Part shown: positions 1 to 64,000 of the stretch, in pieces
Numbering within the stretch: position 1 is the first letter of the stretch
Layout of the letters: the number at the start of each line of letters is the position of its first letter
NCBI GenBank assembly: GCA_017531225.1
Contig: JAFXLL010000012.1
Span: 124,001-188,000, forward strand
DNA length: 64,000 nucleotides
From: Bacteroidales bacterium
Lineage (GTDB): Bacteria > Bacteroidota > Bacteroidia > Bacteroidales > F082
Direction: 5' to 3'
Translations under genes and position numbers: made by a program
Notes under the pieces: generated by a model
What the model was told of the DNA's origin: nothing
What the model saw: the letters and a program-made list of their open reading frames with translations, nothing else
The model's database searches: none

Positions 1-891
1 GACTTCAAGTTGGAGGTGGGCTATTCCATCAGCGAGACCGCCTTGGTCACCATCACGACCTCGGCTGCCGATGCGGATGCCGGTGCGGTCAACAACATCT
101 ATGTGTTGCACAACGGCGTGGGCAGCAACTTGAATTACGATTATTCCACCGACGGCCAGATGGCAGCCAACAGCGAATTGTACATCCCGCGCACGAAGAG
201 CGGCTTCTATGGGGTGAGCTTCTTCGGCCAAAGCCCGGCGAACGAATCGCAGCAGGTCACGGTGGAGGCGCGCATCCTGCCCTTCGAGGTGCGAAGCATC
301 TCGCCCAACCAGGGCGGCAACACCGGCAAGGTGACCGTGAAGCTTCTCGGCTCCAAGTTCCGTTACGACATGCCTGTGAAGCTGATTCAAACGATCGACA
401 CCAGCACATACACCATTGTGGGCGAAGACCTCCAATATGTGAACTTCAATCAGGTGTTTGTCACCTTCGACTTGACCAATGCCCCATTGGGTACCTATTC
501 GCTGGTGGCCGAGAACTACTGCGCCGGAAGCGACACCCTGCACAACTGTTTCGAGGTGGTGGAAGGCGTGCCCGGTCAGCTCGTCACCAACCTGATGATC
601 CCCGAAGGCCTGCGGCAGAACCGTTACACCATCCTCACCCTCGAGTTCGGCAACATCGGCAACGTGGACATCCCGGCGGCATCGGTGCATATCGAAAGCA
701 TCGATGATTCATGGATTGGTTTACGTCGTGGTGAATTGAACATCCACAGGACTGAGCTCTATATCCCGCTGAAGATTGAGGGAGAGCCCGATGGCGTGCT
801 GCGACCTGGTGTGCGAGGCACCGTATCGATCTATTGTTATACCAATGGCGGATTGAAATTCCGTGTCGAAGAGATCATGGATGAAGAATAA
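1..891 (+). CDS. C-terminal part of a large surface beta-sandwich protein (5' truncated by window)
   Basis: The frame is open from base 1, so the true start lies upstream; about 296 residues are visible and the stop is at 889-891. An IPT/TIG-like module begins near SISPNQGGNTGKVTVKLLGS, after a pre-peptidase-like beta segment (VNNIYVLHNGVGS). A CARDB-like segment follows (LTLEFGNIGNVDIPAASVHI, then LRPGVRGTVSIYC). This module order is known from large extracellular proteins of Bacteroidota, Planctomycetes and Cyanobacteria. There is no T9SS sorting domain, and the protein stops soon after the CARDB-like part, where relatives usually continue with more modules. The first 700 bases are GC-rich and the end is AT-richer. 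It may be the front half of a gene split by recombination; the modules that normally follow are found in the gene at 3717. Surface location is inferred. Confidence 0.75.
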   Translation, partial: DFKLEVGYSISETALVTITTSAADADAGAVNNIYVLHNGVGSNLNYDYSTDGQMAANSELYIPRTKSGFYGVSFFGQSPANESQQVTVEARILPFEVRSISPNQGGNTGKVTVKLLGSKFRYDMPVKLIQTIDTSTYTIVGEDLQYVNFNQVFVTFDLTNAPLGTYSLVAENYCAGSDTLHNCFEVVEGVPGQLVTNLMIPEGLRQNRYTILTLEFGNIGNVDIPAASVHIESIDDSWIGLRRGELNIHRTELYIPLKIEGEPDGVLRPGVRGTVSIYCYTNGGLKFRVEEIMDEE

Positions 892-918
892 TGAATGAGA
901 ATTAAAAACCGAGTTTAT

Positions 919-2247
919 ATGAATAGCGTGTTTAAAGTCAGAATGTTTTGGGTGTTCGCCTTTTTGTTGGTGGCGCCCTGGGCGATGGCACAGAAGGATA
1001 TTCCAGTGTATGGTTTTGCGGGGGAGGATTTTTCCATACTGAATGCAAGTCAGGATTTAGCTGTGATCTATTTGGGACTGGATGAGGTGTATGACAATGA
1101 TGACTCGTATTATGAATGGCATTTGTATTCTGCGCCTGAAAACTATACAGAACCGCCTTATGGAACGATAGCTCCTGAAACAAATGGCGGAAATGTCCAT
1201 AAGCATAGGGTGAATGCTACCGTTACCCTTGAAGGGGAATACATTTTCGAACTGGTTCGGATCTCTAAATATGGTTACCAGAAGGATTATGTCGTGGTGA
1301 CAGTTAGGACTTTTCCTGTCATTACCAATATTGAAGCAAAATACGATAGAGATTGTTATACGGATGGGGATGTTATTGACATCAATGACTTTCTAATAGA
1401 AACAGATCCTCCTGGGATGTCGGGGCAAGTGTCTTTGGCTGATGACAGTAAAGTGGCATCGGCTCCGCCAATGCTTCCGTACAGTTCGCAGACTCTTCAT
1501 TTTTTGGTTCGATCGATTACGAGTGAATCCACTGTATTGTCGGATAAAACATATTCTATTGACGTTTATAGCAATGATGTGAAATTTGCATTAGGTTTAG
1601 ATCCCACTTTCGAAAAATTGCAGAAAAAGATAACTTCATTAAACAGTCTGTCAAATGCACTTGGGAATAAAATAATGAATTGTATTCCAGGACCTATCAA
1701 AAATAAACTGCCTTTACAACCAGTTGCGAATATTTACGTTAATCCTTCATTCTACGTGGATTGTTGCAATGGAAGAAGTACTAACCATTTGGTTGTCGAA
1801 ATAGTAGGGAAGGCAGGAGTAAAAATCGATGTGAATATACCTATCGTACCTGCTGTATATGCTGGAATTGTTGGCGAGATCACTGTGAGTCCTAATTTCA
1901 CTTTGGACTTTGTTAGTGAGGAAGCCTTTGCACGAGGTTGTGAAGCCGATGCTACTATTTCCCTTACTGTTCATGGAGAAATTGGGGGTCAGGTTGGAGT
2001 CGGTATAATAAAGGATGATGAAAACACGCATCAAACACCTGATAGTTTTGAAACACCTTCATTTGGTGCAAGAGGACAGGTGGTTGGTGCTTTTGATTGT
2101 GGACTTGTATTTGCTGCATATCAAGGTCAGAACTGGGATTTTACAGGGATCCAGTTCTCGTTGATTATTCGTGCTGTTGTTGATTATGGCATAGGATCAT
2201 TTCGGTGGGAATATGTGGTTGCTCAATCGGATAAGCTTTTAGATTGA
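919..2247 (+). CDS. exported protein of unknown function
   Basis: This is a 442-residue protein with a clear Sec signal peptide (MNSVFKVRMFWVFAFLLVAPWAMA, cut before Q), which is why I chose the ATG at 919. An in-frame ATG at 895 would only lengthen the charged N-terminus. The rest looks like beta-rich extracellular sequence. An early segment (about residues 20-140) resembles an Ig-like fold (TVTLEGEYIFELVRISKYGY), and a later glycine- and valine-rich part resembles a beta-barrel or sandwich (VGKAGVKIDVNIPIVPAVYA). I recognise no family. It has no T9SS C-terminal sorting domain; it ends VAQSDKLLD. It lies 27 bases after the preceding stop, and the base composition is clearly AT-richer than upstream, so it may belong to an exchanged segment. 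Confidence 0.7.
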   Translation: MNSVFKVRMFWVFAFLLVAPWAMAQKDIPVYGFAGEDFSILNASQDLAVIYLGLDEVYDNDDSYYEWHLYSAPENYTEPPYGTIAPETNGGNVHKHRVNATVTLEGEYIFELVRISKYGYQKDYVVVTVRTFPVITNIEAKYDRDCYTDGDVIDINDFLIETDPPGMSGQVSLADDSKVASAPPMLPYSSQTLHFLVRSITSESTVLSDKTYSIDVYSNDVKFALGLDPTFEKLQKKITSLNSLSNALGNKIMNCIPGPIKNKLPLQPVANIYVNPSFYVDCCNGRSTNHLVVEIVGKAGVKIDVNIPIVPAVYAGIVGEITVSPNFTLDFVSEEAFARGCEADATISLTVHGEIGGQVGVGIIKDDENTHQTPDSFETPSFGARGQVVGAFDCGLVFAAYQGQNWDFTGIQFSLIIRAVVDYGIGSFRWEYVVAQSDKLLD

Positions 2248-2284
2248 TTGTTTTTGTAGTTAGGTTCGAATAATTATCATGGTT

Positions 2285-3712
2285 ATGAGAAAAAAGATAA
2301 TATTGTTTTTGATGATGGTTTGTGTGCAGTCGTCTTGGGCACAAACGGAGGTGTTTCCCGATTATGCCAATTCCAATTTTGGGGTGGTGTTCAACAAAGA
2401 GGAAATCGTTATTCACGTTGCTGATGAAGATGCGTATTTCATGTGTGACTCCATGATTTATTATGAACTCTATGGCATGCCCCCAACTAGTGGTAACCGT
2501 TGGATTCAACCCGTTGGCGGTTCTCAAAACGCTGCTGAAACAAACACGCCTCCCGCATTGATGTGTCGAATGATTGCCCTGTTTGGGAATGCCATTTTTG
2601 ATATGGATGCGTTGTTGGGCCTTTATCACGAATCGCAACAATATGAGGTGTTCCGTAAATACATGTACACCTCCAATATTGAGGCCTGGCACGATAATTT
2701 GGGCGATGTGGTTAAGGGAGATTGGCTCGTGAGCTGTGAAAGGGACGGCCAGGCTCAAGCGATGGTCGCACTCTATAATGAAGACAGTCTGAAGTTCATT
2801 ATGCCTGTCGCAATGTTACAAGATAACGGACAATGGTATTTTGCGTCCCAGGTCAATGGTATGGGGGTGATGGGTGACTTTTGGGCTTATTACTCCCATG
2901 GATATGACGGTGGCAACCTGTTGGCATCCAATGATTTTGATGGTGACGGGGTGCCAAATGTCAATGACAACTGCCCATGCACCGCCAATCCAGACCAAAT
3001 AGATACCGACGGGGACGGTCATGGTGACGTTTGTGACAATTGCCCCACTGTTCCCAACCCCAATCAGGACGATTCTGACAATGACGGATACGGAGACCAA
3101 TGCGACAATTGTCGAGATGTTACCAATCCTGACCAACTTGACAGTGATGGCGATGGTGTAGGAGATGTTTGTGATCTTTGTCCGGATGTTTGGGATCCAG
3201 AGCAATATTTTACTTTTGACCAAGAGGGTAATATCCATGGCCTGGCCTGCGATCCCGATATTGACCATGACGGTATTCCCAATGAGGAAGATGATGACAT
3301 GGATGGTGATGGGTGGCCCAATGACATGGATAATTGCCCGAAGCGTTTCAATCCCTCTCAGACGGATAGCGATGGGGACGGAATAGGGGACGTGTGCGAT
3401 AATTGCAAGCTGCACTATAACCCCGACCAACAAGATATGGATCATGATGGCATAGGTGATGCCTGTGACGATGACATTGACGGCGATGGGATTCCCAACG
3501 ATCAAGACAACTGTCCCGAAATTCCGAACTCCAATCAAGACGATGTCGATTGCAACGGCATCGGCAATGCATGCCAGGACTTTGACGGAGATGGGATCCT
3601 TGACATGAACGATAATTGTCCGCAAAAATACAACCCCGACCAAAAAGACGACAACCATAACGGTGTGGGCGATGTGTGTGTGAAGAAGACGAAGAATAAA
3701 GGAAAGGAGTAA
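2285..3712 (+). CDS. exported thrombospondin type-3 repeat (calcium-binding) protein
   Basis: The 475-residue protein begins with a signal peptide (MRKKIILFLMMVCVQSSWA before Q); an ATG two codons upstream (2279) is also possible. Residues about 20-215 form an N-terminal domain I do not recognise. From about residue 218 to the end there are roughly eight thrombospondin type-3 repeats of the form DxDGDGxxDxxDNCPxxxNPxQ. Their acidic loops bind calcium in characterised relatives, and paired cysteines are visible in most copies. In Bacteroidota such repeats often form a stalk before a C-terminal sorting or OmpA domain. Here the protein simply ends with the basic tail KKTKNKGKE, so how it is held at the surface is unclear. 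It sits four bases before the giant adhesin gene and is probably co-transcribed with it. Confidence 0.85.
   Translation: MRKKIILFLMMVCVQSSWAQTEVFPDYANSNFGVVFNKEEIVIHVADEDAYFMCDSMIYYELYGMPPTSGNRWIQPVGGSQNAAETNTPPALMCRMIALFGNAIFDMDALLGLYHESQQYEVFRKYMYTSNIEAWHDNLGDVVKGDWLVSCERDGQAQAMVALYNEDSLKFIMPVAMLQDNGQWYFASQVNGMGVMGDFWAYYSHGYDGGNLLASNDFDGDGVPNVNDNCPCTANPDQIDTDGDGHGDVCDNCPTVPNPNQDDSDNDGYGDQCDNCRDVTNPDQLDSDGDGVGDVCDLCPDVWDPEQYFTFDQEGNIHGLACDPDIDHDGIPNEEDDDMDGDGWPNDMDNCPKRFNPSQTDSDGDGIGDVCDNCKLHYNPDQQDMDHDGIGDACDDDIDGDGIPNDQDNCPEIPNSNQDDVDCNGIGNACQDFDGDGILDMNDNCPQKYNPDQKDDNHNGVGDVCVKKTKNKGKE
2935..3687 (+). repeat. tandem thrombospondin type-3 repeat coding region
   Basis: About eight imperfect tandem copies encode the DxDGDG...DNCPxxxNPxQ unit, mostly 23 to 36 codons apart. 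The repeated GATGGNGAT-type codons leave the opposite strand open over the same stretch. Copy number in such arrays often varies between strains. Confidence 0.8.
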
Positions 3713-3716
3713 TATT

Positions 3717-6700
3717 ATGAGAAGCAAATTAGTATTGCTGATGGTCTTTGCCATGGTGTTTCTGCTGGAGGGCAAGCTTTGCTCCCAGAACCCGTACCAG
3801 TATCAGTTTGTGCTAATAGACGGTAATAGCGGTGAGCCGTTGACAGATAATTGGTTGCCTACAGAAGACGAAGCCGGCTGCTATTATCCTCAAATGGTGT
3901 ATTGGCCAAGGGATGCCATTCTTGATTACCTTGCTTCCAGGGGATATAGCATAAGAGTGAGAAAACCCGATGGAACCATGACTTTCAATTGGGCGTATGA
4001 TTTCTCTTGTACGACTATGCAGATCGATAATATAGATGATTGTACGGATTTGTATGAAAGGGTCATCACCATATCGAACGCGCATCCGGATTACAATCCC
4101 AGTCTTACGGGCCCCCTTCCGCTCTATATCCATCAGTATATCAGGTTTACTACGAGCGCCGAGCCAACAGAACAAGCAGGTCAGTATCTGCCTGATGTAA
4201 CCTGTAATCCCGGGATGGATATTTTTGAGGCATGGAGCAATAGGCCGGCGAACACAACGGAAGCGCTAAGGCAGTATATTTCGGGATATGGGTTTGAGAT
4301 TCCGGGTCCGGAAACAGGAGATTGTTGGCAAAACCTTAGCATATCCTATGGGACTCCAATAGAGGTTCCCGAAGAGAACAGCACCGAAGAAAACCATTGT
4401 TACAAGACCTTTAGGGTTACCTATAACTTCCTGAACCTTCCGTGTCTGGGCGGCTTTCAGTATTATCAATACATACACATGCCTGCGCCTGTTTTTTCAG
4501 TCAACAAAAATGAGATGGATCCTATCGTGATACCGGGTTGTGGGGAGACGAGTGCTCCATCACCGCTGACAAGACTTCAGGACTTTGAACGATATGGTGT
4601 AACATTCAATAATGTGTTGTTTGAACAAAACATAACAATTAATCATTTCGATCAGGAACAAATCAATGAAGATGGAACTGTTGATGTCTTGCGTAGGTAT
4701 TGGTTTACAGATAAGTGCACTGATCAAACGGAGATTGTGGATCAGGTGATCAAAACAGCTCCTTATTTGCGATTATTAAGCTCTGGCTTTTTAGGGACCT
4801 TTTATTATGAAGAAGACGGTGTGTTTCCTGATGAATTTTACAAAATAAACCAATTGGAGGAGATAGGCCTGCGATATGAAGGTTGTGAGGTGCCACTCGT
4901 GAGGGTGGACCGTGAGTATGACGAGGATTTCCCCCTTGACCACCCCGATCATATACGTGTTTATAAAATCTATTATGAGAGATTCCCCGATTATGCGTTT
5001 TATGTCACCCAAAGGATAGAGTATAGACCTACCACGGCGTCTCCCATGACTGTTTATGAGACTCAAGCGAATTGTGACGCAGGTGGGAAAGGAAAGCTAG
5101 AAATCCTCATGTCTGACGCGGATCATGGATGCCCCTCCTGCAACAATAATGATCAATTATGGTACATTATGGAGTATGTCAATCACAGCGAGCACGAAGT
5201 TACTGTGGTTGATGCCCATTCGGGTAATCAAAATGGTTCTGTGGATATTTGGGAAAACGATCAATTGAAACCTGGGGATTATACATTGAATGTTTATGCC
5301 TCGTGTAGCGATTATCCAGAGGCGACAGAACCTGTTTGGAGGCAAGATTTTACGATTCAAAACGACAATAACACTGATAACATAGTTGTCATGGCAGTTA
5401 ATAACGCCTTCTCATCAGCACAATACGTCACTGGGAATCCTTATGGTGATGGACAAGTGTGGTTTTATAATACCAATACATTGTTGCCATGGGTTCATTC
5501 TGTTTGTGGATACGATCAATTTCCCGATGAAGAATGGTTAGATACAAGGCCTAATCCAAGAATTAGTTATCAATGGAAAGGGGATGGGGCTACCAAGGGA
5601 TATCCCACAGATCCACATGAAATGATTGGCATGAGCGAGCTCGACTATGAGACTTCTCCGGACAGAGAGTTTTTCTATTGGGCTCCGGAGTTCAGGGAAA
5701 GGATGGGGCATCTGCTTTTTGACGGAAGAACATGGAAATACACACTGAGAAATGGACGAAACGATATGCGCGTGTTGGTCGATTATCAGGCTGAGGACCA
5801 CATGCATGAGGAAATCAAGGACTTCACCGTCTATTTTGCCTGTCTGATCAGCGCTTTCGACCCTAACGAAATCTACGGCCCGACCGGTTACGATAGCGTG
5901 CATTTCATCAACGCCAACGACCCCATCACCTATACTATCAATTACGAGAACGACCCCGAGTTTGCCACAGGTGCGGCCTCGCGCGTGAAGATCACCTGCC
6001 CGCTCGACGACAAGGGTGTGCCGAACACCTTCCGCCTCGGCAACTTCGGCTTCGGCGACTTCACCTTCGAAGTGCCCCCCATGGCCTCGCAGTACAGCCA
6101 ACGTCTCGATCTTACCGACTCGCTTGGGGTATGGCTCGATGTGACCGCTGGCCTCCGAGTGCCCGACAACTACGCCTATTGGATCTTCCAGTCCGTCGAC
6201 CCGGCCACCGGCCTGCCTCCCGTGGGCCCGCTTGGGTTCCTGCCCGTCAACGACACCCTCAACCCGGGCAACGGCGAAGGCTACGTCACCTTCACCATCG
6301 ATCCCAGCCCCAGCATCGTCACTGGCGATGAAATCACCGAACAGGCGCATATCGTCTTCGACCAGAACGACACCGTGCCCACCAATACCTACACCAACCG
6401 GTTCGATGCCATCGCCCCCAGTTCCGTGCTCCAGGGCGACGCCTCCCAAGCAGGGGAGGGCATTCTGAACCTTACCTTCACCGCCAGCGACGATGCCGAA
6501 GGCTCGGGGGTGGATGTCATCAACCTCTATGTCAGCATCGACGATAACGAATACGAACTGGTCGGCAAGGTCAATCCCGACAGCGTCTATCAATACAAGA
6601 TGGAACTGGGTACCCAGTTCGAGTTCTTCGGTTGCGCCGTCGACCATGTGAACAATACGGAGGGGTTCAAGACCACTCCTGAATACAGCTATATCAGAGG

Positions 6701-8975
6701 CACTGCCCCGACGGATATCCGCCTCTCGGCTTCCACCTTCGACGAAGATGCCTCGCTGTACACCGTCATCGGCAACTTCAGCACCATCGACGACCAGATG
6801 TCCGAAGTGTTCGTCTATACCTTGGTAAGCGGTGAAGGCGATACCCACAACGCCCTGTTCGACATCGCGGGCAACGCCCTCATCACCAATAACGACTTCC
6901 GCTGCTATGGGCTCTACGACTTCTCCATCCGCGTGCGGAGCCTTGATCTCTCGGACCAATACGTGGAGAAGGTGTTCAGCGTCCACGCCCTTCGGAACAT
7001 GACCCCGGAAATCACCACCCTGCGCGACTATGTCTGCCTCAACCAGCCCTACTATTTTGCAGGGGAATGGCTTGATACAGGCGGCATCTATTACGATACC
7101 CTGCAGACCACCTTCGGCTGCGACAGTATCGTCTGCTTGGTGCTCGATAATGCCCCTGCACCGGTCGTCAACGCCCTGGCCGACGAGATCTGCTACGGAT
7201 ACGACTATGATGACAACGGTTTCAACCTCACCGCCGATACGTTGGCGCTGTTGACCCAAGGCTGGACGATGGAGAACGACCTTGTGCTTAGCATCGACCG
7301 CTACGTGGAGAACTACTATGGCTGCTACGATACCACACGCCTGGCGTTGACCGTCCATCCCGCCTTTAACTACGTGGATGCTGTGTCGGTCTGCCAGACC
7401 GATTTGCCTTATCAGTATCAAGGAGTTCCGTTCTATCGAGATACCGTAGCGGTGTTTAGCTACCAGACGGGGTTGGGCTGCGACTCTGTCTATACCTTGA
7501 ACTTGTCGGTAAAACAGCAACTTGACCAAAGCAACGATCTCGCCAATGGCTGGAACTGGTTCTCCACTTTCGTCGATCAAAGTGACGGCGAGGGGCTGAC
7601 CAACCTCGAGGAGGCCTTGAACGGCAATGGCCAGATGATTAAGTCGAAAACGGCCTTTGTAACCTATGATCCAGACTATAACATGTGGTTTGGCAACCTC
7701 GAGGCGATCAACAACACCTCCATGTTCATGGTCAAAATGAGGGATCCTCAAGTCGCTCGTCTCACCGGATGCCCCGCCGATATCGACACCATCATGTTGG
7801 CCTCCGGATGGACATGGATTGGCTATCCCTTGACAGATACCACCAGTGTCAATCAACTGACCCCGGCCATTGGAGGCGCACCCACCAACGACGATGTCAT
7901 CAAGTCGAAACAGTCTTTTGCCATGTATAACGCCGAATATGGCATTTGGTTCGGCTCGCTCGACGACATGACACTTGGTGTTGGCTACATGTATTTGTCG
8001 AACGCTAACAGCGTGAAACCGCTCTATTACGGCAATAGACAGCGCACGGGCGATGTTCAGCCGTTGGATATCCCGGCGACCCACTGGAACGCCGACGACA
8101 AGCCGTTTGCCAACAACATGACCATGATGGGCCTCATCTCCTTGGATGGACAGATCATCCATTCTGACACCCTTGAGGTTGGCGCCTTTGTCAACAACGA
8201 GCAACGTGGTAGCGGCCGCGCCGTCTACATCGAGCAGATGGATGCCTATCGCATCTTCCTCACCGTCCATGGTGAAGATGGCGAGACCGTCAGCTTCCGT
8301 CTCTTCAACCACTCACGCAACAAGGAACGCCGCATCCGTTGCGATGAGCAGCTCACTTTCATGGCCGATCGCCATTTTGGAACGCTGGACAACCCCTATG
8401 TCTTCGCTTTTGAGACGTCCTACGACAAGTACATCCAAGCTGAGATTTGCGAAGGAGAGTACTATACCGATCATAACTTCAGGGTGTTCGAGGCAGGTAC
8501 CTATTTCATGGAACTGACCACGGCACAAGGCAACGACAGTATCGTCCGACTCGACCTCACTGTCAACCCGGTGTACCACGTCGAAGAGGAAGTGGTGGCT
8601 GTGGAATTTCCCTTCGAATATGAAGGCGTGGTGTTCGACCGACCCGGTACTTTTGTCCTGCCATTCCAGACCGCTGCTGCTTGTGACAGCGTTTGGGAGG
8701 TGACCGTGACACCTTATGAGGGCCTGCGTGAGTTGCTGATCAGCCCACAACCTGCTTCGAGGACACAGCGGGTAAGCCTCTACTATCCGTTCACCCAAGC
8801 AGAACAACGGGGTGTAGTGGTGGAGGTCTACACCATTGGCGGCAGTTTGTTGCAGTCCAAGAGACCTACCCGTTTCCCGATTGAACTCGATCCATTCCCG
8901 ACAGACGGTACGTATATGGTGAAAATCACCTTGGGTACCGGAGAAGTGTTGTCTGGTAAAATCATTATACGATGA
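3717..8975 (+). CDS. giant T9SS-secreted multidomain surface adhesin
   Basis: The 1752-residue protein has a signal peptide (MRSKLVLLMVFAMVFLLEGKLCS before Q). It ends in a type A T9SS sorting domain (about 1672-1752: LLISPQPASRTQRVSLYY ... TYMVKITLGTGEVLSGKIII), so export through T9SS and surface attachment are expected. Residues 1-680 are not recognised. From about 700 there is a DUF11/DUF7619-like beta domain (FDPNEIYGPTGYD ... NPGNGEGYVTFTIDPSPSI), then a cadherin-like segment (about 994-1090). Next come four copies of a unit ending GCDSIxxLxL, two copies of an xGWxW domain (1274-1440), and a domain shared with the next two genes (1455-1560). The gene is AT-rich up to about 5.7 kb and GC-rich beyond, which suggests the 5' third was exchanged. 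An adhesive role is inferred; no catalytic motif was seen. Confidence 0.88.
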   Translation: MRSKLVLLMVFAMVFLLEGKLCSQNPYQYQFVLIDGNSGEPLTDNWLPTEDEAGCYYPQMVYWPRDAILDYLASRGYSIRVRKPDGTMTFNWAYDFSCTTMQIDNIDDCTDLYERVITISNAHPDYNPSLTGPLPLYIHQYIRFTTSAEPTEQAGQYLPDVTCNPGMDIFEAWSNRPANTTEALRQYISGYGFEIPGPETGDCWQNLSISYGTPIEVPEENSTEENHCYKTFRVTYNFLNLPCLGGFQYYQYIHMPAPVFSVNKNEMDPIVIPGCGETSAPSPLTRLQDFERYGVTFNNVLFEQNITINHFDQEQINEDGTVDVLRRYWFTDKCTDQTEIVDQVIKTAPYLRLLSSGFLGTFYYEEDGVFPDEFYKINQLEEIGLRYEGCEVPLVRVDREYDEDFPLDHPDHIRVYKIYYERFPDYAFYVTQRIEYRPTTASPMTVYETQANCDAGGKGKLEILMSDADHGCPSCNNNDQLWYIMEYVNHSEHEVTVVDAHSGNQNGSVDIWENDQLKPGDYTLNVYASCSDYPEATEPVWRQDFTIQNDNNTDNIVVMAVNNAFSSAQYVTGNPYGDGQVWFYNTNTLLPWVHSVCGYDQFPDEEWLDTRPNPRISYQWKGDGATKGYPTDPHEMIGMSELDYETSPDREFFYWAPEFRERMGHLLFDGRTWKYTLRNGRNDMRVLVDYQAEDHMHEEIKDFTVYFACLISAFDPNEIYGPTGYDSVHFINANDPITYTINYENDPEFATGAASRVKITCPLDDKGVPNTFRLGNFGFGDFTFEVPPMASQYSQRLDLTDSLGVWLDVTAGLRVPDNYAYWIFQSVDPATGLPPVGPLGFLPVNDTLNPGNGEGYVTFTIDPSPSIVTGDEITEQAHIVFDQNDTVPTNTYTNRFDAIAPSSVLQGDASQAGEGILNLTFTASDDAEGSGVDVINLYVSIDDNEYELVGKVNPDSVYQYKMELGTQFEFFGCAVDHVNNTEGFKTTPEYSYIRGTAPTDIRLSASTFDEDASLYTVIGNFSTIDDQMSEVFVYTLVSGEGDTHNALFDIAGNALITNNDFRCYGLYDFSIRVRSLDLSDQYVEKVFSVHALRNMTPEITTLRDYVCLNQPYYFAGEWLDTGGIYYDTLQTTFGCDSIVCLVLDNAPAPVVNALADEICYGYDYDDNGFNLTADTLALLTQGWTMENDLVLSIDRYVENYYGCYDTTRLALTVHPAFNYVDAVSVCQTDLPYQYQGVPFYRDTVAVFSYQTGLGCDSVYTLNLSVKQQLDQSNDLANGWNWFSTFVDQSDGEGLTNLEEALNGNGQMIKSKTAFVTYDPDYNMWFGNLEAINNTSMFMVKMRDPQVARLTGCPADIDTIMLASGWTWIGYPLTDTTSVNQLTPAIGGAPTNDDVIKSKQSFAMYNAEYGIWFGSLDDMTLGVGYMYLSNANSVKPLYYGNRQRTGDVQPLDIPATHWNADDKPFANNMTMMGLISLDGQIIHSDTLEVGAFVNNEQRGSGRAVYIEQMDAYRIFLTVHGEDGETVSFRLFNHSRNKERRIRCDEQLTFMADRHFGTLDNPYVFAFETSYDKYIQAEICEGEYYTDHNFRVFEAGTYFMELTTAQGNDSIVRLDLTVNPVYHVEEEVVAVEFPFEYEGVVFDRPGTFVLPFQTAAACDSVWEVTVTPYEGLRELLISPQPASRTQRVSLYYPFTQAEQRGVVVEVYTIGGSLLQSKRPTRFPIELDPFPTDGTYMVKITLGTGEVLSGKIIIR

Positions 8976-9604
8976 AGCGCCTGATATTATTCATATTGTG
9001 GGGTTGGCTGTTCCCCATTTGCCTTTTCGCCCAGAACGTCCGTCCCGGTCATGACTGGAACGTGAATACATCCGCCTATGACTTCAACATGACACTGATC
9101 GTACAGGTTCAGGTGAGCGGTGAATTGAATCCGGCCTTGGAGTTGGGTGCTTTCTGCGGCCCGGAATGCCGGGGAATCGCTACCGCGCAGTATGAAAACG
9201 CATTGGGTACTTACCTCTGGTACTTGGTCGTTCACGGCAACAGCGACGACCCCATCGAGTTCTTTGTCAGAGTGGACGGCGAAGAGCTGAAGGCAGAAAC
9301 CACCTATCATCTCGCCTTTGTCCCCAATGAGGTGATCGGACAACCCGCCCATCCTCAAATCATCGATTTTGTCAACCTTGAACCCACGGGTTGCATTTCC
9401 TTTGAGGACGGTGGCTTCTTTGCCGAAAATAAACCATACAGTGGGGTAACGGAAGTGTATGACATCAATGGCCGCTTGATGCAAATCATCCAATTGGACC
9501 CGTTGCTCCCAACCCTTCATCCGCACACTCCTTCCGGAATCTACATAGTGAGAACCACTTTGGGCACAGGTGAAGTGCTGACGAAAAAGATAGTAATTTA
9601 TTAA
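8972..9604 (+). CDS. small T9SS-secreted surface protein
   Basis: The 210-residue protein starts inside the stop of the giant adhesin (ATGA overlap), so the two are translationally coupled. It has a signal peptide (MKRLILFILWGWLFPICLFA before Q). One beta-rich domain follows (about 22-135: RPGHDWNVNTSAYDFNMT ... LGAFCGPECRGIA). A short T9SS type A sorting domain closes it (about 150-210, ending LGTGEVLTKKIVIY). The central domain is clearly homologous to the N-terminal domain of the next gene and to a domain late in the giant adhesin. The conserved GAFCGxECRG signature recurs in Bacteroidota surface proteins, but I know of no assigned function. The protein may be a minimal cargo or partner of its neighbours. 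Confidence 0.85.
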   Translation: MKRLILFILWGWLFPICLFAQNVRPGHDWNVNTSAYDFNMTLIVQVQVSGELNPALELGAFCGPECRGIATAQYENALGTYLWYLVVHGNSDDPIEFFVRVDGEELKAETTYHLAFVPNEVIGQPAHPQIIDFVNLEPTGCISFEDGGFFAENKPYSGVTEVYDINGRLMQIIQLDPLLPTLHPHTPSGIYIVRTTLGTGEVLTKKIVIY

Positions 9605-9631
9605 ATTGATTATCAAAATATTAGATACAAA

Positions 9632-11584
9632 ATGAAACGTTTTTTTGTGATTGTGATGGCAGGGTTGTTTCTCTCTTTTGACCTCTATGCCCAGCACTCT
9701 CGTCCAGGACATGATTGGACTGTGAATTCATCTGCTTTTGATTTCAACATGACGGTCGTTCTTCAAGTTCAGCAGGATGGTGTGGTAGATCCCTCTCTTG
9801 AGATTGGGGCGTTTTGCGGAGAGGAATGCCGAGGTACCGCCAAGTCGAAGTATGAGAGCGTTCTTGACAAGTATGTTTGGTATTTGGTCATCCATGGAGA
9901 CTCCGGCGATCCCATCAATTTCTATGTCCGGCAGGCTGGCGTGGAGTTGGATGCCGAGACCACCTATAGTCTCGTCTTTGTGCCAAACAACATTATCGGA
10001 AATCCCACCAACCCACTCGTCGTCAACTTCACTTCATCGGCACAGCATGACTACCTGTTGGTTACCGACCCGAGCCAACTTGTGGCTGGACGCGACCTTC
10101 TTTTCTCAGCTTCCAAGGTTTTGGATGTGACCAACGCCACGGCAATCACCCTCGATTCATGGGATGTCAACGTAAAAGCAGACGGAACGGCAAGGCTTGT
10201 GAATCTTTCCAACGATGAAAAGTTGGAGGGTTATCTTTTTGCCCAATGTGTGTTCATCAGCGGAGCATACGACCTTCTCGATGTCACAGATGCCCAAACG
10301 ATGTATGTGGTGCCTTCGGGTAGTACATTGACCGTGAATGAGTTGAATACTGTGAACGTCAGCAACCTGATTGTTGAGGACGGTGCACAATTGGTCAACG
10401 CTTCTCCTGGTGTGCGGGCTACCCTTCAGAAGAACATCAGCGCCTACGCCGACATCGAGGTAGCCGATGGATGGTACACTGTAGCGGCGCCATTGAGAGC
10501 GGTAGATGTGGATTTGAACTCGAATATGACAGCGTTCGAATACGACCTCTACGAATTCGACGAGACCAACCTGACCCATGAGGAATGGCGGAACTACAAG
10601 GTTGATGGGAACTTTGAGAACTTCACCCCGGGCAGAGGCTATCTCTATGCCAATGACCATGACGTCACCCTCAACATGTTCGGGCCTTTGAACGCTGCGA
10701 ATGTGACTGTTGCCATGACTTACACGGCGGATAGGCCTGATGAGTTGAAGGGTTTCAACCTGATAGGGAATCCTTATCCTCATGCGATTTACAAGGGCCA
10801 TGGCGCCGCCATCGACGACAACCGGTTGAGCGACGGCTATTACCTGCTGTCGAATGACGGAGCTTGGCAGGTGAAGACCTATTCCGACCCAATCCTTCCT
10901 GGGCAGGGTGTCCTGGTCATGACTGCCGAGGCGGGAGACTTCACCATTGCCAAGACGACAGCCTTGGCCACGGCGGAGTCGAGCACCAGCAAAGGCAGAT
11001 CGACTGACCATGGCCGGATTTCCTTAAGGGTGAGTGATGGGGCGTCTGAAGATGTCGCCTATCTGTACGGAACCATGGAGGGACGTAACCTCAGGAAGAT
11101 TCCCCACCTCAACAACGACGTTCCGGAGCTGTCGTTCTGTCTCGACAGGGAACGTTTCGCCATCGCCCATGTGGATGACAGCCTTGCCGCCGTGGAGGTG
11201 CGATTCGACAACCGAAAGGTTGCCACTTATACCATGACTTGGGATCTCTCCGAATGGCAAGGCGGTCATCCATACTTGATCGATCACTTCACCGGAGCGG
11301 AGATCGGTATGTTGAACCAATCATCCTATACCTTCGAGGCCAATGGTCATGAACATCCCTTCCGCTTCCAACTGGTACTGGACAAGGCCTTGGAGGGAAC
11401 AGTGACGGTATTTCCTGATTTCCAGGGTGAAGGTGTCTTCCAAGTCATCGACCTGTCGGGACGAGTCGTGTTTAGCCAACAGGGTGGGAATGTGATCGAC
11501 ACTCGGGGACTGGCTCCTGGGGTCTATGTAGTGCGCCTCATCGAGGGTGATCGCGAAAGAATGGAGAAAATCCTGGTGCGATAA
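9632..11584 (+). CDS. T9SS-secreted surface protein with GAFCGxECRG domain
   Basis: The 650-residue protein has a signal peptide (MKRFFVIVMAGLFLSFDLYA before Q). Its N-terminal domain (about 22-135) closely matches that of the preceding gene (RPGHDWTVNSSAFDFNMTVV, GAFCGEECRG). A long central region, about 150-560, looks like a beta-helix or beta-sandwich leading into a typical T9SS passenger segment (LKGFNLIGNPYPHAIY). It ends with a type A sorting domain (about 590-650: VFQVIDLSGRVVFSQ ... GVYVVRLIEGDRERMEKILV). No catalytic residues are evident. It is the last gene of the plus-strand surface cluster and converges on the AAA ATPase gene 16 bases downstream. Confidence 0.85.
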   Translation: MKRFFVIVMAGLFLSFDLYAQHSRPGHDWTVNSSAFDFNMTVVLQVQQDGVVDPSLEIGAFCGEECRGTAKSKYESVLDKYVWYLVIHGDSGDPINFYVRQAGVELDAETTYSLVFVPNNIIGNPTNPLVVNFTSSAQHDYLLVTDPSQLVAGRDLLFSASKVLDVTNATAITLDSWDVNVKADGTARLVNLSNDEKLEGYLFAQCVFISGAYDLLDVTDAQTMYVVPSGSTLTVNELNTVNVSNLIVEDGAQLVNASPGVRATLQKNISAYADIEVADGWYTVAAPLRAVDVDLNSNMTAFEYDLYEFDETNLTHEEWRNYKVDGNFENFTPGRGYLYANDHDVTLNMFGPLNAANVTVAMTYTADRPDELKGFNLIGNPYPHAIYKGHGAAIDDNRLSDGYYLLSNDGAWQVKTYSDPILPGQGVLVMTAEAGDFTIAKTTALATAESSTSKGRSTDHGRISLRVSDGASEDVAYLYGTMEGRNLRKIPHLNNDVPELSFCLDRERFAIAHVDDSLAAVEVRFDNRKVATYTMTWDLSEWQGGHPYLIDHFTGAEIGMLNQSSYTFEANGHEHPFRFQLVLDKALEGTVTVFPDFQGEGVFQVIDLSGRVVFSQQGGNVIDTRGLAPGVYVVRLIEGDRERMEKILVR

Positions 11585-11600
11585 GACGTTTGCAAATGAA

Positions 11601-12803
11601 TTAATACAAAAACCCCAGCATCCACAGAGGTAATTTGGCTCCGTTTGGCGATTCTATGTCGTCGGCAAAAACATAGGAATTGGGCAAATCGGCTATTTGT
11701 TTGAAGCCTTTGTCCTTGCCGCCAATTTCGAAGCGATACTTGGAATCCACTTTGAAGTCGCCTTTGTCTTTGCCATATTCAACAAGATGGTCTTCGGATA
11801 GTTGGGTGATGGCAAAGGTCTCTCGTGCCGTTCCAATATCGACCGAAGAGGGGCTTAGGGCATAGAGCAGATTTGTGTTTTCAAGATACACTTTGTCGGG
11901 TTTGGTGAGTTTGCCAACGCTTTTCTTGTCCGAATAGAGCAGGTTTAATAGCTTGGCGTCGCCCAGGTTCTTCAGATAACCCACGACAGTGTCCCTGCCA
12001 ATCTCGATGGCAGCAGCCAATCGGTTGGCATTGACTTCGTAAGGTACACCTTCGGCAATGACGGCAATCAGGGCCTTGATTTTTCGGGTATAGGCTACGT
12101 CAATCTTGCAGATGAAAGGCAGTTCGGTCTCCACGACATAGTTGACCACTTGTTCGATACGGGTATAATAGTCTAAAGGGTCTTCCAAATAGAAGGGATA
12201 ATAACCATATTGGAGGTATTTTTTAAATTGCTGGATGGGTTTGCAATGGGCAGCTACAGATTGCCACAACTCGTAAGGACGAGCGAGAATATCTTCTAAA
12301 GTCCATACGGGCAAGTCGATGTGTTCATAGAACCTCAGCGCCTCGCGGAATGACAAACCTGACATGGTGTATTTGACGCAACGTCGTGACAGGTCGGCAT
12401 CACCAGCCAACAAACTCAATAGCGATGATCCGCTGATAATCACCTTTAGCTCGGGGAATAGGTCATAGATTTCCTTTATCTCGCGGCTCCAGCCTTCGTA
12501 TTTGTGGATTTCGTCGATAATGAGTCGTTCGCCGCCATTCATAACGAACTCTCCAGCAAGGTCAACAAGGGTCCTGCGGGAAAAGTCGATGGTGTCGGCT
12601 GAGCAATACAACACCTTTCTGTCGCCAGGCTGATAGTTCAACTTGATGTATTGTTTGAGCAGTGTTGATTTGCCTACTCCTTTGGCACCTTGTATTGAAA
12701 GAAGTCGGGCATCCCAATGCACGCGGTTCATCATTTCCCTAACAATATCCAATGAGGTGTTGGCAATTAATCGGTCGTGTTTTGCGAATAATGTATCCAT
12801 CAT
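11601..12803 (-). CDS. AAA family ATPase with DUF4143 domain
   Basis: The 400-residue protein has a Walker A motif (IQGAKGVGKSTLLKQ, near residue 40) and a Walker B (RLIIDEIHKYEGW). An STAND/AAA-like sensor region follows (KVIISGSSLL), then a C-terminal DUF4143 winged-helix region with a nuclease-like tail (KYRFEIGGKDKGFKQ). It matches the predicted ATPase family COG1373, which is common and often multi-copy in Bacteroidota; its cellular role is unknown. It is monocistronic and divergent from rsmE. A minus-strand -7 element at 12823-12830 gives a leader of about 15 bases. A second ATG lies one codon in. Confidence 0.9.
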   Translation of the reverse strand: MMDTLFAKHDRLIANTSLDIVREMMNRVHWDARLLSIQGAKGVGKSTLLKQYIKLNYQPGDRKVLYCSADTIDFSRRTLVDLAGEFVMNGGERLIIDEIHKYEGWSREIKEIYDLFPELKVIISGSSLLSLLAGDADLSRRCVKYTMSGLSFREALRFYEHIDLPVWTLEDILARPYELWQSVAAHCKPIQQFKKYLQYGYYPFYLEDPLDYYTRIEQVVNYVVETELPFICKIDVAYTRKIKALIAVIAEGVPYEVNANRLAAAIEIGRDTVVGYLKNLGDAKLLNLLYSDKKSVGKLTKPDKVYLENTNLLYALSPSSVDIGTARETFAITQLSEDHLVEYGKDKGDFKVDSKYRFEIGGKDKGFKQIADLPNSYVFADDIESPNGAKLPLWMLGFLY

Positions 12804-12822
12804 GTTTTTTTTGTTTTGTTTG

Positions 12823-12830
12823 CAAAGATA
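12823..12830 (-). promoter_or_regulatory. -7 element of the AAA/DUF4143 ATPase gene
   Basis: Read on the minus strand the sequence is TATCTTTG, a perfect match to the Bacteroidota TAnnTTTG -7 element. It lies 20 bases before the start codon. Confidence 0.65.
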
Positions 12831-12936
12831 CGAAAAGTGTTGTTTGCAACCAACATATTTCTGTAAAAAATGTTGGTTATAGGCAACGCTTTGTTTTTTT
12901 ATTACAGAGATGGCGCGTTTACTGTCTCTACTTTTT

Positions 12937-12944
12937 TATCTTTG
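12937..12944 (+). promoter_or_regulatory. -7 element of rsmE
   Basis: TATCTTTG sits nine bases before the ATG at 12953. It means longer upstream starts in the same frame would not be transcribed, which fixes the rsmE start. It pairs back-to-back with the minus-strand element at 12823-12830. Confidence 0.7.
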
Positions 12945-12952
12945 CACCAGCT

Positions 12953-13660
12953 ATGAACGTATTCTACATCAAAGGTGCCACCGAAGGCCTCAACGTTTTT
13001 CCCGAAGAGGAATCCAAACACTGTGTGAAAGTGCTGCGGATGACGGAAGGGGAGACTTTTTGCGTGACTGATGGTGAAGGCTTTTTGTATGATGCCGAGT
13101 TGGTGGAAGCGTTGCCCAAACATGCTACGGTCAACTTGACAAACAAACGTCCGGGTTATGACCATTGGGACTTCAAGCTTGAAATAGCCATCGCCCCGAC
13201 CAAACTCAACGAACGCACAGAGTGGTTCCTTGAAAAGGCAACGGAAATCGGCATCGACCATGTGCAGTTGTTCACTTCGTATCATTCCGAGCGCCGTGCA
13301 GCCAACGTGGAGCGCTTTCAAAAAGTGATGGTGGCGGCAATGAAGCAGTCCATTAAATCACGCCTTCCGAAGATTGACGACTTGATGCCTTTCGATAAAC
13401 TGGTGAAGCAACCCTTCGAGGGACAGAAATTTATCGCTTGGATCGACGATGATGTGAAAGATTGTCTTTGCGATTTATATCATAAAGGTGAAAACGCTTT
13501 GATCCTTATCGGTCCAGAGGGCGACTTCAGTCCTGAGGAAGTGGCATTAGCCAAAGAAAACGGTTTTGTGCCATGCAGTTTGGGCGATGCTCGGCTGAGG
13601 ACAGAAACGGCAGCCTTAGTGGCTTGCCATACGGTACAGCTAATCAATCAAAAGAAATGA
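12953..13660 (+). CDS. rsmE: 16S rRNA m3U1498 methyltransferase RsmE
   Basis: The 235-residue SPOUT-superfamily protein uses SAM to methylate N3 of U1498 in 16S rRNA. The N-terminal PUA-like part carries the EESKHCVKVLRMTEGE motif. The C-terminal knot has LILIGPEGDFSPEE (about residue 182) and LGDARLRTETAA (about 212), both diagnostic of the family. The start at 12953 is set by the promoter directly upstream and by the normal family length; an open frame reaches back to 12752 but encodes low-complexity hydrophobic sequence. The stop overlaps the next start (ATGA), so the DUF4159 gene is co-translated. Confidence 0.95.
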   Translation: MNVFYIKGATEGLNVFPEEESKHCVKVLRMTEGETFCVTDGEGFLYDAELVEALPKHATVNLTNKRPGYDHWDFKLEIAIAPTKLNERTEWFLEKATEIGIDHVQLFTSYHSERRAANVERFQKVMVAAMKQSIKSRLPKIDDLMPFDKLVKQPFEGQKFIAWIDDDVKDCLCDLYHKGENALILIGPEGDFSPEEVALAKENGFVPCSLGDARLRTETAALVACHTVQLINQKK

Positions 13661-14304
13661 GAAAACTGTTGGTCGTCATAGTACTCCTGTTTCCGTTGCT
13701 CGTTTCAGCACAGCAACTGAATATCGCTTTGCTGAAATACCGTGGGGGAGGAGACTGGTATGGTAACCCCACCTCCTTGCCTAATCTAGTGCGTTTTTGC
13801 AATAAGGAAATAGGAACCGACATCAACCCTGACGTTCCTACCGTGGAGCCTTCCAGCCCTGATATCTTCAACTATCCTTACGTCTATATGACGGGTCACG
13901 GCAATGTGGTGTTTGATGCCGCTGAAGCACAGAACCTCCGCAACTACATGCTGGCGGGTGGATTTCTCCATATCGATGATAACTATGGCATCCGTCAGTA
14001 CATTGAACCTCAAATGAAAAAGGTGTTTCCCGAACTGGATTTCGTGGAGCTGCCTTTCACGCATGACATCTTTCAGAAGCCTTATCTCTTTAAGGATGGC
14101 TTGCCTAAGATTCATGAGCATGACGGCAAGGCCCCACAAATGTTCGGCCTGATTTATGAAGGTCGATTGGTGTGCATTTTCACCTACGAATGCGACCTCG
14201 GCGATGGATGGGAGGACCAACGTGTGCATCACGACTCACAAGAGACTCGTGAGAAAGCCTTGCGGATGGGCGCTAATATCCTTCGGTACGTCTTTGAAAA
14301 CTAA
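13657..14304 (+). CDS. exported DUF4159 family protein
   Basis: The 215-residue protein has a signal peptide (MRKLLVVIVLLFPLLVSA before QQ). It matches the DUF4159 family, which has a class-I glutamine-amidotransferase-like fold: YPYVYMTGHGNVVF, then GGFLHIDDNYG near residue 101, and late LGDGWED. Members are exported and usually found in Bacteroidota and Planctomycetes; the biochemical role is not known. The start overlaps the rsmE stop by four bases (ATGA), which excludes upstream extension. It converges with recN, separated only by a 14-base palindrome. Confidence 0.9.
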   Translation: MRKLLVVIVLLFPLLVSAQQLNIALLKYRGGGDWYGNPTSLPNLVRFCNKEIGTDINPDVPTVEPSSPDIFNYPYVYMTGHGNVVFDAAEAQNLRNYMLAGGFLHIDDNYGIRQYIEPQMKKVFPELDFVELPFTHDIFQKPYLFKDGLPKIHEHDGKAPQMFGLIYEGRLVCIFTYECDLGDGWEDQRVHHDSQETREKALRMGANILRYVFEN

Positions 14305-14305
14305 A

Positions 14306-14319
14306 TGGAAGCGCTTCCA
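14306..14319. terminator. perfect palindrome between convergent genes, possible bidirectional terminator
   Basis: TGGAAGCGCTTCCA is a perfect 14-base palindrome filling almost the whole gap between the convergent DUF4159 and recN genes. It could form a short hairpin in either transcript. No T-run follows on either strand, so a terminator role is tentative. Confidence 0.35.
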
Positions 14320-15972
14320 CTAGTTCAACAGTACTTCGGCGGCCTTTAATGCCTCAGGCGTTACTTTGTCGTTGCTGAGCATCTTGGCAATCTCCGTGAT
14401 GCGCTCTTTGGTTGAAAGTACTTTGATATGCGATTGTGTTCGAGCACCTTCATTGTCTTTGTAAATAAAGAAATGATGTGCCGCTTTGCTGGCTACCTGA
14501 GGAAGATGGGTGATTGAAATCAACTGTAATGAAGTCCCCATCCCTTGCATGATGCCACCGATTTTTGCCGCCACCTCGCCAGAAACTCCAGTGTCAATCT
14601 CGTCGAAGATCAGGGTGGGGATGTAGTTGTATTGCGACACCACGCTTTTGATGGAGAGCATCAGTCGTGAGAGTTCTCCTCCAGAAGCCACTTTGCTAAG
14701 CTCAGCCACCTCAATGCCTTTGTTTGCGGAGAACATAAACCGCACTTGATCCAAGCCGGTAGGAGAAAAGTCTTTCAAAAGCTCTACGGCAATTTGGAAC
14801 ACGGCGTGAGGCATGGCCAGTTGTCGTGCGAGGTCGGTGACTTGATCGCCAAAGGTCTTGGCTGCTTTCATGCGCAGGGCATGGAGCTTCGAGGCCAACT
14901 CCCGAAGCAAGGTCTCTTGCTTCTTCAAGGCGCTCTCAGTCTGTGCAATCTCTTGATCGATGTTCTCAAAGGCGTTCACTTTGGTTTCGAGCTCATCGCG
15001 CAACGCAATCAATGCTTCAAACTCCTTGACGTGATGCTTCATCATCAGACGGCTGAGCAGGTCAAAGCGTTCCTGGAGTTCTTGAAGCTTCTCTTCGTCG
15101 AATTGAGCGCCGTCGCCAATGCGTTCCAAATCGTAGGCAATGTCCTTGAGTTCCAATTGGGTGCTCTCAATGCGTTGCAGCAGCTCTTCCGACGATGGCA
15201 TCAGTTGCTTCAGCCGATGCATTGCCGACAACAACTCGTTGAGTTGTGGTAGGATGGCGGTCTCTGAGTTTTCCAACAATCCGTTGGCGCTGAAGAGCAA
15301 CGAACGGATCTCCTCGGCATTTTCCATCACATTCAGGCTCTGCTCAATCTCAGCATATTCGCCTTCCTTGAGTTGGGCTTTCTGCAACTCGTCAAGTTGG
15401 AACTTTAGATAGTCGTTCTCTGCAATGTTTTTCGAAGCGGTTTCGCGCAACTCGTTCAACCTACGTTTGAGGCTGTTGTAAACGCCATAGTTGGTCTGAT
15501 AATCAACCAGCAAATTCTGGCTTTGGGCAATCTCATCTAATAGATGGAGTTGGAAATCGGCATCGGTTAGTAGCAGCGAGTCGTGTTGTGAGTGGATATC
15601 AACCAACTGACTGCCAATTTCTTTCATGACTTGCAGCGATACGGGAGTATCGTTGATGAAGGCACGACTCTTTTTCTGTGGACTGAGTTCACGGCGGAAG
15701 ATGCATTCCTTGTCAAAATCCAGGTCGTTGCTATCAAAAAGAGGTTGTAAGTTGTTGCCGTTCAGCTGAAAATGGGCTTCTACCACGCATTTCATCTCCT
15801 TGTTGAAAAGCACCCCTGTGTCGGCACGATCACCGAGAACAAAACCTAAGGCTCCTAAAAGGATGGATTTGCCGGCGCCCGTTTCACCAGTAATCACGCT
15901 AAAGCCGTCGGTAAAATCGACCGACAGATCCTCGATGAGTGCGTAATTCTTGATGTTCAGCTGTTGGAGCAT
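14320..15972 (-). CDS. recN: DNA repair protein RecN
   Basis: The 550-residue SMC-like ATPase acts in double-strand break repair. The Walker A is at residues 29-36 (GETGAGKS) after the typical N-terminus LQQLNIKNYALIEDLSVDF. A long coiled-coil region (about 160-370) follows. Then come the ABC signature (VASGGELSRLMLSI, about 428-442) and Walker B (TLIFDEIDTGVSG, about 458-470). Length is normal for the family. It is the last gene of the minus-strand run bamD - rpoZ-like - porD-like - recN; the gap to the upstream gene is 12 bases. Confidence 0.97.
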   Translation of the reverse strand: MLQQLNIKNYALIEDLSVDFTDGFSVITGETGAGKSILLGALGFVLGDRADTGVLFNKEMKCVVEAHFQLNGNNLQPLFDSNDLDFDKECIFRRELSPQKKSRAFINDTPVSLQVMKEIGSQLVDIHSQHDSLLLTDADFQLHLLDEIAQSQNLLVDYQTNYGVYNSLKRRLNELRETASKNIAENDYLKFQLDELQKAQLKEGEYAEIEQSLNVMENAEEIRSLLFSANGLLENSETAILPQLNELLSAMHRLKQLMPSSEELLQRIESTQLELKDIAYDLERIGDGAQFDEEKLQELQERFDLLSRLMMKHHVKEFEALIALRDELETKVNAFENIDQEIAQTESALKKQETLLRELASKLHALRMKAAKTFGDQVTDLARQLAMPHAVFQIAVELLKDFSPTGLDQVRFMFSANKGIEVAELSKVASGGELSRLMLSIKSVVSQYNYIPTLIFDEIDTGVSGEVAAKIGGIMQGMGTSLQLISITHLPQVASKAAHHFFIYKDNEGARTQSHIKVLSTKERITEIAKMLSNDKVTPEALKAAEVLLN

Positions 15973-15984
15973 AGGGCGGAAATG

Positions 15985-16899
15985 CTATTTTTTCCCGCCT
16001 TGAAGAATGGCATCGTACTGCGATGACTTCGACGGATCAATCTGTTTCATGATGCTTGAAGCCGTGGTCTTTTCCTGCTGAGTGCCTTCGCTGAACACGT
16101 TGATGATCTCGTCGCGCTTCGATTCCACTATGAGTTGCAGCCAGAAACATGTGGGATAGTTGCTGTGGACGGCCTGAAGGTATTGTAGCGAGGTGAGGAT
16201 GGCAGCGCGTCCTTGGTCGGGTTTTTCTGACATCACATCGAGACCCAAGCGGTGGTATTCATAAAGGAACTGGTGGAGGACAGCATAGCTGTTGCTGTTT
16301 GTGTTTTCTACCAACCAATAACGGTTCTTGTTGCCGTCAAAAGCTTTCCAACCAGGCTGTGATGAGCTCTGAGCGTTGTTGACGATCTGCTCAGCAGCCT
16401 CAAAGAAAGGTTTGCCACCGTTTAATGAAAAGCTGTCGAAGTCGAATCCCAAAAACATGTAGATGTAGAAAGCGATTGAGGAGGTCAGGTCGGAGATGTG
16501 TGTATTCATGCTGAAATCGAGAGGTTGACCGTCAGTGTAGCTGAAGGCAAACTTAGGATCCACATAGTTGAACATCGGAGTAGTGTAGCTCGATTTGTAG
16601 CATGGACGGCGCAGTGCCATGTTGAGTTCGCCAGTGTACGAGTCAGAATCGGTGCGTTCCTTGAGGGTGATGACCATGGAACACTCGATCTTCTCGCTGG
16701 GCTTGAAATTAATGTTGGTCCACTTGGTGTTGTTGATGAACTCATACAAAGCCGTCTGCATGTTCTCAAAAACACTCTTATCGCTGCCGGGTATTTGGCT
16801 GGAGTTGATGGCAATGTCGCATTTTATCTCCTGTGCGGCAGCGATGTTCGCAAAGAACATGCAGATGACGATGATGAATGAAACGATAGACCTTTTCAT
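15985..16899 (-). CDS. porD: DUF4835 family protein, PorD-like T9SS-associated protein
   Basis: The 304-residue exported protein has a signal peptide (MKRSIVSFIIVICMFFANIAAA before Q). The sequence fits DUF4835: QEIKCDIAINSSQIPGSDKS near the N-terminus, FEPYxF-type FNYVDPKFAFSYTDGQPL mid-protein, and LNGGKPFFEAAEQIVNNAQSS. Family members in Bacteroidota are annotated as T9SS protein PorD, and recN is their usual neighbour, as here. The precise function in secretion is not settled. In related genomes coaBC commonly lies between the rpoZ-like gene and this one; here the two genes are four bases apart and coaBC is absent. Confidence 0.8.
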   Translation of the reverse strand: MKRSIVSFIIVICMFFANIAAAQEIKCDIAINSSQIPGSDKSVFENMQTALYEFINNTKWTNINFKPSEKIECSMVITLKERTDSDSYTGELNMALRRPCYKSSYTTPMFNYVDPKFAFSYTDGQPLDFSMNTHISDLTSSIAFYIYMFLGFDFDSFSLNGGKPFFEAAEQIVNNAQSSSQPGWKAFDGNKNRYWLVENTNSNSYAVLHQFLYEYHRLGLDVMSEKPDQGRAAILTSLQYLQAVHSNYPTCFWLQLIVESKRDEIINVFSEGTQQEKTTASSIMKQIDPSKSSQYDAILQGGKK

Positions 16900-16903
16900 G
16901 GGA

Positions 16904-17239
16904 TTAGAACTCGTCTTGAGTCTCTTTTCTCGGGTTGCGGAAGTAGATCTCGTCGTTAAGGAATTCGTGGATAGCGATCAGCGTAGGCTTGGGCAGGCGC
17001 TCGTAGAACTTGGCGATTTCGATTTGCTCGCGGTTCTCGAAAACTTCCTCAAGGCTGTCATTATTGGTGGCAAACTCCTCAATCTTCTTGTTGAGTTCTT
17101 CCTTCATCTCACTGGCAATCTGGTTGGCGCGTTTGGTCAGGATGGCCACGGTCTCGTAGATGTTGCCTGTGCCTTTGTAAAACTGGTCTTTCTGACGGGT
17201 AACCACCGTCGTTTCGGTTCTGATTTTCTTGAAATCCAT
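16904..17239 (-). CDS. rpoZ: RNA polymerase omega subunit-like protein (Bacteroidota type)
   Basis: The 111-residue protein (MDFKKIRTETTVVTRQKDQF ... NIYETVAILTKRANQIASEM) matches the small Bacteroidota Rpb6/omega family that sits between bamD and coaBC. The conserved part is the omega-fold segment of helices at about residues 25-60. It binds and stabilises the beta-prime subunit in known homologues. The acidic C-terminal half (EEVFENREQIEIAKFYERLP) is typical of the Bacteroidota form. It lies five bases after bamD in the same operon. Confidence 0.85.
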   Translation of the reverse strand: MDFKKIRTETTVVTRQKDQFYKGTGNIYETVAILTKRANQIASEMKEELNKKIEEFATNNDSLEEVFENREQIEIAKFYERLPKPTLIAIHEFLNDEIYFRNPRKETQDEF

Positions 17240-17244
17240 AGTAC

Positions 17245-18045
17245 TTAATGTATGTTTTCTAATTTTTTTCTTGCTTTGTCGGCCACCGCCTCGGTTTCCT
17301 TTAATGTAGCACTCTCGGGGTAAAGGTAGCGCAATGTGTTGTAGCGTTCAATACAAGCCTCGTAACGTTCCTTCTTCTTTTCAGGGATGCTGTTCTCGGC
17401 GTAGTCGTAATAAGCCTTTGCCATATTGCTGAGAATCTCCTCACGATGTTGGGTCGTTGGATATTTCTTCAGCATGTTTTCAAAACAGGTGATGGCTGCA
17501 TTGTAGTCCTCCATCCTGTAAAAGAGGACGCAAATCTTATAGTCTTTCTCTTCAAGCTTATTGTTCAGATCCTCCAACAATTTGCGGGCTCTTGCGACGC
17601 TGTCGCTTTGAGGGTAGTTCTCAATAAAAGTCTCAATGCTTGTGATGGCTTTGTAGGTGTTTTGCTGATCAAGGCTTGACTTAGGTGAGATCTGATAGCT
17701 GCAGTAAGCATTCATGAAAGCAGCTGTTTGAGCGTAACTCGAGAAAGGGTAGTTGGTGACGAACTTGTTGAAATAATAGGCAGCGATTTCGAAATCGTTG
17801 GTCAGATAGTAGCACATAGCCGTACGATAAGTGATCATCTCGCCTTTCGGTGTACTACGGAAGGCGTTTCCCAACAGGTCGAAAAGCTGCAGCGCATGGT
17901 TGTAGTCCTTGCGGTCATAGTAATCCATGGCCACTTCATACTTCATCTCGTTGTCGGTACTCTTCAAAATACGGTCGAACTCACCGCACGAACTGAGTGC
18001 GATGAGAACGAAACATGCCAATGTCAAAAACCTATTTTTCATCAA
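17245..18045 (-). CDS. bamD: outer membrane assembly lipoprotein BamD
   Basis: The 266-residue lipoprotein has a signal peptide ending in a lipobox (LIALSSC, Cys20). Several TPR-like helical pairs follow (YEVAMDYYDRKDYNHALQLF; AAYYFNKFVTNYPFSSYA; ITCFENMLKKYPTTQHREEI), as in BamD/YfiO of the Bam complex that inserts beta-barrel proteins. The opening CGEFDRILKSTDNEMKYE is typical of Bacteroidota BamD. It heads the minus-strand operon bamD - rpoZ-like - porD-like - recN. A -7 element lies at 18050-18057, giving almost no leader. Confidence 0.95.
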   Translation of the reverse strand: MMKNRFLTLACFVLIALSSCGEFDRILKSTDNEMKYEVAMDYYDRKDYNHALQLFDLLGNAFRSTPKGEMITYRTAMCYYLTNDFEIAAYYFNKFVTNYPFSSYAQTAAFMNAYCSYQISPKSSLDQQNTYKAITSIETFIENYPQSDSVARARKLLEDLNNKLEEKDYKICVLFYRMEDYNAAITCFENMLKKYPTTQHREEILSNMAKAYYDYAENSIPEKKKERYEACIERYNTLRYLYPESATLKETEAVADKARKKLENIH

Positions 18046-18049
18046 GCTG

Positions 18050-18057
18050 CAAAATTA
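18050..18057 (-). promoter_or_regulatory. -7 element of the bamD operon
   Basis: Read on the minus strand this is TAATTTTG, a TAnnTTTG match five bases from the BamD start codon. The resulting transcript would be nearly leaderless. Confidence 0.6.
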
Positions 18058-18086
18058 CACTTTTTTTAGCTATCTATTGTTATTTT

Positions 18087-20618
18087 TTATTTAACAATAA
18101 ATCTCTTCATAAATTGTTGTCCGTCACATTCGATTCTGACGAAATAAATTCCAGATTCAATGTTCGAGACGTTGATTTCCAGTGAGTTGTTCACTTCTCT
18201 AACGATCTGTCCTTGGATGTTGATGATTTGGACATCAAGACTGGTGAAGCCGTCCAAGCCATCAATGTGGAGTGTTGAAGAGGCGGGATTCGGGTAAACT
18301 GACACATGGTCGCTTTCGGTTTCACTGACGTTGGTGTTGTCGAGAACAGTAAAGCTTACCGATGCGGAAGCGGTTCCCTCTCCATCGCTGACTGTCACGG
18401 TGTAAGTGAAGTCGCCTGCTTCAGTAGCCCTGAATACCGGAGCCTGGGCGTTGGCGTCGTCGAGGTTGTCGGCCGGAGCCCATGAATAGGAGTATTGGCC
18501 TGAACCGCCAGAGGGGAATGCACGCAACGTATTGGTCTCTCCAATGGCAATCTCTTCATGTTCAACGGTTACGATCACTTCAAGGGGTGCGCTTACACCG
18601 AGGCAATGTACGTGAGCTGCCCAACCGTCTCTGTTGACGCTGCTGTCAGAAGTGAATTTGAAGGTCAAAGCACCTTGAGCATTGGTGGCTGTCACTGTTC
18701 CAGGAGTATTTCCGCCGCTGTATTGTCCAATCTGTTGTGCCGATGTTGAAGTGCCATCGTAGATGTAGAGGAAGTCATAGTTGCTTTCAGTGTCAAAGGA
18801 TTGGAATTCTACTTCGATGATACCGCCTTCGGTGGCCGGCAGGAATGTCATTGTAAAATCTCTGCTGTTGCCATAGGATGAGCTTGGGCCGCCATCGTCG
18901 TAGAACATGGCGTCGCAGGTGGTTACGGTACCATTCTGCATATTATAGGCCTCCACTACCGAGATGTAGTTAGGCATATACTTGGTGTCGCTCTCGCCGT
19001 CAGCATTGGTCACTGTGAGGCGCACGCCAAAAGTGCCGGCTTCGTTATAGGTCACTGTGGGATTTGTCGCTGTAGATGTTGCCGGTGTGCCGCCTTCAAA
19101 CTCCCAGTCCCAGCTCACGAGCTGTGCACCCCATGAGTTGTCAGTGAAATGCACGGAACCGCCGATTGACACTGCTGTTGCGTCAACGGTGAAGTCGGCA
19201 ACGATGCCATCAAGAGCCACGAGATCTGCTTGGATTGTGACAGCCTCTCCGTCAGCCACTGTCACCTGTGTCTCGTATGCCTGATAGCCATTCTTGGTGA
19301 TTCTCACATTGTAAGTGCCACCTTTGACAGGACGGTGGAAATCGCCACCGGGAAGCTGTGTTGACACTGTTGAATACTGGTCATCGTGACCCACCAAAGT
19401 GATGGTTGCACCGCCGATCGGAGCTTTTGACTCTGCATCGACCACGATGCCGTGGATGCCATTTAAGCACTGATTTGCAAAGGTAAAGATGGAGTTTTTG
19501 TTGTAGTTCCAGAATGTAGGCATTTGGCTGGCGCTGGGGCATTTGGTGTTCGAACATTCAATGGTGAGTTCGCGGCACTGCCTGTAGCCGTTCATATAAT
19601 CCTGACGGCCGCCACCGATCATGTACCACTGGGCGCCGTTGGTGATACCGTTGTTATAGTCGGTCATATAGCTTGAACTCATCTGGTGAGTGAGGTCGGC
19701 ATATTCATGTGAAATGAGCTGGTACCAGGCGTCATCGGCATGGAGCGTGTAGGTGTTGTCCCAAGGATAGTTCATCACCTCAGCACCGCCGTGATAGTTG
19801 GCGCCCATCACAAAGTTGTTTTCTTCTGCGAGCTGCATAAACCATTCGGTTTCTTGTGCATAGGGGTTTCCGTCAGGATGCGCACTGCCGTGAGGATCAG
19901 CATAGTTGCGGTTCATATCTACGCCATTGGCGTTGTAACGGGTGGCACCGTTTACGTTGCTGTTGCCGCCGTGGTATGTGCCATCGGGGTTGGCGTTGGG
20001 GCAGATATACATGTCGATGTTATCAAGAATATTGGCACATTCCGGAAGCGTAGGATTCTCAAGGAGATAGTCAATAAAGCGGAGCATCAGCATCCAACCA
20101 GTGGTCTCATCACCATGAATAGTGGAGGTGTAGAGGAATTTTGGCTTGCCGTCGCCATTGCCGTTGTTAATACGGGCAACCAGGATCTTGCGGTTGCTGG
20201 GCAGCGTGCCAAGGGTAAGAATTTCGCACTTGTCAGGATGGTCAGTGGCGAACTGGTACATCATGGCCTCGTATGCTTCGTATGTTGGGTATTGATCCCA
20301 GTCGTATGCGGCGCGGTTGCTGCCGTTCCACATCTCAGCTTCCTCAAGCATGGAGGGAGGAGTTTGGAGTGTGATATCATATCCCATTTTTTGGAATGCG
20401 GCGAATTCATTGTTGTTGGCGTAAGCCGTCACCACATTGCCGTCGACACGGTCAACCGAAATCGTATGGGCGATTTGTTGCAAGTTGTCGTTACCGTTCA
20501 ATTCAAAGGTGAAGTAATACTCATTGCGTTGTTGCATGAGCTGATTCAAGTCAGTCTTTTGTGCAGTAAGTCCTACGGTAACTAGTAGGAGCAGTGCAAG
20601 GATAAAGCTTTTTTTCAT
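18087..20618 (-). CDS. T9SS-secreted M14 zinc carboxypeptidase with PKD and CUB domains
   Basis: The 843-residue protein has a signal peptide (MKKSFILALLLLVTVGLTA before Q). An M14 peptidase domain spans about 105-380. Zinc ligands are seen in IHGDETTGW (about 166) and in the His of ANYHGGAEV (about 275). NPDG and VDMNRNY (about 232) and the catalytic Glu of ELTIECSN (about 351) complete the site. A carboxypeptidase-regulatory domain (about 390-470), a PKD domain (470-555), a CUB-like domain (565-680) and a second PKD-like domain (680-770) follow. The type A T9SS sorting domain (VSVYPNPASSTLHID ... ECDGQQFMKRFIV) closes it. The layout resembles the surface carboxypeptidase CPG70 of Porphyromonas. 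It probably trims C-terminal residues from peptides outside the cell. Its start shares one base with the dapA stop (TAATG). Confidence 0.93.
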   Translation of the reverse strand: MKKSFILALLLLVTVGLTAQKTDLNQLMQQRNEYYFTFELNGNDNLQQIAHTISVDRVDGNVVTAYANNNEFAAFQKMGYDITLQTPPSMLEEAEMWNGSNRAAYDWDQYPTYEAYEAMMYQFATDHPDKCEILTLGTLPSNRKILVARINNGNGDGKPKFLYTSTIHGDETTGWMLMLRFIDYLLENPTLPECANILDNIDMYICPNANPDGTYHGGNSNVNGATRYNANGVDMNRNYADPHGSAHPDGNPYAQETEWFMQLAEENNFVMGANYHGGAEVMNYPWDNTYTLHADDAWYQLISHEYADLTHQMSSSYMTDYNNGITNGAQWYMIGGGRQDYMNGYRQCRELTIECSNTKCPSASQMPTFWNYNKNSIFTFANQCLNGIHGIVVDAESKAPIGGATITLVGHDDQYSTVSTQLPGGDFHRPVKGGTYNVRITKNGYQAYETQVTVADGEAVTIQADLVALDGIVADFTVDATAVSIGGSVHFTDNSWGAQLVSWDWEFEGGTPATSTATNPTVTYNEAGTFGVRLTVTNADGESDTKYMPNYISVVEAYNMQNGTVTTCDAMFYDDGGPSSSYGNSRDFTMTFLPATEGGIIEVEFQSFDTESNYDFLYIYDGTSTSAQQIGQYSGGNTPGTVTATNAQGALTFKFTSDSSVNRDGWAAHVHCLGVSAPLEVIVTVEHEEIAIGETNTLRAFPSGGSGQYSYSWAPADNLDDANAQAPVFRATEAGDFTYTVTVSDGEGTASASVSFTVLDNTNVSETESDHVSVYPNPASSTLHIDGLDGFTSLDVQIINIQGQIVREVNNSLEINVSNIESGIYFVRIECDGQQFMKRFIVK

Positions 20619-21508
20619 TAAAGTAGTATTTTTATTATGTTATTGTATTCGTTTTCAATATCTTGCTGAACTTTTTCCGAGGCGGGAACCAGAGGCAGGC
20701 GCAACACGTTCTTGCAAAGCCCCATCAGGCTCATCAAACATTTGATGCCGGCGGGATTGCCGTCGGCGAAGATGAGCTGGTTCATGCGTAACATGGAATA
20801 ATGCAACTTCAGTGCCACTTCCGTTTGGCCTTCCTTCATGGCGTTCATCATCTTAGCGAAAGGCTTTGTGTAAGCATTGGCTGCTACTGAGATGACGCCT
20901 TGTGCGCCCAGTGCCATCAAAGGTTGGGTGATGCCATCGTCACCTGAGAGCACGTCAAAGTCGACGGGTTTGTCGCGAAGAATCTCCATAATCTGCTGCA
21001 GGTTGCCAGAGGCTTCCTTGACAGCCACGATATTGGGATGTTGGGCCAGTTCCACACTGGTAGAAGCTTGCAGGTTCACGCCTACACGGCCGGGCACGTT
21101 GTAGAGGATGACGGGAACCGGACTGGCGTCGGCGATAGCCTCAAAGTGGGCCTTCATGCCCCGTTGGTTGGGCTTGTTGTAGTATGGCACCACGCTCAGG
21201 ATCCCGTCAATGCCCGTAAAATCTTGGGCTTTGATTTGGTCAATAACGTTCTGTGTATTGTTGCCGCCCATCCCGAGCAATACGGGTAGGCGTTGGGCGT
21301 TGGCTTTCAGAATGGCGCTGACCACTTGCTTTTTCTCCTCAGCGGTGAGGGTTGGGGCTTCGGAAGTGGTTCCGAGGGCCACCAAAAAATCGGCTCCCCC
21401 GTTGATGACATGGTTGACGATACGCTCCAGCGCCACGAAGTCGACGGATTTATCGTCGTTGAATGGCGTGATGAGCGCAATGCCTGTACCTTTGAATATG
21501 TTTTTCAT
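20618..21508 (-). CDS. dapA: 4-hydroxy-tetrahydrodipicolinate synthase DapA
   Basis: The 296-residue class I aldolase of lysine/diaminopimelate synthesis condenses pyruvate with aspartate semialdehyde. Key features are GTTSEAPTLTAEEK near residue 45, the proton-relay Tyr in ILYNVPGRVGVN (about 134) and the Schiff-base Lys in VAVKEASGN (about 162). The closing GxxxGxxS-type segment GDDGITQPLMALGAQGVIS is also present. Its start overlaps the upstream gene's stop (ATGA at 21505-21508) and its stop overlaps the carboxypeptidase start. The three genes are therefore one translationally coupled unit, an odd pairing of a biosynthetic enzyme with a surface peptidase. Confidence 0.97.
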   Translation of the reverse strand: MKNIFKGTGIALITPFNDDKSVDFVALERIVNHVINGGADFLVALGTTSEAPTLTAEEKKQVVSAILKANAQRLPVLLGMGGNNTQNVIDQIKAQDFTGIDGILSVVPYYNKPNQRGMKAHFEAIADASPVPVILYNVPGRVGVNLQASTSVELAQHPNIVAVKEASGNLQQIMEILRDKPVDFDVLSGDDGITQPLMALGAQGVISVAANAYTKPFAKMMNAMKEGQTEVALKLHYSMLRMNQLIFADGNPAGIKCLMSLMGLCKNVLRLPLVPASEKVQQDIENEYNNIIKILL

Positions 21509-22038
21509 TTTCCTGTGAGTGCTTGAAGATAGTTGTATAAAGCTTCTATGTCTTTGTTAAGGTTGGAGTTGCCTTCGTTGCTGAGAATGAGGTCGTAGAT
21601 ACCGTAGTGGCTGCTTTTAGTGAAACTCACTCTGAAATGGGCTAGAGGTAGGGTGGCTAAGTAATCGCTGATGTCGATGTGTTTTTTAGCCATGTTGATG
21701 AGAATGTTGGTCATGGGGAGTTTTCGGATTTCTTCTTGTTTGTCAGCCTTGAGCACTTTCATGAATCCGAAATCCTTGGTGGTCACCTCGCAGTATTGGT
21801 CGCTCAGCAGTACGTCGTTTGACGCATTGTTGGTGATGATGACAAACCTTATCCTATTGACACCGAAGACTTTTTTGAATTGTTCTTCGAGGATGCGCAC
21901 TTGTTCCTTGTCGAGATCTTCAAGGATGACGATAAAGGATGAAAGTCGCTCAAAATCAGGCATCTTACATCCCTTTTTCTCAGCGATGAATTGGTCGATG
22001 GAGCGGTTTAGGATTCGATATCTCAGTTTTTCGAACAT
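21505..22038 (-). CDS. conserved Bacteroidota protein, DUF6913-like
   Basis: The 177-residue cytoplasmic protein has no signal or membrane segment (MFEKLRYRILNRSIDQFIAE ... LSNEGNSNLNKDIEALYNYL). It resembles the small DUF6913 family of Bacteroidota, whose genes tend to sit beside dapA or ligA; the function is unknown. Residues about 28-75 look like an alternating strand-helix fold (FIVILEDLDKEQVRILEEQF, IRFVIITNN). It is the first gene of the dapA unit, transcribed from the -7 element at 22078-22085. Confidence 0.7.
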   Translation of the reverse strand: MFEKLRYRILNRSIDQFIAEKKGCKMPDFERLSSFIVILEDLDKEQVRILEEQFKKVFGVNRIRFVIITNNASNDVLLSDQYCEVTTKDFGFMKVLKADKQEEIRKLPMTNILINMAKKHIDISDYLATLPLAHFRVSFTKSSHYGIYDLILSNEGNSNLNKDIEALYNYLQALTGK

Positions 22039-22077
22039 GGTGATCCGACGAAGTATAGCTTTAAATTAAAAATTTTG

Positions 22078-22085
22078 CAAAAGTA
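22078..22085 (-). promoter_or_regulatory. -7 element of the DUF6913-dapA-carboxypeptidase operon
   Basis: The minus-strand sequence TACTTTTG fits TAnnTTTG. It lies about 40 bases before the first start codon and is divergent from the element at 22108-22115. Confidence 0.6.
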
Positions 22086-22107
22086 ACGAATTACTCCTAT
22101 TTAATAT

Positions 22108-22115
22108 TATTTTTG
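22108..22115 (+). promoter_or_regulatory. -7 element of the MBL hydrolase gene
   Basis: TATTTTTG lies 16 bases before the ATG at 22131. It overlaps a possible TTG start at 22113 and so rules that start out. Confidence 0.65.
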
Positions 22116-22130
22116 CGCAAAAATTTCACT

Positions 22131-22901
22131 ATGCAAATTACGGTATTAGGCAGTGGAACCTCACAAGGTGTGCCTGTAATCGGGTGCCAATGTCCTGTGT
22201 GTCAGTCAAAAGATCCTCGTGACAAGAGGACTCGGACCTCTATTTTGATTCGCACAGAAAAGGTCACGGTGGCCGTTGATGCAGGTCCAGATTTCCGTCA
22301 ACAGATGTTGCGTGAGGGGATCAGCCACTTGGATGCGGTGTTCATTACCCATGAGCATAAGGATCATATTGGTGGACTTGACGATGTGAGGCCCTATATC
22401 TTCAGTCAAGGCAACAAACCGATGCCTTTGTATGTCGGCAAAACGGCCTTACCGGAGATTAAACGTGAGTTTTCCTACGCTTTCAAAGAGCATCTTTATC
22501 CTGGTGCACCCACTTTTGAGGTACATCTGATCAACGAGACCCCATTTACTTTTGGTGACCTCTATGTGGAGCCGATCAAGTTGAAACATTACACCCTTAC
22601 CAGCTATGCCTTTCGCATTGGCAAGTTTGCCTATGTCACTGATTTCAATGAGATTTCAAAGAAAGCCATGCAAAAGCTTCAAGGTGTTGAGTATCTGATT
22701 ATTGAGGCTTTGGGGTGGAATAGGCACTACTCTCATATCGATATAGAGCAGGCTGTTGAAATCGCTACTCGCTTGAAGGTGAAAAAAGCGTGGTTTACCC
22801 ACTGCAGTCATAGTATGGGCAAAGCTGTTGATGTTAATGCGCAACTTCCTGATAACATGATGCTTGCGTATGATGGATTGAATATTCTTATAAATGAATG
22901 A
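22131..22901 (+). CDS. MBL-fold metallo-hydrolase (PhnP/RNase Z-like)
   Basis: The 256-residue metallo-beta-lactamase fold enzyme starts MQITVLGSGTSQGVPVIGC. A CxCxxC-type insert (GCQCPVCQSKDPRDKRTRTS) is typical of the PhnP-like branch. The dinuclear metal site is seen in THEHKDHIGG (HxHxDH), the Asp of YVTDFNEI and the final THCSH. PhnP relatives open cyclic phosphodiesters; the substrate here cannot be told from sequence. The start is set by the promoter overlapping the only upstream alternative. It is followed by an 86-base gap with a separate promoter for the next gene. Confidence 0.9.
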   Translation: MQITVLGSGTSQGVPVIGCQCPVCQSKDPRDKRTRTSILIRTEKVTVAVDAGPDFRQQMLREGISHLDAVFITHEHKDHIGGLDDVRPYIFSQGNKPMPLYVGKTALPEIKREFSYAFKEHLYPGAPTFEVHLINETPFTFGDLYVEPIKLKHYTLTSYAFRIGKFAYVTDFNEISKKAMQKLQGVEYLIIEALGWNRHYSHIDIEQAVEIATRLKVKKAWFTHCSHSMGKAVDVNAQLPDNMMLAYDGLNILINE

Positions 22902-22955
22902 TTATTCTTTTTGAGAATATTTTTAATTATTAATACATATTATTGTAAAAATTCC

Positions 22956-22963
22956 TATTTTTG
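22956..22963 (+). promoter_or_regulatory. -7 element of the small HTH gene
   Basis: TATTTTTG lies 25 bases before the ATG at 22988. It overlaps a possible in-frame TTG at 22961, which it excludes as the start. Confidence 0.6.
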
Positions 22964-22987
22964 TGTCAATTTTTAAATTCGACACAG

Positions 22988-23260
22988 ATGGAAGAAGGTA
23001 AAATTCATGTTGGCGACATGATTAGGAAAGAGCTTCGTGCCCAGGGAAGATCTGTTGCCTGGCTTTCGAGGACGATTTGTTTGGAACGATGTACCATCTA
23101 CAAGATTTTTGATCGTGATAATATTGACACTAAGTTACTTATGCGTCTTAGTATCCTGCTCAATCACGATTTTTTCGCTGATATTTCCACTTGTTTGTTT
23201 GAAAGTGGTTCCAAAATGTCAACAAAAACGGTTCCAAATAATCAACAAAAATTCTTTTAG
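22988..23260 (+). CDS. small XRE-like helix-turn-helix protein
   Basis: The 90-residue protein begins MEEGKIHVGDMIRKELRAQG. A helix-turn-helix spans about residues 22-45 (RSVAWLSRTICLERCTIYKI), then LLMRLSILLNHDFFADIS. This closely follows a family of short Bacteroidota DNA-binding proteins of the form IHIGxxIKxxLxxQxRSVxWxAxxLxCxRxNVYKIFxRxxID. Members are putative regulators with unknown targets. It is monocistronic with its own promoter; the last 25 residues are polar and probably disordered. It lies between genes of unrelated function, so its regulon cannot be guessed from context. Confidence 0.8.
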   Translation: MEEGKIHVGDMIRKELRAQGRSVAWLSRTICLERCTIYKIFDRDNIDTKLLMRLSILLNHDFFADISTCLFESGSKMSTKTVPNNQQKFF

Positions 23261-23343
23261 AGTATTACTTTTTTTTCAGTACTTTGCAAGTGGAATCAAA
23301 AACAAGTTAGTTGCATAACTAATGGTTCATTTGTATCTCGACC

Positions 23344-23385
23344 GACTGGATGCTGCAGTGATTGCCCCATCCAGTCATTTTTTTT
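23344..23385 (+). terminator. intrinsic terminator downstream of the HTH gene
   Basis: A perfect nine-base-pair stem (GACTGGATG at 23344-23352 with CATCCAGTC at 23368-23376) around a 15-base loop is followed by a run of eight T at 23378-23385. This is a textbook Rho-independent terminator on the plus strand, 84 bases past the HTH stop. It also lies about 60 bases outside the convergent HD gene. Confidence 0.8.
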
Positions 23386-23444
23386 GTGTGGAGGCAACTA
23401 TAAGTAGCGTTTTCCCCCAATATGTTACACCTTTTCTTGAAAAA

Positions 23445-24686
23445 TTATTTCCCGTTCAACTTCAGCTCCTTTGGATAGCAGATGAAATGTTTGATCACTG
23501 GTTGTGAGAGTACTGATATGTTGAGCTGGTCAGAGGCTATGCTGATATCTTTGATGGTGCCGTCTTTATACAATATGTTGATGGCCGATTTCTTTGGATG
23601 GTAGGCATGGTTCGACGAAGTGCCTTGCAACAGCATGAAGCTTGCCTCGTAAAGGGAGATGCCGTAACACTGAGCGATAGCGTGCAGTATGTCGTCCACA
23701 TAACTGGGATCAAAAGGCTCCTGTGAGAGCTCAATCTTGAACAAATGTCGGTTGATAAGGCGCCGGCATAGCTCGCTGAGCACGAAATCTTTATCATAGC
23801 TCCACAACTTCACGGCCGTCATCACGTCATAGTCATCGAGTTGAGCGAAAGCCTCCAAAACCTCATCCATGCTGTTGGATTCATCAAAATTTCCTTTGTG
23901 CTTTAGGAAGAAAGACAGCGCTGGTGTTGCAGGCAGGTCGCGCTCTTGGCTGATGAGTTTTGCACGCTTTAGGATCTCACGCAACATATATTCGGCGCTC
24001 AACACGGTCTTATGCATGTACACCTGCCAATACATAATGCGTCTCGATACCAAGAAACTCTCCACTGAATAGATGCCTTTCGCCTCAATGGCCAATTCGT
24101 TGCCAACTACCTCCATCATGTCCAAAAGACGCTCGGCGTTTACGTTACCTTCGGCCACACCGGTAAAGAAGCTGTCACGTTTCAGATAGTCGATGCGATC
24201 AACGTCCAGTTGGCTGGAAATGAGTTTACTAAGAAATCCTTTTTCGTATTGTCCCGTGAAAATCTTAATGGCTAAGTCAAGCTGTCCGTCATGAATCTCG
24301 TTGAACTTTTTCATCAGCAGCAGAGAAAGGTTCTCATGGGTGATGCCTGACACAATGCTATTTTCCAATGTGTGTGAGAATGGACCGTGACCGCTGTCGT
24401 GCAGCAGGATGGCCAATGATGCGGCTTCCAACTCCTCATCATTGATTTCATAGCCCTTGCCTCTCAGCAAATGGATGGCTCTGCGCATCAAATGCATGGC
24501 GCCTAAACTGTGGGCGAACCTGGTGTGGTTGGCGCCAGGATAGACCAAGTTGGTCAGGCTGACCTGTTTGATTCGTCTAAGACGTTGGAAATAAGGATGC
24601 TCGATGATGTCAAAATGCAGCTCGTCAGGGATGCTTACGAATCCGTAAATGGGATCGTTGACAATTTTCTTCTTGTTAGTTTTCAT
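23445..24686 (-). CDS. HD-domain phosphohydrolase (SAMHD1/dGTPase-like)
   Basis: The 413-residue protein has the HD metal site: His54 and His59 in ANHTRFAHSLG, His96-Asp97 in LLHDSGHGPFSH, and a later Asp in LDVDRIDYLKRDSF. The opening DPIYGFVSIPDELHFDIIEHPYFQRLRRIKQ is characteristic of the HD family related to dNTP triphosphohydrolases (COG1078). Such proteins hydrolyse nucleoside triphosphates or related phosphoesters; the exact substrate is unknown. It is transcribed alone from the element at 24691-24698, divergent from porX, with almost no leader. Confidence 0.92.
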   Translation of the reverse strand: MKTNKKKIVNDPIYGFVSIPDELHFDIIEHPYFQRLRRIKQVSLTNLVYPGANHTRFAHSLGAMHLMRRAIHLLRGKGYEINDEELEAASLAILLHDSGHGPFSHTLENSIVSGITHENLSLLLMKKFNEIHDGQLDLAIKIFTGQYEKGFLSKLISSQLDVDRIDYLKRDSFFTGVAEGNVNAERLLDMMEVVGNELAIEAKGIYSVESFLVSRRIMYWQVYMHKTVLSAEYMLREILKRAKLISQERDLPATPALSFFLKHKGNFDESNSMDEVLEAFAQLDDYDVMTAVKLWSYDKDFVLSELCRRLINRHLFKIELSQEPFDPSYVDDILHAIAQCYGISLYEASFMLLQGTSSNHAYHPKKSAINILYKDGTIKDISIASDQLNISVLSQPVIKHFICYPKELKLNGK

Positions 24687-24690
24687 GCCA

Positions 24691-24698
24691 CAAAATTA
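24691..24698 (-). promoter_or_regulatory. -7 element of the HD phosphohydrolase gene
   Basis: The minus-strand sequence TAATTTTG lies four bases from the start codon. With the plus-strand element at 24711-24718 it makes a compact divergent promoter in a 62-base gap. Confidence 0.6.
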
Positions 24699-24710
24699 CA
24701 ATATTATTGC

Positions 24711-24718
24711 TATCTTTG
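24711..24718 (+). promoter_or_regulatory. -7 element of porX
   Basis: TATCTTTG lies 30 bases before the PorX start codon, in the divergent gap shared with the HD gene. Confidence 0.7.
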
Positions 24719-24748
24719 CGTTAATCCATTAAAAATTGAATCTTAATT

Positions 24749-26305
24749 ATGGATAAAACAACCATCCTTTGGGCTGACGATGAAATTGATCTCTTGAAGC
24801 CGCATATCATATTTTTGGAACAGAAGGGTTATGAGGTGATCACCGCCAACAGTGGCTCCGATGCCATCGATTTGGTGCGTGAACGTCCGTTCGACATTGT
24901 TTTTCTTGACGAGCAGATGCCAGGCGTGAGCGGTATCGAGGCTCTTGAAGTCATTAAACGCGAGCACCCCAACCTTCCTGTGGTGATGATTACCAAGAGC
25001 GAGGAGGAAACCATCATGGAGTCGGCCATCGGTTCCAATATCGCTGACTATTTGATCAAGCCGGTCAACCCGAATCAGATCCTGCTTTCGTTAAAACGCA
25101 ATCTCGAAAACCGCAAGTTGCGCGACGAGAAGTCGACCATGAGCTACCAGCAGGAGTTCCGTCAGATTGCCATGGATCTGAACAACAACTTGAATTATAA
25201 CGAATGGATTGACCTTTATAAAAAATTGGTACGGTGGGAGTTGGAACTTCAAAAGTCGACCGACGAGGGTATCAAGCAAATTCTGGCCGACCAGAAGCAA
25301 GAGGCTGACACGCTCTTTACCCGTTTTGTGCAGCGCAACTATGTCGACTGGATTCAAGGCAAGGCTGACAAACCGGTGATGTCGCACACCCTTGTCCGCG
25401 AAAAGCTGTTGCCCCATCTCGACGATAGCGAAAAACCACTGTTTTTCATCGTAATCGACAACCTCCGTTACGACCAATGGAAGGCCATCCAACCCATCCT
25501 CGAGAACTATTTCCGTGTGGATGCCGACGATGTCTATTACAGCATTCTGCCAACATCCACGCAATATGCCCGTAACTCGCTCTTTGCTGGTTTGATGCCG
25601 CTTGAAATCCGTCGCCGTTACCCGAAATGGTGGGTCGATGAAGAAGACGAAGGCACAAAGAACCAATACGAGGGCGAACTGTTCGGCGAACAGCTGAAGC
25701 GCTATGGCAAAAATATCAAGTATTCTTATAACAAAGTGCTGAACCTGCAGGCAGGGAAGAAGTTGTACGAACAAATGTCGAACCTGATGCAGAACAAGAT
25801 CAATATCATTGTGTATAACTTCGTCGACATGCTTTCGCATGCCCGCACCGAGATGGAGATTATCCGGGAGTTGGCTGACGATGAGGAAGCCTACCGCTCG
25901 TTGATGTATTCATGGTTTGAGCATTCCAGCTTGCTCGATATGATGCGGTTTATCGCTTATAAGGGCTGCAACATGGTGATTACTACAGACCATGGTTCTA
26001 CGTATGTGAAAAACCCAGTCAAGATCCTTGGTGATCGTGAGGTAAACACCAATTTGCGCTATAAATACGGTAAGAACCTGAAATACAATCCCAAGGAAGT
26101 CTTTGAAGTGAAGGCTCCTGAGATTGTGAGCTTACCACGCATAAACCTAAGCACCACATACGTTTTTGCTGGTTCGGGCGACTTTTTCGCTTATCCGAAC
26201 AACTACAACTATTACGTTAGCTATTACCGCAACACCTTCCAACATGGCGGTATCTCCATGAATGAGATGTTGATTCCGGTCATTAGCCTTTCGTCGAAAC
26301 GATAG
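24749..26305 (+). CDS. porX: T9SS response regulator PorX (REC-PglZ)
   Basis: The 518-residue protein combines a receiver domain (1-120) with a C-terminal PglZ/alkaline-phosphatase-like domain (about 150-515), the hallmark of PorX. The receiver has the acidic pair Asp10-Asp11, the phospho-acceptor Asp54 (FLDEQMPG), a Thr/Lys switch (MITKS) and Lys at IKPVNP. The PglZ part shows IVIDNLRYDQW, LPTSTQYARNSLFAG with the probable nucleophile Thr, VDMLSHAR and TTDHGS, all metal-site segments. In Porphyromonas and Flavobacterium PorX regulates T9SS genes with PorY and SigP. No PorY-like kinase is in the window. Confidence 0.96.
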   Translation: MDKTTILWADDEIDLLKPHIIFLEQKGYEVITANSGSDAIDLVRERPFDIVFLDEQMPGVSGIEALEVIKREHPNLPVVMITKSEEETIMESAIGSNIADYLIKPVNPNQILLSLKRNLENRKLRDEKSTMSYQQEFRQIAMDLNNNLNYNEWIDLYKKLVRWELELQKSTDEGIKQILADQKQEADTLFTRFVQRNYVDWIQGKADKPVMSHTLVREKLLPHLDDSEKPLFFIVIDNLRYDQWKAIQPILENYFRVDADDVYYSILPTSTQYARNSLFAGLMPLEIRRRYPKWWVDEEDEGTKNQYEGELFGEQLKRYGKNIKYSYNKVLNLQAGKKLYEQMSNLMQNKINIIVYNFVDMLSHARTEMEIIRELADDEEAYRSLMYSWFEHSSLLDMMRFIAYKGCNMVITTDHGSTYVKNPVKILGDREVNTNLRYKYGKNLKYNPKEVFEVKAPEIVSLPRINLSTTYVFAGSGDFFAYPNNYNYYVSYYRNTFQHGGISMNEMLIPVISLSSKR

Positions 26306-26311
26306 TTTTCG

Positions 26312-26319
26312 TATCTTTG
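26312..26319 (+). promoter_or_regulatory. -7 element of the tsaE-aroB-aroA operon
   Basis: TATCTTTG starts seven bases after the porX stop and lies 26 bases before the tsaE ATG. It contains the only upstream in-frame alternative start (TTG at 26317), which it therefore excludes. Confidence 0.7.
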
Positions 26320-26337
26320 CGGAAATTATTTGCAGAG

Positions 26338-26775
26338 ATGAACGAAAAAGAGTTTCATGTCCATGGTGTTGAAGGCCTTGCTGAGGTCTCCGATTATCTG
26401 ATTTCCAAACGTGAAGAGGCTGATGTCATTGCCTTTTACGGTTCAATGGGTGCTGGTAAAACCACGTTGATTAAGGATTTGTGCCATCGCATGGGCGTCA
26501 CTGACGAGGTGAACAGTCCAACGTTTGCCATTGTCAACGAATATGTTACCGAAGAGGGTGAATCAGTGTATCATTTTGATTTTTATAGGATTAAGAAGCT
26601 TGAGGAGGCTTACGACATTGGATACGAAAACTATTTCTATAGTGGCAACCTTTGTTTGATTGAATGGCCTGAATTGATAGAACCGTTGCTGCCTGAGCGC
26701 TATCTCCGTGTGGATATTCGCTCGGGTGCCACTGACGATGAACGAATCATAAATGTTGCGTGCTATGAGGCTTGA
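26338..26775 (+). CDS. tsaE: tRNA t6A biosynthesis ATPase TsaE
   Basis: The 145-residue ATPase belongs to the TsaBDE complex that makes threonylcarbamoyl-adenosine at position 37 of ANN-decoding tRNAs. Walker A is residues 35-42 (GSMGAGKT). Family motifs NSPTFAIVNEY, YHFDFYRIK and LIEWPE follow. Length is normal. The start at 26338 is preferred because the promoter covers the upstream TTG. The next gene begins inside its 3' end, so aroB is probably co-translated. Confidence 0.95.
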   Translation: MNEKEFHVHGVEGLAEVSDYLISKREEADVIAFYGSMGAGKTTLIKDLCHRMGVTDEVNSPTFAIVNEYVTEEGESVYHFDFYRIKKLEEAYDIGYENYFYSGNLCLIEWPELIEPLLPERYLRVDIRSGATDDERIINVACYEA

Positions 26776-27772
26776 GGAACTGAAAGAGATCCTGTCGGAA
26801 GCTTCGCAGGTGTTTGTACTGACCGATGAGAACGTAGCCCAATATTGGCTTCCGGAGTTGGAGCATTGGCTGGGCTTTGAACATGCCGAAGAGATTGTCA
26901 TTGGTGCAGGCGAGAGTCACAAGACCCTCCAGACGGCGCAGGAGATCTGGGAGACGCTTTTGGAGAACAATGCCGACCGTCAGGCTGTACTTGTTAACTT
27001 GGGTGGAGGAATGGTGACTGACTTAGGCGGTTTTGTAGCTTCCTGCTATCAACGTGGTATCCGATTTGTCAATGTGCCGACGACTCTGTTGGCTATGGTG
27101 GATGCAGCCATAGGTGGCAAAAATGGCGTGAATTTCGCTGGATGCAAAAACCAGATTGGGACTTTTGCAGAACCATTGGAGGTGATGATCAATCCCATCT
27201 GCTTGAGTACTTTGCCCGAACGCGAGATGCTCTCAGGTCTTGCAGAGATGGTAAAGTATGGCTTTATCGCTGATGATGCTTTGCTCAAGGTGGACGACCG
27301 TAACTATGAACAATATATTCTCAGGGCAGGGGAGATCAAACGGGAGATTGTGGAAGAGGACTTTAAGGAACATGGCTATAGAAAAGTGCTGAATTTCGGA
27401 CATACTATTGGGCATTCCATAGAGAGTTATTCGCTCACGACCTCAACTCCGTTAACACATGGCGAAGCGGTGGCTGTCGGTATGTGGTGCGCCCTGTGGC
27501 TTTCAATTGACCAATGTGGGCTCGACGAAGAGGTGCTTGATGATTATTGCCCGAAGATGCGGTTGTTGTTATCAGAAGCGGAATGGGATTTTTCAGCAAA
27601 GGATATTGATGCCATCATGGCTTATCTTGACCATGATAAGAAAAATGTTGATGGAAAACATGGTTTTGTTTTGCTGAAAGACGTAGAAAAGCCGCTTTAC
27701 GATCAGTTTGTTCCTGATGAACTAGTGCGCCAGTCGCTCAATGAATTGATGGATTATTTGAGTGATCTATGA
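26765..27772 (+). CDS. aroB: 3-dehydroquinate synthase AroB
   Basis: The enzyme, about 335 residues, converts DAHP to 3-dehydroquinate in the shikimate pathway using NAD and zinc. Diagnostic stretches are LGGGMVTDLGGFVASCYQRG, VPTTLLAMVDAAIGGKNGVN and KNQIGTF. The zinc ligands are in NFGHTIGHSIE and THGEAVAVGM. Two starts are possible, ATG 26753 or 26765, both inside tsaE; MRLEELKEIL is the more compact one. The stop overlaps the aroA start (ATGA), coupling two steps of the same pathway. Confidence 0.96.
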   Translation: MRLEELKEILSEASQVFVLTDENVAQYWLPELEHWLGFEHAEEIVIGAGESHKTLQTAQEIWETLLENNADRQAVLVNLGGGMVTDLGGFVASCYQRGIRFVNVPTTLLAMVDAAIGGKNGVNFAGCKNQIGTFAEPLEVMINPICLSTLPEREMLSGLAEMVKYGFIADDALLKVDDRNYEQYILRAGEIKREIVEEDFKEHGYRKVLNFGHTIGHSIESYSLTTSTPLTHGEAVAVGMWCALWLSIDQCGLDEEVLDDYCPKMRLLLSEAEWDFSAKDIDAIMAYLDHDKKNVDGKHGFVLLKDVEKPLYDQFVPDELVRQSLNELMDYLSDL

Positions 27773-28992
27773 ATAGGCTGTTGAAAGGATCTGTGTCGCT
27801 GCCGGGGAGCAAAAGTGAGAGCAACCGTGCTCTGATGATAGCTGCCTACGGCGGATTTCCCCTGGATGTTGACGGCTTGTCCGATGCTCACGACACGGTG
27901 CTTCTGAAAACACTGTTGGAGCAATCGTCATTGCGAGGAGCGTCAGCGACGAAGCAATCCATAATTGATTGCGAAGATGCCGGCACCGTAGCCCGTTTCA
28001 TGCTGACCTACCTTGCTAACAAAACCGGCATTTGGCAGCTGACCGGCACCGAACGCCTTTGCCAACGTCCCATGGCTCCCTTGATTGATGCTTTGCGGCA
28101 ATTGGGTGCAGAGATTATTGGAGACAGCCTTCCTTTGAAAATAGTAGGGAAGCCACTCAAAGGCGGCTTTGTCACCCTTGATGCTTCGCAAAGCAGCCAA
28201 TTTGCTTCGTCTTTGTTGTTGGCTGCCCCCACATGGGAGCACGGCCTTCAATTGACTTTGACAGGTGATCCAGTCTCCATGCCTTACCTTGAAATGACCA
28301 TCAAGATAATGGAGCACTATGGCGTTCAAGTCGTTCGTGAAGGCAATACTATCAAGGTCGCTCACCAGTCCTATCAACCACGTCCTTTTATGGTGTCATC
28401 TGACTGGAGCGCGGCCTCTTACTGGTATGAAATGATGGCACTAAGCGAAGGGGGAGAGTTGCTGCTCAAAGGCTTGAAACCCAATTCACTGCAAGGCGAT
28501 GCAGTGGTGGCAGAATGGTTCAAACCGTTTGGCGTGATCGCTACTTTTGAGCCTGAAGGTGCCCGCCTGACCAAGGTTCCTGTCGATCCGCATGACCTAG
28601 TCTTCGACTTCTCCAATACCCCCGATTTGTTTCCTTCAATTTTCGTCACAAGTGTTGCTTTAGGATATCGAGCTCGTTTTCAAGGAGTTCAAAATTTGTC
28701 GATTAAGGAATCTAATAGAGTAGAATCATTAATTTCTGAATTGTCAAAAATTTACACCTTTATTAATATATATTCAGGTAATGAATTAGTGATTGAAAAA
28801 TCAGTGTTAAATGAAAGTTTTAGCAATACTAACAATGTGATATTTAAAACATATCTTGATCATCGTATTGCTATGTCGCTTGCCCCACTTGCTATGCAGA
28901 TAGGCTCATTCCATTTTGATAATCCAGATGTTGTAACCAAGTCATATCCAACGTTTTGGGATGATGTTACGAAAATTTTACAACTTATTTAA
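27769..28992 (+). CDS. aroA: EPSP synthase AroA (with palindromic-repeat insert)
   Basis: The 407-residue enzyme joins shikimate-3-phosphate and phosphoenolpyruvate. The substrate site appears as LPGSKSESNRAL (residues 11-22), DAGTVARFML, TGTERLCQRPM, SIKESNRVESL and DHRIAMSLAPLAM. Residues 53-65 (SSLRGASATKQSI) have no counterpart in the Bacteroides enzyme and are encoded by a palindromic interspersed repeat at 27926-27960, kept in frame. The last 300 bases (from about 28670) are strikingly AT-rich next to the rest, although catalytic residues in that part are intact. The enzyme is probably functional; a mosaic origin is inferred from composition. Confidence 0.94.
   Translation: MNRLLKGSVSLPGSKSESNRALMIAAYGGFPLDVDGLSDAHDTVLLKTLLEQSSLRGASATKQSIIDCEDAGTVARFMLTYLANKTGIWQLTGTERLCQRPMAPLIDALRQLGAEIIGDSLPLKIVGKPLKGGFVTLDASQSSQFASSLLLAAPTWEHGLQLTLTGDPVSMPYLEMTIKIMEHYGVQVVREGNTIKVAHQSYQPRPFMVSSDWSAASYWYEMMALSEGGELLLKGLKPNSLQGDAVVAEWFKPFGVIATFEPEGARLTKVPVDPHDLVFDFSNTPDLFPSIFVTSVALGYRARFQGVQNLSIKESNRVESLISELSKIYTFINIYSGNELVIEKSVLNESFSNTNNVIFKTYLDHRIAMSLAPLAMQIGSFHFDNPDVVTKSYPTFWDDVTKILQLI
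27926..27960. repeat. palindromic interspersed repeat (ATTGCGAGGAGC type) inside aroA
   Basis: This 35-base imperfect palindrome has arms CATTGCGAGGAGCG and GCGACGAAGCAAT, bracketed by the direct hexamer GCAATC. I recognise it as the widespread bacterial interspersed element usually read as TTGCGAGGAGCGAAGCGACGAAGCAA. It lies within a coding sequence and adds a multiple of three bases. A variable loop of AroA carries the resulting peptide. Confidence 0.75.
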
Positions 28993-29036
28993 TAATATTA
29001 TTAAAAAAATACTTGACTTTTTACGTTGTTTTTTCG

Positions 29037-29044
29037 TATTTTTG
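29037..29044 (+). promoter_or_regulatory. promoter of the polysaccharide locus (LutA-like gene)
   Basis: TATTTTTG lies 33 bases before the ATG at 29077, with a TTG at 29013-29015 at the right distance (21 bases) for the -33 element. It sits in an AT-rich gap after aroA and is the only clear promoter before the tightly packed locus downstream. Confidence 0.7.
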
Positions 29045-29076
29045 CCACAATAATAAATTTGGCAAAGAATACACTT

Positions 29077-29796
29077 ATGACTATAGATCTCTTCGTTCCT
29101 TGTTTTATTGATCAGTTTCATCCAGATACTGCATTTAATACAGTGAAGGTGCTTGAGAAGGCTGGCGTGGAAGTTAATTACAATCCCGACCAGACCTGTT
29201 GCGGCCGATTCGCTTACAATGCTGGATATCTTGAGGAGGCTAAGGCTTTGGGCGACAAGTTTCTTGATGAGTTCGGCGGCGATCGCCCCGTGGTGTCTCC
29301 TTCGGCATCATGCATTGCTTATATCAAAAAACGTTATCCAGAGTTGTTTTTCAATACAGCTAACCATCTAAATGTGAAGCGACTGGAAAAGAATGTTTAT
29401 GAACTGACTGATTTTCTGGTGAATGTGTTGCATTTTGATGACTTTGGCGCTGAATTTCCGCATAAGGTGACCTACCATGATAGCTGCAGCGCGCTTCGTG
29501 GACTGGGTATTGGCAAAGAAGCTCGTCAACTGCTCTCCAAGGTGAAAGGACTTGAATTGGTGGAGATGAAGCAGACCGACATGTGCTGCGGTGGAGAGTT
29601 TACTTTCGCCATGAATCACGAGGAAGTGTCGGTGGGCATGGCTAGCCATAAAGTGCGCAACGCCTTGAACACTGGGGCAGAATACATTGTGTCAACCGAT
29701 GTATCATGCCTGATGCACCAGCATAGTTATATTGATGCGAATGGATTGCCAATCCATGTAATCCATATTGCTGATATTTTAGCGGAGGGCTGTTAA
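29077..29796 (+). CDS. LutA-like Fe-S oxidoreductase subunit (two CCG domains)
   Basis: The 239-residue protein has two cysteine-rich CCG domains: [11 protein letters not shown] with [12 protein letters not shown], then [23 protein letters not shown] and [10 protein letters not shown]. These match LutA/GlcF-type subunits that bind a [4Fe-4S] cluster and pass electrons from lactate, glycolate or related hydroxyacid oxidation. No LutB, LutC or flavin subunit is present nearby. Instead the gene ends one base before wbpD, so it is co-transcribed with sugar-nucleotide genes. The ATG at 29077 is used because the promoter lies just upstream of it and the family start [12 protein letters not shown] fits. 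Confidence 0.9.
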
Positions 29797-29797
29797 G

Positions 29798-30367
29798 ATG
29801 GGCGATTTCTATGTGCATGAGAGTAGCTATGTTGACGAGAATGTCAGCATCGGTAGTGGCACCAAGATCTGGCACTTCTGCCATGTGCAATCAGGTGCGG
29901 TGATTGGCGAGCATTGCTCGATGGGGCAGAATGTCAATATCGGTAACAACGTGAAGATCGGCAATGGAGTTCGGATTCAGAATAATGTGTCGGTTTACGA
30001 AGGTGTTGAGATCGAGGACAATGTCTTTTGTGGCCCAAGTTGCGTATTCACTAATGTGAACACGCCTCGGGCTCATTTCCCAGTACATGGCGTGTATGCC
30101 AAAACCAGGATTTGTGAGGGTGCCTCTTTGGGTGCCAATTGTACCATAGTGTGCGGACACACGGTGGGGAAGAGCGCACTCATTGCCGCTGGTGCCGTGG
30201 TAACCAAGGATGTAAAGCCATACGCTTTGATGGCAGGCGTCCCCGCTCGGCAGATCGGCTGGGTTTGCGAGTGTGGCAAACGCCTTGATGCTTCTTTGAA
30301 GTGTGAGTGTGGAAGAACATATAAAAAAATTGATGGAGGAATTGAATTATGCAATTTAGAGATTTAA
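29798..30367 (+). CDS. wbpD: WbpD-type UDP-sugar N-acetyltransferase
   Basis: The 189-residue left-handed beta-helix acyltransferase has hexapeptide repeats ([31 protein letters not shown]). It ends with the cysteine-rich tail [26 protein letters not shown] seen in WbpD/WlbB. These enzymes acetylate the 3-amino group of UDP-2-acetamido-3-amino-2,3-dideoxyglucuronate. The conserved active-site region [11 protein letters not shown] and the closing motif [20 protein letters not shown] fit. It overlaps the start of wbpE by 19 bases. Upstream pathway enzymes (WbpA, WbpB) are not in the window. Confidence 0.9.
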
Positions 30368-31473
30368 AAACACAATATCAAGTTTTGAAAGACGAGATGG
30401 ATCAAGCGATCCTCAATGTGGTGGCTTCCAGTGCCTACGTGTTGGGACCTAAGGTGAAAGAGATGGAGCAAGCCTTCGCTGAGTATGTCGGCGTGAAGCA
30501 TTGCATCGGCTGTGCCAGTGGCACCGATGCCTTGTTGCTTGCGCTGAAAGCTTGGGATGTAAAGGCCGGTGATGCTGTGTTTGTGCCGAGTTTCACCTTC
30601 TTTGCTTCGGCCGAGGTGGTGGCCATCCAAGGCGCCACACCAGTTTTTGTGGACGTTGATCCTGAAACTTTCAACATGGATGTCCGCGACTTGATCTATA
30701 AAATCGAACATACCGTCAAGGCGGGTCAACTGAAGCCTAAGGCTATCATTGCCGTTGACCTCTTTGGCCTCCCTGCCGATTTCAAGTTGATTAGCGAAGT
30801 GGCCAAACGCTATGGCCTTTATCTGCTTGAAGACGCTGCCCAAGGCTTTGGCGGACGTATCGGTGATCGTAAAGCTGGCACATTCGGTGATATCGCTGCC
30901 ACCTCGTTCTTCCCAGCTAAACCGGTAGGGTGCTATGGCGATGGAGGAGCGGTGTTTACCAACAACGACGAGTGGGCTGCCCTGATGGACTCTTATCATG
31001 TTCATGGCAAAGGGAGCGACCGTTACGACAATGTCCGCATAGGTTTGAATTCTCGCCTCGACAGCATTCAGGCGGCTATCTTGCTTGTCAAGCTGAAGGC
31101 TTTCAAGGAGCATGAGTTGGTGGATGTCAACAAAGTGGCTGAGCGTTATACTGAGAAGCTGAAAGGTGTGGTGAAAACCCCAGAGGTTCCCCAAGGATTT
31201 TACTCAAGCTGGGCGCAATACACTATTCAAGTGGCCAATAAAGAGGTTAGATCCAAGCTGCAAGAGGCTTTGAAGGCTGAAGATATCCCAACGGCTATCT
31301 ATTATCCGATCCCGATGCATCGGCAGACGGCCTTCAGCTATCTTGACCCAAAGACGAACCAGTGTCCCGTGACAGATCGTTTGGCTGATACGGTGCTCTC
31401 GCTTCCGATTCATCCGTATCTTTCGGAAGAAGATCAAGACCTGATCTGCCGTACGATCCACTCTCAACTTTAA
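30349..31473 (+). CDS. wbpE: WbpE-type PLP-dependent sugar aminotransferase (DegT/DnrJ/EryC1)
   Basis: The 374-residue aminotransferase catalyses the step before WbpD, amination of UDP-3-keto-GlcNAcA with glutamate. Seen are [21 protein letters not shown], the PLP-phosphate and ring contacts [11 protein letters not shown], and the Schiff-base Lys in [18 protein letters not shown] (about residue 190). The C-terminal [11 protein letters not shown] is also typical. In Porphyromonas the equivalent protein PorR is needed to make the sugar that anchors T9SS cargo, so this gene may serve secretion as well as the polysaccharide. Confidence 0.92.
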
Positions 31474-31509
31474 ACAACTCTAAACTTTCAATTCTAAACT
31501 AAAGAATCC

Positions 31510-32622
31510 ATGTCGCTCTTGGAGAACATCATATACCGTGAGGACTACGCGGAAGCTATGGAATACCTAGCCAATAGGGAGACCAAGCATGCCCCGAAGT
31601 TCGATCTCGTGAATGCTCCTGTAGAGTTGCAGGAGTTGATCGGGCAGGCCTATATGCCAAGGGGAGAGGAACGATCCAAATGGCTGAATGATTTTGTGGA
31701 ACGGTGTTGGTCGGTACCGGATGGTGAGGCTGAGTTATTGCTTGGGGAGGATCATTTGAATGGCATTCGCTATGTGAATCATTATCTGCGCAAAGCGAAC
31801 CAAAAACTGAAGCAAGACGGTTTTCTTGTGGTGTCGTTTGATACCGCTGCCAAACGTCGTGTGCAGTTTTATAGCAAGTATCCCAAGTTTTTAGCTGACT
31901 TCATCTATTTCTTTGATTTTATTTGGCACCGCTTCTGTCCTAAGATTGCGTTGACGCGGCGGTTCTATTACTGGTGCACGAAGAAAAGGAGAAAAGTGTT
32001 TCCCCGGCCGGAGGTATTGGGTAGATTGTATTATTGCGGTTTCGATGTGGTCTCTGAGTTGTATATACATGACCGTTTTTGTGTTATTGCTCAGAAGCGT
32101 AGGGAACCGGCGTTGGAGCATCCCAGCTATGGCATGATTGTGAAACTTGACAGAATCGGAAAAAATGGAGAGCATCTGTGGGTGTATAAGTTCAGAACGA
32201 TGTATGCCTACTCGGAGTATCTTCAAACCTATGTGTATGAAAATAACAATCTGCAAACTGGAGGCAAGTTTTTCGATGATTACCGAGTCACCACATGGGG
32301 CCGTGTGCTGCGAAAATACTGGATTGATGAGATGCCTATGCTTATCAACGTTCTCAAAGGTCAGATGAAGGTGGTTGGTGTACGTCCATTGAGTGAACAA
32401 TACTTTAAACTGTACAAACCTGAGATTCAACAAATACGCATCAAGTCCAAGCCGGGTATGCTACCTCCGTATTATGCTGACATGCCTGAGACACTTGATG
32501 AGATACAAGAAAGTGAGCGTCGTTATTGCGAGGAATATGAGAAACATCCCTTCCGTACTGATTGGAAGTATTTCTGGAAAATCCAAGCAAACATCCTCTT
32601 TAGGAGGAAGCGCTCGAAATAA
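31510..32622 (+). CDS. initiating sugar-1-phosphate transferase with unusual N-terminal region
   Basis: In this 370-residue protein the last 170 residues match the catalytic part of polyprenyl-phosphate sugar-1-phosphate transferases (RIGKNGEHLWVYKFRTMYA; WIDEMPMLINVLKGQMKVVGVRP; KPGMLPPYYA). This enzyme starts glycan assembly on the lipid carrier. The usual multi-pass N-terminus is missing. In its place, residues 1-190 look like a degraded methyltransferase-like domain (LRKANQKLKQDGFLVVSFDT; EVLGRLYYCGFDVVSELYI) with one hydrophobic segment (FLADFIYFFDFIWHRFC). This domain swap is known in some Bacteroidota loci, but its role is unclear. Confidence 0.85.
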   Translation: MSLLENIIYREDYAEAMEYLANRETKHAPKFDLVNAPVELQELIGQAYMPRGEERSKWLNDFVERCWSVPDGEAELLLGEDHLNGIRYVNHYLRKANQKLKQDGFLVVSFDTAAKRRVQFYSKYPKFLADFIYFFDFIWHRFCPKIALTRRFYYWCTKKRRKVFPRPEVLGRLYYCGFDVVSELYIHDRFCVIAQKRREPALEHPSYGMIVKLDRIGKNGEHLWVYKFRTMYAYSEYLQTYVYENNNLQTGGKFFDDYRVTTWGRVLRKYWIDEMPMLINVLKGQMKVVGVRPLSEQYFKLYKPEIQQIRIKSKPGMLPPYYADMPETLDEIQESERRYCEEYEKHPFRTDWKYFWKIQANILFRRKRSK

Positions 32623-32714
32623 ATATTGCCCTATAAAAGGACTTCTGTAAATCGCTGATTTTTAATATTATGCGATTAATTGATGGGAGTCAAGGGGCGA
32701 AGCTATGTAATGAA

Positions 32715-33584
32715 ATGAGCGAAGAAAACTGGACTACGGTGATCAAGCCCAAGAACAAGTTGCTTGAGATTAACATCAAGGAACTTTGGGATTATCGGGA
32801 TTTGATTGCTTTGTTTATCAAGCGGAATATTGTCACCCAGTATAAGCAGACGGTGCTTGGGCCTTTGTGGTTCATAGTGCAGCCGGCCATGTCGGTCATC
32901 ATGTACATGATCGTTTTTGGCGGCATTGCGGGCATCCCCACCGATGGCGTGGCGCAACCGCTGTTTTACTTGGCGGGTACTTGCCTATGGCAGTATTTTT
33001 CCGATTGTCTTTCGAGGACTTCAAATACTTTTGTCGACAATGCGGGCATATTTGGGAAGGTGTATTTCCCGAGGTTGGCCGTTCCGGTGGCCAATGTGGT
33101 TTCCAACCTGTTGCGTTTCGGTATACAGTTGGGGCTTTTCCTTGTAGTGTATGCAGTTTATGCCTTGTTTGGCGATCCAGGAGCTCATTTCACCTGGTAT
33201 GCCTTGCTGTTTCCGGTACTGGTTTTGATGTTGGCGGGGTTGGCTCTGGGATTTGGCATTCTGTTCTCCTCGATGACTACCAAGTACCGTGACTTGCAAG
33301 TGCTGTTTTCGTTTGGCGTGTCGCTATGGATGTATGCCACCCCGATCGTTTATCCGCTAACCATAGCCAAGAGCAAGTTCTGGCATGGCATCTCCGTTCA
33401 TAAGTTGATGTGTTTCAACCCCGTGACGCCCATCATTGAGACGTTCAAGTACGGCTTCCTCGGTTGTGGTGAGTTCATTGGTTGGCGTTGGCTGGTTTAT
33501 AGTTTCGTGTTTATGGTTGTTCTGTTGGCCTTGGGCATCGTGGTGTTCAACAAAGTCCAGCGGAGTTTTATGGATACAGTGTGA
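32715..33584 (+). CDS. wzm: ABC-2 polysaccharide exporter permease (Wzm-like)
   Basis: The 289-residue integral membrane protein has about six hydrophobic segments (GPLWFIVQPAMSVIMYMIVF, YAVYALFGDPGAHF, FPVLVLMLAGLALGFGILFS, FSFGVSLWMYATPIVY). With the downstream ATPase it forms a Wzm/Wzt transporter that flips lipid-linked O-antigen or capsule glycan. The family opening ELWDYRDLIALFIKRNIVTQYKQTVLG is present. The ATG at 32715 gives MSEENWTTVIKP, the normal family start; an earlier ATG at 32670 adds 15 unrelated residues. The next gene starts 28 bases downstream. Confidence 0.93.
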   Translation: MSEENWTTVIKPKNKLLEINIKELWDYRDLIALFIKRNIVTQYKQTVLGPLWFIVQPAMSVIMYMIVFGGIAGIPTDGVAQPLFYLAGTCLWQYFSDCLSRTSNTFVDNAGIFGKVYFPRLAVPVANVVSNLLRFGIQLGLFLVVYAVYALFGDPGAHFTWYALLFPVLVLMLAGLALGFGILFSSMTTKYRDLQVLFSFGVSLWMYATPIVYPLTIAKSKFWHGISVHKLMCFNPVTPIIETFKYGFLGCGEFIGWRWLVYSFVFMVVLLALGIVVFNKVQRSFMDTV

Positions 33585-33612
33585 AGATAAGAGATAAAAG
33601 ATAAAAGTTGCG

Positions 33613-34911
33613 ATGTCGACGGCTATAGAATTTAACAATATCAGTAAGTTATATCGATTGGGGCTGGTGTCTACAGGAACATTTGCCCATGATTTAAAGC
33701 GTTGGTGGACTATCAACGTACGAGGGAAGGAAGACCCTTATTTGAAGATTGGGGAGGCCAACGACCGTGCTACCAAAGGTGAGAGCGATTATGTTTGGGC
33801 TTTGAAGGATATCAACTTCAAAGTAGAACAGGGTGATGTAGTAGGCATTATTGGTAAGAATGGTGCTGGTAAGAGTACCTTGTTGAAGATCCTTTCGAAG
33901 GTGACGGCTCCTACTACGGGTGTTATTAAGGCCAAAGGTCGCATTGGCTCCCTGTTGGAGGTAGGCACCGGCTTCCACGGAGAGATGACTGGCCGCGAGA
34001 ATATCTATTTAAATGGAGCTATTTTGGGTATGTCCAAGCCTGAGATTACCAAAAAGCTGGATGAAATTATTGATTTCAGCGGCTGTGAGCGTTACATTGA
34101 TACACCTGTGAAACGTTATTCGAGCGGTATGATGGTGCGATTAGGCTTTGCAGTGGCAGCCCACCTCGATCCAGAGATCCTCGTCGTCGATGAAGTACTC
34201 GCCGTTGGCGATGCGGAGTTCCAGAAGAAAGCCATTGGCAAGATGCAGGATGTGAGTAGGGGAGAAGGGAGGACGGTGCTGTTTGTGAGTCACAACATGA
34301 ATAGTATTCGGGCTCTTTGTTATCATGGGATACTGTTGGAAAAGGGTTCCATCACTGCGGCTGGAGAGGTGGCAGATGTGGTTGAGACTTATTTAAAGGA
34401 CTATCGTGATACTACCCATAGGGTTCAAACAGTTATCACTTCATCGATGCGCGATCATAATCGTAGCTTGAAAGTGAAGTTTCTGTCCATCGAGCATGAA
34501 AAAGGGAATGACCTCTATGCTTCTGATGAAAACATTATCCTTGATATTATTGTCGAAGCAGAAAAAGCGGTAGAACAATGCCGTATTAACTGCACTATTC
34601 GTACACCCGATGGATTATCTCTTTGTAACAATTCTTCCTCAAGCTTTTTTAACATCTCGTTTGGCGAAAAGAAAAGATTACGTTACACGTTGAAAAATCC
34701 TGGACTCACTATAGGGAACTACAATCTTTCGTTTTCTGTTGGCATAGGCAATATGGAAAGTGGAGAGACCAATTTTGATGTGGTTACAAATGCTGTAACT
34801 CTTGAGATTGACAAGCCCCGTAAAGATGCCAACAACTACTATCTGAAGTGGGATACCCATTCATGGGGTTATATTTTAATGCAGAACACCTTAGAAGAGC
34901 TTCCTTTATGA
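33613..34911 (+). CDS. wzt: polysaccharide ABC exporter ATPase with C-terminal glycan-binding domain (Wzt-like)
   Basis: The 432-residue protein has an ATPase domain (1-250) with Walker A GIIGKNGAGKST (about residue 80) and signature RYSSGMMVRLGFA. Walker B with the D-loop is ILVVDEVLAVGDAEF and the H-loop is VLFVSHNM. The C-terminal region (about 260-425; HEKGNDLYASDENIILDIIV ... GIGNMESGETNFDV) matches the Wzt carbohydrate-binding domain, which in characterised O9a systems recognises the capped chain end before export. The C-terminal half is AT-richer than the ATPase half. The stop overlaps the next start (ATGA). Confidence 0.94.
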   Translation: MSTAIEFNNISKLYRLGLVSTGTFAHDLKRWWTINVRGKEDPYLKIGEANDRATKGESDYVWALKDINFKVEQGDVVGIIGKNGAGKSTLLKILSKVTAPTTGVIKAKGRIGSLLEVGTGFHGEMTGRENIYLNGAILGMSKPEITKKLDEIIDFSGCERYIDTPVKRYSSGMMVRLGFAVAAHLDPEILVVDEVLAVGDAEFQKKAIGKMQDVSRGEGRTVLFVSHNMNSIRALCYHGILLEKGSITAAGEVADVVETYLKDYRDTTHRVQTVITSSMRDHNRSLKVKFLSIEHEKGNDLYASDENIILDIIVEAEKAVEQCRINCTIRTPDGLSLCNNSSSSFFNISFGEKKRLRYTLKNPGLTIGNYNLSFSVGIGNMESGETNFDVVTNAVTLEIDKPRKDANNYYLKWDTHSWGYILMQNTLEELPL

Positions 34912-35861
34912 GATATATTACTGTTTCTGAACTAAGCAACATGATTCGCAAGAATCTATGGAAAATTCCTCATGACATCGATTTGATTGTGGGTATTCCA
35001 AGGAGCGGTATGCTTCCGGCGACCATGATAGCTTTGTTTCTGAATACTCGTTTAACAGATATTGATTCGTTTGTTGAGGATGGTGGTTGTTTTAGTAATG
35101 GTTTGTCAAGAGGTAAATACGTCAAGAAAGATAAGATAAAAAAAGTATTGATTGTTGATGATAGCATCTTTAGCGGAAATTCCTTGTCTGATGCTAAAAG
35201 AAAATTAAAGGCTGTCCTTTCAGAGTACGAATATACGTTTTGCGTGCCCATTGCGACTACCATCGGAGCAGCAAAGGTTGATATTTTTTTCGAAATTATT
35301 GACGAAGATAGAGTTTTTGAATGGAACATCTTTCATCATCTCGTATTGAGCAAAGCCTGTGTCGATATAGATGGTGTTTTATGTCTTGATCCCGTTGAAG
35401 ATGATGATGGAGAAAAATATCAATTGTTCATTCAAACGGCAACCCCATTGTTTTTGCCAACATGCAAAATTAACACGTTAATTTCATGTCGTCTTGAGAA
35501 GTATCGATCATTAACTGAAAACTGGTTGGCACAAAACAATATTTTGTTCGATCAGCTCATTATGCTCGATTTTCCAGACAAGGCTACTCGTGTGGAATGG
35601 AATAAACACGGAAGCTATAAAGGAAAATACTATAGGCAACGAACTGACTGCGTGTTGTTCATCGAGAGCTCTTTGAAACAAGCCAATACCATTGCCGAAA
35701 TATCCAATAAACCAGTTTATTGTGTTGAAAACAATACTATGATATATATCCCACCCGCAATATCTACAAAGAAAAAAGTCCTTCATGCCATCAGGAAAAT
35801 ATTTCCGCATGAATACTTATGGCTAAGATCCAAATATCACAAAATGACAGGCCTTACTTGA
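34908..35861 (+). CDS. phosphoribosyltransferase-HAD fusion protein of polysaccharide locus
   Basis: In this 317-residue protein, residues 1-140 form a PRTase fold with the PRPP-binding motif VLIVDDSIFSGNSL (about 80-93) and the upstream loop VGIPRSGMLPATMIA. From about 145 a HAD-like part begins with VDIDGVLCLDP (DxDGVL motif). SCRLEKYRS, the Lys in YKGKYY and CVLFIESS could be motifs II to IV. The start at 34908 is coupled to the Wzt stop (ATGA). Similar fused proteins occur sporadically in capsule loci; the substrate is unknown. It might make a ribose-phosphate-derived substituent or nucleotide-sugar precursor. It is AT-rich like the next genes. Confidence 0.75.
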   Translation: MRYITVSELSNMIRKNLWKIPHDIDLIVGIPRSGMLPATMIALFLNTRLTDIDSFVEDGGCFSNGLSRGKYVKKDKIKKVLIVDDSIFSGNSLSDAKRKLKAVLSEYEYTFCVPIATTIGAAKVDIFFEIIDEDRVFEWNIFHHLVLSKACVDIDGVLCLDPVEDDDGEKYQLFIQTATPLFLPTCKINTLISCRLEKYRSLTENWLAQNNILFDQLIMLDFPDKATRVEWNKHGSYKGKYYRQRTDCVLFIESSLKQANTIAEISNKPVYCVENNTMIYIPPAISTKKKVLHAIRKIFPHEYLWLRSKYHKMTGLT

Positions 35862-35966
35862 AATCATGGCTTTAACTCCTCTTTTACTCAACTATTACTC
35901 ATCTATTACTGAAATCTACCACTTCTTCAACGTTTCAAGGGTGGAGCAGCGAAGGAATTGAAAAAA

Positions 35967-36884
35967 ATGAGGTATTCCATAATCATCCCACACAAGAACA
36001 CTCCTCAACTACTTCAGCGGCTGCTCGACTCAATACCACAGAGGGACGACCTTGAAGTGATTGTGGTTGACGACAACAGCGACCCAAGCATTGTGGATTT
36101 CTGCCATTACCCCGGAAAAGATCGCCCCAACATCCATCTGATTTTCACAACGGAAGATCGTGGAGCCGGTTACGCTCGTAACGTGGGCATGGACAACTCA
36201 CGAGGAGAATGGATTGTATTCGCCGATGCTGATGATTTTTTTGTTACATCTAATCTTAATGACATCCTCAATTCTAACATTCCTGATAGCTGCGATGTAC
36301 TAATGTGGGAAACATTTTGGAAAACTTCAGATACACCTATTGAGGGGTTTCAGTCAACTTCTTTTGACGGCAACTTTATACCCAAACACGATGCACCTGA
36401 TGCATTTATCACTAATGTTGCTCCTTGGGCTAGAATGATTAGGAAATCAGCAATAGAAAAGTTTCACCTCCGTTTCGAAGAACAGCAGCATGCTAATGAC
36501 GTAATGTTCACAGCGCGCCTTTCATTTCATATTCACGACTACCTATATACTACAACCGTAGTCTACATATACGATAACTCTTTTTCCTTTCTTACCAAAC
36601 AGATCAATGCTAAAACTATTGCACAAAGGTATAACACCCTAATTAGGTCATCTCGTTATGCATACGATTTATTGGGGTTAAAAACTCGAGGAGAGCAACT
36701 ACTACACATTGATTATACAAGATTCCTTTTATACACCGCATGGGGTGTTATTCGCATGGGGTATGGAAAAATGATGCTAGCTTATCGTGCGGCATGTGCC
36801 GATGCCGGGTACTCTACAGTTCCCTATAAAACAAAGATTAAATTATTTTTAATCAAATGGAGAATTGCAAAATTTCAATCATAG
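35967..36884 (+). CDS. GT2 family glycosyltransferase
   Basis: The 305-residue GT-A fold enzyme has the opening MRYSIIIPHKNTPQLLQRLL. The nucleotide-binding Asp pair is in VIVVDDNSDPS, and GAGYARNVGMDNSRGEWIVF leads to the DxD motif DADDFF. The donor and acceptor cannot be predicted. The ATG at 35967 gives the standard family start; a TTG three codons upstream is less likely. It follows a 105-base gap with no recognisable element and overlaps the next gene by 28 bases. Confidence 0.9.
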   Translation: MRYSIIIPHKNTPQLLQRLLDSIPQRDDLEVIVVDDNSDPSIVDFCHYPGKDRPNIHLIFTTEDRGAGYARNVGMDNSRGEWIVFADADDFFVTSNLNDILNSNIPDSCDVLMWETFWKTSDTPIEGFQSTSFDGNFIPKHDAPDAFITNVAPWARMIRKSAIEKFHLRFEEQQHANDVMFTARLSFHIHDYLYTTTVVYIYDNSFSFLTKQINAKTIAQRYNTLIRSSRYAYDLLGLKTRGEQLLHIDYTRFLLYTAWGVIRMGYGKMMLAYRAACADAGYSTVPYKTKIKLFLIKWRIAKFQS

Positions 36885-37726
36885 TTCCTTGCTATAATCA
36901 AGCAAAATATCTCTCAGAAACTCTAGATTCTGTGTTGTCTCAAACATTTACGGATTGGGAGTGCATCGTCGTTAATGATGGTTCCTCTGACAATACAGAA
37001 GAGATTGCAAATAGATATGTTGCCAAGGACAATCGATTCAAATATGTTTGGCAAGAAAACGGAGGACCTTCCCGGGCGCGAAATGCTGGTATTGCGAATT
37101 CTACTGGTGACTATATTTTGCCTTTGGATGCTGATGATCTCATCTCACCAGGTTATGTGGAAATAGCGGTGGACTGTCTTTCTCGGTTTCCTGGGATAAA
37201 GTTGGTGTATTCCAAAGTCGACATGTTTGGGAACGAAAATGGTCTATTGGAACTAGAGGAATACGATTACGAGAAGTTCATTTGGAAAAACTGCATCGTC
37301 TGCACGGCTATGTTTCGTCGTGCCGATTATGATCAAACGAATGGCTATAATGAGAACATGGTTCATGGTGATGAGGATTGGGATTTTTGGCTTTCTCTAT
37401 TGAAAAAAGACGATGTTGTGTATCGAATAGACGAAGTGCTGTTTCATTATAGAATTAAAGATAAGTCAAGAACTACCGATTTAAAACAGGGGCATTTGGA
37501 TGATACTTGGATCCAACTTTGTAAGAACCATCCAGAGGTTTATATCCCATATTATAATCAAATCATCATTTTTCACAATAAGATGGAAGAAGGTCTTAAA
37601 ATCGTGGAGGAAAACTTGTTTTTAAAAAATGAGTTGGATAGAGTTCATTCTTCACATGCCTATCGTATTGGGAAGTTTATCCTTAAACCTTTTTCTTGGT
37701 TAAGAAATAGACTATGTTTTCCGTAG
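36857..37726 (+). CDS. GT2 family glycosyltransferase
   Basis: The 289-residue GT-A enzyme has the start ISIIVPCYNQAKYLSETLDS, the Asp of VVNDGSSDNT, GGPSRARNAGIANSTGDYI and the DxD motif LDADD. A distinctive HGDEDWDFWLSLLKKDD segment resembles the catalytic-base ED region of this family. The end (RVHSSHAYRIGKFILKPFSW) is an amphipathic helix that may touch the membrane. The start lies inside the preceding gene and the end overlaps the broken GT2 gene downstream. Confidence 0.9.
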   Translation: MENCKISIIVPCYNQAKYLSETLDSVLSQTFTDWECIVVNDGSSDNTEEIANRYVAKDNRFKYVWQENGGPSRARNAGIANSTGDYILPLDADDLISPGYVEIAVDCLSRFPGIKLVYSKVDMFGNENGLLELEEYDYEKFIWKNCIVCTAMFRRADYDQTNGYNENMVHGDEDWDFWLSLLKKDDVVYRIDEVLFHYRIKDKSRTTDLKQGHLDDTWIQLCKNHPEVYIPYYNQIIIFHNKMEEGLKIVEENLFLKNELDRVHSSHAYRIGKFILKPFSWLRNRLCFP

Positions 37727-38435
37727 CTCTTTGCACATATAATGGAGTTAAGTATATTGCAGACCAATTGGACTCAATTATTAATCAGACTAGGACAGTA
37801 GATGAAATAATTGTGTCTGATGACGGTAGTACGGATGGTACATTGATGATACTTGAAGAGTTTGCCCAAAAGTATTCATTATTGCATTATTCAGTGAATA
37901 CTGTTAGAAAGGGATTCAAACAAAATTTTTTGGATACGATTCGACAATGTAAAGGGGATGTGGTGTTCCTGTCGGATCAAGATGACAAGTGGTATTTGAA
38001 TAAGGTTGAATTTGTGTTGGAGCGGTTTCAGAAGCATCCAAAGATTCAGCTTGGTTTTAGATGCTGCAGATAAGGAGATGGATGGGTTTATTTCAGAACC
38101 ACTGATGGATTATAGACTGCATGAACACAATACTACGGGGTTGGAATAAGTACCACATCCTGTTTCTGTCCCCTTATATTCCAGTTTGGAGTAATTTTGA
38201 CGAAGTAAGAAGATGGACAAGCAGAACCCGACAGCATTTGGCATTCTCTCGGAAAAGAATGTCATTTAAGCATTCTTGGTTTGGTGCTAAAGTATGTATT
38301 TATGGGTTTGATTATGTGAGATTATACGGCAAACTTTGGTATTTGGCTTTTGACTACGATTGGCAAGAATCTGTCCTTCATTCGAAGGATAGGTTAATTG
38401 CTATTATTAACAGGGAAATGAATAGGCCTGTATAG
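37714..38435 (+). pseudogene. broken GT2 glycosyltransferase (internal deletion plus frameshifts)
   Basis: The first 115 residues (MFSVALCTYNGVKYIADQLD ... VIVSDDGSTDGT-like VSDDGSTDGTL, then FLSDQDDKW) are the front of a normal rhamnosyltransferase-type GT2. The frame then ends at 38073. A second frame carries the typical late segment SEPLMDYRLHEHNTTG (38093-38140) and stops, and a third frame carries the usual C-terminus from about 38141 to 38435 (WTSRTRQHLAFSRKRMSFKH). Roughly 80 to 100 residues between KIQL and the late segment are missing compared with the family length. The gene has therefore lost its middle and has two frameshifts. The product is unlikely to be active. Confidence 0.85.
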
Positions 38436-38452
38436 GCATTTTTATTCGTAAA

Positions 38453-39274
38453 ATGAAAAACACGGTTCTTCTGCTGACAGCATGCGTCAATCCTGGTGGC
38501 ATGAAATTTACAGTGTTACAAGATAAAGAGGCACGAAAGAAGCAATACATAAAGGCCGTTAAGTTTTATCTTGAAAACACGAGTTATAGAATCGTGTTTT
38601 GTGAGAATTCTGGTGAAGATTTAACGGATTTGACAGACTTAGCTGTTAATCATGGTTTGGAAATTCTGTCGTTTCAAGGGAATGATTATGATAAAAGTTT
38701 AGGGAAGGGCTTTGGTGAATATGGAATAGTACAATATGCTTTTCAAAATAGTAAATACATCAAGGAAGCGACAACTGTTGTTAAGGTTACGGGAAGATTG
38801 ATCGTGAATAATCTTGTTGAAGTTATTAGTTTGCAAAATAAACTTTTCTTATTCCCTAAGCGTTTTGTTTATGTTGGAGATAGTGGTCACAATTCGTATG
38901 ACTCACGTTGTATAGTTGCAAATAAGGAGTTCTTCTCAACCTTTTTTTTGACTTCTTTTAATCCGATTAATGATTCGTCAGGCTATTATTTTGAACATTA
39001 TTTGTTTGATATAATCAACCAGTTGTCGGCACGATATATTGTTTCGGATTTTGTGTTTCCACTAGCTTTTTCTGGGATGTCTGGATCTACGGGTGTTGAA
39101 TATGAATATGAAGAAATGAATAAGGGTAAAAAGCTGGCTTTATTAAGGGATTTTTGTCAATACAAAAAGAGATTTTATAAAAAGACTAATAAGTTTTTGT
39201 TTGTTTGGTTTTCTATATTTTCTTCTATCATAAGGGTAATAAAGCACACGTATAGTTACAAATATTACGCTTGA
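38453..39274 (+). CDS. polysaccharide-locus protein of unknown family
   Basis: The 273-residue AT-rich gene gives a protein beginning MKNTVLLLTACVNPGGMKFT. The N-terminal part (QYIKAVKFYLENTSYRIVFC ... KVTGRLIVNN) resembles the strand-helix pattern of small glycosyltransferase-like proteins with a KxTGR segment. I cannot place it in a named family. The C-terminus is basic with a hydrophobic stretch (FLFVWFSIFSSIIRVI), perhaps a membrane anchor. It sits between a broken and an intact GT2 gene, which suggests a glycan role. Composition fits the surrounding low-GC segment and suggests recent acquisition. Confidence 0.7.
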   Translation: MKNTVLLLTACVNPGGMKFTVLQDKEARKKQYIKAVKFYLENTSYRIVFCENSGEDLTDLTDLAVNHGLEILSFQGNDYDKSLGKGFGEYGIVQYAFQNSKYIKEATTVVKVTGRLIVNNLVEVISLQNKLFLFPKRFVYVGDSGHNSYDSRCIVANKEFFSTFFLTSFNPINDSSGYYFEHYLFDIINQLSARYIVSDFVFPLAFSGMSGSTGVEYEYEEMNKGKKLALLRDFCQYKKRFYKKTNKFLFVWFSIFSSIIRVIKHTYSYKYYA

Positions 39275-39290
39275 AAAAGAGAACTCATCC

Positions 39291-40094
39291 ATGAAACTTT
39301 CCATAATCACTGTAAACCTTAATAATTGCAATGGCCTCAAAAAGACCATCGACAGCGTAGTCTCTCAAACATTCAAGGATTTTGAGTGGATTGTCATTGA
39401 TGGCGGTTCCACTGATGGTAGCAAGGAATTGATAGAGCAATATGCTGATCACTTTGCCTATTGGGTGAGTGAACCAGATAAAGGCATTTACAATGCCATG
39501 AACAAGGGAATAAAGGTCGCTAATGGAGAGTATTTGCAGTTTTTGAATAGCGGGGATTTTTTGAGAGACGATAATGTGTTGATGGACTTTGTCAAGTCGA
39601 ATTTTTCGGCGGACATAGTGGATGGTGATATCCATTTAATCTATGATGATAGAGAAGTGGATGCAATTGCTCCCGAAAAGGTCAGTTTTGATTTTTTTAT
39701 CCACGGCACTATATGGCATCCATGTGCGTTCATTAAAAAATCCCTTTTTGATAAGAATGGTTGCTATAATGAGGAGTTTAAGATAATTTCCGATTGGGAA
39801 TTTTTTATGAAATCTGTGGTGGTACATGGTGCTACCTATGCTCATTTTTGTAGAATTGTAGCATGTTTCCCCGTTGATGGCATCAGTGCCGATGAAAGTA
39901 ATGAAGAGAAGAAAGAAGGTGTTAGAAAGACTTTCTTGCAGATTATGCCAGAATCTGCATATGAGGCGTATTTGCATTTAGATAGAAAGAACATGGAGTT
40001 GCAAGAGGTAAAGGATGAATACGAAAATCTTATGAATGGGAAATTGGGGCCAATAGTAAAGTTGTTGTTGATGATTAAGAACAAGAGGAAATGA
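39291..40094 (+). CDS. GT2 family glycosyltransferase (WcaA-like)
   Basis: The 267-residue GT-A enzyme opens MKLSIITVNLNNCNGLKKTI. Family marks are VIDGGSTDGSKELIEQY, EPDKGIYNAMNKGIKVANGE and the DxD-like NSGDFL. The acceptor region has WHPCAFIKKSLFDKNGCYNE and ISDWEFF. This short form with EPDxGIYxAMNKGI is common in Bacteroidota and close in sequence to the protein encoded at 47272. The two may be paralogues duplicated within the locus. Confidence 0.92.
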   Translation: MKLSIITVNLNNCNGLKKTIDSVVSQTFKDFEWIVIDGGSTDGSKELIEQYADHFAYWVSEPDKGIYNAMNKGIKVANGEYLQFLNSGDFLRDDNVLMDFVKSNFSADIVDGDIHLIYDDREVDAIAPEKVSFDFFIHGTIWHPCAFIKKSLFDKNGCYNEEFKIISDWEFFMKSVVVHGATYAHFCRIVACFPVDGISADESNEEKKEGVRKTFLQIMPESAYEAYLHLDRKNMELQEVKDEYENLMNGKLGPIVKLLLMIKNKRK

Positions 40095-40100
40095 TTAATT

Positions 40101-41009
40101 ATGTTCAATAAAATCAAGCGATATGCCCGAAATCCGTATTATGCCTTGGGCAATGACATGATACAGAGATGTCCGCACATGATGTCGGATAAGTATTATC
40201 TGTCGGTGCTTTGGAAAATGAAGATGGGATATGAATTGGATTGGAAGCGCCCTAAGACTTTCAATGAGAAACTCCAATGGCTGAAACTTTATGACCGCAA
40301 TCCATTGTACACTACATTGGTAGATAAGTATCGTGCGAAACAGTGGGTGGCTGACAAGATAGGCAAGCAATATGTGAATCCTACTTTAGCGGTTTATAGT
40401 TCTGTTGATGAGATTAATCTGGATACGTTGCCCGAACAATTTGTCTTGAAATGCAATCATGATAGTGGCAGTGTAGTAATATGCAAGGATAAGGCCACTT
40501 TTGATTTGGAAGCGGCGAAGAGCAAACTGCGTTTGGCAACAAAGAAAAACTTCTATTGGGAAGCGAGGGAATGGCCATATAAGAATATTCAACATGTGAT
40601 ATTAGCAGATCCTTATTTGGATGATCATTGTGGAAATGAACTAAGGGATTATAAGTTTTATTGTTTCAATGGAACTCCTAGAATAATGTATTGTACAAAC
40701 AAAGGAGTCGATATTTATGAGAGTTTTTATGATATGAACTTTAATCCAGTAAATATAAGTCATGGATTTCGAAGATTTGATCCAGAGATGATAAAGCCTT
40801 CTGGATTTGAAACAATGAAAAGGAATGCAAGTTTGCTTTCCGAAGGGATTCCTTTTGTTAGGGTTGATTTTAATCAGGTAGAAGGACAGGTGCTTTTTGG
40901 AGAGTTTACTTTCTTCGATTGGGCAGGTTTCTGTAAGATTCAACCAGGAGATTGGGATGCTGTTTTGGGCGATTGGATCGAACTGCCTGCTGACAAAAAA
41001 TGCAAATAA
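40101..41009 (+). CDS. ATP-grasp (TupA-like) polysaccharide protein
   Basis: The 302-residue protein matches the TupA-like ATP-grasp family found in teichuronic acid and capsule loci. Signs are DWKRPKTFNEKLQWLKLYDR near residue 45, DKYRAKQWVADKIG, FVLKCNHDSGSVVICKD and the acidic metal site in RVDFNQVEGQVLFGEFTFF. The ATP-grasp fold usually ligates or transfers through an acyl-phosphate; in this family the product is unknown, perhaps linking an amino acid or sugar. The next gene begins at its stop codon (TAATG). Confidence 0.85.
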   Translation: MFNKIKRYARNPYYALGNDMIQRCPHMMSDKYYLSVLWKMKMGYELDWKRPKTFNEKLQWLKLYDRNPLYTTLVDKYRAKQWVADKIGKQYVNPTLAVYSSVDEINLDTLPEQFVLKCNHDSGSVVICKDKATFDLEAAKSKLRLATKKNFYWEAREWPYKNIQHVILADPYLDDHCGNELRDYKFYCFNGTPRIMYCTNKGVDIYESFYDMNFNPVNISHGFRRFDPEMIKPSGFETMKRNASLLSEGIPFVRVDFNQVEGQVLFGEFTFFDWAGFCKIQPGDWDAVLGDWIELPADKKCK

Positions 41010-42064
41010 TGTTTAAATTAAAAGAAACACTTTTGGCCATGTTGAGGCCTTTACTGCTCTTTCTCGTGAAGAGAAATTTGTTTGGCATGAAATCATTGTT
41101 TCTTTCGGAGAATAAGAAACTGAAAATAGCCTTGCGTGAGAAAGGTTGCCATTTGGCACTTTGCGTTCATCCATCGATTGTTTTTGGTGAAAAGCTCAAT
41201 GTCAATGGCTATATGGGATGTTTGGGATTACGAGTGGCTTTTCTAATGAAATGTATCAAGATAGGGCTGCTTAAAGACGAGAGAGGCCATAAATTGATGC
41301 GCGAATTGGGTATTCAGCCTTATTTCGGTAACGGTGTTGAGTTTTGGTTTGAGGAATTCCATTCGCCAATAAAGCCTTATCATCTGCCGGAGGTAGAAAA
41401 GCCACAGGGACGTCTTGCGGTTTACACCGCTTTGACTGGTGATTACGATGAGGTACATGAAATCTTGTATAAGGAAAATGATATTGATTACATTTTATTC
41501 ACCAACAATCCTTCTGTGAAAAGCAAGACTTGGCAGGTAGTGCTGTTAGAGAGTGATTTAGACGATGTGCTCTTGAGCCGAGAGATCAAGATGTTTCCTG
41601 ACAAATATTTAGGCTCATCCTATGACATGAGCATTTATGTTGATGCGAACATGGTGATTTATGGGGAGCTATCGGAGTTGACAAAGTATTTGAGTGAAGA
41701 GAAGACATTCGCTGTGAGCAGACATGCAGAAAGAAACAACGTGAAAGAAGAGATTGAAGCTTGTGTGAGTCTGATTGGAGTGGATAAGGATATGGCGGAT
41801 AAACAATATGAAAGATATTTACGGGAAGGCTTTCGTGATGACCAGCCATTGCTTGAATGTGGTTGCTTGGTTATAAGGCATGGCGACCAGAAGCTTCGGG
41901 AGTTGATGCAAACGTGGTTTGAGGAGTTTAAAGGAGGGATCAGGCGTGATCAGCTATTGTTGATGCCATGTGTTAGTCGTCTTCGTTTCGAAGGACTTGT
42001 GGTGATGGATGGGAATGTGTGGCATAACCAATTCTTTAAGGTCCAACGACATAAAAAAAGATAA
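41009..42064 (+). CDS. DUF616-type glycosyltransferase-like protein
   Basis: This is a 351-residue protein. From about residue 135 it carries a DUF616 (TOD1/MUCI70-like) domain: RLAVYTALTGDYDEVHEI, YILFTNNP, SREIKMFPDKYL, and SYDMSIYVDANMVIYGEL with its DxN metal-like site. FAVSRHAERNNVKEEIE and DGNVWHNQFF are later conserved pieces. The N-terminal 120 residues are not recognised; a hydrophobic start (LLAMLRPLLLFLV) could anchor it. Two starts are possible, 41000 or 41009; the latter overlaps the stop of the ATP-grasp gene by one base. Confidence 0.82.
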   Translation: MFKLKETLLAMLRPLLLFLVKRNLFGMKSLFLSENKKLKIALREKGCHLALCVHPSIVFGEKLNVNGYMGCLGLRVAFLMKCIKIGLLKDERGHKLMRELGIQPYFGNGVEFWFEEFHSPIKPYHLPEVEKPQGRLAVYTALTGDYDEVHEILYKENDIDYILFTNNPSVKSKTWQVVLLESDLDDVLLSREIKMFPDKYLGSSYDMSIYVDANMVIYGELSELTKYLSEEKTFAVSRHAERNNVKEEIEACVSLIGVDKDMADKQYERYLREGFRDDQPLLECGCLVIRHGDQKLRELMQTWFEEFKGGIRRDQLLLMPCVSRLRFEGLVVMDGNVWHNQFFKVQRHKKR

Positions 42065-42065
42065 A

Positions 42066-43079
42066 ATGAAGATTTTGATTACGGGAGGGGCTGGCTTTAT
42101 TGGAAGCAACCTTTGTGAATTTTTTGTTGGTAAACAGTATGAAGTAGTTTGTCTTGACAATCTGAGCACAGGGTTTAGGCATAATATTGAGCCTTTGTTA
42201 GATAAACCAAATTTCAGGTTTATCATAGGAGATATCAGGAATCTCGATACCTGCAGGGAAGCCGTGAAAGGCTGTGATGTCGTGTTACAGGAAGCAGCCT
42301 TGGGCTCAGTACCTCGTAGCATCGCCAATCCTATCGCGACAAATGACAATAATATAAACGGGTTCTTGAATATATTGGTTGCATCACGTGACGAGGGTGT
42401 AAAACGATTTGTGTATGCCGCATCATCTTCTACCTATGGTGATAGTAAAGAATTGCCCAAAATTGAACATAATATTGGACGCCCGATGTCTCCTTATGCG
42501 ATTACTAAATATGTCAATGAGTTGTATGCCAACGTATTTTCGTCGTTATATGGTATAGAGACGATAGGCCTTCGTTACTTCAACGTATTTGGTCGTCGGC
42601 AGGATCCAAATGGAGCGTACGCTGCTGTCATTCCCTTGTGGGTAAAAGCGCTCATTCAGCATCAATCGCCCCACATCAATGGCGACGGTTCCTATTCCCG
42701 TGATTTTACTTATATTGATAATGTGATTCAAGCCAATGAGTTGGCTGCCACCATATCGCATGATGAGATCGTGAAACGAGCGGAGCTCTATAATATGAAC
42801 CTGCCTCAGAATGCTCCAGTTGACTTGGTATTTAACGTCGCATATGGGGGTAGTACGACCTTGAACGAATTGTTTGAGTGTTTGCGTGAAAACTTAGCCA
42901 AATTTGATAAGAAAATCAGAGAGGTTAGACCCGTTTTCCGTGAGGTTCGAGCAGGCGACATTCCTCACAGCCAGGCTTCCATTATCAAAGCACAGCGCAT
43001 TTTGGGGTATGCCCCAAAATACTCGGCACAGGAAGGTTTCGCACGGGCGTGTGAATGGTATTGGAACCATATGAGATAA
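42066..43079 (+). CDS. wbpP: UDP-N-acetylhexosamine 4-epimerase (WbpP-like SDR)
   Basis: The 337-residue extended short-chain dehydrogenase has the NAD motif GGAGFIGSN at the N-terminus and DNLSTG. The catalytic Ser-Thr and YxxxK are in SSSTYGDS and YAITKYVNE. The segment GRRQDPNGAYAAVIPLWVKA followed by NGDGSYSRDFTYIDNVIQAN is characteristic of WbpP, which interconverts UDP-GlcNAc and UDP-GalNAc or their uronic acids. The ATG at 42066 gives MKILITGGAG directly. It starts one base after the stop of the DUF616 gene. Confidence 0.9.
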   Translation: MKILITGGAGFIGSNLCEFFVGKQYEVVCLDNLSTGFRHNIEPLLDKPNFRFIIGDIRNLDTCREAVKGCDVVLQEAALGSVPRSIANPIATNDNNINGFLNILVASRDEGVKRFVYAASSSTYGDSKELPKIEHNIGRPMSPYAITKYVNELYANVFSSLYGIETIGLRYFNVFGRRQDPNGAYAAVIPLWVKALIQHQSPHINGDGSYSRDFTYIDNVIQANELAATISHDEIVKRAELYNMNLPQNAPVDLVFNVAYGGSTTLNELFECLRENLAKFDKKIREVRPVFREVRAGDIPHSQASIIKAQRILGYAPKYSAQEGFARACEWYWNHMR

Positions 43080-43085
43080 AGCACT

Positions 43086-44012
43086 ATGGAGCAAGGAAAA
43101 AAGAAAATATCCGTGATTGTCGTAACTTTCAAAGGGAAGCATTGGTATGACCAATGCTTCACTTCGTTGCGCAATTCCGCTCTTCCTGTGCAGACCATAG
43201 TGGTGGACAATGCCTCTAACGACGGCTCGGTTGAATACATCAAAGAGCGTTTTCCTGAGATTCATCTGGTTGAGTCAAAAGATAATCTTGGTTTTGGTCA
43301 AGCTAACAATTTAGCTATGCGTTATGCGCTTGATCAAGGCTGCGATTATATGTTTTTGCTTAATCAAGATGCATGGGTGGAAACGGATACGTTGGAGAAA
43401 CTAGTGGGAATTCATAATAGACATCCTGAGTATGGGATTCTTGGTCCGGTTCAGGTAAATGCTGAAAAAACAAAGGTGCTTGATGGTGTGATTCAATTTC
43501 TTATTAATCCTGACAATGTAAATAGACAAATGTTCAGTGACTTCATGATGGGCACCATAGATGAAGTATATCCAGTGGCAGAAATCAATGCCGCAGCATG
43601 GCTGATCCCCCGAAATACGCTTGAAACAGTGGGCGGTTTTGACCCGATCTTTTTACATTATGGTGAGGACTGGAACTATCTAAGTCGAGTGCTATACCAT
43701 GGGATGAAAGTAGGCCTAACGCCTCATATTCAAGTAGTGCATGATTGTTTGGAACAAGTGGATCGCCCCAAAGGTTATGAGATGGATTTTGACAAATGGT
43801 TGCTTCTGAGAGCTACCGATATTTTGTATCCTGATACGCAGGTTGAAGATATGATACGGCAATACCGTCGAACGGCAATAATGAAATTGTTAACTTTCCA
43901 TAAAGCCACTTTTAAGGAGAATTGGGAAGCCTATCGTTTCCTCAAGAGAAATAGAACATGTATTGAATATTCTAGGAATAAGAATAAAACCGTGGGAGCT
44001 AATTGGCTGTAA
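43086..44012 (+). CDS. GT2 family glycosyltransferase (rhamnosyltransferase-like)
   Basis: The 308-residue enzyme resembles WbbL/RfbN-type GT2 transferases. Key parts are ISVIVVTFKGKHWYDQCFTS, VVDNASNDGSVEYI, DNLGFGQANNLAMRYALDQG, the DxD variant LNQDAWV, and NAAAWLIPRNTLETVGGFDP with HYGEDWNYLSRV as the catalytic region. The sugar transferred is not predictable. It lies six bases after the epimerase stop in the same transcription unit. Confidence 0.92.
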   Translation: MEQGKKKISVIVVTFKGKHWYDQCFTSLRNSALPVQTIVVDNASNDGSVEYIKERFPEIHLVESKDNLGFGQANNLAMRYALDQGCDYMFLLNQDAWVETDTLEKLVGIHNRHPEYGILGPVQVNAEKTKVLDGVIQFLINPDNVNRQMFSDFMMGTIDEVYPVAEINAAAWLIPRNTLETVGGFDPIFLHYGEDWNYLSRVLYHGMKVGLTPHIQVVHDCLEQVDRPKGYEMDFDKWLLLRATDILYPDTQVEDMIRQYRRTAIMKLLTFHKATFKENWEAYRFLKRNRTCIEYSRNKNKTVGANWL

Positions 44013-44017
44013 CGAGT

Positions 44018-44956
44018 ATGGGCTTTAATAGGAAAATATTGGTTGCATTGAGAGGGAAGAATTGGTATAACTATTCGCCGGTTTCCGTTCCGTTGGTTGA
44101 ACCGTCTGAAACTCAGCACATGATCCATGATATGCTCATTTCTGATAAACCATGCATGATAGCTCGTTTTGGCTCGGTTGAGTTGCAGGCTGTAGTGGAT
44201 TATTTGTATCCGCCTACCATGAAAAATGTCAAGCGTTTTGTGAAAGGCGAGATTCCCTCATGGGGTTATGCTCCGAGTACCATACGCACCATGCGTATCA
44301 ATGCAGGTTTCTTTCCTGCTTCAAAACCGATGCTTGATCGTTTTGGGAAGTTGATGCTGGATTGCATGCCAATGGTGGACATGCTGGGTAGTTGGAGACA
44401 AGAGGAGGCTTTGGTTATGAATTATATGCCAAATACGGCACGTGTTCCGTTATTTGCATTGGAACCATATTACTTTGACAACCCATGGACAACCGCTCTT
44501 GAAGGGAGAAAAGTGTTGGTGGTGCATCCTTTTGAGGATACTATCCGTAAGCAGCATGAGCGGTATGAACTGCTTTTCGCTGATAAGCGGTTGACTCCGA
44601 AATACGAGTTACAAACCTTGAAGGCGGTCCAGTCTATTGCAGGGAACAAACCGGAAGAGTTTGACAATTGGTTTCAAGCTTTAGATTGGATGAAGGGCGA
44701 AATTGACAAGCGCAATTTTGATATTGCTATCATTGGATGTGGAGCTTATGGCTTTCCGTTGGCAGCACATATAAAGCGAATGGGCAAGAAGGCTGTGCAT
44801 TTGGGAGGCGCGGTGCAGAATTTGTTTGGGATCTTGTCACATGGCGTGGAAAAGGACTCAAACTTTGCTCGCTATATTAATGAAAACTGGGTCCGCCCTT
44901 CAATAGAAGAGACTCCAAAAAACTATGAAAAGGTAGAAAACGGCTTGTATTGGTAG
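44018..44956 (+). CDS. GT-D fold glycosyltransferase-like protein
   Basis: The 312-residue protein resembles the GT-D glycosyltransferase fold (DUF1792 group). The N-terminal ISDKPCMIARFGSVELQAVV contains the FGxxE metal-site motif. The C-terminal DIAIIGCGAYGFPLAAHIKRMGKKAVHLGGAVQNLFGI gives the nucleotide-binding end. GT-D enzymes elongate serine-repeat-protein or capsule glycans in Streptococcus; the sugar here is unknown. The ATG at 44018 is preferred over a TTG at 44003 that would lie inside the upstream gene. The C-terminal WVRPSIEETPKNYEKVENGLYW is typical of the polysaccharide-locus branch. Confidence 0.82.
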   Translation: MGFNRKILVALRGKNWYNYSPVSVPLVEPSETQHMIHDMLISDKPCMIARFGSVELQAVVDYLYPPTMKNVKRFVKGEIPSWGYAPSTIRTMRINAGFFPASKPMLDRFGKLMLDCMPMVDMLGSWRQEEALVMNYMPNTARVPLFALEPYYFDNPWTTALEGRKVLVVHPFEDTIRKQHERYELLFADKRLTPKYELQTLKAVQSIAGNKPEEFDNWFQALDWMKGEIDKRNFDIAIIGCGAYGFPLAAHIKRMGKKAVHLGGAVQNLFGILSHGVEKDSNFARYINENWVRPSIEETPKNYEKVENGLYW

Positions 44957-44962
44957 TTGAAA

Positions 44963-45655
44963 ATGAGAAGGTTATTGGATAAAATAAATCGCCGTTTAAT
45001 ACGGATGCGCTTTCAACCCATCAGGGTGTTTTGCTTCCATCAGGTAAGTGATGAGTTTGAACCTGATACGATGGAACTATGCGATTGGATGCATACGGAG
45101 GTCTTTAAAAAAAATATCCTGATGTTGAAACGAAGCTATACTTTCATTTCACTTCCAGAAGCAACATACCATCTAAAGCATGATTGTTTCCGCTTGAAAC
45201 GTTACGTCGTCCTTACTGCAGATGATGGCTGGGCATCGATGAAAAATATATTACCTTGGTTAGCAGAGCAGAATATTTCGATCGCTTTATTCCTAAATCC
45301 TTCGTACTTGGATGGTAAACATTATAGAAAAAGGGATTCAGAGAAATATTTGACTTATGAGGAAATAGATAGCTTTGAAAGGTCAGGCAATAACGTTAGT
45401 GTAGCATCACATGGTTGGAGGCATGTGAATAATACCCAGCTTTCTTCAAATGAGATTAAAAAAGAAATTGAGAATGCTGCTAAGGAGTTGGAAAGGTTCC
45501 ATAGTGTTATTCCGTACTATGCATACCCATGGGGTAGACACAATGTTACCACTGATGGATTGTTAAAAGGTTATGATTTGATACCTGTGCTGATGGATGG
45601 GCAAGGAAACTATAATGATCCCACAATGATCCATAGAGAACTATTGATGAAATGA
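44963..45655 (+). CDS. polysaccharide deacetylase (NodB-like)
   Basis: The 230-residue protein carries NodB-type elements. They are RVFCFHQVSD, the catalytic motif as LTADDGWASM (usually TFDDG), the metal His pair in VASHGWRHVNN and AYPWGRHN. These enzymes remove N- or O-acetyl groups from sugars. The domain is short and lacks a signal peptide, so it probably acts on a precursor in the cytoplasm or at the inner membrane. The ATG at 44963 follows the previous stop; a TTG at 44957 is the alternative. The stop overlaps the next start (ATGA). Confidence 0.85.
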   Translation: MRRLLDKINRRLIRMRFQPIRVFCFHQVSDEFEPDTMELCDWMHTEVFKKNILMLKRSYTFISLPEATYHLKHDCFRLKRYVVLTADDGWASMKNILPWLAEQNISIALFLNPSYLDGKHYRKRDSEKYLTYEEIDSFERSGNNVSVASHGWRHVNNTQLSSNEIKKEIENAAKELERFHSVIPYYAYPWGRHNVTTDGLLKGYDLIPVLMDGQGNYNDPTMIHRELLMK

Positions 45656-46620
45656 CCATCCCCATTCTCCTTATCACTTTCAACCGCCCAACACACACAC
45701 GGCGATCGCTGGAAGCTATTTTGGCTGCCCAGCCGACAGATTTGTATGTGTTTCAGGATGGCCCCCGAAAGGGGAATGACAATGATAAGTTGAGAATTGC
45801 CGAAGTAAAACAGGTGATAGAAGAACTTGTAGATAAGAGCGAGACCCGACTACATACTCTTTACGAAGAGGATAACCTTGGTTGTGGCCCGGGACCGATG
45901 ATGGCACTTAATTGGTTCTTTTCAGAAAACGAAATGGGAATCGTTATCGAAGATGACGCAATTCCTCATCCTGACTTTTTCCGATATGCGGAGGAACTGC
46001 TGGTCAAATTCAAGGATGATGAGTCGGTTTGTGCCATCGGTAGTATGAATGTAGATGCTCGGTCTTGGGGCGACGGCTCATATTACTTCAGCATGATGAA
46101 CCGTAACCTCTGCGCTTGGGCTACCTGGCGCCGTGCATGGGAACGTTTTGATATCCGTATGTCGAACGTGTCACGCCAACAGCTAAAGAAGGCTCTCCGT
46201 GAGTATGGCTGCGACACATTGGAATGTGAGTACTGGTGTGACCGCCTCGATGAAGTACATAAAGATGGCTGTGGAGGCCAAAGCTGGGATATGCAGTTCC
46301 TGATGTCGATCTGGCTGAATCATGGTAAGGGAATAGTCCCGAATGTGAATCTCTCAAGCAATATCGGTATTGGCGATGAAGCTACTCATACGCTGAGCTC
46401 TGGAAGTTTGATTGACAATGTGCCAACACAACCTATTATGCCTTTGACTCATCCTTCATCATGTGAAATCCAAGACGAAGCCGATCGTCAGTTCCATTTT
46501 CGCTATTTCGAACCAGATAAAGCAAGTTGGAGTACGTCCAAAACCTGCTACTATCTCTTGAATAAAAGACTAAAGAGGTTACTGGGGCACCAAGGCCCTT
46601 GGCTTAAAAAGAAACAATGA
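45652..46620 (+). CDS. GT-A glycosyltransferase-like protein
   Basis: The 322-residue protein starts [20 protein letters not shown], with [13 protein letters not shown] and [20 protein letters not shown] DxD-like [14 protein letters not shown] and the acceptor segment [21 protein letters not shown] follow. Relatives in databases often carry the misleading name hemolytic protein HlpA-like; the sequence itself reads as a GT-A transferase. The sugar specificity is unknown. It is coupled at both ends by ATGA overlaps. Confidence 0.82.
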
Positions 46621-47267
46621 GAATCAAATACTACATACAAAAATTATTGGGTCGATGGTTCGATCAACCACTTATTCCCAAAGGGAAAACTACGAGCTAT
46701 TCGTTAGTTCGGTCGGAAAAAGCCAATACCGAATTGGGGAATAACACGAAGGTGTATGCACCTTTTTTTCTGCATGACGTGCGTTTGGGCGATTATTCTT
46801 ACATTGCAAAAAATTCAAGCGTTTCGAATTGCATCATTGGTAAGTTCTGCTCCATTGGTCCCAATTTCTGCTGTGGATTGGGTATTCATCCGATGAACGG
46901 GATATCCACGGCCCCGATGTTTTATTCCGTTGAAAAACAAAACGGAATGTCGCTGAGCCAGGAGAACAAAGTAGGGGAGTTTAGACAATCAATCATCGGG
47001 AATGATGTCTTTGTAGGTGCCAACGTAACAGTGCTTGACGGCGTGAAGATTGGGGATGGTGCTGTGATTGGAGCGGGTGCTGTTGTCATTAACGATATTC
47101 CGCCTTATGCAATAGCTGTTGGCGTTCCAGCCAAAGTGGTCAAATATCGCTTTGATGAACAAACCATCAAATCCTTGTTGGAAAAGCAATGGTGGAACGG
47201 ACCTGAAGAAGACTTAAAGAATGTGGAACGATACTTTTGGGATGTTGAGTCGTTCCTAAAACAATAA
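46617..47267 (+). CDS. hexapeptide-repeat acetyltransferase (CatB-like)
   Basis: The 216-residue left-handed beta-helix protein has hexapeptide turns ([24 protein letters not shown] ... [32 protein letters not shown]). The xenobiotic-acetyltransferase-type loop [17 protein letters not shown] carries the active-site His. The C-terminus [21 protein letters not shown] is typical of CatB/VatD-like enzymes, which transfer an acetyl group to a sugar hydroxyl or amine. In this locus it probably decorates a glycan. It overlaps the upstream stop (ATGA). Confidence 0.9.
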
Positions 47268-47271
47268 ACAA

Positions 47272-48090
47272 ATGAAACTCTCCATCATTACCATCAACCG
47301 CAATAACGCTACTGGTCTTGAAAGGACCTTGAAAAGCGTGGCCACTCAAACCTTTAAGGAGTTTGAGTATATCATCGTTGATGGCGCTTCTAGGGATGAT
47401 AGCGTTGAGATGATTAAACGCTACCAATCGGAGTTCACCCAACTGAAATGGGTCTCGGAACCGGATTCGGGCATCTACAACGCTATGAACAAAGGCATCC
47501 AAATGGCCTCTGGCGACTATATCCAGATTCTCAATTCTGGTGATTGCCTTGCAGCGGATGACGTGACAGAACGGATGCTGGCCGCACTCGAAAAGGCTGC
47601 CTATCCGACCATCCTCTATGGCAACATGGTGAAGTGTTTCCCCGATGGGCGAAGACTGGTTGACAAGGGCCCTGAGGGGCAGGAAATAACTATGTTGGAC
47701 ATGTTTGAAGGCACACTGAATCATAGTTCGGCCTTGATTAGCCGTGACTTGTTCTCGAAATATGGTTGTTATGATGAGCAACTGAGGATCGTTTCCGACT
47801 GGAAATGGTACATTCAAGCCATCATCTTCGGAGGAGAAAAACCCCAATATGTCGATCAGAATGTGACTGTTTTCGATATGAATGGCATAAGCGAGACCAA
47901 CAAGGACTTGGTGAGTGCGGAACGTAAGCAGGTGCTGGAACAACTGTTCCCGAAAATGGTTTTGGCTGATTATGAGAAATATGCCTTCCCACTGGATCAA
48001 ATCAAACGACTGAAAAGGCATCCTTGGGTCTATAAATTGGTTTGGTTCCTTGAACGATGCCTGTTTAAGCTGGAGAAACTGAAAAAATGA
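47272..48090 (+). CDS. GT2 family glycosyltransferase (WcaA-like)
   Basis: The 272-residue GT-A enzyme has MKLSIITINRNNATGLERTL, VDGASRDDSVEMIKRYQ, EPDSGIYNAMNKGIQMASGD and NSGDCL as nucleotide and metal motifs. LNHSSALISRDLFSKYGCYD with VSDWKWYIQ forms the acceptor side. It is a close relative of the gene at 39291 but less AT-rich. Its C-terminus ([19 protein letters not shown]) is a basic amphipathic helix. ATGA coupling joins it to the next GT2. Confidence 0.92.
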   Translation: MKLSIITINRNNATGLERTLKSVATQTFKEFEYIIVDGASRDDSVEMIKRYQSEFTQLKWVSEPDSGIYNAMNKGIQMASGDYIQILNSGDCLAADDVTERMLAALEKAAYPTILYGNMVKCFPDGRRLVDKGPEGQEITMLDMFEGTLNHSSALISRDLFSKYGCYDEQLRIVSDWKWYIQAIIFGGEKPQYVDQNVTVFDMNGISETNKDLVSAERKQVLEQLFPKMVLADYEKYAFPLDQIKRLKRHPWVYKLVWFLERCLFKLEKLKK

Positions 48091-49040
48091 GATTCTCAGT
48101 CATCATACCGCTCTATAACAAGGCAGCATACATTGCTAAAGCCATCGATAGCGTGCTGGCTCAGACCTTCACCGACTATGAGTTGGTGATTGTGGATGAC
48201 GGCAGCCTGGATGAATCGGCCCGGATAGCCACTGACGCCATTTCAGGCCATGAAAATTGCCGATTGATTAAGCAGGAAAACGCGGGGGTGAGTGTGGCTC
48301 GCAACAACGGCGTGAAGGCTTCGCAAGGCGATTACCTCTGCTTCCTTGATGCTGACGATTGGTGGGAACCAATGTTTTTGGAGGAGATGTCAAGGCTGGT
48401 AGTAGCTTTGCCTGATGCCGGTATTTATGGCACCAACTATACGATAGTGAATGAAACCAAACATAAGACACGCGTAGCTCAAATTGGTGTTGAACAAGGC
48501 TTTGAACATGGCTATATCAATTATTGCCAAGTCTATGCCAAGACGATGTATATGCCACTATGGACTGGTGCAGTATGCATTCCGAGACGGGTGTTTGAAG
48601 AGATGATTGGCTTTCCCGAAGGCATCAAACTTGGTGAGGATTTCCTGCTTTGGCTCCGCATCGCCTTAAAATATCAAGTGGCGTTCTTGAACAAGGCTTT
48701 ATCCAATTACAATCAGGATGTGGAGTTGGACAATAGGGGAGTGAAAGATAAAGGATTCGATCCTGAAAGCTTTATGACGTTCCGTTTTGATCAATTTGAG
48801 GACGATGAGAGGAAGAATCCAGACTTGAAAATCTTGCTGGATCGGATTAGAGTTTATTCTTTGTTGCGATTTTGGTCGGAAAACGCCTTTAGGCAACGTG
48901 TCAAAGAAGAAATCTGTAAAGTTGATTTTAGGAACGTTGAAGACGTCTATCGGTTCTATTACACGGTTCCCTATCCGTTGGCGTGGATCTGCCTGAAAGT
49001 ACAAGAAATACTGAGGAAAACAAAAGACGCATTGAGATGA
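48087..49040 (+). CDS. GT2 family glycosyltransferase
   Basis: The 317-residue GT-A enzyme has [55 protein letters not shown] and the DxD motif [23 protein letters not shown] is the late ED motif. The specificity is not predictable. The C-terminal part includes [16 protein letters not shown], possibly a membrane-associated helix. The next gene starts at its stop codon (ATGA). Confidence 0.92.
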
Positions 49041-49588
49041 ATAAAGTGATGAAGAAACTGCTGGCGCGACTGCGTGGCGAACAGGACTTGAATAAACTTA
49101 TCAAGCGTGGATTGGTAGTGGGTAAAGATTTTAAGTGTATGGGGGAGGTAATCATCGATCCGTCCCATTGCTGGCATATCAAGATTGGTGACAACGTCAC
49201 ACTGGCTCCACGTGTGCATATTTTAGCTCATGATGCCTCTACAAAAGTATTTCTCAATTATACCAAGGTGTCTGATGTAAGCATCGGTAACAATGTGTTC
49301 GTGGGGGCTGGGACGATAGTGTTGCCTGGAGTGACCATAGGAAATAATGTGGTGGTTGGCGCGGGCAGTGTGGTTGCCAGCGACATTCCCGAAAATGTGG
49401 TTGCCGTTGGCTGTCCAGCCCGTGTAATCAAACCCATCGAGGAGTTCCTTGATGCTGAAAGGCAAAAGATGAATTCAGAAAATGTGTTTGATGAGCAATT
49501 CACGTTGCGTGATCCGAATTTTGGCGAAGAACAAAGAAATACATTGCAGGATGCATGCCGAAAACATGGATGCATTTATGTAAAATGA
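49037..49588 (+). CDS. hexapeptide-repeat O-acetyltransferase (maa/NodL-like)
   Basis: The 183-residue beta-helix acyltransferase has [20 protein letters not shown], the catalytic-His loop [10 protein letters not shown] and the turns [33 protein letters not shown]. It closes with [15 protein letters not shown]. It resembles maltose or nodulation O-acetyltransferases. In this locus it would acetylate a sugar hydroxyl. The ATG at 49037 overlaps the upstream GT2 stop, which excludes the longer frame starting inside that gene. Confidence 0.9.
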
Positions 49589-49599
49589 GATAAATTAGG

Positions 49600-50331
49600 A
49601 TGGAACCGCATGTAGACATCGTACATGGTTGGACCAATGAGGACCTTGTAGATCTGAAGAAGGATTTCATGGGTCTTGCCAATGCCGTTTTTGGTATGTT
49701 CGTGACGGATGACTATTACAAGTCAAAGTTCATGGACAATATCTACGGGCCTTCAATGGTTACGGTGGCTTACGTGGATGGATATCCTGCCGGTGCGGAT
49801 GTAATGTGGCGAAACGATCTGGCAGGAGAGAAAGCCTATCAAACAGTAGATACCTGCGTGCTCGAAAAATACAGGGGAATGGGCCTGTTTAGGAAAATGA
49901 CAAATTATGAGTTGGACATTCTTGGCTCTGATACTCTTGTATACGGTTTTCCCAATGCAAACTCCTATCCGGGCTATGTGAAAATGGGATGGCAGGTGCA
50001 GCGCCTATTTAAAACACTGTGCCGACTAAGCCGAGGAGAGGTGATACCATCCGATTATGCCGCATGGTGGTTGAAAACTCAACCAGACATTAGGCATCTA
50101 CATAAAAATGGGAACTATTATCTGATAAGAAAAAATGATAAAACGCCTGTAGCCACTCTGATTGGTGAGGTTGACGCCCAAACAGCCCAGTTGTTTCCCG
50201 AAATGAAAGGAACATGGCTGTTGAAGCACTTTCAAACGAAATCGTCGATTTACAATAAGAACAAATCAATTCCATTAGTATGCAACGGACCAAACAAGGA
50301 AATACCTTATTGGAAAATTGATGCTATATGA
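49600..50331 (+). CDS. GNAT family acetyltransferase
   Basis: The 243-residue protein has the GNAT acetyl-CoA motif in VDTCVLEKYRGMGLFRKMTN (about residue 85-105, R/QxxGxG/A form). NANSYPGYVKMGWQVQ is a conserved later segment. The donor is probably acetyl-CoA and the acceptor an amino sugar of the polysaccharide, given the neighbours. The C-terminal 80 residues (QTKSSIYNKNKSIPLVCNGP) are not recognised. It is joined to the next gene by an ATGA overlap at 50328-50331. Confidence 0.8.
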   Translation: MEPHVDIVHGWTNEDLVDLKKDFMGLANAVFGMFVTDDYYKSKFMDNIYGPSMVTVAYVDGYPAGADVMWRNDLAGEKAYQTVDTCVLEKYRGMGLFRKMTNYELDILGSDTLVYGFPNANSYPGYVKMGWQVQRLFKTLCRLSRGEVIPSDYAAWWLKTQPDIRHLHKNGNYYLIRKNDKTPVATLIGEVDAQTAQLFPEMKGTWLLKHFQTKSSIYNKNKSIPLVCNGPNKEIPYWKIDAI

Positions 50332-51209
50332 GAATTGTTGACATGATTACGCGAGACCGATGGGAAATCGGCTTCGTTGAAGGTGGATTGCCAGCCGTGA
50401 TGGGTGTGGCACCATTGCAAATTCAATGGCTGAAACATGATTATCGTGACCGTTGGTTCGCCGACCCGTTTGTGCTTGAAGTTACGGAGGACGAGATTCA
50501 GGTGTTGGCTGAGGAAGTCCAATACGAAACTGAGAAAGGCAGAATCGTTCTCCTGAAGGTTGATCGGAAAACGTATGAATTGAGGTCGCTCAACCTGGTT
50601 CTGGAGCTTCAGACCCATCTTAGCTTTCCGGCTATATGGAGAGAGGAAGGGCGGGTGTTCGTTTATCCTGAGAGCTGGAAATCGGGCGAGTTGAGCCTTT
50701 ATGAGTTTAAGGACGGACATTGTGATCCGAATTCGAAAACGGTGATTTGTGAAGAGTCTATGGCTGATGCTGTGATGACGGAGCGATTTGGCAAAAGGCA
50801 ACTCTTTTCGGTTCGTGACAATGATAAACTGTTGGTTTATAATTATAATTATGAAAAACAGCGATTTACGATATCTCACGTAAAGTTTTTTAATAAGGCA
50901 ACGGCTCGAAATGCCGGCGATTTCTTCGAGTTCGAAGGAGAGGTATACCGTCCGGCACAGGTATGTATTAACCGTTATGGTGAGGCCATAGAGATACAGA
51001 AAGTGGTTCGAGGTGATGATGATAACTTTTGTTTTATTCCATACAAAACGCTCTGTTCTAACCACGCTTCACTTGATGTGGGGATGCATACTTTGAATTG
51101 TTACAAAGGAGTAGTGGCCGTTGATGTCAGGGGGTGGAACCATGCATTGACGGTTAAATCGATCCTTGCCATAAAGAAATTGTTCCTCGGATGGGAGCAT
51201 AAGAAATGA
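50328..51209 (+). CDS. GINT1 N-terminal-like glycosyltransferase-associated beta-propeller
   Basis: The 293-residue protein resembles the domain annotated as the N-terminal part of glucosamine inositolphosphorylceramide transferase 1 (GINT1). Conserved pieces are WLKHDYRDRWFADPFVLEV, HLSFPAIWREEGRVFVYPES, and AGDFFEFEGEVYRPAQVCI. It has the repeated strand pattern of a five-bladed beta-propeller. Bacterial members occur in polysaccharide loci without the plant GT64 part, and their activity is not established. It is coupled by ATGA overlaps to the GNAT gene before and the GT32 gene after. Confidence 0.78.
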   Translation: MRIVDMITRDRWEIGFVEGGLPAVMGVAPLQIQWLKHDYRDRWFADPFVLEVTEDEIQVLAEEVQYETEKGRIVLLKVDRKTYELRSLNLVLELQTHLSFPAIWREEGRVFVYPESWKSGELSLYEFKDGHCDPNSKTVICEESMADAVMTERFGKRQLFSVRDNDKLLVYNYNYEKQRFTISHVKFFNKATARNAGDFFEFEGEVYRPAQVCINRYGEAIEIQKVVRGDDDNFCFIPYKTLCSNHASLDVGMHTLNCYKGVVAVDVRGWNHALTVKSILAIKKLFLGWEHKK

Positions 51210-51925
51210 TACCCAAAAAGATACATTATTGTTGGTTCGGTCACGGCGAGATGCCTGAGTTGGCGCAAAGATGCATCGCCTCGTGGCATGAGTTTATGCC
51301 CGATTGGGAATACAAGTTGTGGAACGAGGACAACTTCGATGTGACTGCTGTAGCTTATACAAATGAGGCATATAAGGCACGAAAGTTCGCTTTTGTGAGC
51401 GATTATGTACGCCTTTGGGCTCTGTGCAACGAAGGGGGCGTATATCTTGATGTGGATTTTGAGGTCTTTAAGCCATTTGACAATCTCATGCACTGGGATG
51501 CCTTTGCGGGTTTTGAAGGTAGCAAGCACAGTCCAGTGATGATGGGCGTGTTGGCAAGCCGCCCTGATGGCATCTGGGTAAAGGAACAGCTGGGTTATTA
51601 TCAGGAAAGGCACTTTGTCAAACCTGATGGCTCTCTTGACTTGATGACGAATGTCCTGTTTGTGAATGAAAAGATGCGCGAACAAGGCTTTATTCAGAAT
51701 GGTAAGGAGCAGGATTATAAGGATTTACATATCTTCCCTGTGGAGTATTTCTGTCCAAGGCAAACCACAGGAGAATACCTGCGTACAGAGAATACTTATT
51801 GTGACCATCTCGGACTAGGCTCGTGGGAAGAGGATGACGGCGGATGGAAACAATGGATCGGCCGTCTTGTCGGGCAACGAAACATGATCCGTATCATTAA
51901 ATTGAAACGTAAACTTTTTGGATGA
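51206..51925 (+). CDS. GT32-type glycosyltransferase (OCH1-like, DxD sugar transferase)
   Basis: The 239-residue enzyme opens MIPKKIHYCWFGHGEMPELA, followed by CIASWHEFMPDWEYKLWNED. The catalytic DxD sits in GGVYLDVDFEVFKPFD. These mark the Gly_transf_sug (GT32) family, common in Bacteroidota capsule loci. The C-terminal basic segment ends at RIIKLKRKLFG. The sugar is unknown, although several family members transfer galactose or mannose. It is preceded by an ATGA overlap and followed by a 9-base gap. Confidence 0.9.
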   Translation: MIPKKIHYCWFGHGEMPELAQRCIASWHEFMPDWEYKLWNEDNFDVTAVAYTNEAYKARKFAFVSDYVRLWALCNEGGVYLDVDFEVFKPFDNLMHWDAFAGFEGSKHSPVMMGVLASRPDGIWVKEQLGYYQERHFVKPDGSLDLMTNVLFVNEKMREQGFIQNGKEQDYKDLHIFPVEYFCPRQTTGEYLRTENTYCDHLGLGSWEEDDGGWKQWIGRLVGQRNMIRIIKLKRKLFG

Positions 51926-51934
51926 TTATTTGAT

Positions 51935-53338
51935 ATGATTACCTTCCTCCCGAAACTGGTTTCCAGAAAGGCCATAACGTTCTATTTTGTTACATTGGCC
52001 TTGGTTTCGGTGCTGTTTGTGAACCAAATCCTTCCTCTGGTTTGGGTCCTGTTCGGCACGGTGGAGGTGTGCTCGTTTTTTTATTTCGGCAATGTGCTGA
52101 CCAAGCAATGGCGGACGTTCCATCCCAATGTCTTTGTTAGGAAACTGTTCTGGACGGCATTATCCATCAGGTTGGTGTACGCCATATTCGCCTATTTCTT
52201 TTATGATATCATGACGGGACAACCCTTCATGTTCCATGCCGCTGACGAGTTGTGGTACTATGACATGAGCAAGATGTGGAGTGAACAGGGTCTGACGGCT
52301 TTCCAGAAAGCAATAGCAACTACGGCCTTCAGTGATTCCGGGGAGATTTATTGGGACGCTTTCCTGTGCAAAATCATGGGACCGAACATTTTGGGTGTTC
52401 GATTCTTCCATTGTTTGGTCGGCGCGACCACCTGCGTGCTGATCTACCAATTGGCAAAACGGCATTTCGGTGAAGGTGTAGGACGTATGTCGGCCATCTT
52501 CTGCATGCTGATGCCCAACTTGGTGTATTACTGCGGTATTCACCTGAAGGAAGCCGATTTGGTGTTTCTGACGGTCCTGTTCGTTGACAGTATTGACCGC
52601 ATGATAGTAAGTGGTAAGTTTAATACGAAGTATTTTATTTGGGCATTGCTCTCTTTCTTGGCCATATTTACTTTCAGGACGGTGCTGGGAGCCATTGAAT
52701 TGATAGCGACTTTTGTTGCCTTGGTATTTAACAAGGGACCTCTCAACAACTGGTGGAAAAGAGTGGCCATCATCGTGGTTGTAGCTATTGCCATGTCGGT
52801 TACTGTGATTGGTAACAGAATCATAGGCGAGTTTGAAGAAGTTTGGGAGGGAAGGGTAATGAATCAGCGTGCTGGAATGGAATGGAGGGCAGAACGTGAA
52901 GGTGGCAATGCCTTTGCGCGATACGCCTCCAAAACGGTATTCGCCCCCTTGATTTTCACCATTCCATTCCCCACCATGGTCAATACTCCCGGTCAAGAAA
53001 ACCAACAGATGTTGCATGGCGGCAACTATGTTAAGAATATTATGTCGGGCTTTGTAATCTTTGCCTTGGTAATGCTTTTGCTGAACGGGGATTGGAGAAA
53101 ACACACTATGCCTTTGGCGTTAATGCTCGGTTACTTGACAGTGATTGCCTTCAGCAATTTTGCGCACTCGGAGCGCTTCCATCAACCAGCGTTACCATTC
53201 GAGCTTATGTTTGCCGCTGTGGGAATCTCGATGCTGAAGAAGAAGCATGTGAAGTGGATCGACTATTGGATGTATGGCATTGTGGTGGCCAATATAGCAT
53301 GGGCCTGGTTCAAGCTGGCAGGAAGGGGGATGCTGTGA
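51935..53338 (+). CDS. multi-pass membrane protein, GT-C-like transferase or Wzy-like polymerase
   Basis: The 467-residue protein has about ten to twelve hydrophobic segments. An acidic periplasmic loop after the first pair (FHAADELWYYDMSKMWSEQG) resembles the Asp/Glu loop of GT-C enzymes such as ArnT or PMT-like proteins. HLKEADLVFLTVLFVDSIDR is a second conserved-looking segment. It could also be the O-antigen polymerase Wzy, a family too divergent to judge by eye. It is the only polymerase-like or GT-C candidate in the window. The next gene's ATG shares its stop (TGATG). Confidence 0.75.
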   Translation: MITFLPKLVSRKAITFYFVTLALVSVLFVNQILPLVWVLFGTVEVCSFFYFGNVLTKQWRTFHPNVFVRKLFWTALSIRLVYAIFAYFFYDIMTGQPFMFHAADELWYYDMSKMWSEQGLTAFQKAIATTAFSDSGEIYWDAFLCKIMGPNILGVRFFHCLVGATTCVLIYQLAKRHFGEGVGRMSAIFCMLMPNLVYYCGIHLKEADLVFLTVLFVDSIDRMIVSGKFNTKYFIWALLSFLAIFTFRTVLGAIELIATFVALVFNKGPLNNWWKRVAIIVVVAIAMSVTVIGNRIIGEFEEVWEGRVMNQRAGMEWRAEREGGNAFARYASKTVFAPLIFTIPFPTMVNTPGQENQQMLHGGNYVKNIMSGFVIFALVMLLLNGDWRKHTMPLALMLGYLTVIAFSNFAHSERFHQPALPFELMFAAVGISMLKKKHVKWIDYWMYGIVVANIAWAWFKLAGRGML

Positions 53339-54273
53339 TGAAAGTGCTGGTGGTTTGTCGTTACAAGGAAGGGTATGAGGGTGATGTCGCTCCTTTTGTG
53401 AAGGAACAGGTTGACGCGGTAAGTTCACATGGCGTGGACTGTGAGTATTTCTTGATAAAAGGCAATGGTATTATAGGTTATTTCAGTCATCTGAAAGCCT
53501 TGAAAAATAAGATTAAGGAGTGCCGTCCCGATTTGCTGCATGCGCATTATGGCCTGTGTGGCCTATTGGCTAACATGCAGCGCAAGGTGCCTGTGGTGAC
53601 CACTTATCATGGATCAGACATTAACGATGGGAAAGTGTTACCACTGTCAAGAGTAGCGATGAGTCTTTCGGCATGGAACATTCTCGTTTCGCGAAGAGCG
53701 CTTGAGAAGTCTGGTCTGAAAAAGAAATACACGCTGTTGCCTTGTGGCATCGACCTGTCGGATTTACAATTGATCGATAAAGCTGAGGCGAGGCGTCGTT
53801 TGGACTTGAATGTGGAGAAACGCATTGTCGTCTTTCCGGGAGCTTTCGACAACAAGGTTAAAAATGTCTCTTTGGCTAAGGAAGCCGTTGCATTGTTGGG
53901 CGATAGTCAAGTGGAGTTGCATGAAATGAAAGGCTATTCGCGAGAAAAGGCAATGCTGCTGTTGTGTGCAGCCGATGCCATGATGATGACTTCGCTCTCC
54001 GAAGGATCACCACAGGTGGTCAAGGAAGCTATGGCTTGCGGTTGCCCCATCGTTAGTGTTGACGTGGGGGATGTGCGTGAGCGTGTGGAAGGCGTAGATG
54101 GCTGTTATGTAGCATTGACTCGTGAGCCGAATGAACTGGCGGAACTGCTTCGCAAGGCTTTGGCTTTTAAAGGAAAAACCCAGGGAAGGAACAAGTTGGT
54201 TACCGACGGCCTCGACAACCGTCAAGTGGCAGAACAACTGATTAGTTTATACGAAAAGGTATGTGTAGGGTAA
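53338..54273 (+). CDS. GT4 family glycosyltransferase
   Basis: The 311-residue GT-B enzyme opens MKVLVVCRYKEGYEGDVAPF. It has PDLLHAHYGLCGLLANM and TTYHGSDIN in the N-terminal half. The GT4 nucleotide-site motif is SLSEGSPQVVKEAMACGCPIVSVDVGDV (E-x7-E). Family members retain the anomeric configuration of the sugar; substrate unknown. The start at 53338 is coupled to the upstream stop (TGATG); a longer in-frame extension lies inside the membrane-protein gene and is not coding. Confidence 0.92.
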   Translation: MKVLVVCRYKEGYEGDVAPFVKEQVDAVSSHGVDCEYFLIKGNGIIGYFSHLKALKNKIKECRPDLLHAHYGLCGLLANMQRKVPVVTTYHGSDINDGKVLPLSRVAMSLSAWNILVSRRALEKSGLKKKYTLLPCGIDLSDLQLIDKAEARRRLDLNVEKRIVVFPGAFDNKVKNVSLAKEAVALLGDSQVELHEMKGYSREKAMLLLCAADAMMMTSLSEGSPQVVKEAMACGCPIVSVDVGDVRERVEGVDGCYVALTREPNELAELLRKALAFKGKTQGRNKLVTDGLDNRQVAEQLISLYEKVCVG

Positions 54274-55271
54274 TCGGGATTGATGGGATAAACAAGGAAG
54301 AATGGAGCGATTTGGTAAAGTCGTCTCCTGTGGTTACATGGTTCCAAACCATGGAAGCGTACGATTTCTTCTCCAGTTTGTCGTTTCTTGAGCCTTTCGC
54401 TTTTGGGGTTGAAGGAGAGAACCGATTGAAGGGAGTTGCTGTCGGATACATTCAGCGTGACGGAGGCAAGGTCAAGCAATATCTTTCCAGAAGAGCCATC
54501 ATTATAGGCGGTCCCTTATTGGCAGAGGACGTCACGGATGAAGAATTGACGGTGCTGTTAAGATCGCTCAACGAAAGCCTTCGAAAAAAGGCGATTTATA
54601 TAGAAACACGTAATTTTAACGATTATGGTCGTTGGAGACGGGTGTTCGAGGAATGTGGCTTTAGGTATGAACCGCACTTGAATTTCCATGTGGGAACCGA
54701 ATCGGTGGAAGAGGCCCAAGCCAGAATTGGAAAGCACCGTTGGAGATACATCCGACTCTCCTTGCGTGATGGTGCCCAACTGGTGGAGCAACCCACCAAA
54801 GATCAGCTGGATAAGTTCTATTCGCTTTTGATGGAACTATATCGGACAAAAGTAAAGAAGCCGCTGTTTCCAATGGAATTCTTCGAGAAGCTGTATGCAT
54901 TGGAAAGCGCAAGGTTTTTCTTAATTGAGTATGAAGGGGAGATTGTGGGAGGTTCGGTGTGCGTATGCCTTGAAGGAAAGGCTGTGTATGAATGGATGAA
55001 ATGTGGAGATGACCATTCCCATAAGAATATACGTCCGTCATCGGTGGCGACATGGTTGGGTATCAAGCATGCGGCCGAAAACGGGTGTAAGGTGTATGAT
55101 TTCATGGGCGCAGGCAAGCCCAACGAACCGTATGGAGTCCGCGACTTCAAGGCGGAATTCGGAGGTGAGTTGGTGGAACATGGTAGGTTTATCCATGAGT
55201 GCCACCCATGGTTGTATTACTGCGGCAAGAAGTATTATGAGCTATTATCGCTTTCAAGAAATAAAGCCTAA
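54261..55271 (+). CDS. FemAB-like acyl/aminoacyl transferase
   Basis: The 336-residue protein has two GNAT-like halves. The C-terminal one shows FFLIEYEGEIVGGSVCVCLEGKAVYEW and the ending VYDFMGAGKPNEPYGVRDFKAEFGGELVEHG, typical of FemAB-like (peptidoglycan-bridge-type) proteins. Relatives in polysaccharide loci probably add an acyl or amino acid group to an amino sugar. The N-terminal segment SPVVTWFQTMEAYDFFSS fits the usual FemAB opening. It overlaps the GT4 gene by 13 bases and the following acyltransferase by 35 bases. Confidence 0.85.
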   Translation: MCRVIGIDGINKEEWSDLVKSSPVVTWFQTMEAYDFFSSLSFLEPFAFGVEGENRLKGVAVGYIQRDGGKVKQYLSRRAIIIGGPLLAEDVTDEELTVLLRSLNESLRKKAIYIETRNFNDYGRWRRVFEECGFRYEPHLNFHVGTESVEEAQARIGKHRWRYIRLSLRDGAQLVEQPTKDQLDKFYSLLMELYRTKVKKPLFPMEFFEKLYALESARFFLIEYEGEIVGGSVCVCLEGKAVYEWMKCGDDHSHKNIRPSSVATWLGIKHAAENGCKVYDFMGAGKPNEPYGVRDFKAEFGGELVEHGRFIHECHPWLYYCGKKYYELLSLSRNKA

Positions 55272-56295
55272 CGAGGAAGACTGGGAACGGATCGAATCCG
55301 CCTATGACAGCACCTGTTTTCAAACTCGAAAATGGATGGCCTATCTGGATTGGATTCATTACAAGCCTTTTGTAGCCGAGGTGTTTTCAGACGACGAAAA
55401 CATCGGCTATTTCTTGGGTGAGAAGCTTTGGAGAGCTGCTACCTTGGTGACGGCCCCATACGAGGGAATAGGAACCTATACGCAAGGGCTATCCTTGACA
55501 AAAATGGTTTCGAAAGAGGATCGTGTTGAGATTTATAAGTCGCTGGCGCAGTGGTTGTTTGATACTGGTATTTCAAGCTATTTCCAAGTTGATGATTGGC
55601 AATTGAGAGAAGATAGTCAGGAGTGGGTTAGCGACAAGACGTGGTACAATGAGGTGCTGGAAAAGGCTGGCGTACGTTATGAGATTAGGCCCACATTGCA
55701 TGTTGATTTGCGAAAGACCGAAGAGGAACTGTGGGCGGGATTGCATTACAAGTCGTGCAAATACAGCATTCATAAGGCTGAAAAGCTGGGCCTGCAAGTC
55801 CGTACGGTAGATCGGTTTGAGGATATAGCCGAATTTGTAAGGATCCACTATGACCAATTGCGCGATGTGTGTGCAAAACAAGGCATGAAACCCAAAGCAT
55901 CCCAAAAGAAGGATAGAATGTTGGCGCTGTGTGAGTCGCTGTTTCCCGACAGGGTGATCATGATCCAGGTTGTTGGAAAAGATGAGGAATGCAGGCAACA
56001 AGTCATGTCGTCAGGTATCTTTTGTCTCGACAAAGGCGAATGTAGCTATTGGACAGGGGCGAGCTACCAGAGATACCAGAAATATTGTCCCAATGAACTG
56101 ATGGTTTGGGAAGCCATGCGGATGATGCGTGAAAGGGGGGGCGGTGATTTGAACTTTTGTGGGATGGCCGACTATAAGTTGAAGTTCGGTACTGTTTACG
56201 CCTTTGTTCCTCGGTTGGTTTTTACCAAACGCCAATGGATTCGTCAGGCGAAAGGCCTAGCTAAAAAAACATACTATTGGTTGCGGAAAATATGA
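55237..56295 (+). CDS. GNAT/BioF2-like acetyltransferase
   Basis: The 352-residue protein (MSYYRFQEIKPNEEDWERIE) has a BioF2-like GNAT fold. Signs are CFQTRKWMAYLDWIHYKPFV at the start, HYKSCKYSIHKAEKLGLQVR in the middle, and GICFLDKGECSYWTGAS-type ending IFCLDKGECSYWTGASYQRY with GGDLNFCGMADYKLKFG. It is related in layout to the FemAB protein just upstream, so the pair may act on successive positions. The start at 55237 gives the family-like N-terminus; a longer frame from 55003 lies inside the upstream gene. The stop overlaps the next ATG (ATGA). Confidence 0.82.
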   Translation: MSYYRFQEIKPNEEDWERIESAYDSTCFQTRKWMAYLDWIHYKPFVAEVFSDDENIGYFLGEKLWRAATLVTAPYEGIGTYTQGLSLTKMVSKEDRVEIYKSLAQWLFDTGISSYFQVDDWQLREDSQEWVSDKTWYNEVLEKAGVRYEIRPTLHVDLRKTEEELWAGLHYKSCKYSIHKAEKLGLQVRTVDRFEDIAEFVRIHYDQLRDVCAKQGMKPKASQKKDRMLALCESLFPDRVIMIQVVGKDEECRQQVMSSGIFCLDKGECSYWTGASYQRYQKYCPNELMVWEAMRMMRERGGGDLNFCGMADYKLKFGTVYAFVPRLVFTKRQWIRQAKGLAKKTYYWLRKI

Positions 56296-57347
56296 ACATC
56301 TTGATTGACATAGGACATCCAGCGCATGTGCATCTTTTTCGGCATCTCTCAGAGGCGCTGAAAAGCCATGGACATCAGCTGTTTTATTCGGTACGCAACG
56401 ATTCGGTGACCATCAGGCTGATGGAACATTATGGTATGACCCCCTGTGTGAACTTAGGAGGGAAAAGGGACAGCCTCTTCGGGAAAGCGTTGACCATTGC
56501 CTCCCAAGATGCCCGATTACTGCACTTTGTCAGGAAAAACAAGATTGATTTAGGCTTGAGCAGCGGTTTGGTACTGAGCCACATCTCCAAGCTGACCCGG
56601 ATGAAGTCGTTTATGTTTGACGATGATGACGATGAGGCTGAGCCGTTGTTGGTGAAATATGGCCATCCGCTATGCGATGCGGTGCTGACACCTGATTGCA
56701 TCAACCGCAAGACGAAACATGCTGTGTATTATGCCGGGACTCATGAGTTGGCCTACCTGCATCCCAACCGCTTCAAACCTGACCGATCGGTGCTTGAGAA
56801 AGCGGGTCTGAAAGAGGATGAACGCTTTTTTATCATGCGTTTTGTGGCCATGAAGGGGCATCATGACGTGGGTCAGTCTGGTCTTTCGATGGAACAAAAG
56901 CGGACGCTTTTCAACCTGTTGCAAGCCAAAGGACGTGTGATCATCACGTCAGAACGTGCTGTGGAGCCTGAGTTTGAACCCTATCGTCTTCCGGTGCCAC
57001 CTGAGGAAATACATTCGCTTATGGCGTATTGTTCCTTGTTTGTGGGCGACAGTCAGACCATGACATCCGAAGCGGCTGTGCTGGGCGTTCCTGCATTGAA
57101 GTGCAATACATTTGCCGGTAGGCTATCAGTACCAAACATGATGGAAGACAAATACGGCCTCTGCTATGCCTATCAGCCAAGTGATTTCAATAAGATGTGC
57201 CTGCAGGTCAAGTCGTTGTTGGAAATGGACCACAAGGCGTTACAAGCCGAATGGCAGGCCAAAAGAGATCGCTTTTTGTTGGATCATATTGATGTCACTG
57301 ACTTTTTCATTGACTTTATTGAGAATTATCCATGGACTTCACGTTAA
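56292..57347 (+). CDS. DUF354 family predicted glycosyltransferase (GT-B)
   Basis: The 351-residue protein opens MNILIDIGHPAHVHLFRHLS, the signature of DUF354. HGHQLFYSVRNDSVT and SFMFDDDDDEAEPLLVKYGHPL also fit. Late pieces are VGDSQTMTSEAAVLGVPALKCNTFAGRLSVPNMMEDKYGL, a nucleotide-binding region like that of GT-B enzymes. No substrate is known. Together with the deacetylase gene that begins inside its 3' end (16-base overlap), it may process one glycan. The start at 56292 overlaps the upstream stop. Confidence 0.88.
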   Translation: MNILIDIGHPAHVHLFRHLSEALKSHGHQLFYSVRNDSVTIRLMEHYGMTPCVNLGGKRDSLFGKALTIASQDARLLHFVRKNKIDLGLSSGLVLSHISKLTRMKSFMFDDDDDEAEPLLVKYGHPLCDAVLTPDCINRKTKHAVYYAGTHELAYLHPNRFKPDRSVLEKAGLKEDERFFIMRFVAMKGHHDVGQSGLSMEQKRTLFNLLQAKGRVIITSERAVEPEFEPYRLPVPPEEIHSLMAYCSLFVGDSQTMTSEAAVLGVPALKCNTFAGRLSVPNMMEDKYGLCYAYQPSDFNKMCLQVKSLLEMDHKALQAEWQAKRDRFLLDHIDVTDFFIDFIENYPWTSR

Positions 57348-58060
57348 AGAAATATAGAGAACTATTACTCGCACTTCAGGGCTATGGCGAGGTGACGTTG
57401 CGCCACGATGTGGACAAAAAGCCTCAAAACAGTGTGAAAACCGCTCGAATTGAGCAAGAGTTGGGATGGAAGGCCGTCTATTATTTTCGTGCCAAGCCTT
57501 ACGGTTGGGAAGAAGAGGCCATCCGTGAGATTGCCGCTATGGGACATGAAATAGGTTATCACTATGAGTCGCTGTCCACCTGTGATGGGGATATGGAACT
57601 GGCATACCGTGACTTTTGTGATCATCTGGAAAGCCTCAGGAAACTAGTTCCGGTCACTAGCATCTGCATGCATGGCAGTCCAACATCCCAATGGGATAGC
57701 CGCGATTTGTGGAAACACTATGACTATCATCAGCTTGGCATTAAGACAGAACCTTATCTGGATACGGACTTCTCCGAGGTGTTTTACCTTACTGACACAG
57801 GCCGTTGTTGGGATGGCTTCAAGGTTAGTGTGCGTGATAAGATTCCTGAATATCAAGAACAATGGTCACAAAAAGGCTGGGTGTACCATCATACCGACGA
57901 TATCATCAAAGCTATTAAGGAGGGGCACTTTCCACGGAAAGCCATGGTTACCACCCATCCTCAACGATGGACCGACAATCCGTGGCAGTGGTGCTGCGAG
58001 ATGGGAGTCCAATGGGTGAAGAACATGGTGAAAGCCATCATTGTCAAGAAAAAATTGTAA
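57332..58060 (+). CDS. polysaccharide deacetylase-like protein
   Basis: The 242-residue protein starts MDFTLKKYRELLLALQGYGE. The metal and catalytic Asp motif is VTLRHDVDKKPQNS. The pair GHEIGYHYESLSTCDGD and ICMHGSPTSQWDSRD supply the remaining His residues of the NodB-like site. TTHPQRWTDNPWQWC is the conserved late TxHP motif of this branch. It may remove acyl groups from lipid-linked sugars. Its last bases contain the promoter of the wza module. Confidence 0.85.
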   Translation: MDFTLKKYRELLLALQGYGEVTLRHDVDKKPQNSVKTARIEQELGWKAVYYFRAKPYGWEEEAIREIAAMGHEIGYHYESLSTCDGDMELAYRDFCDHLESLRKLVPVTSICMHGSPTSQWDSRDLWKHYDYHQLGIKTEPYLDTDFSEVFYLTDTGRCWDGFKVSVRDKIPEYQEQWSQKGWVYHHTDDIIKAIKEGHFPRKAMVTTHPQRWTDNPWQWCCEMGVQWVKNMVKAIIVKKKL

Positions 58061-58065
58061 TTTTG
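58058..58065 (+). promoter_or_regulatory. -7 element of the wza-wzc-cpsB module
   Basis: TAATTTTG overlaps the stop codon of the deacetylase gene and lies 34 bases before the Wza ATG at 58099. It gives the export-control genes a transcript of their own. Confidence 0.6.
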
Positions 58066-58098
58066 CAAATTGTCATAGAAGCATTTTATTTGAAAAGC

Positions 58099-58884
58099 AT
58101 GAAATATTTCAAATTACTCATTGTTTCAGCGTTTTTGCTCACCATCGCCTCGTCGTGTGTTACGCCGAAAGAGGTGAGCTATCTTCAAGATTTAACACAA
58201 GATGGGGCCATCCCGTTAAACAGCAAGTTTGAAGCTGTGATCACTCCCTACGATGAACTGCGTATCACTGTGATCGGGTTCGGTGTCGAGAAGGAGCTGG
58301 CTGAACCGTTCAATCCCTTTGGAACCATACAGGGTGGTAATCAGCAGGCGTATGCTGGGTATTTGGTTGACGTAAATGGAAATATCCAGTTCCCCACTTT
58401 GGGAGAGATTCATGTTCAGGGAATGACACGCCTGCAGCTGCAAGACACCATTAAGAGCCTCTTGATTCAAGGGGGACATATGAATGATCCCATGGTGGAT
58501 GTGAGGTTCAATAATTTTAGGGTGTTTGTGCTGGGAACCGCTGATGGGGGCACGGTGTTGAATATTAGCAATGAACGCTGCACATTCTTGGAGGCACTTG
58601 CCATGATTGGTGGCCTGAACAAGTTTACCAAGCGTGATAAGATTGCCGTAATGCGCGAGATTGACGGGAAGATGGTGACTCGTTTCCTCGACCCGAGGTC
58701 GTCGGAAGTGTTCAACGATCCGTTCTTCTTGTTGCAACAAAACGACATCATTGTAACCCAATCGTTCAGAAGAACCTATACTCAGGAGGGTATATCGACA
58801 ACGCTCGCCGTTGTAACGTCTGTAGCCTCACTGTTATCAGCCATTGCACTGGTATTAACTATTTTTGGCCTCAGTAAACAATAG
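58099..58884 (+). CDS. wza: outer membrane polysaccharide export lipoprotein (Wza-like)
   Basis: The 261-residue protein has a lipoprotein signal with lipobox TIASSC (Cys20). A polysaccharide export domain (ITPYDELRITVIGFG ... YLVDVNGNIQFPTLGEIHVQGMTRLQLQDTI) and a SLBB-like domain (VRFNNFRVFVLGTADGGTVLNISNERCTFLEALAMIGG) follow. A C-terminal hydrophobic stretch (VVTSVASLLSAIALVLTIFG) could be the outer-membrane helix. It would form the channel through which Wzc-controlled polysaccharide leaves the cell. The ATG at 58099 follows the promoter at 58058; upstream in-frame codons belong to the deacetylase region. Confidence 0.93.
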   Translation: MKYFKLLIVSAFLLTIASSCVTPKEVSYLQDLTQDGAIPLNSKFEAVITPYDELRITVIGFGVEKELAEPFNPFGTIQGGNQQAYAGYLVDVNGNIQFPTLGEIHVQGMTRLQLQDTIKSLLIQGGHMNDPMVDVRFNNFRVFVLGTADGGTVLNISNERCTFLEALAMIGGLNKFTKRDKIAVMREIDGKMVTRFLDPRSSEVFNDPFFLLQQNDIIVTQSFRRTYTQEGISTTLAVVTSVASLLSAIALVLTIFGLSKQ

Positions 58885-58891
58885 AATTGTC

Positions 58892-61459
58892 ATGGAAAAA
58901 AACATTGCAAATATATCGCCCAACAACTCGGAGGATCTTACGTTCCTTGAGGAAGGTGCCAACACTGGCATCCAATTTAAGGATGTGTTGGTCCTTCTTA
59001 TCCGCAACCTTCCGTGGTTCATCATCTGTGCTGCAATCGGTGCAGGCATTGCCTATTACAAGGTGAAGGGTGAGGAGCGAATCTACTCCAGTTCGGCCAC
59101 TATTATGCTCAAGTCGGGCAGTAGCGGTGGTTCTGAATCGTTGCGCTCATCTGCCCTCATCAATGAGTTCTCGGGACAAGGAGTGGCCTTGACTTCCATT
59201 AGCAATGAGATGATCATCATCAAGTCGCAAACCTTGATGGAAAGCGTTGTGAGAAGGTTGAACCTCAATACCATGTATTCCTACAACACCCGTTTGGCCA
59301 AGCGTAACAAGGTGCTGTATAAGGATTCGCCAGTGGAGGTGTCATTCCCGGAAGCGAACGAACAGCTCTCGGCTACCTTAATCGTGACGCCCCAAGATAC
59401 TGCTACAGTGATTCTTTCAGCTTTCCAAGGGAATGAGGAATTGCCCAAAATGACTGTTCATGTGGGTGATGTGGTCAACACCCCGGTGGGTAAGGTGAAA
59501 GTTGAATACACATGGTATTACAATGATGGTTTCAATGGGATATCTATTCATGTACAGCGTTTGCCAGTAGCAATTGTGGCAGCAAGATACCGCAATGCCA
59601 TCTACGTAGGTGCCGATGATGAACGTAAAAACACGATCTTAAACCTCTCGCTGTCCGATACGTCACCGACCCGTGCCGCTGACGTGCTTAACACCCTGAT
59701 CGAAGTGTATAACGAAGACTCTATGGAGGACCAAAAGCGCATTCTGAAATACTCTTCGAAGTATATCGATGAACGTATTGCTTACCTCGATAGCGATTTG
59801 GATTCCATCTCACAACAAATGGTCAGTTTCCAGCAACGTCACAATATCATCGACGTACATGCCTTTGGCGAATCGTATCTGGCATCGAGCGTGGAGTTTT
59901 CCGAAGAGTTGAAGAATCTGGAATTCCAAAAGGGATTGACCGAGTATTTGTTGGATTATGTCGTTAGCAATGAGGAACACGATTTGATTCCCAGTAATAT
60001 GGGTTTGTCGGGAAAGTCGGCCGAGATGATCGACAAATACAATGAGATGGTGCTCCAGCTGAATAGGTACAAGCAAGCGGGCACGATGAACAACCCCAAC
60101 GCCCAGGCCAAATTGACGGAACTGATAACACTGGAGAGCAGCGTGGAAGAATCGTTACGGTCCTATCTAGGTGAATTGAATACCCGTATTGCATCGGCAT
60201 CCAGAGGCCGTCAGATGGCTAATGCGCAGGTGCAGTCAGTTCCTGTGGAACAATTGCGTGTGAAGGACATTGAAAGTAAGAAACAAATCAAGGAAGGACT
60301 GTTGCTTGCCATGCTCACCAAACGTGAAGAGCTCCTTATGAATGAACCAAAGATTGAAGCCTCGGCCAAGGTGATTGACCAGGCGTGGCCGAACTATTCG
60401 CCCATTGCACCACAGCCAAAGAAAGCGGTGACCAGAGGTATCATGATCGGGTTGCTGATTCCAATCATAGTGATTGTTCTGAAGCGTCTACTTGATACCA
60501 GAGTTCATTTCCGCGGCGATGTGGAAAGGCTGACAAAGACGACGTTCTTGGGAGAAATTCCTTTGAAGGAGGATGCCAAGGACCATGCTATCGTGGTTAG
60601 GGAAAATGGTCGTGACTCAATATCGGAGGCTTTCCGTTTGGTACGTTCCAATCTGGAATATATGAAAAAACAGGATATCAAAGGAGGGCAGGTGGTGATG
60701 TTTACCTCGTTTGTGGTGGCATCTGGTAAGACTTTTATCTCCACCAATCTTGCTACCAGCTTTGCTTTGGCCAACAAAAAAGTAGTATTGGTTGACCTTG
60801 ACATTCGTAAAGGTACCATCAATAAGGTGTTTGGCGTGAAGCCTCGGACAGGTGTGTCGAACTTCCTCTCAGGTGCGGTGGATTCAGTGGAGGAACTGAT
60901 CAACCCAGACCTGATTGTGCAGAACATGGATGTGGTGTTCTCTGGTCCCGTGCCTCCCAACCCCGCTGAATTGTTGATGAGCAACAGGTTGGAAGAGATG
61001 GTCGACTATCTGCGCCAACATTATGATTATGTATTCCTTGATAATGTGCCTCTTGGCATTGTTGCAGACCCGGAGATTGTAAAACGTGTCGTGGATACCA
61101 CCGTGTTTGTGATTAGGGCAAATAAGACCGACAAACGCCTGGTTTCGGAGCTTGACAGGATTTATAAGGCCGATAAGTTCCCGAACCTTTCAGTGGTCCT
61201 TAATTCTGTGAAGTACAAGAAACGTAGATCATACGGCTATGGCGGTTACGGATACGGCTATGGTTATGGCTACGGATACGGCTATGGTTATGGCTACGGA
61301 TACGGCTACGGCTACGGCGGCTACGGCTACGGAGGTTATGGTTATGGCGGCTATGGCTATGGTAATGAAGAGGAGGAAGGTGAAAAGAAGAAAAAACATG
61401 GCTCGAAGCACCGTCGGCACCATCATCACCATCATATTGAACCCAGCCAAGACGATTGA
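58892..61459 (+). CDS. wzc: polysaccharide co-polymerase and tyrosine autokinase (Wzc-like)
   Basis: The 855-residue protein has an N-terminal Wzz domain with TM1 at about residues 35-55 (LPWFIICAAIGAGIAYYKV). A long coiled periplasmic region follows, then TM2 near 515 (IMIGLLIPIIVIVLK). The cytoplasmic BY-kinase domain carries Walker A FVVASGKTFIS (about 605), Walker A-prime VVLVDLDIRKG and Walker B YVFLDNVPLG. The tail is exceptional: about 44 residues of alternating Tyr-Gly (781-824), then an acidic and lysine stretch and a run of histidines. Tyrosine-rich tails are autophosphorylated in this family and control chain length. Translation starts at 58892. Confidence 0.95.
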   Translation: MEKNIANISPNNSEDLTFLEEGANTGIQFKDVLVLLIRNLPWFIICAAIGAGIAYYKVKGEERIYSSSATIMLKSGSSGGSESLRSSALINEFSGQGVALTSISNEMIIIKSQTLMESVVRRLNLNTMYSYNTRLAKRNKVLYKDSPVEVSFPEANEQLSATLIVTPQDTATVILSAFQGNEELPKMTVHVGDVVNTPVGKVKVEYTWYYNDGFNGISIHVQRLPVAIVAARYRNAIYVGADDERKNTILNLSLSDTSPTRAADVLNTLIEVYNEDSMEDQKRILKYSSKYIDERIAYLDSDLDSISQQMVSFQQRHNIIDVHAFGESYLASSVEFSEELKNLEFQKGLTEYLLDYVVSNEEHDLIPSNMGLSGKSAEMIDKYNEMVLQLNRYKQAGTMNNPNAQAKLTELITLESSVEESLRSYLGELNTRIASASRGRQMANAQVQSVPVEQLRVKDIESKKQIKEGLLLAMLTKREELLMNEPKIEASAKVIDQAWPNYSPIAPQPKKAVTRGIMIGLLIPIIVIVLKRLLDTRVHFRGDVERLTKTTFLGEIPLKEDAKDHAIVVRENGRDSISEAFRLVRSNLEYMKKQDIKGGQVVMFTSFVVASGKTFISTNLATSFALANKKVVLVDLDIRKGTINKVFGVKPRTGVSNFLSGAVDSVEELINPDLIVQNMDVVFSGPVPPNPAELLMSNRLEEMVDYLRQHYDYVFLDNVPLGIVADPEIVKRVVDTTVFVIRANKTDKRLVSELDRIYKADKFPNLSVVLNSVKYKKRRSYGYGGYGYGYGYGYGYGYGYGYGYGYGYGGYGYGGYGYGGYGYGNEEEEGEKKKKHGSKHRRHHHHHHIEPSQDD
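61232..61363 (+). repeat. tandem TAYGGN repeat encoding the Tyr-Gly tail of Wzc
   Basis: The stretch of roughly 22 TAYGGN hexamers is arranged partly as longer units alternating GGCTAC, GGATAC and GGTTATGG. Every hexamer keeps the Tyr-Gly reading frame. Repeat length could change by slippage without frameshift because the unit is a multiple of three. Confidence 0.8.
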
Positions 61460-61464
61460 TTGCA

Positions 61465-62205
61465 ATGGTATTACGATCGCTGTTTATTTGTAGGGCAACC
61501 TTACCCGAAGGCTTTTTCGAAGGTGCGTGCGATATGCATTCGCACCTTCTGCCAGGAGTGGACGATGGTTTCCCGACTGTTGAGAAAACTTTGGAAGGCT
61601 TGGCTTTGATGGAGCGTTATGGTTTCAAGAAATTGAAAATGACGCCTCATTTTATGAAAGACTATCCTCAAAACACAAAGCTGGTTATTGAGGAAAAGTT
61701 CAAGGCGTTTTGCCAGGATCATGGGAACAATGTCGGTGTCGAGCTTTCGCTTGGTGGAGAGTATATGTTGGATTCATGTTTCTTGGATCGGTGTGCTGAA
61801 GGCTTTCTTACGCTTGACAAGGAGAAGACGTTGGTGCTGTGTGAGACGTCATACATGATGGCCGATCCCCAAATGAAGGAAATGATTTATGAGGTTATGC
61901 TGAAAGGATACCAGCCGGTGATGGCGCATCCTGAACGGTATAATTACGCCTCCATGCCTCTCTATAATCGATGGAAAGAGAAAGATTACCTGTTTCAGCT
62001 GAACCTGCTATCATTGGCTGGTGCTTATGGCGATCCCGCAAAAATGAAGGCGCATGAGTTACTGAATGAAGGCTTGTATGACTATGTGGGTAGCGACCTT
62101 CACAGGATTGAGAATGTGGACCGTATGATATCCGCAATCCGCTTGTCAACCAAGGAAACGGATCGGTTGCTGCAATTGTTTGAAAACAACAAACAGCTGG
62201 ATTAG
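61465..62205 (+). CDS. PHP-type tyrosine-protein phosphatase (CpsB/YwqE-like)
   Basis: The 246-residue protein has the PHP metal motif DMHSHLLPGVDDG (residues about 24-36). MTPHFMKDYPQNT, LSLGGEYMLD, PVMAHPERYNY and GSDLHRIENVDRM supply the remaining metal residues. CpsB-type enzymes dephosphorylate the tyrosine tail of the partner kinase, which here is the adjacent Wzc with its Tyr-Gly tail. The chosen ATG at 61465 follows Wzc by five bases; a TTG at 61456 would overlap it. It ends four bases into the convergent patatin gene. Confidence 0.93.
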   Translation: MVLRSLFICRATLPEGFFEGACDMHSHLLPGVDDGFPTVEKTLEGLALMERYGFKKLKMTPHFMKDYPQNTKLVIEEKFKAFCQDHGNNVGVELSLGGEYMLDSCFLDRCAEGFLTLDKEKTLVLCETSYMMADPQMKEMIYEVMLKGYQPVMAHPERYNYASMPLYNRWKEKDYLFQLNLLSLAGAYGDPAKMKAHELLNEGLYDYVGSDLHRIENVDRMISAIRLSTKETDRLLQLFENNKQLD

Positions 62206-64000
62206 AAGCTGTAGCCTAACGAGAAATACACACTGAATTGATTCGTGATATTTGACCATTGAGCCGTCAAGGCGATGGGACCAATGACACTGTTGTAGGC
62301 ATAACGAAGCCCCGCACCCGAGAAAAATCGGGCTTGTGGGGTTATTTTTTTGTCCAGAAAATCACATGCGCACAAAATGTTGTAGGTTCCCGTTATGTAA
62401 TGCTTGCCTAAGAAATTGTAACGCAAGTCGAAACGCAACACGGTGGCGAATTCGCTGGTCTCTTCCAAATGACTCACCCCGATGAATGGTATCTGTTGGT
62501 CGAAATGACGTCCTGGGATATCGCCTCCAATGAAATTGAGTAGATTGGCGTAGGAATCGCATCCAACGGCCAGACGGCTGTATAGCTGTGGACTGATGGT
62601 GAATCGGCCATTACCGGGAGTGATATAGTGCTCATAGGAAATCCCAATATCTTTTGCAGAAGCATTGTTCTGATTCGGGTCAAATTGCATGTGGGCACTG
62701 ATTGTTGTTCTTAAGCCTTTGCGCGCGAAATAGCTGTGGTCAAGATTGTCGTACTTGAGGTTGATGAAAGGTCCATACAGCTGGTTGTCGTAAAATGTAG
62801 AAGAGGCTTGGTCGAAGTTGGTGGCGGAATAGGAGAATCCAAGTTCTGTATTCATGTTTAGAATTTGGAACTGGGAGATGTAGAAAGCAAAGCGGTTTTG
62901 CGAATAATACAAATTGGCGTTTTTCCGTGTGTCTTTGATCATCATTTTGAAGTTCTGGCTTCGGTAATCGTAGGCAATGTTGAAGTTGGCTACTGGGATC
63001 AAGGAGTAGGTGGCGGTTAAGTTGAATCGTGGACTGTAGCTGAGTCTTCCGGTAAGATTGAGTTTGAAACCTGAGAGGCGTTTTTCATTGATGCCGAGAT
63101 TGATCTGCATGGCGGCGCCTTCTTCAGTATCAAATCGAGTGCCAATGCCAATCATGTGGGGAAGCGTTGGCTTGAAGTCGAGTACAAGCCGATAGGTCTT
63201 AGTGTCTTCGCCAGGAATTTTCATGTCGCTCTCATAGAGATTGTAGGTAATATCGTTGAAAGCGCCTGTGCCTCGGTAGATATCGATGGCTTTCTCAATG
63301 TCTTCTAACGAGATGTACTTGCCGACTTCCAATCCGCCTTTTTTGATAAGCCATTGGGTTTGTACCGATCCTACTTGGTTGATGGTGATGGTGCTGACAA
63401 AGACGGGGTTGTCTTCCAGTTTCTTTGCTTTTGGAGCTTGCAGCGTCTTGCTGACACTATGTCCTGCCTGTTCGTCGACGTATTGCTTGATGCGGAGCAA
63501 TTGTTCATGGTTTTGGGCTGCTCGCTCATAACCTCGTCTCACCAAGGTGTCGATGGCGTCGGGCGTGAAACTCAGCGTGCCGTAGCCAGTGATGTCAGGG
63601 TCCAGATAGACGGTGCAGAGTTTCTGATTTGCTTCTCGTTTCATGCTTACGGCGTTGGTTACCACATAGTCTAAGACATCGGGTAGGGAAGGGATTTCTT
63701 CAAGAGTTTTCTCATTCTTGTCGGAGACTTCCACGCCAATGATGATGTCGGCGCCCATGTGGTGAAGCACGTCGGCCGGGAAGTTGTTGACGAGGCCGCC
63801 GTCTACGAGTACTCTGCCATCAATCTTGACGGGAGAGAACACGCCGGGGATAGCCATACTGGCACGCATGGCATTAGGTACGCTGCCGTGACGTATGTCG
63901 ATTTCCTTACCGGTAGCGATGTCAGTGGCGACACAGGCGAAGGGGATGGGCAGGTCGTTGAAGTCGATCTCTTCCTGATAACCAATGCAAAGGTCGTTGA
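62202..64000 (-). CDS. patatin-like phospholipase with Omp85-like barrel (5' end outside window)
   Basis: The frame is open to the window end, so the N-terminus and the GxSxG nucleophile lie beyond 64000. Visible are CVATDIATGKEIDI, the patatin motif MRASMAIPGVFSPVKIDG and the catalytic Asp in VLVDGGLVNNFPADVLHHMG. A POTRA-like domain (VFVSTITINQVGSVQTQWLI ... IYRGTGAFNDITYNLYES) and a C-terminal beta-barrel ending in FSLGYSF, a typical outer-membrane terminal strand, follow. This layout matches PlpD-like type V-related phospholipases and the Bacteroidota RssA-Omp85 fusions. It faces the CpsB gene and their stops overlap by three bases. Confidence 0.92.
   Translation of the reverse strand, partial: NDLCIGYQEEIDFNDLPIPFACVATDIATGKEIDIRHGSVPNAMRASMAIPGVFSPVKIDGRVLVDGGLVNNFPADVLHHMGADIIIGVEVSDKNEKTLEEIPSLPDVLDYVVTNAVSMKREANQKLCTVYLDPDITGYGTLSFTPDAIDTLVRRGYERAAQNHEQLLRIKQYVDEQAGHSVSKTLQAPKAKKLEDNPVFVSTITINQVGSVQTQWLIKKGGLEVGKYISLEDIEKAIDIYRGTGAFNDITYNLYESDMKIPGEDTKTYRLVLDFKPTLPHMIGIGTRFDTEEGAAMQINLGINEKRLSGFKLNLTGRLSYSPRFNLTATYSLIPVANFNIAYDYRSQNFKMMIKDTRKNANLYYSQNRFAFYISQFQILNMNTELGFSYSATNFDQASSTFYDNQLYGPFINLKYDNLDHSYFARKGLRTTISAHMQFDPNQNNASAKDIGISYEHYITPGNGRFTISPQLYSRLAVGCDSYANLLNFIGGDIPGRHFDQQIPFIGVSHLEETSEFATVLRFDLRYNFLGKHYITGTYNILCACDFLDKKITPQARFFSGAGLRYAYNSVIGPIALTAQWSNITNQFSVYFSLGYSF

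Follow-up and report, generated by a model that had tools for sequence, protein, structure and literature searches.

A CGTC-tagged palindromic repeat in frame within aroA of a Bacteroidales bacterium, at an enzyme loop where relatives hold other short repeats

The aroA gene of a Bacteroidales bacterium, located in the 64,000-nt stretch of DNA analysed here (the window), very probably carries a CGTC-tagged REP, i.e., a short palindromic element of selfish nature that inserted into the gene and is tolerated in a loop of the encoded enzyme. In-frame palindromic repeats within genes are best known from Rickettsia, and such cases are hard to follow because few of them have relatives at every stage. 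In the present case, one enzyme loop displays intact, degraded, deleted, replaced and inverted repeats across many species. The gene, the repeat and their parts have the following window coordinates.

27769..28992, forward strand: aroA, encoding 3-phosphoshikimate 1-carboxyvinyltransferase (EPSP synthase), 407 aa, uninterrupted frame.
27926..27961, forward strand: CGTC-tagged REP, single unit of 36 nt or 12 codons, from a pattern search and comparison of 27 units of the same genome.
27926..27929, forward strand: CGTC tag; 25 of the 27 units start with CGTC and the others with TGTC and CCTC, where the pattern fixed the last two letters (TC) and left only the first two free.
27930..27958, forward strand: imperfect palindrome ATTGC...GCAAT with an outer stem of 5 bp and further pairs inside it.
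27959..27961, forward strand: CCA tail; 25 of the 27 units finish with CCA and the others with CTA and CCG, where the pattern fixed the first C and left only the last two letters free.
27934..27957, forward strand: codons 56–63, predicted loop between helix 41–55 and strand 64–67.

The full element, CGTCATTGCGAGGAGCGTCAGCGACGAAGCAATCCA (27926–27961), consists of the CGTC tag, the palindrome ATTGCGAGGAGCGTCAGCGACGAAGCAAT and the CCA tail, and it is a single unit without a partner. The original prediction, made from the DNA letters of the window, had described a palindromic element of 35 bases; its place was right, and its exact extent is 36 nt. The repeat encodes residues 54–64 (S54–S64, SLRGASATKQS) and parts of codons 53 and 65, and QSIIDCEDAGTVAR, one of the tryptic peptides expected to span the loop, begins within this segment. 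The element is indeed palindromic, with a stem that begins ATTGC/GCAAT and a predicted fold of a 5-bp outer stem followed by interrupted inner pairs, but the RNA hairpin formed by the aroA unit on its own does not stand out (−9.0 kcal/mol, z −1.05), in contrast to the strong fold of a paired copy at another locus (−45.5 kcal/mol, z −6.6). The GCAATC sequences on both sides of the element, which had been taken to resemble a target duplication, have other origins: the left copy consists of native aroA codons for E-Q-S, where relatives read GAGCAAGTG and similar, and the right copy is the repeat's own end. No target-site duplication, a classical criterion for MITEs, was seen at the aroA site.

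As anticipated, the element lies in frame, and an intact 407-aa ORF continues around it. The ORF matches PF00275 (EPSP synthase) above the cut-off with an E-value of 1.4e-62; the match to TIGR01356 (aroA, NCBIfam) has an E-value of 4.5e-72, yet its score of 243 bits is below the 287-bit cut-off. The EPSP synthase fold and the conserved residues are retained despite the insert, in agreement with the expectation that conserved features had been kept. A position in a loop between conserved helices had also been proposed; the loop itself is supported by the structure model, which flanks it with helix 41–55 and strand 64–67, and the mean pLDDT is 75 for residues 51–60 compared to 91.6 for the whole AroA model. 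The repeat is best read as tolerated in a loop of EPSP synthase that is probably surface-exposed and permissive, and we infer that the insert-bearing AroA is enzymatically active and that the insert is neutral to the enzyme. As a separate observation, the GC content of aroA drops from 0.52 in residues 5–290 to 0.32 in residues 292–400 (C-terminal third, 28640–28989). This drop is also seen in the nearest relatives (L117–L129 and L131, weaker in L124) and not in the other sampled rows; aroA in the window's clade looks like a compositional mosaic.

The genome from which the window derives (2,583,400 bases in 14 contigs, completeness 98.4) contains other copies of the repeat, as expected for a genome-wide palindromic element. 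A search with the 29-nt body of the repeat and up to three mismatches returned eight matches, compared to none for a reversed-pattern control, and four places, aroA among them, match without any mismatch. A looser pattern returned 24 matches with one control match. Within the window there was one match and none in 100 shuffles, and a general repeat search inside these 64 kb was unproductive. Fourteen of the 24 loosely matching units are arranged in seven opposed (head-to-head) pairs, all seven with their tags facing outward, and one further pair has both units in the same orientation. In 24 related genomes, the CGTC repeat is present in 1 to 105 copies per genome, with controls of 0 in 23 genomes and 1 in the remaining one. 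A RAYT/IS200-type transposase flanked by the repeat was rejected as its visible source: none of the three Y1_Tnp (PF01797) genes of the genome has a full unit within its 1.5-kb flanks, in a scan that found one loose 9-nt match near L114 and had 151 nt on one side of L115. The notion of an unusually stop-free repeat was also rejected, as on average 4.59 of its six frames are open compared to 4.63 in dinucleotide shuffles and 4.11 in mononucleotide shuffles. With no excess of open frames over the dinucleotide shuffles, the repeat shows no sign of adaptation to coding.

Six of the 18 repeat loci of the genome lie within recognisable or long conserved frames. Besides aroA, these are the genes for a protein with a GreA/GreB C-terminal domain (GreA-like), a DcuC/YfcC-type transporter, a THUMP-like methyltransferase, an unnamed frame of 1426 aa, and the gliding lipoprotein GldH, whose signal peptide has WVASSLTLLAMT as its repeat-encoded middle part.

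L005 1074–1556 (same genome as the window, contig C11 near 260658), reverse strand: GldH repeat locus, with the repeat in the signal peptide.

The transporter insert is common to the window genome and its sibling, and as a unit it is absent from the gene in 11 other rows. Two of 12 relatives have different repeat pairs in the GreA-like linker, two of 12 have other units in the 1426-aa frame, and the methyltransferase unit was not seen at that place in the 12 relatives compared. In genome G116, the methyltransferase gene harbors a head-to-head CGTC pair at about residues 175–180, a different site from that of the copy in the window genome.

L250/L251 (genome G116, contig C12, about 60945–61030): CGTC pair in the methyltransferase gene, open frame of 480 aa.

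The in-frame copies use several reading frames and both strands, indicating that no particular peptide is being preserved. The NCBIfam RPE domain had no match at E-values up to 1 in six proteins, and RPE protein-domain models were therefore rejected for the repeat-bearing proteins.

Conservation of the aroA site was analysed in AroA relatives from ruminant-gut Bacteroidales records (the best 80 of 167), and the insert residues are missing from some close homologues, as the interpretation of an inserted element would have it. The sibling L033/L117 (84% amino acid identity) has an identical insert. In the relative L034/L118 (66%), the site is 27 nt shorter and reads CGTCATCCA, which corresponds to the two ends of the repeat fused together; in the longer reading, CACGTCATCCACTG, a CGTCAT start is joined to a CCA end, and the site is not a clean empty one. 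Judged by these ends, it looks as if it were the footprint of an in-frame repeat deletion. In L124, a complete unit, from CGTC to CCA, sits at the codon where the window's aroA has its own, and the L124 neighbours L123 and L127 carry a degraded unit at this site. Besides L034, six more rows of the window's 12-row branch are without a recognisable unit. The CGTC class needs two changes on the AroA tree, which does not decide between a single entry into the loop followed by frequent loss and several entries.

The window and its sibling L033 share 134 identical nucleotides (27844–27977) within 6.3 kb at 82.6% identity, and third codon positions are identical at 41 of 42 sites inside this tract compared to 248 of 365 elsewhere in aroA. 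The tract was rejected as a special property of the repeat, as the two species also share identical tracts of 229, 228, 101 and 188 nt in four gene regions besides this one. The aligned sequences suggest that the history of the shared insert may in part be one of recombination rather than descent. The tracts elsewhere, taken by themselves, suggest frequent short-tract recombination between the window species and its sibling, or conserved patches.

AroA matches were found in 164 genomes, 90 of which were fetched as loci. The alignment comprises 138 distinct AroA proteins, and the tree, from which the variable parts were excluded, has 94 rows (81 share the genus code of the window's genome, nine belong to further genera of this family and four are unassigned), the other 44 proteins being left out; it was built by a quick method that raised long-branch warnings, and 25 of its 91 inner branches are drawn open. 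A recognisable repeat is present at the AroA loop in 38 of the 94 rows, whereas the patterns used recognised none in the other 56. The repeats are of six kinds: CGTC (5 rows), TGTC (19), GAGACG (4), an TCTTATCC tandem repeat (6), TTGTCC (2) and GGCATTAA (2). The repeat state of the loop requires at least 25 changes on the tree, where the minimum possible is 8; shuffling gave 36.8 changes on average, and none of 200 shuffles was as low as the observed 25.

Three of the six loop classes, CGTC, TGTC and GACGCGAT...ATCGCGTC, were shown to occur genome-wide. The TGTC family has 9–49 copies in each of 14 genomes, which were picked for their AroA loops and in which the patterns recognise 13 of those loops, and no copies in 11 genomes including that of the window; controls were 0. 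The GACGCGAT...ATCGCGTC repeat is found at 18, 9 and 4 places in three genomes that have the same repeat in the AroA loop, and at one place in a fourth, whose loop carries a variant; there are three each in two other genomes and in G195, and none in G000, G134 and G081. The variable loop segment ranges from 2 to 67 residues. On these sequence comparisons, the best explanation is that the AroA loop would be a permissive landing site in which different lineages hold different short repeats.

Two more AroA loops vary in length, around residue 238 and at residues 329–357. Near residue 238, 21 of 87 rows are longer, 12 of them with a CCTGAGCTTGTCGAAGG-like palindrome. At the third site (residues 325–362), in-frame palindromes, e.g., GTACAGACGTGCCATGGCGCGTCTCTAC and GTAGAGACGTTTCCTGAAACGTCT, were observed in L178, L184, L185, L187, L190 and L193. 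In L057/L159, an in-frame tandem duplication comprises both the loop and its TGTC repeat, leading to 97 residues between the conserved anchors.

Orientation of the TGTC repeat flips between rows: 11 of the 19 rows have it in reverse, seven in forward and one in both orientations. In genome G195, 30 of 49 TGTC copies are flanked by outer arms that are complementary to each other yet differ between loci. The arms of these 30 copies match at 9.9 of 12 positions compared to 5.0 when swapped, and 24 of the 30 match at nine or more; for the 19 aroA copies, the corresponding values are 10.3 and 6.3. The G195 loci (L268–L297) show the TGTC repeats atop locus-specific complementary arms of about 8–16 nt, as if the repeats had entered at the tips of hairpins or been copied anew through template switching. 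Of the 19 aroA cores, 17 were sorted into outer-arm types by visual inspection. Cores within the same arms have a similarity of 0.724 in opposite orientation (16 pairs) and of 0.714 in the same orientation (21 pairs), compared to 0.59 across arm types (99 pairs) and a genome background of 0.614. Similarity within shared arms is thus much the same for both orientations, which indicates at least one in-place flip of the core for every one of the three arm types with several cores. The window's own aroA copy has no such arms, and the inversion concerns its relatives only. In yeast genes, arm homogenisation and spacer inversion result when the template is switched from one inverted repeat to the other (PMC8604942), and by analogy template switching might be the cause of both the flips and the deletion.

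In the model that we propose, a CGTC REP would land inside aroA by insertion, and the enzyme would tolerate it owing to its small size of 36 nt, the absence of stop codons from the frame in which it is read, and its position in a surface loop. The enzyme would then carry the repeat as extra loop residues for which no peptide function is needed. After insertion, the repeat would decay in place by substitution, as in L123 and L127 beside L124, or be deleted in frame with its ends left behind, as in L118/L034, and repeats of the TGTC family would be inverted where they stand, between outer arms that match, which is the outcome that template switching at a hairpin should have. One might object that the loop is merely a hypervariable native segment whose likeness to a genomic repeat is due to chance or to convergent low complexity, given that loop length in this group's AroA proteins spans 2 to 67 residues and that 56 of 94 rows are without a recognised repeat. 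This is highly improbable in view of the 29-nt body that matches exactly at four places and with up to three mismatches at eight, against a reversed control of 0, the full CGTC-to-CCA ends, and the fused ends in L118; for the window's insert, chance resemblance is refuted by the genome copy counts versus controls.

That the insert is a landed and tolerated repeat also has to be weighed against recruitment, whereby the extra loop would alter the regulation, stability or partners of AroA and be kept by selection. The identical DNA over 134 nt in two species at 84% amino acid identity, with third positions matching at 41 of 42 versus 248 of 365 sites, could be read in this way, as could the intact CGTC copy at the same codon in L124. 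Such long identical tracts are, however, common elsewhere between both species, neighbours show the loop lost, degraded or replaced, and other genes use different frames and strands, and we regard recruitment as unlikely. It is similarly doubtful that the hairpin is maintained for its RNA or DNA structure, which the protein would merely tolerate. The complementary and locus-specific arms of the TGTC copies (9.9 versus 5.0 of 12 in G195 and 10.3 versus 6.3 in aroA) and the predicted stem of −41.6 kcal/mol in L158 aroA would fit such a structure, but arms of this kind are missing from the window copy, which is a single unit (z −1.05), and template switching homogenises arms without selection (PMC8604942).

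The CGTC REP superfamily includes the Rickettsia conorii elements RPE-4 (CGTC-4) and RPE-6 (CGTC-1) according to Di Nocera et al. 2013 (PMC3733652), so that the suggested parallel to Rickettsia palindromic elements turns out to be better than an analogy. The same paper describes four families with an unpaired CGTC tag (or TGTC/CCTC), an 8–9 bp stem starting with AT, a loop of 4–5 nt and a short tail that is mostly CCA, with head-to-head dimers predominating, and reports them inside genes, in Bacteroidetes as one of five phyla, and without an associated transposase (PMC3733652). The repeat studied here resembles CGTC REPs as described there in its tag, CCA tail, AT-starting palindrome, head-to-head pairs, intragenic copies and lack of a repeat-flanked transposase. 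It differs in the recurrent occupation of the AroA loop and of two further gene loops, and in that the AroA loop also holds repeats of other families; different REPs at about the same gene site appear in that paper as one case, recB in two Xanthomonas (PMC3733652).

The Rickettsia palindromic elements RPE-1, RPE-4 and RPE-6 are likewise palindromes in frame within housekeeping genes. In contrast to them, the repeat is found in a far-off phylum, with relatives that are ruminant-gut Bacteroidales and not an intracellular parasite lineage, and its unit of 36 nt compares with the ∼150 nt quoted for RPEs in PMC10969869. Unlike the RPE-1 type, an element of about 100–150 nt, it uses several frames and has no conserved peptide. 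GTAG REPs with RAYT transposases are also short tagged palindromes that occur within genes, but the tag here is CGTC and the three Y1_Tnp genes have no flanking unit in the examined stretch. The yeast template-switch inverted repeats share arm homogenisation, spacer inversion in coding sequence and parallel recurrence, as described in PMC8604942. Compared with that description, the inverted repeats here arrive as multicopy genomic repeats, and the inversion spans the whole repeat core in the bacterial aroA of relatives, not of the window (PMC8604942). We found no report of recurrent repeats in AroA in a search that left most subscription literature outside, which is weak evidence of absence.

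Thus, against the literature surveyed, the element is of a known kind, an intragenic CGTC REP of the superfamily to which two Rickettsia elements belong, and the new part appears to be the serial colonisation of one enzyme loop by several families, with in-place inversion and in-frame deletion. As all stages are present in one loop, the supply of protein segments by selfish repeats, its rate and its effect on the enzyme can now be asked about. Caution is needed where such segments enter alignments or drug-target models of these bacteria, as they are repeat-derived and not conserved features. More tentatively, surface loops of housekeeping enzymes in these gut Bacteroidales could be safe harbours in which the repeat families present in each lineage are repeatedly inserted in frame, flipped, degraded and deleted, and this could be a main ongoing source of protein novelty in free-living bacteria. 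If true, in-frame repeats would be no oddity of Rickettsia, and in the boldest form of this idea, flips within a population would produce two loop versions of one enzyme.
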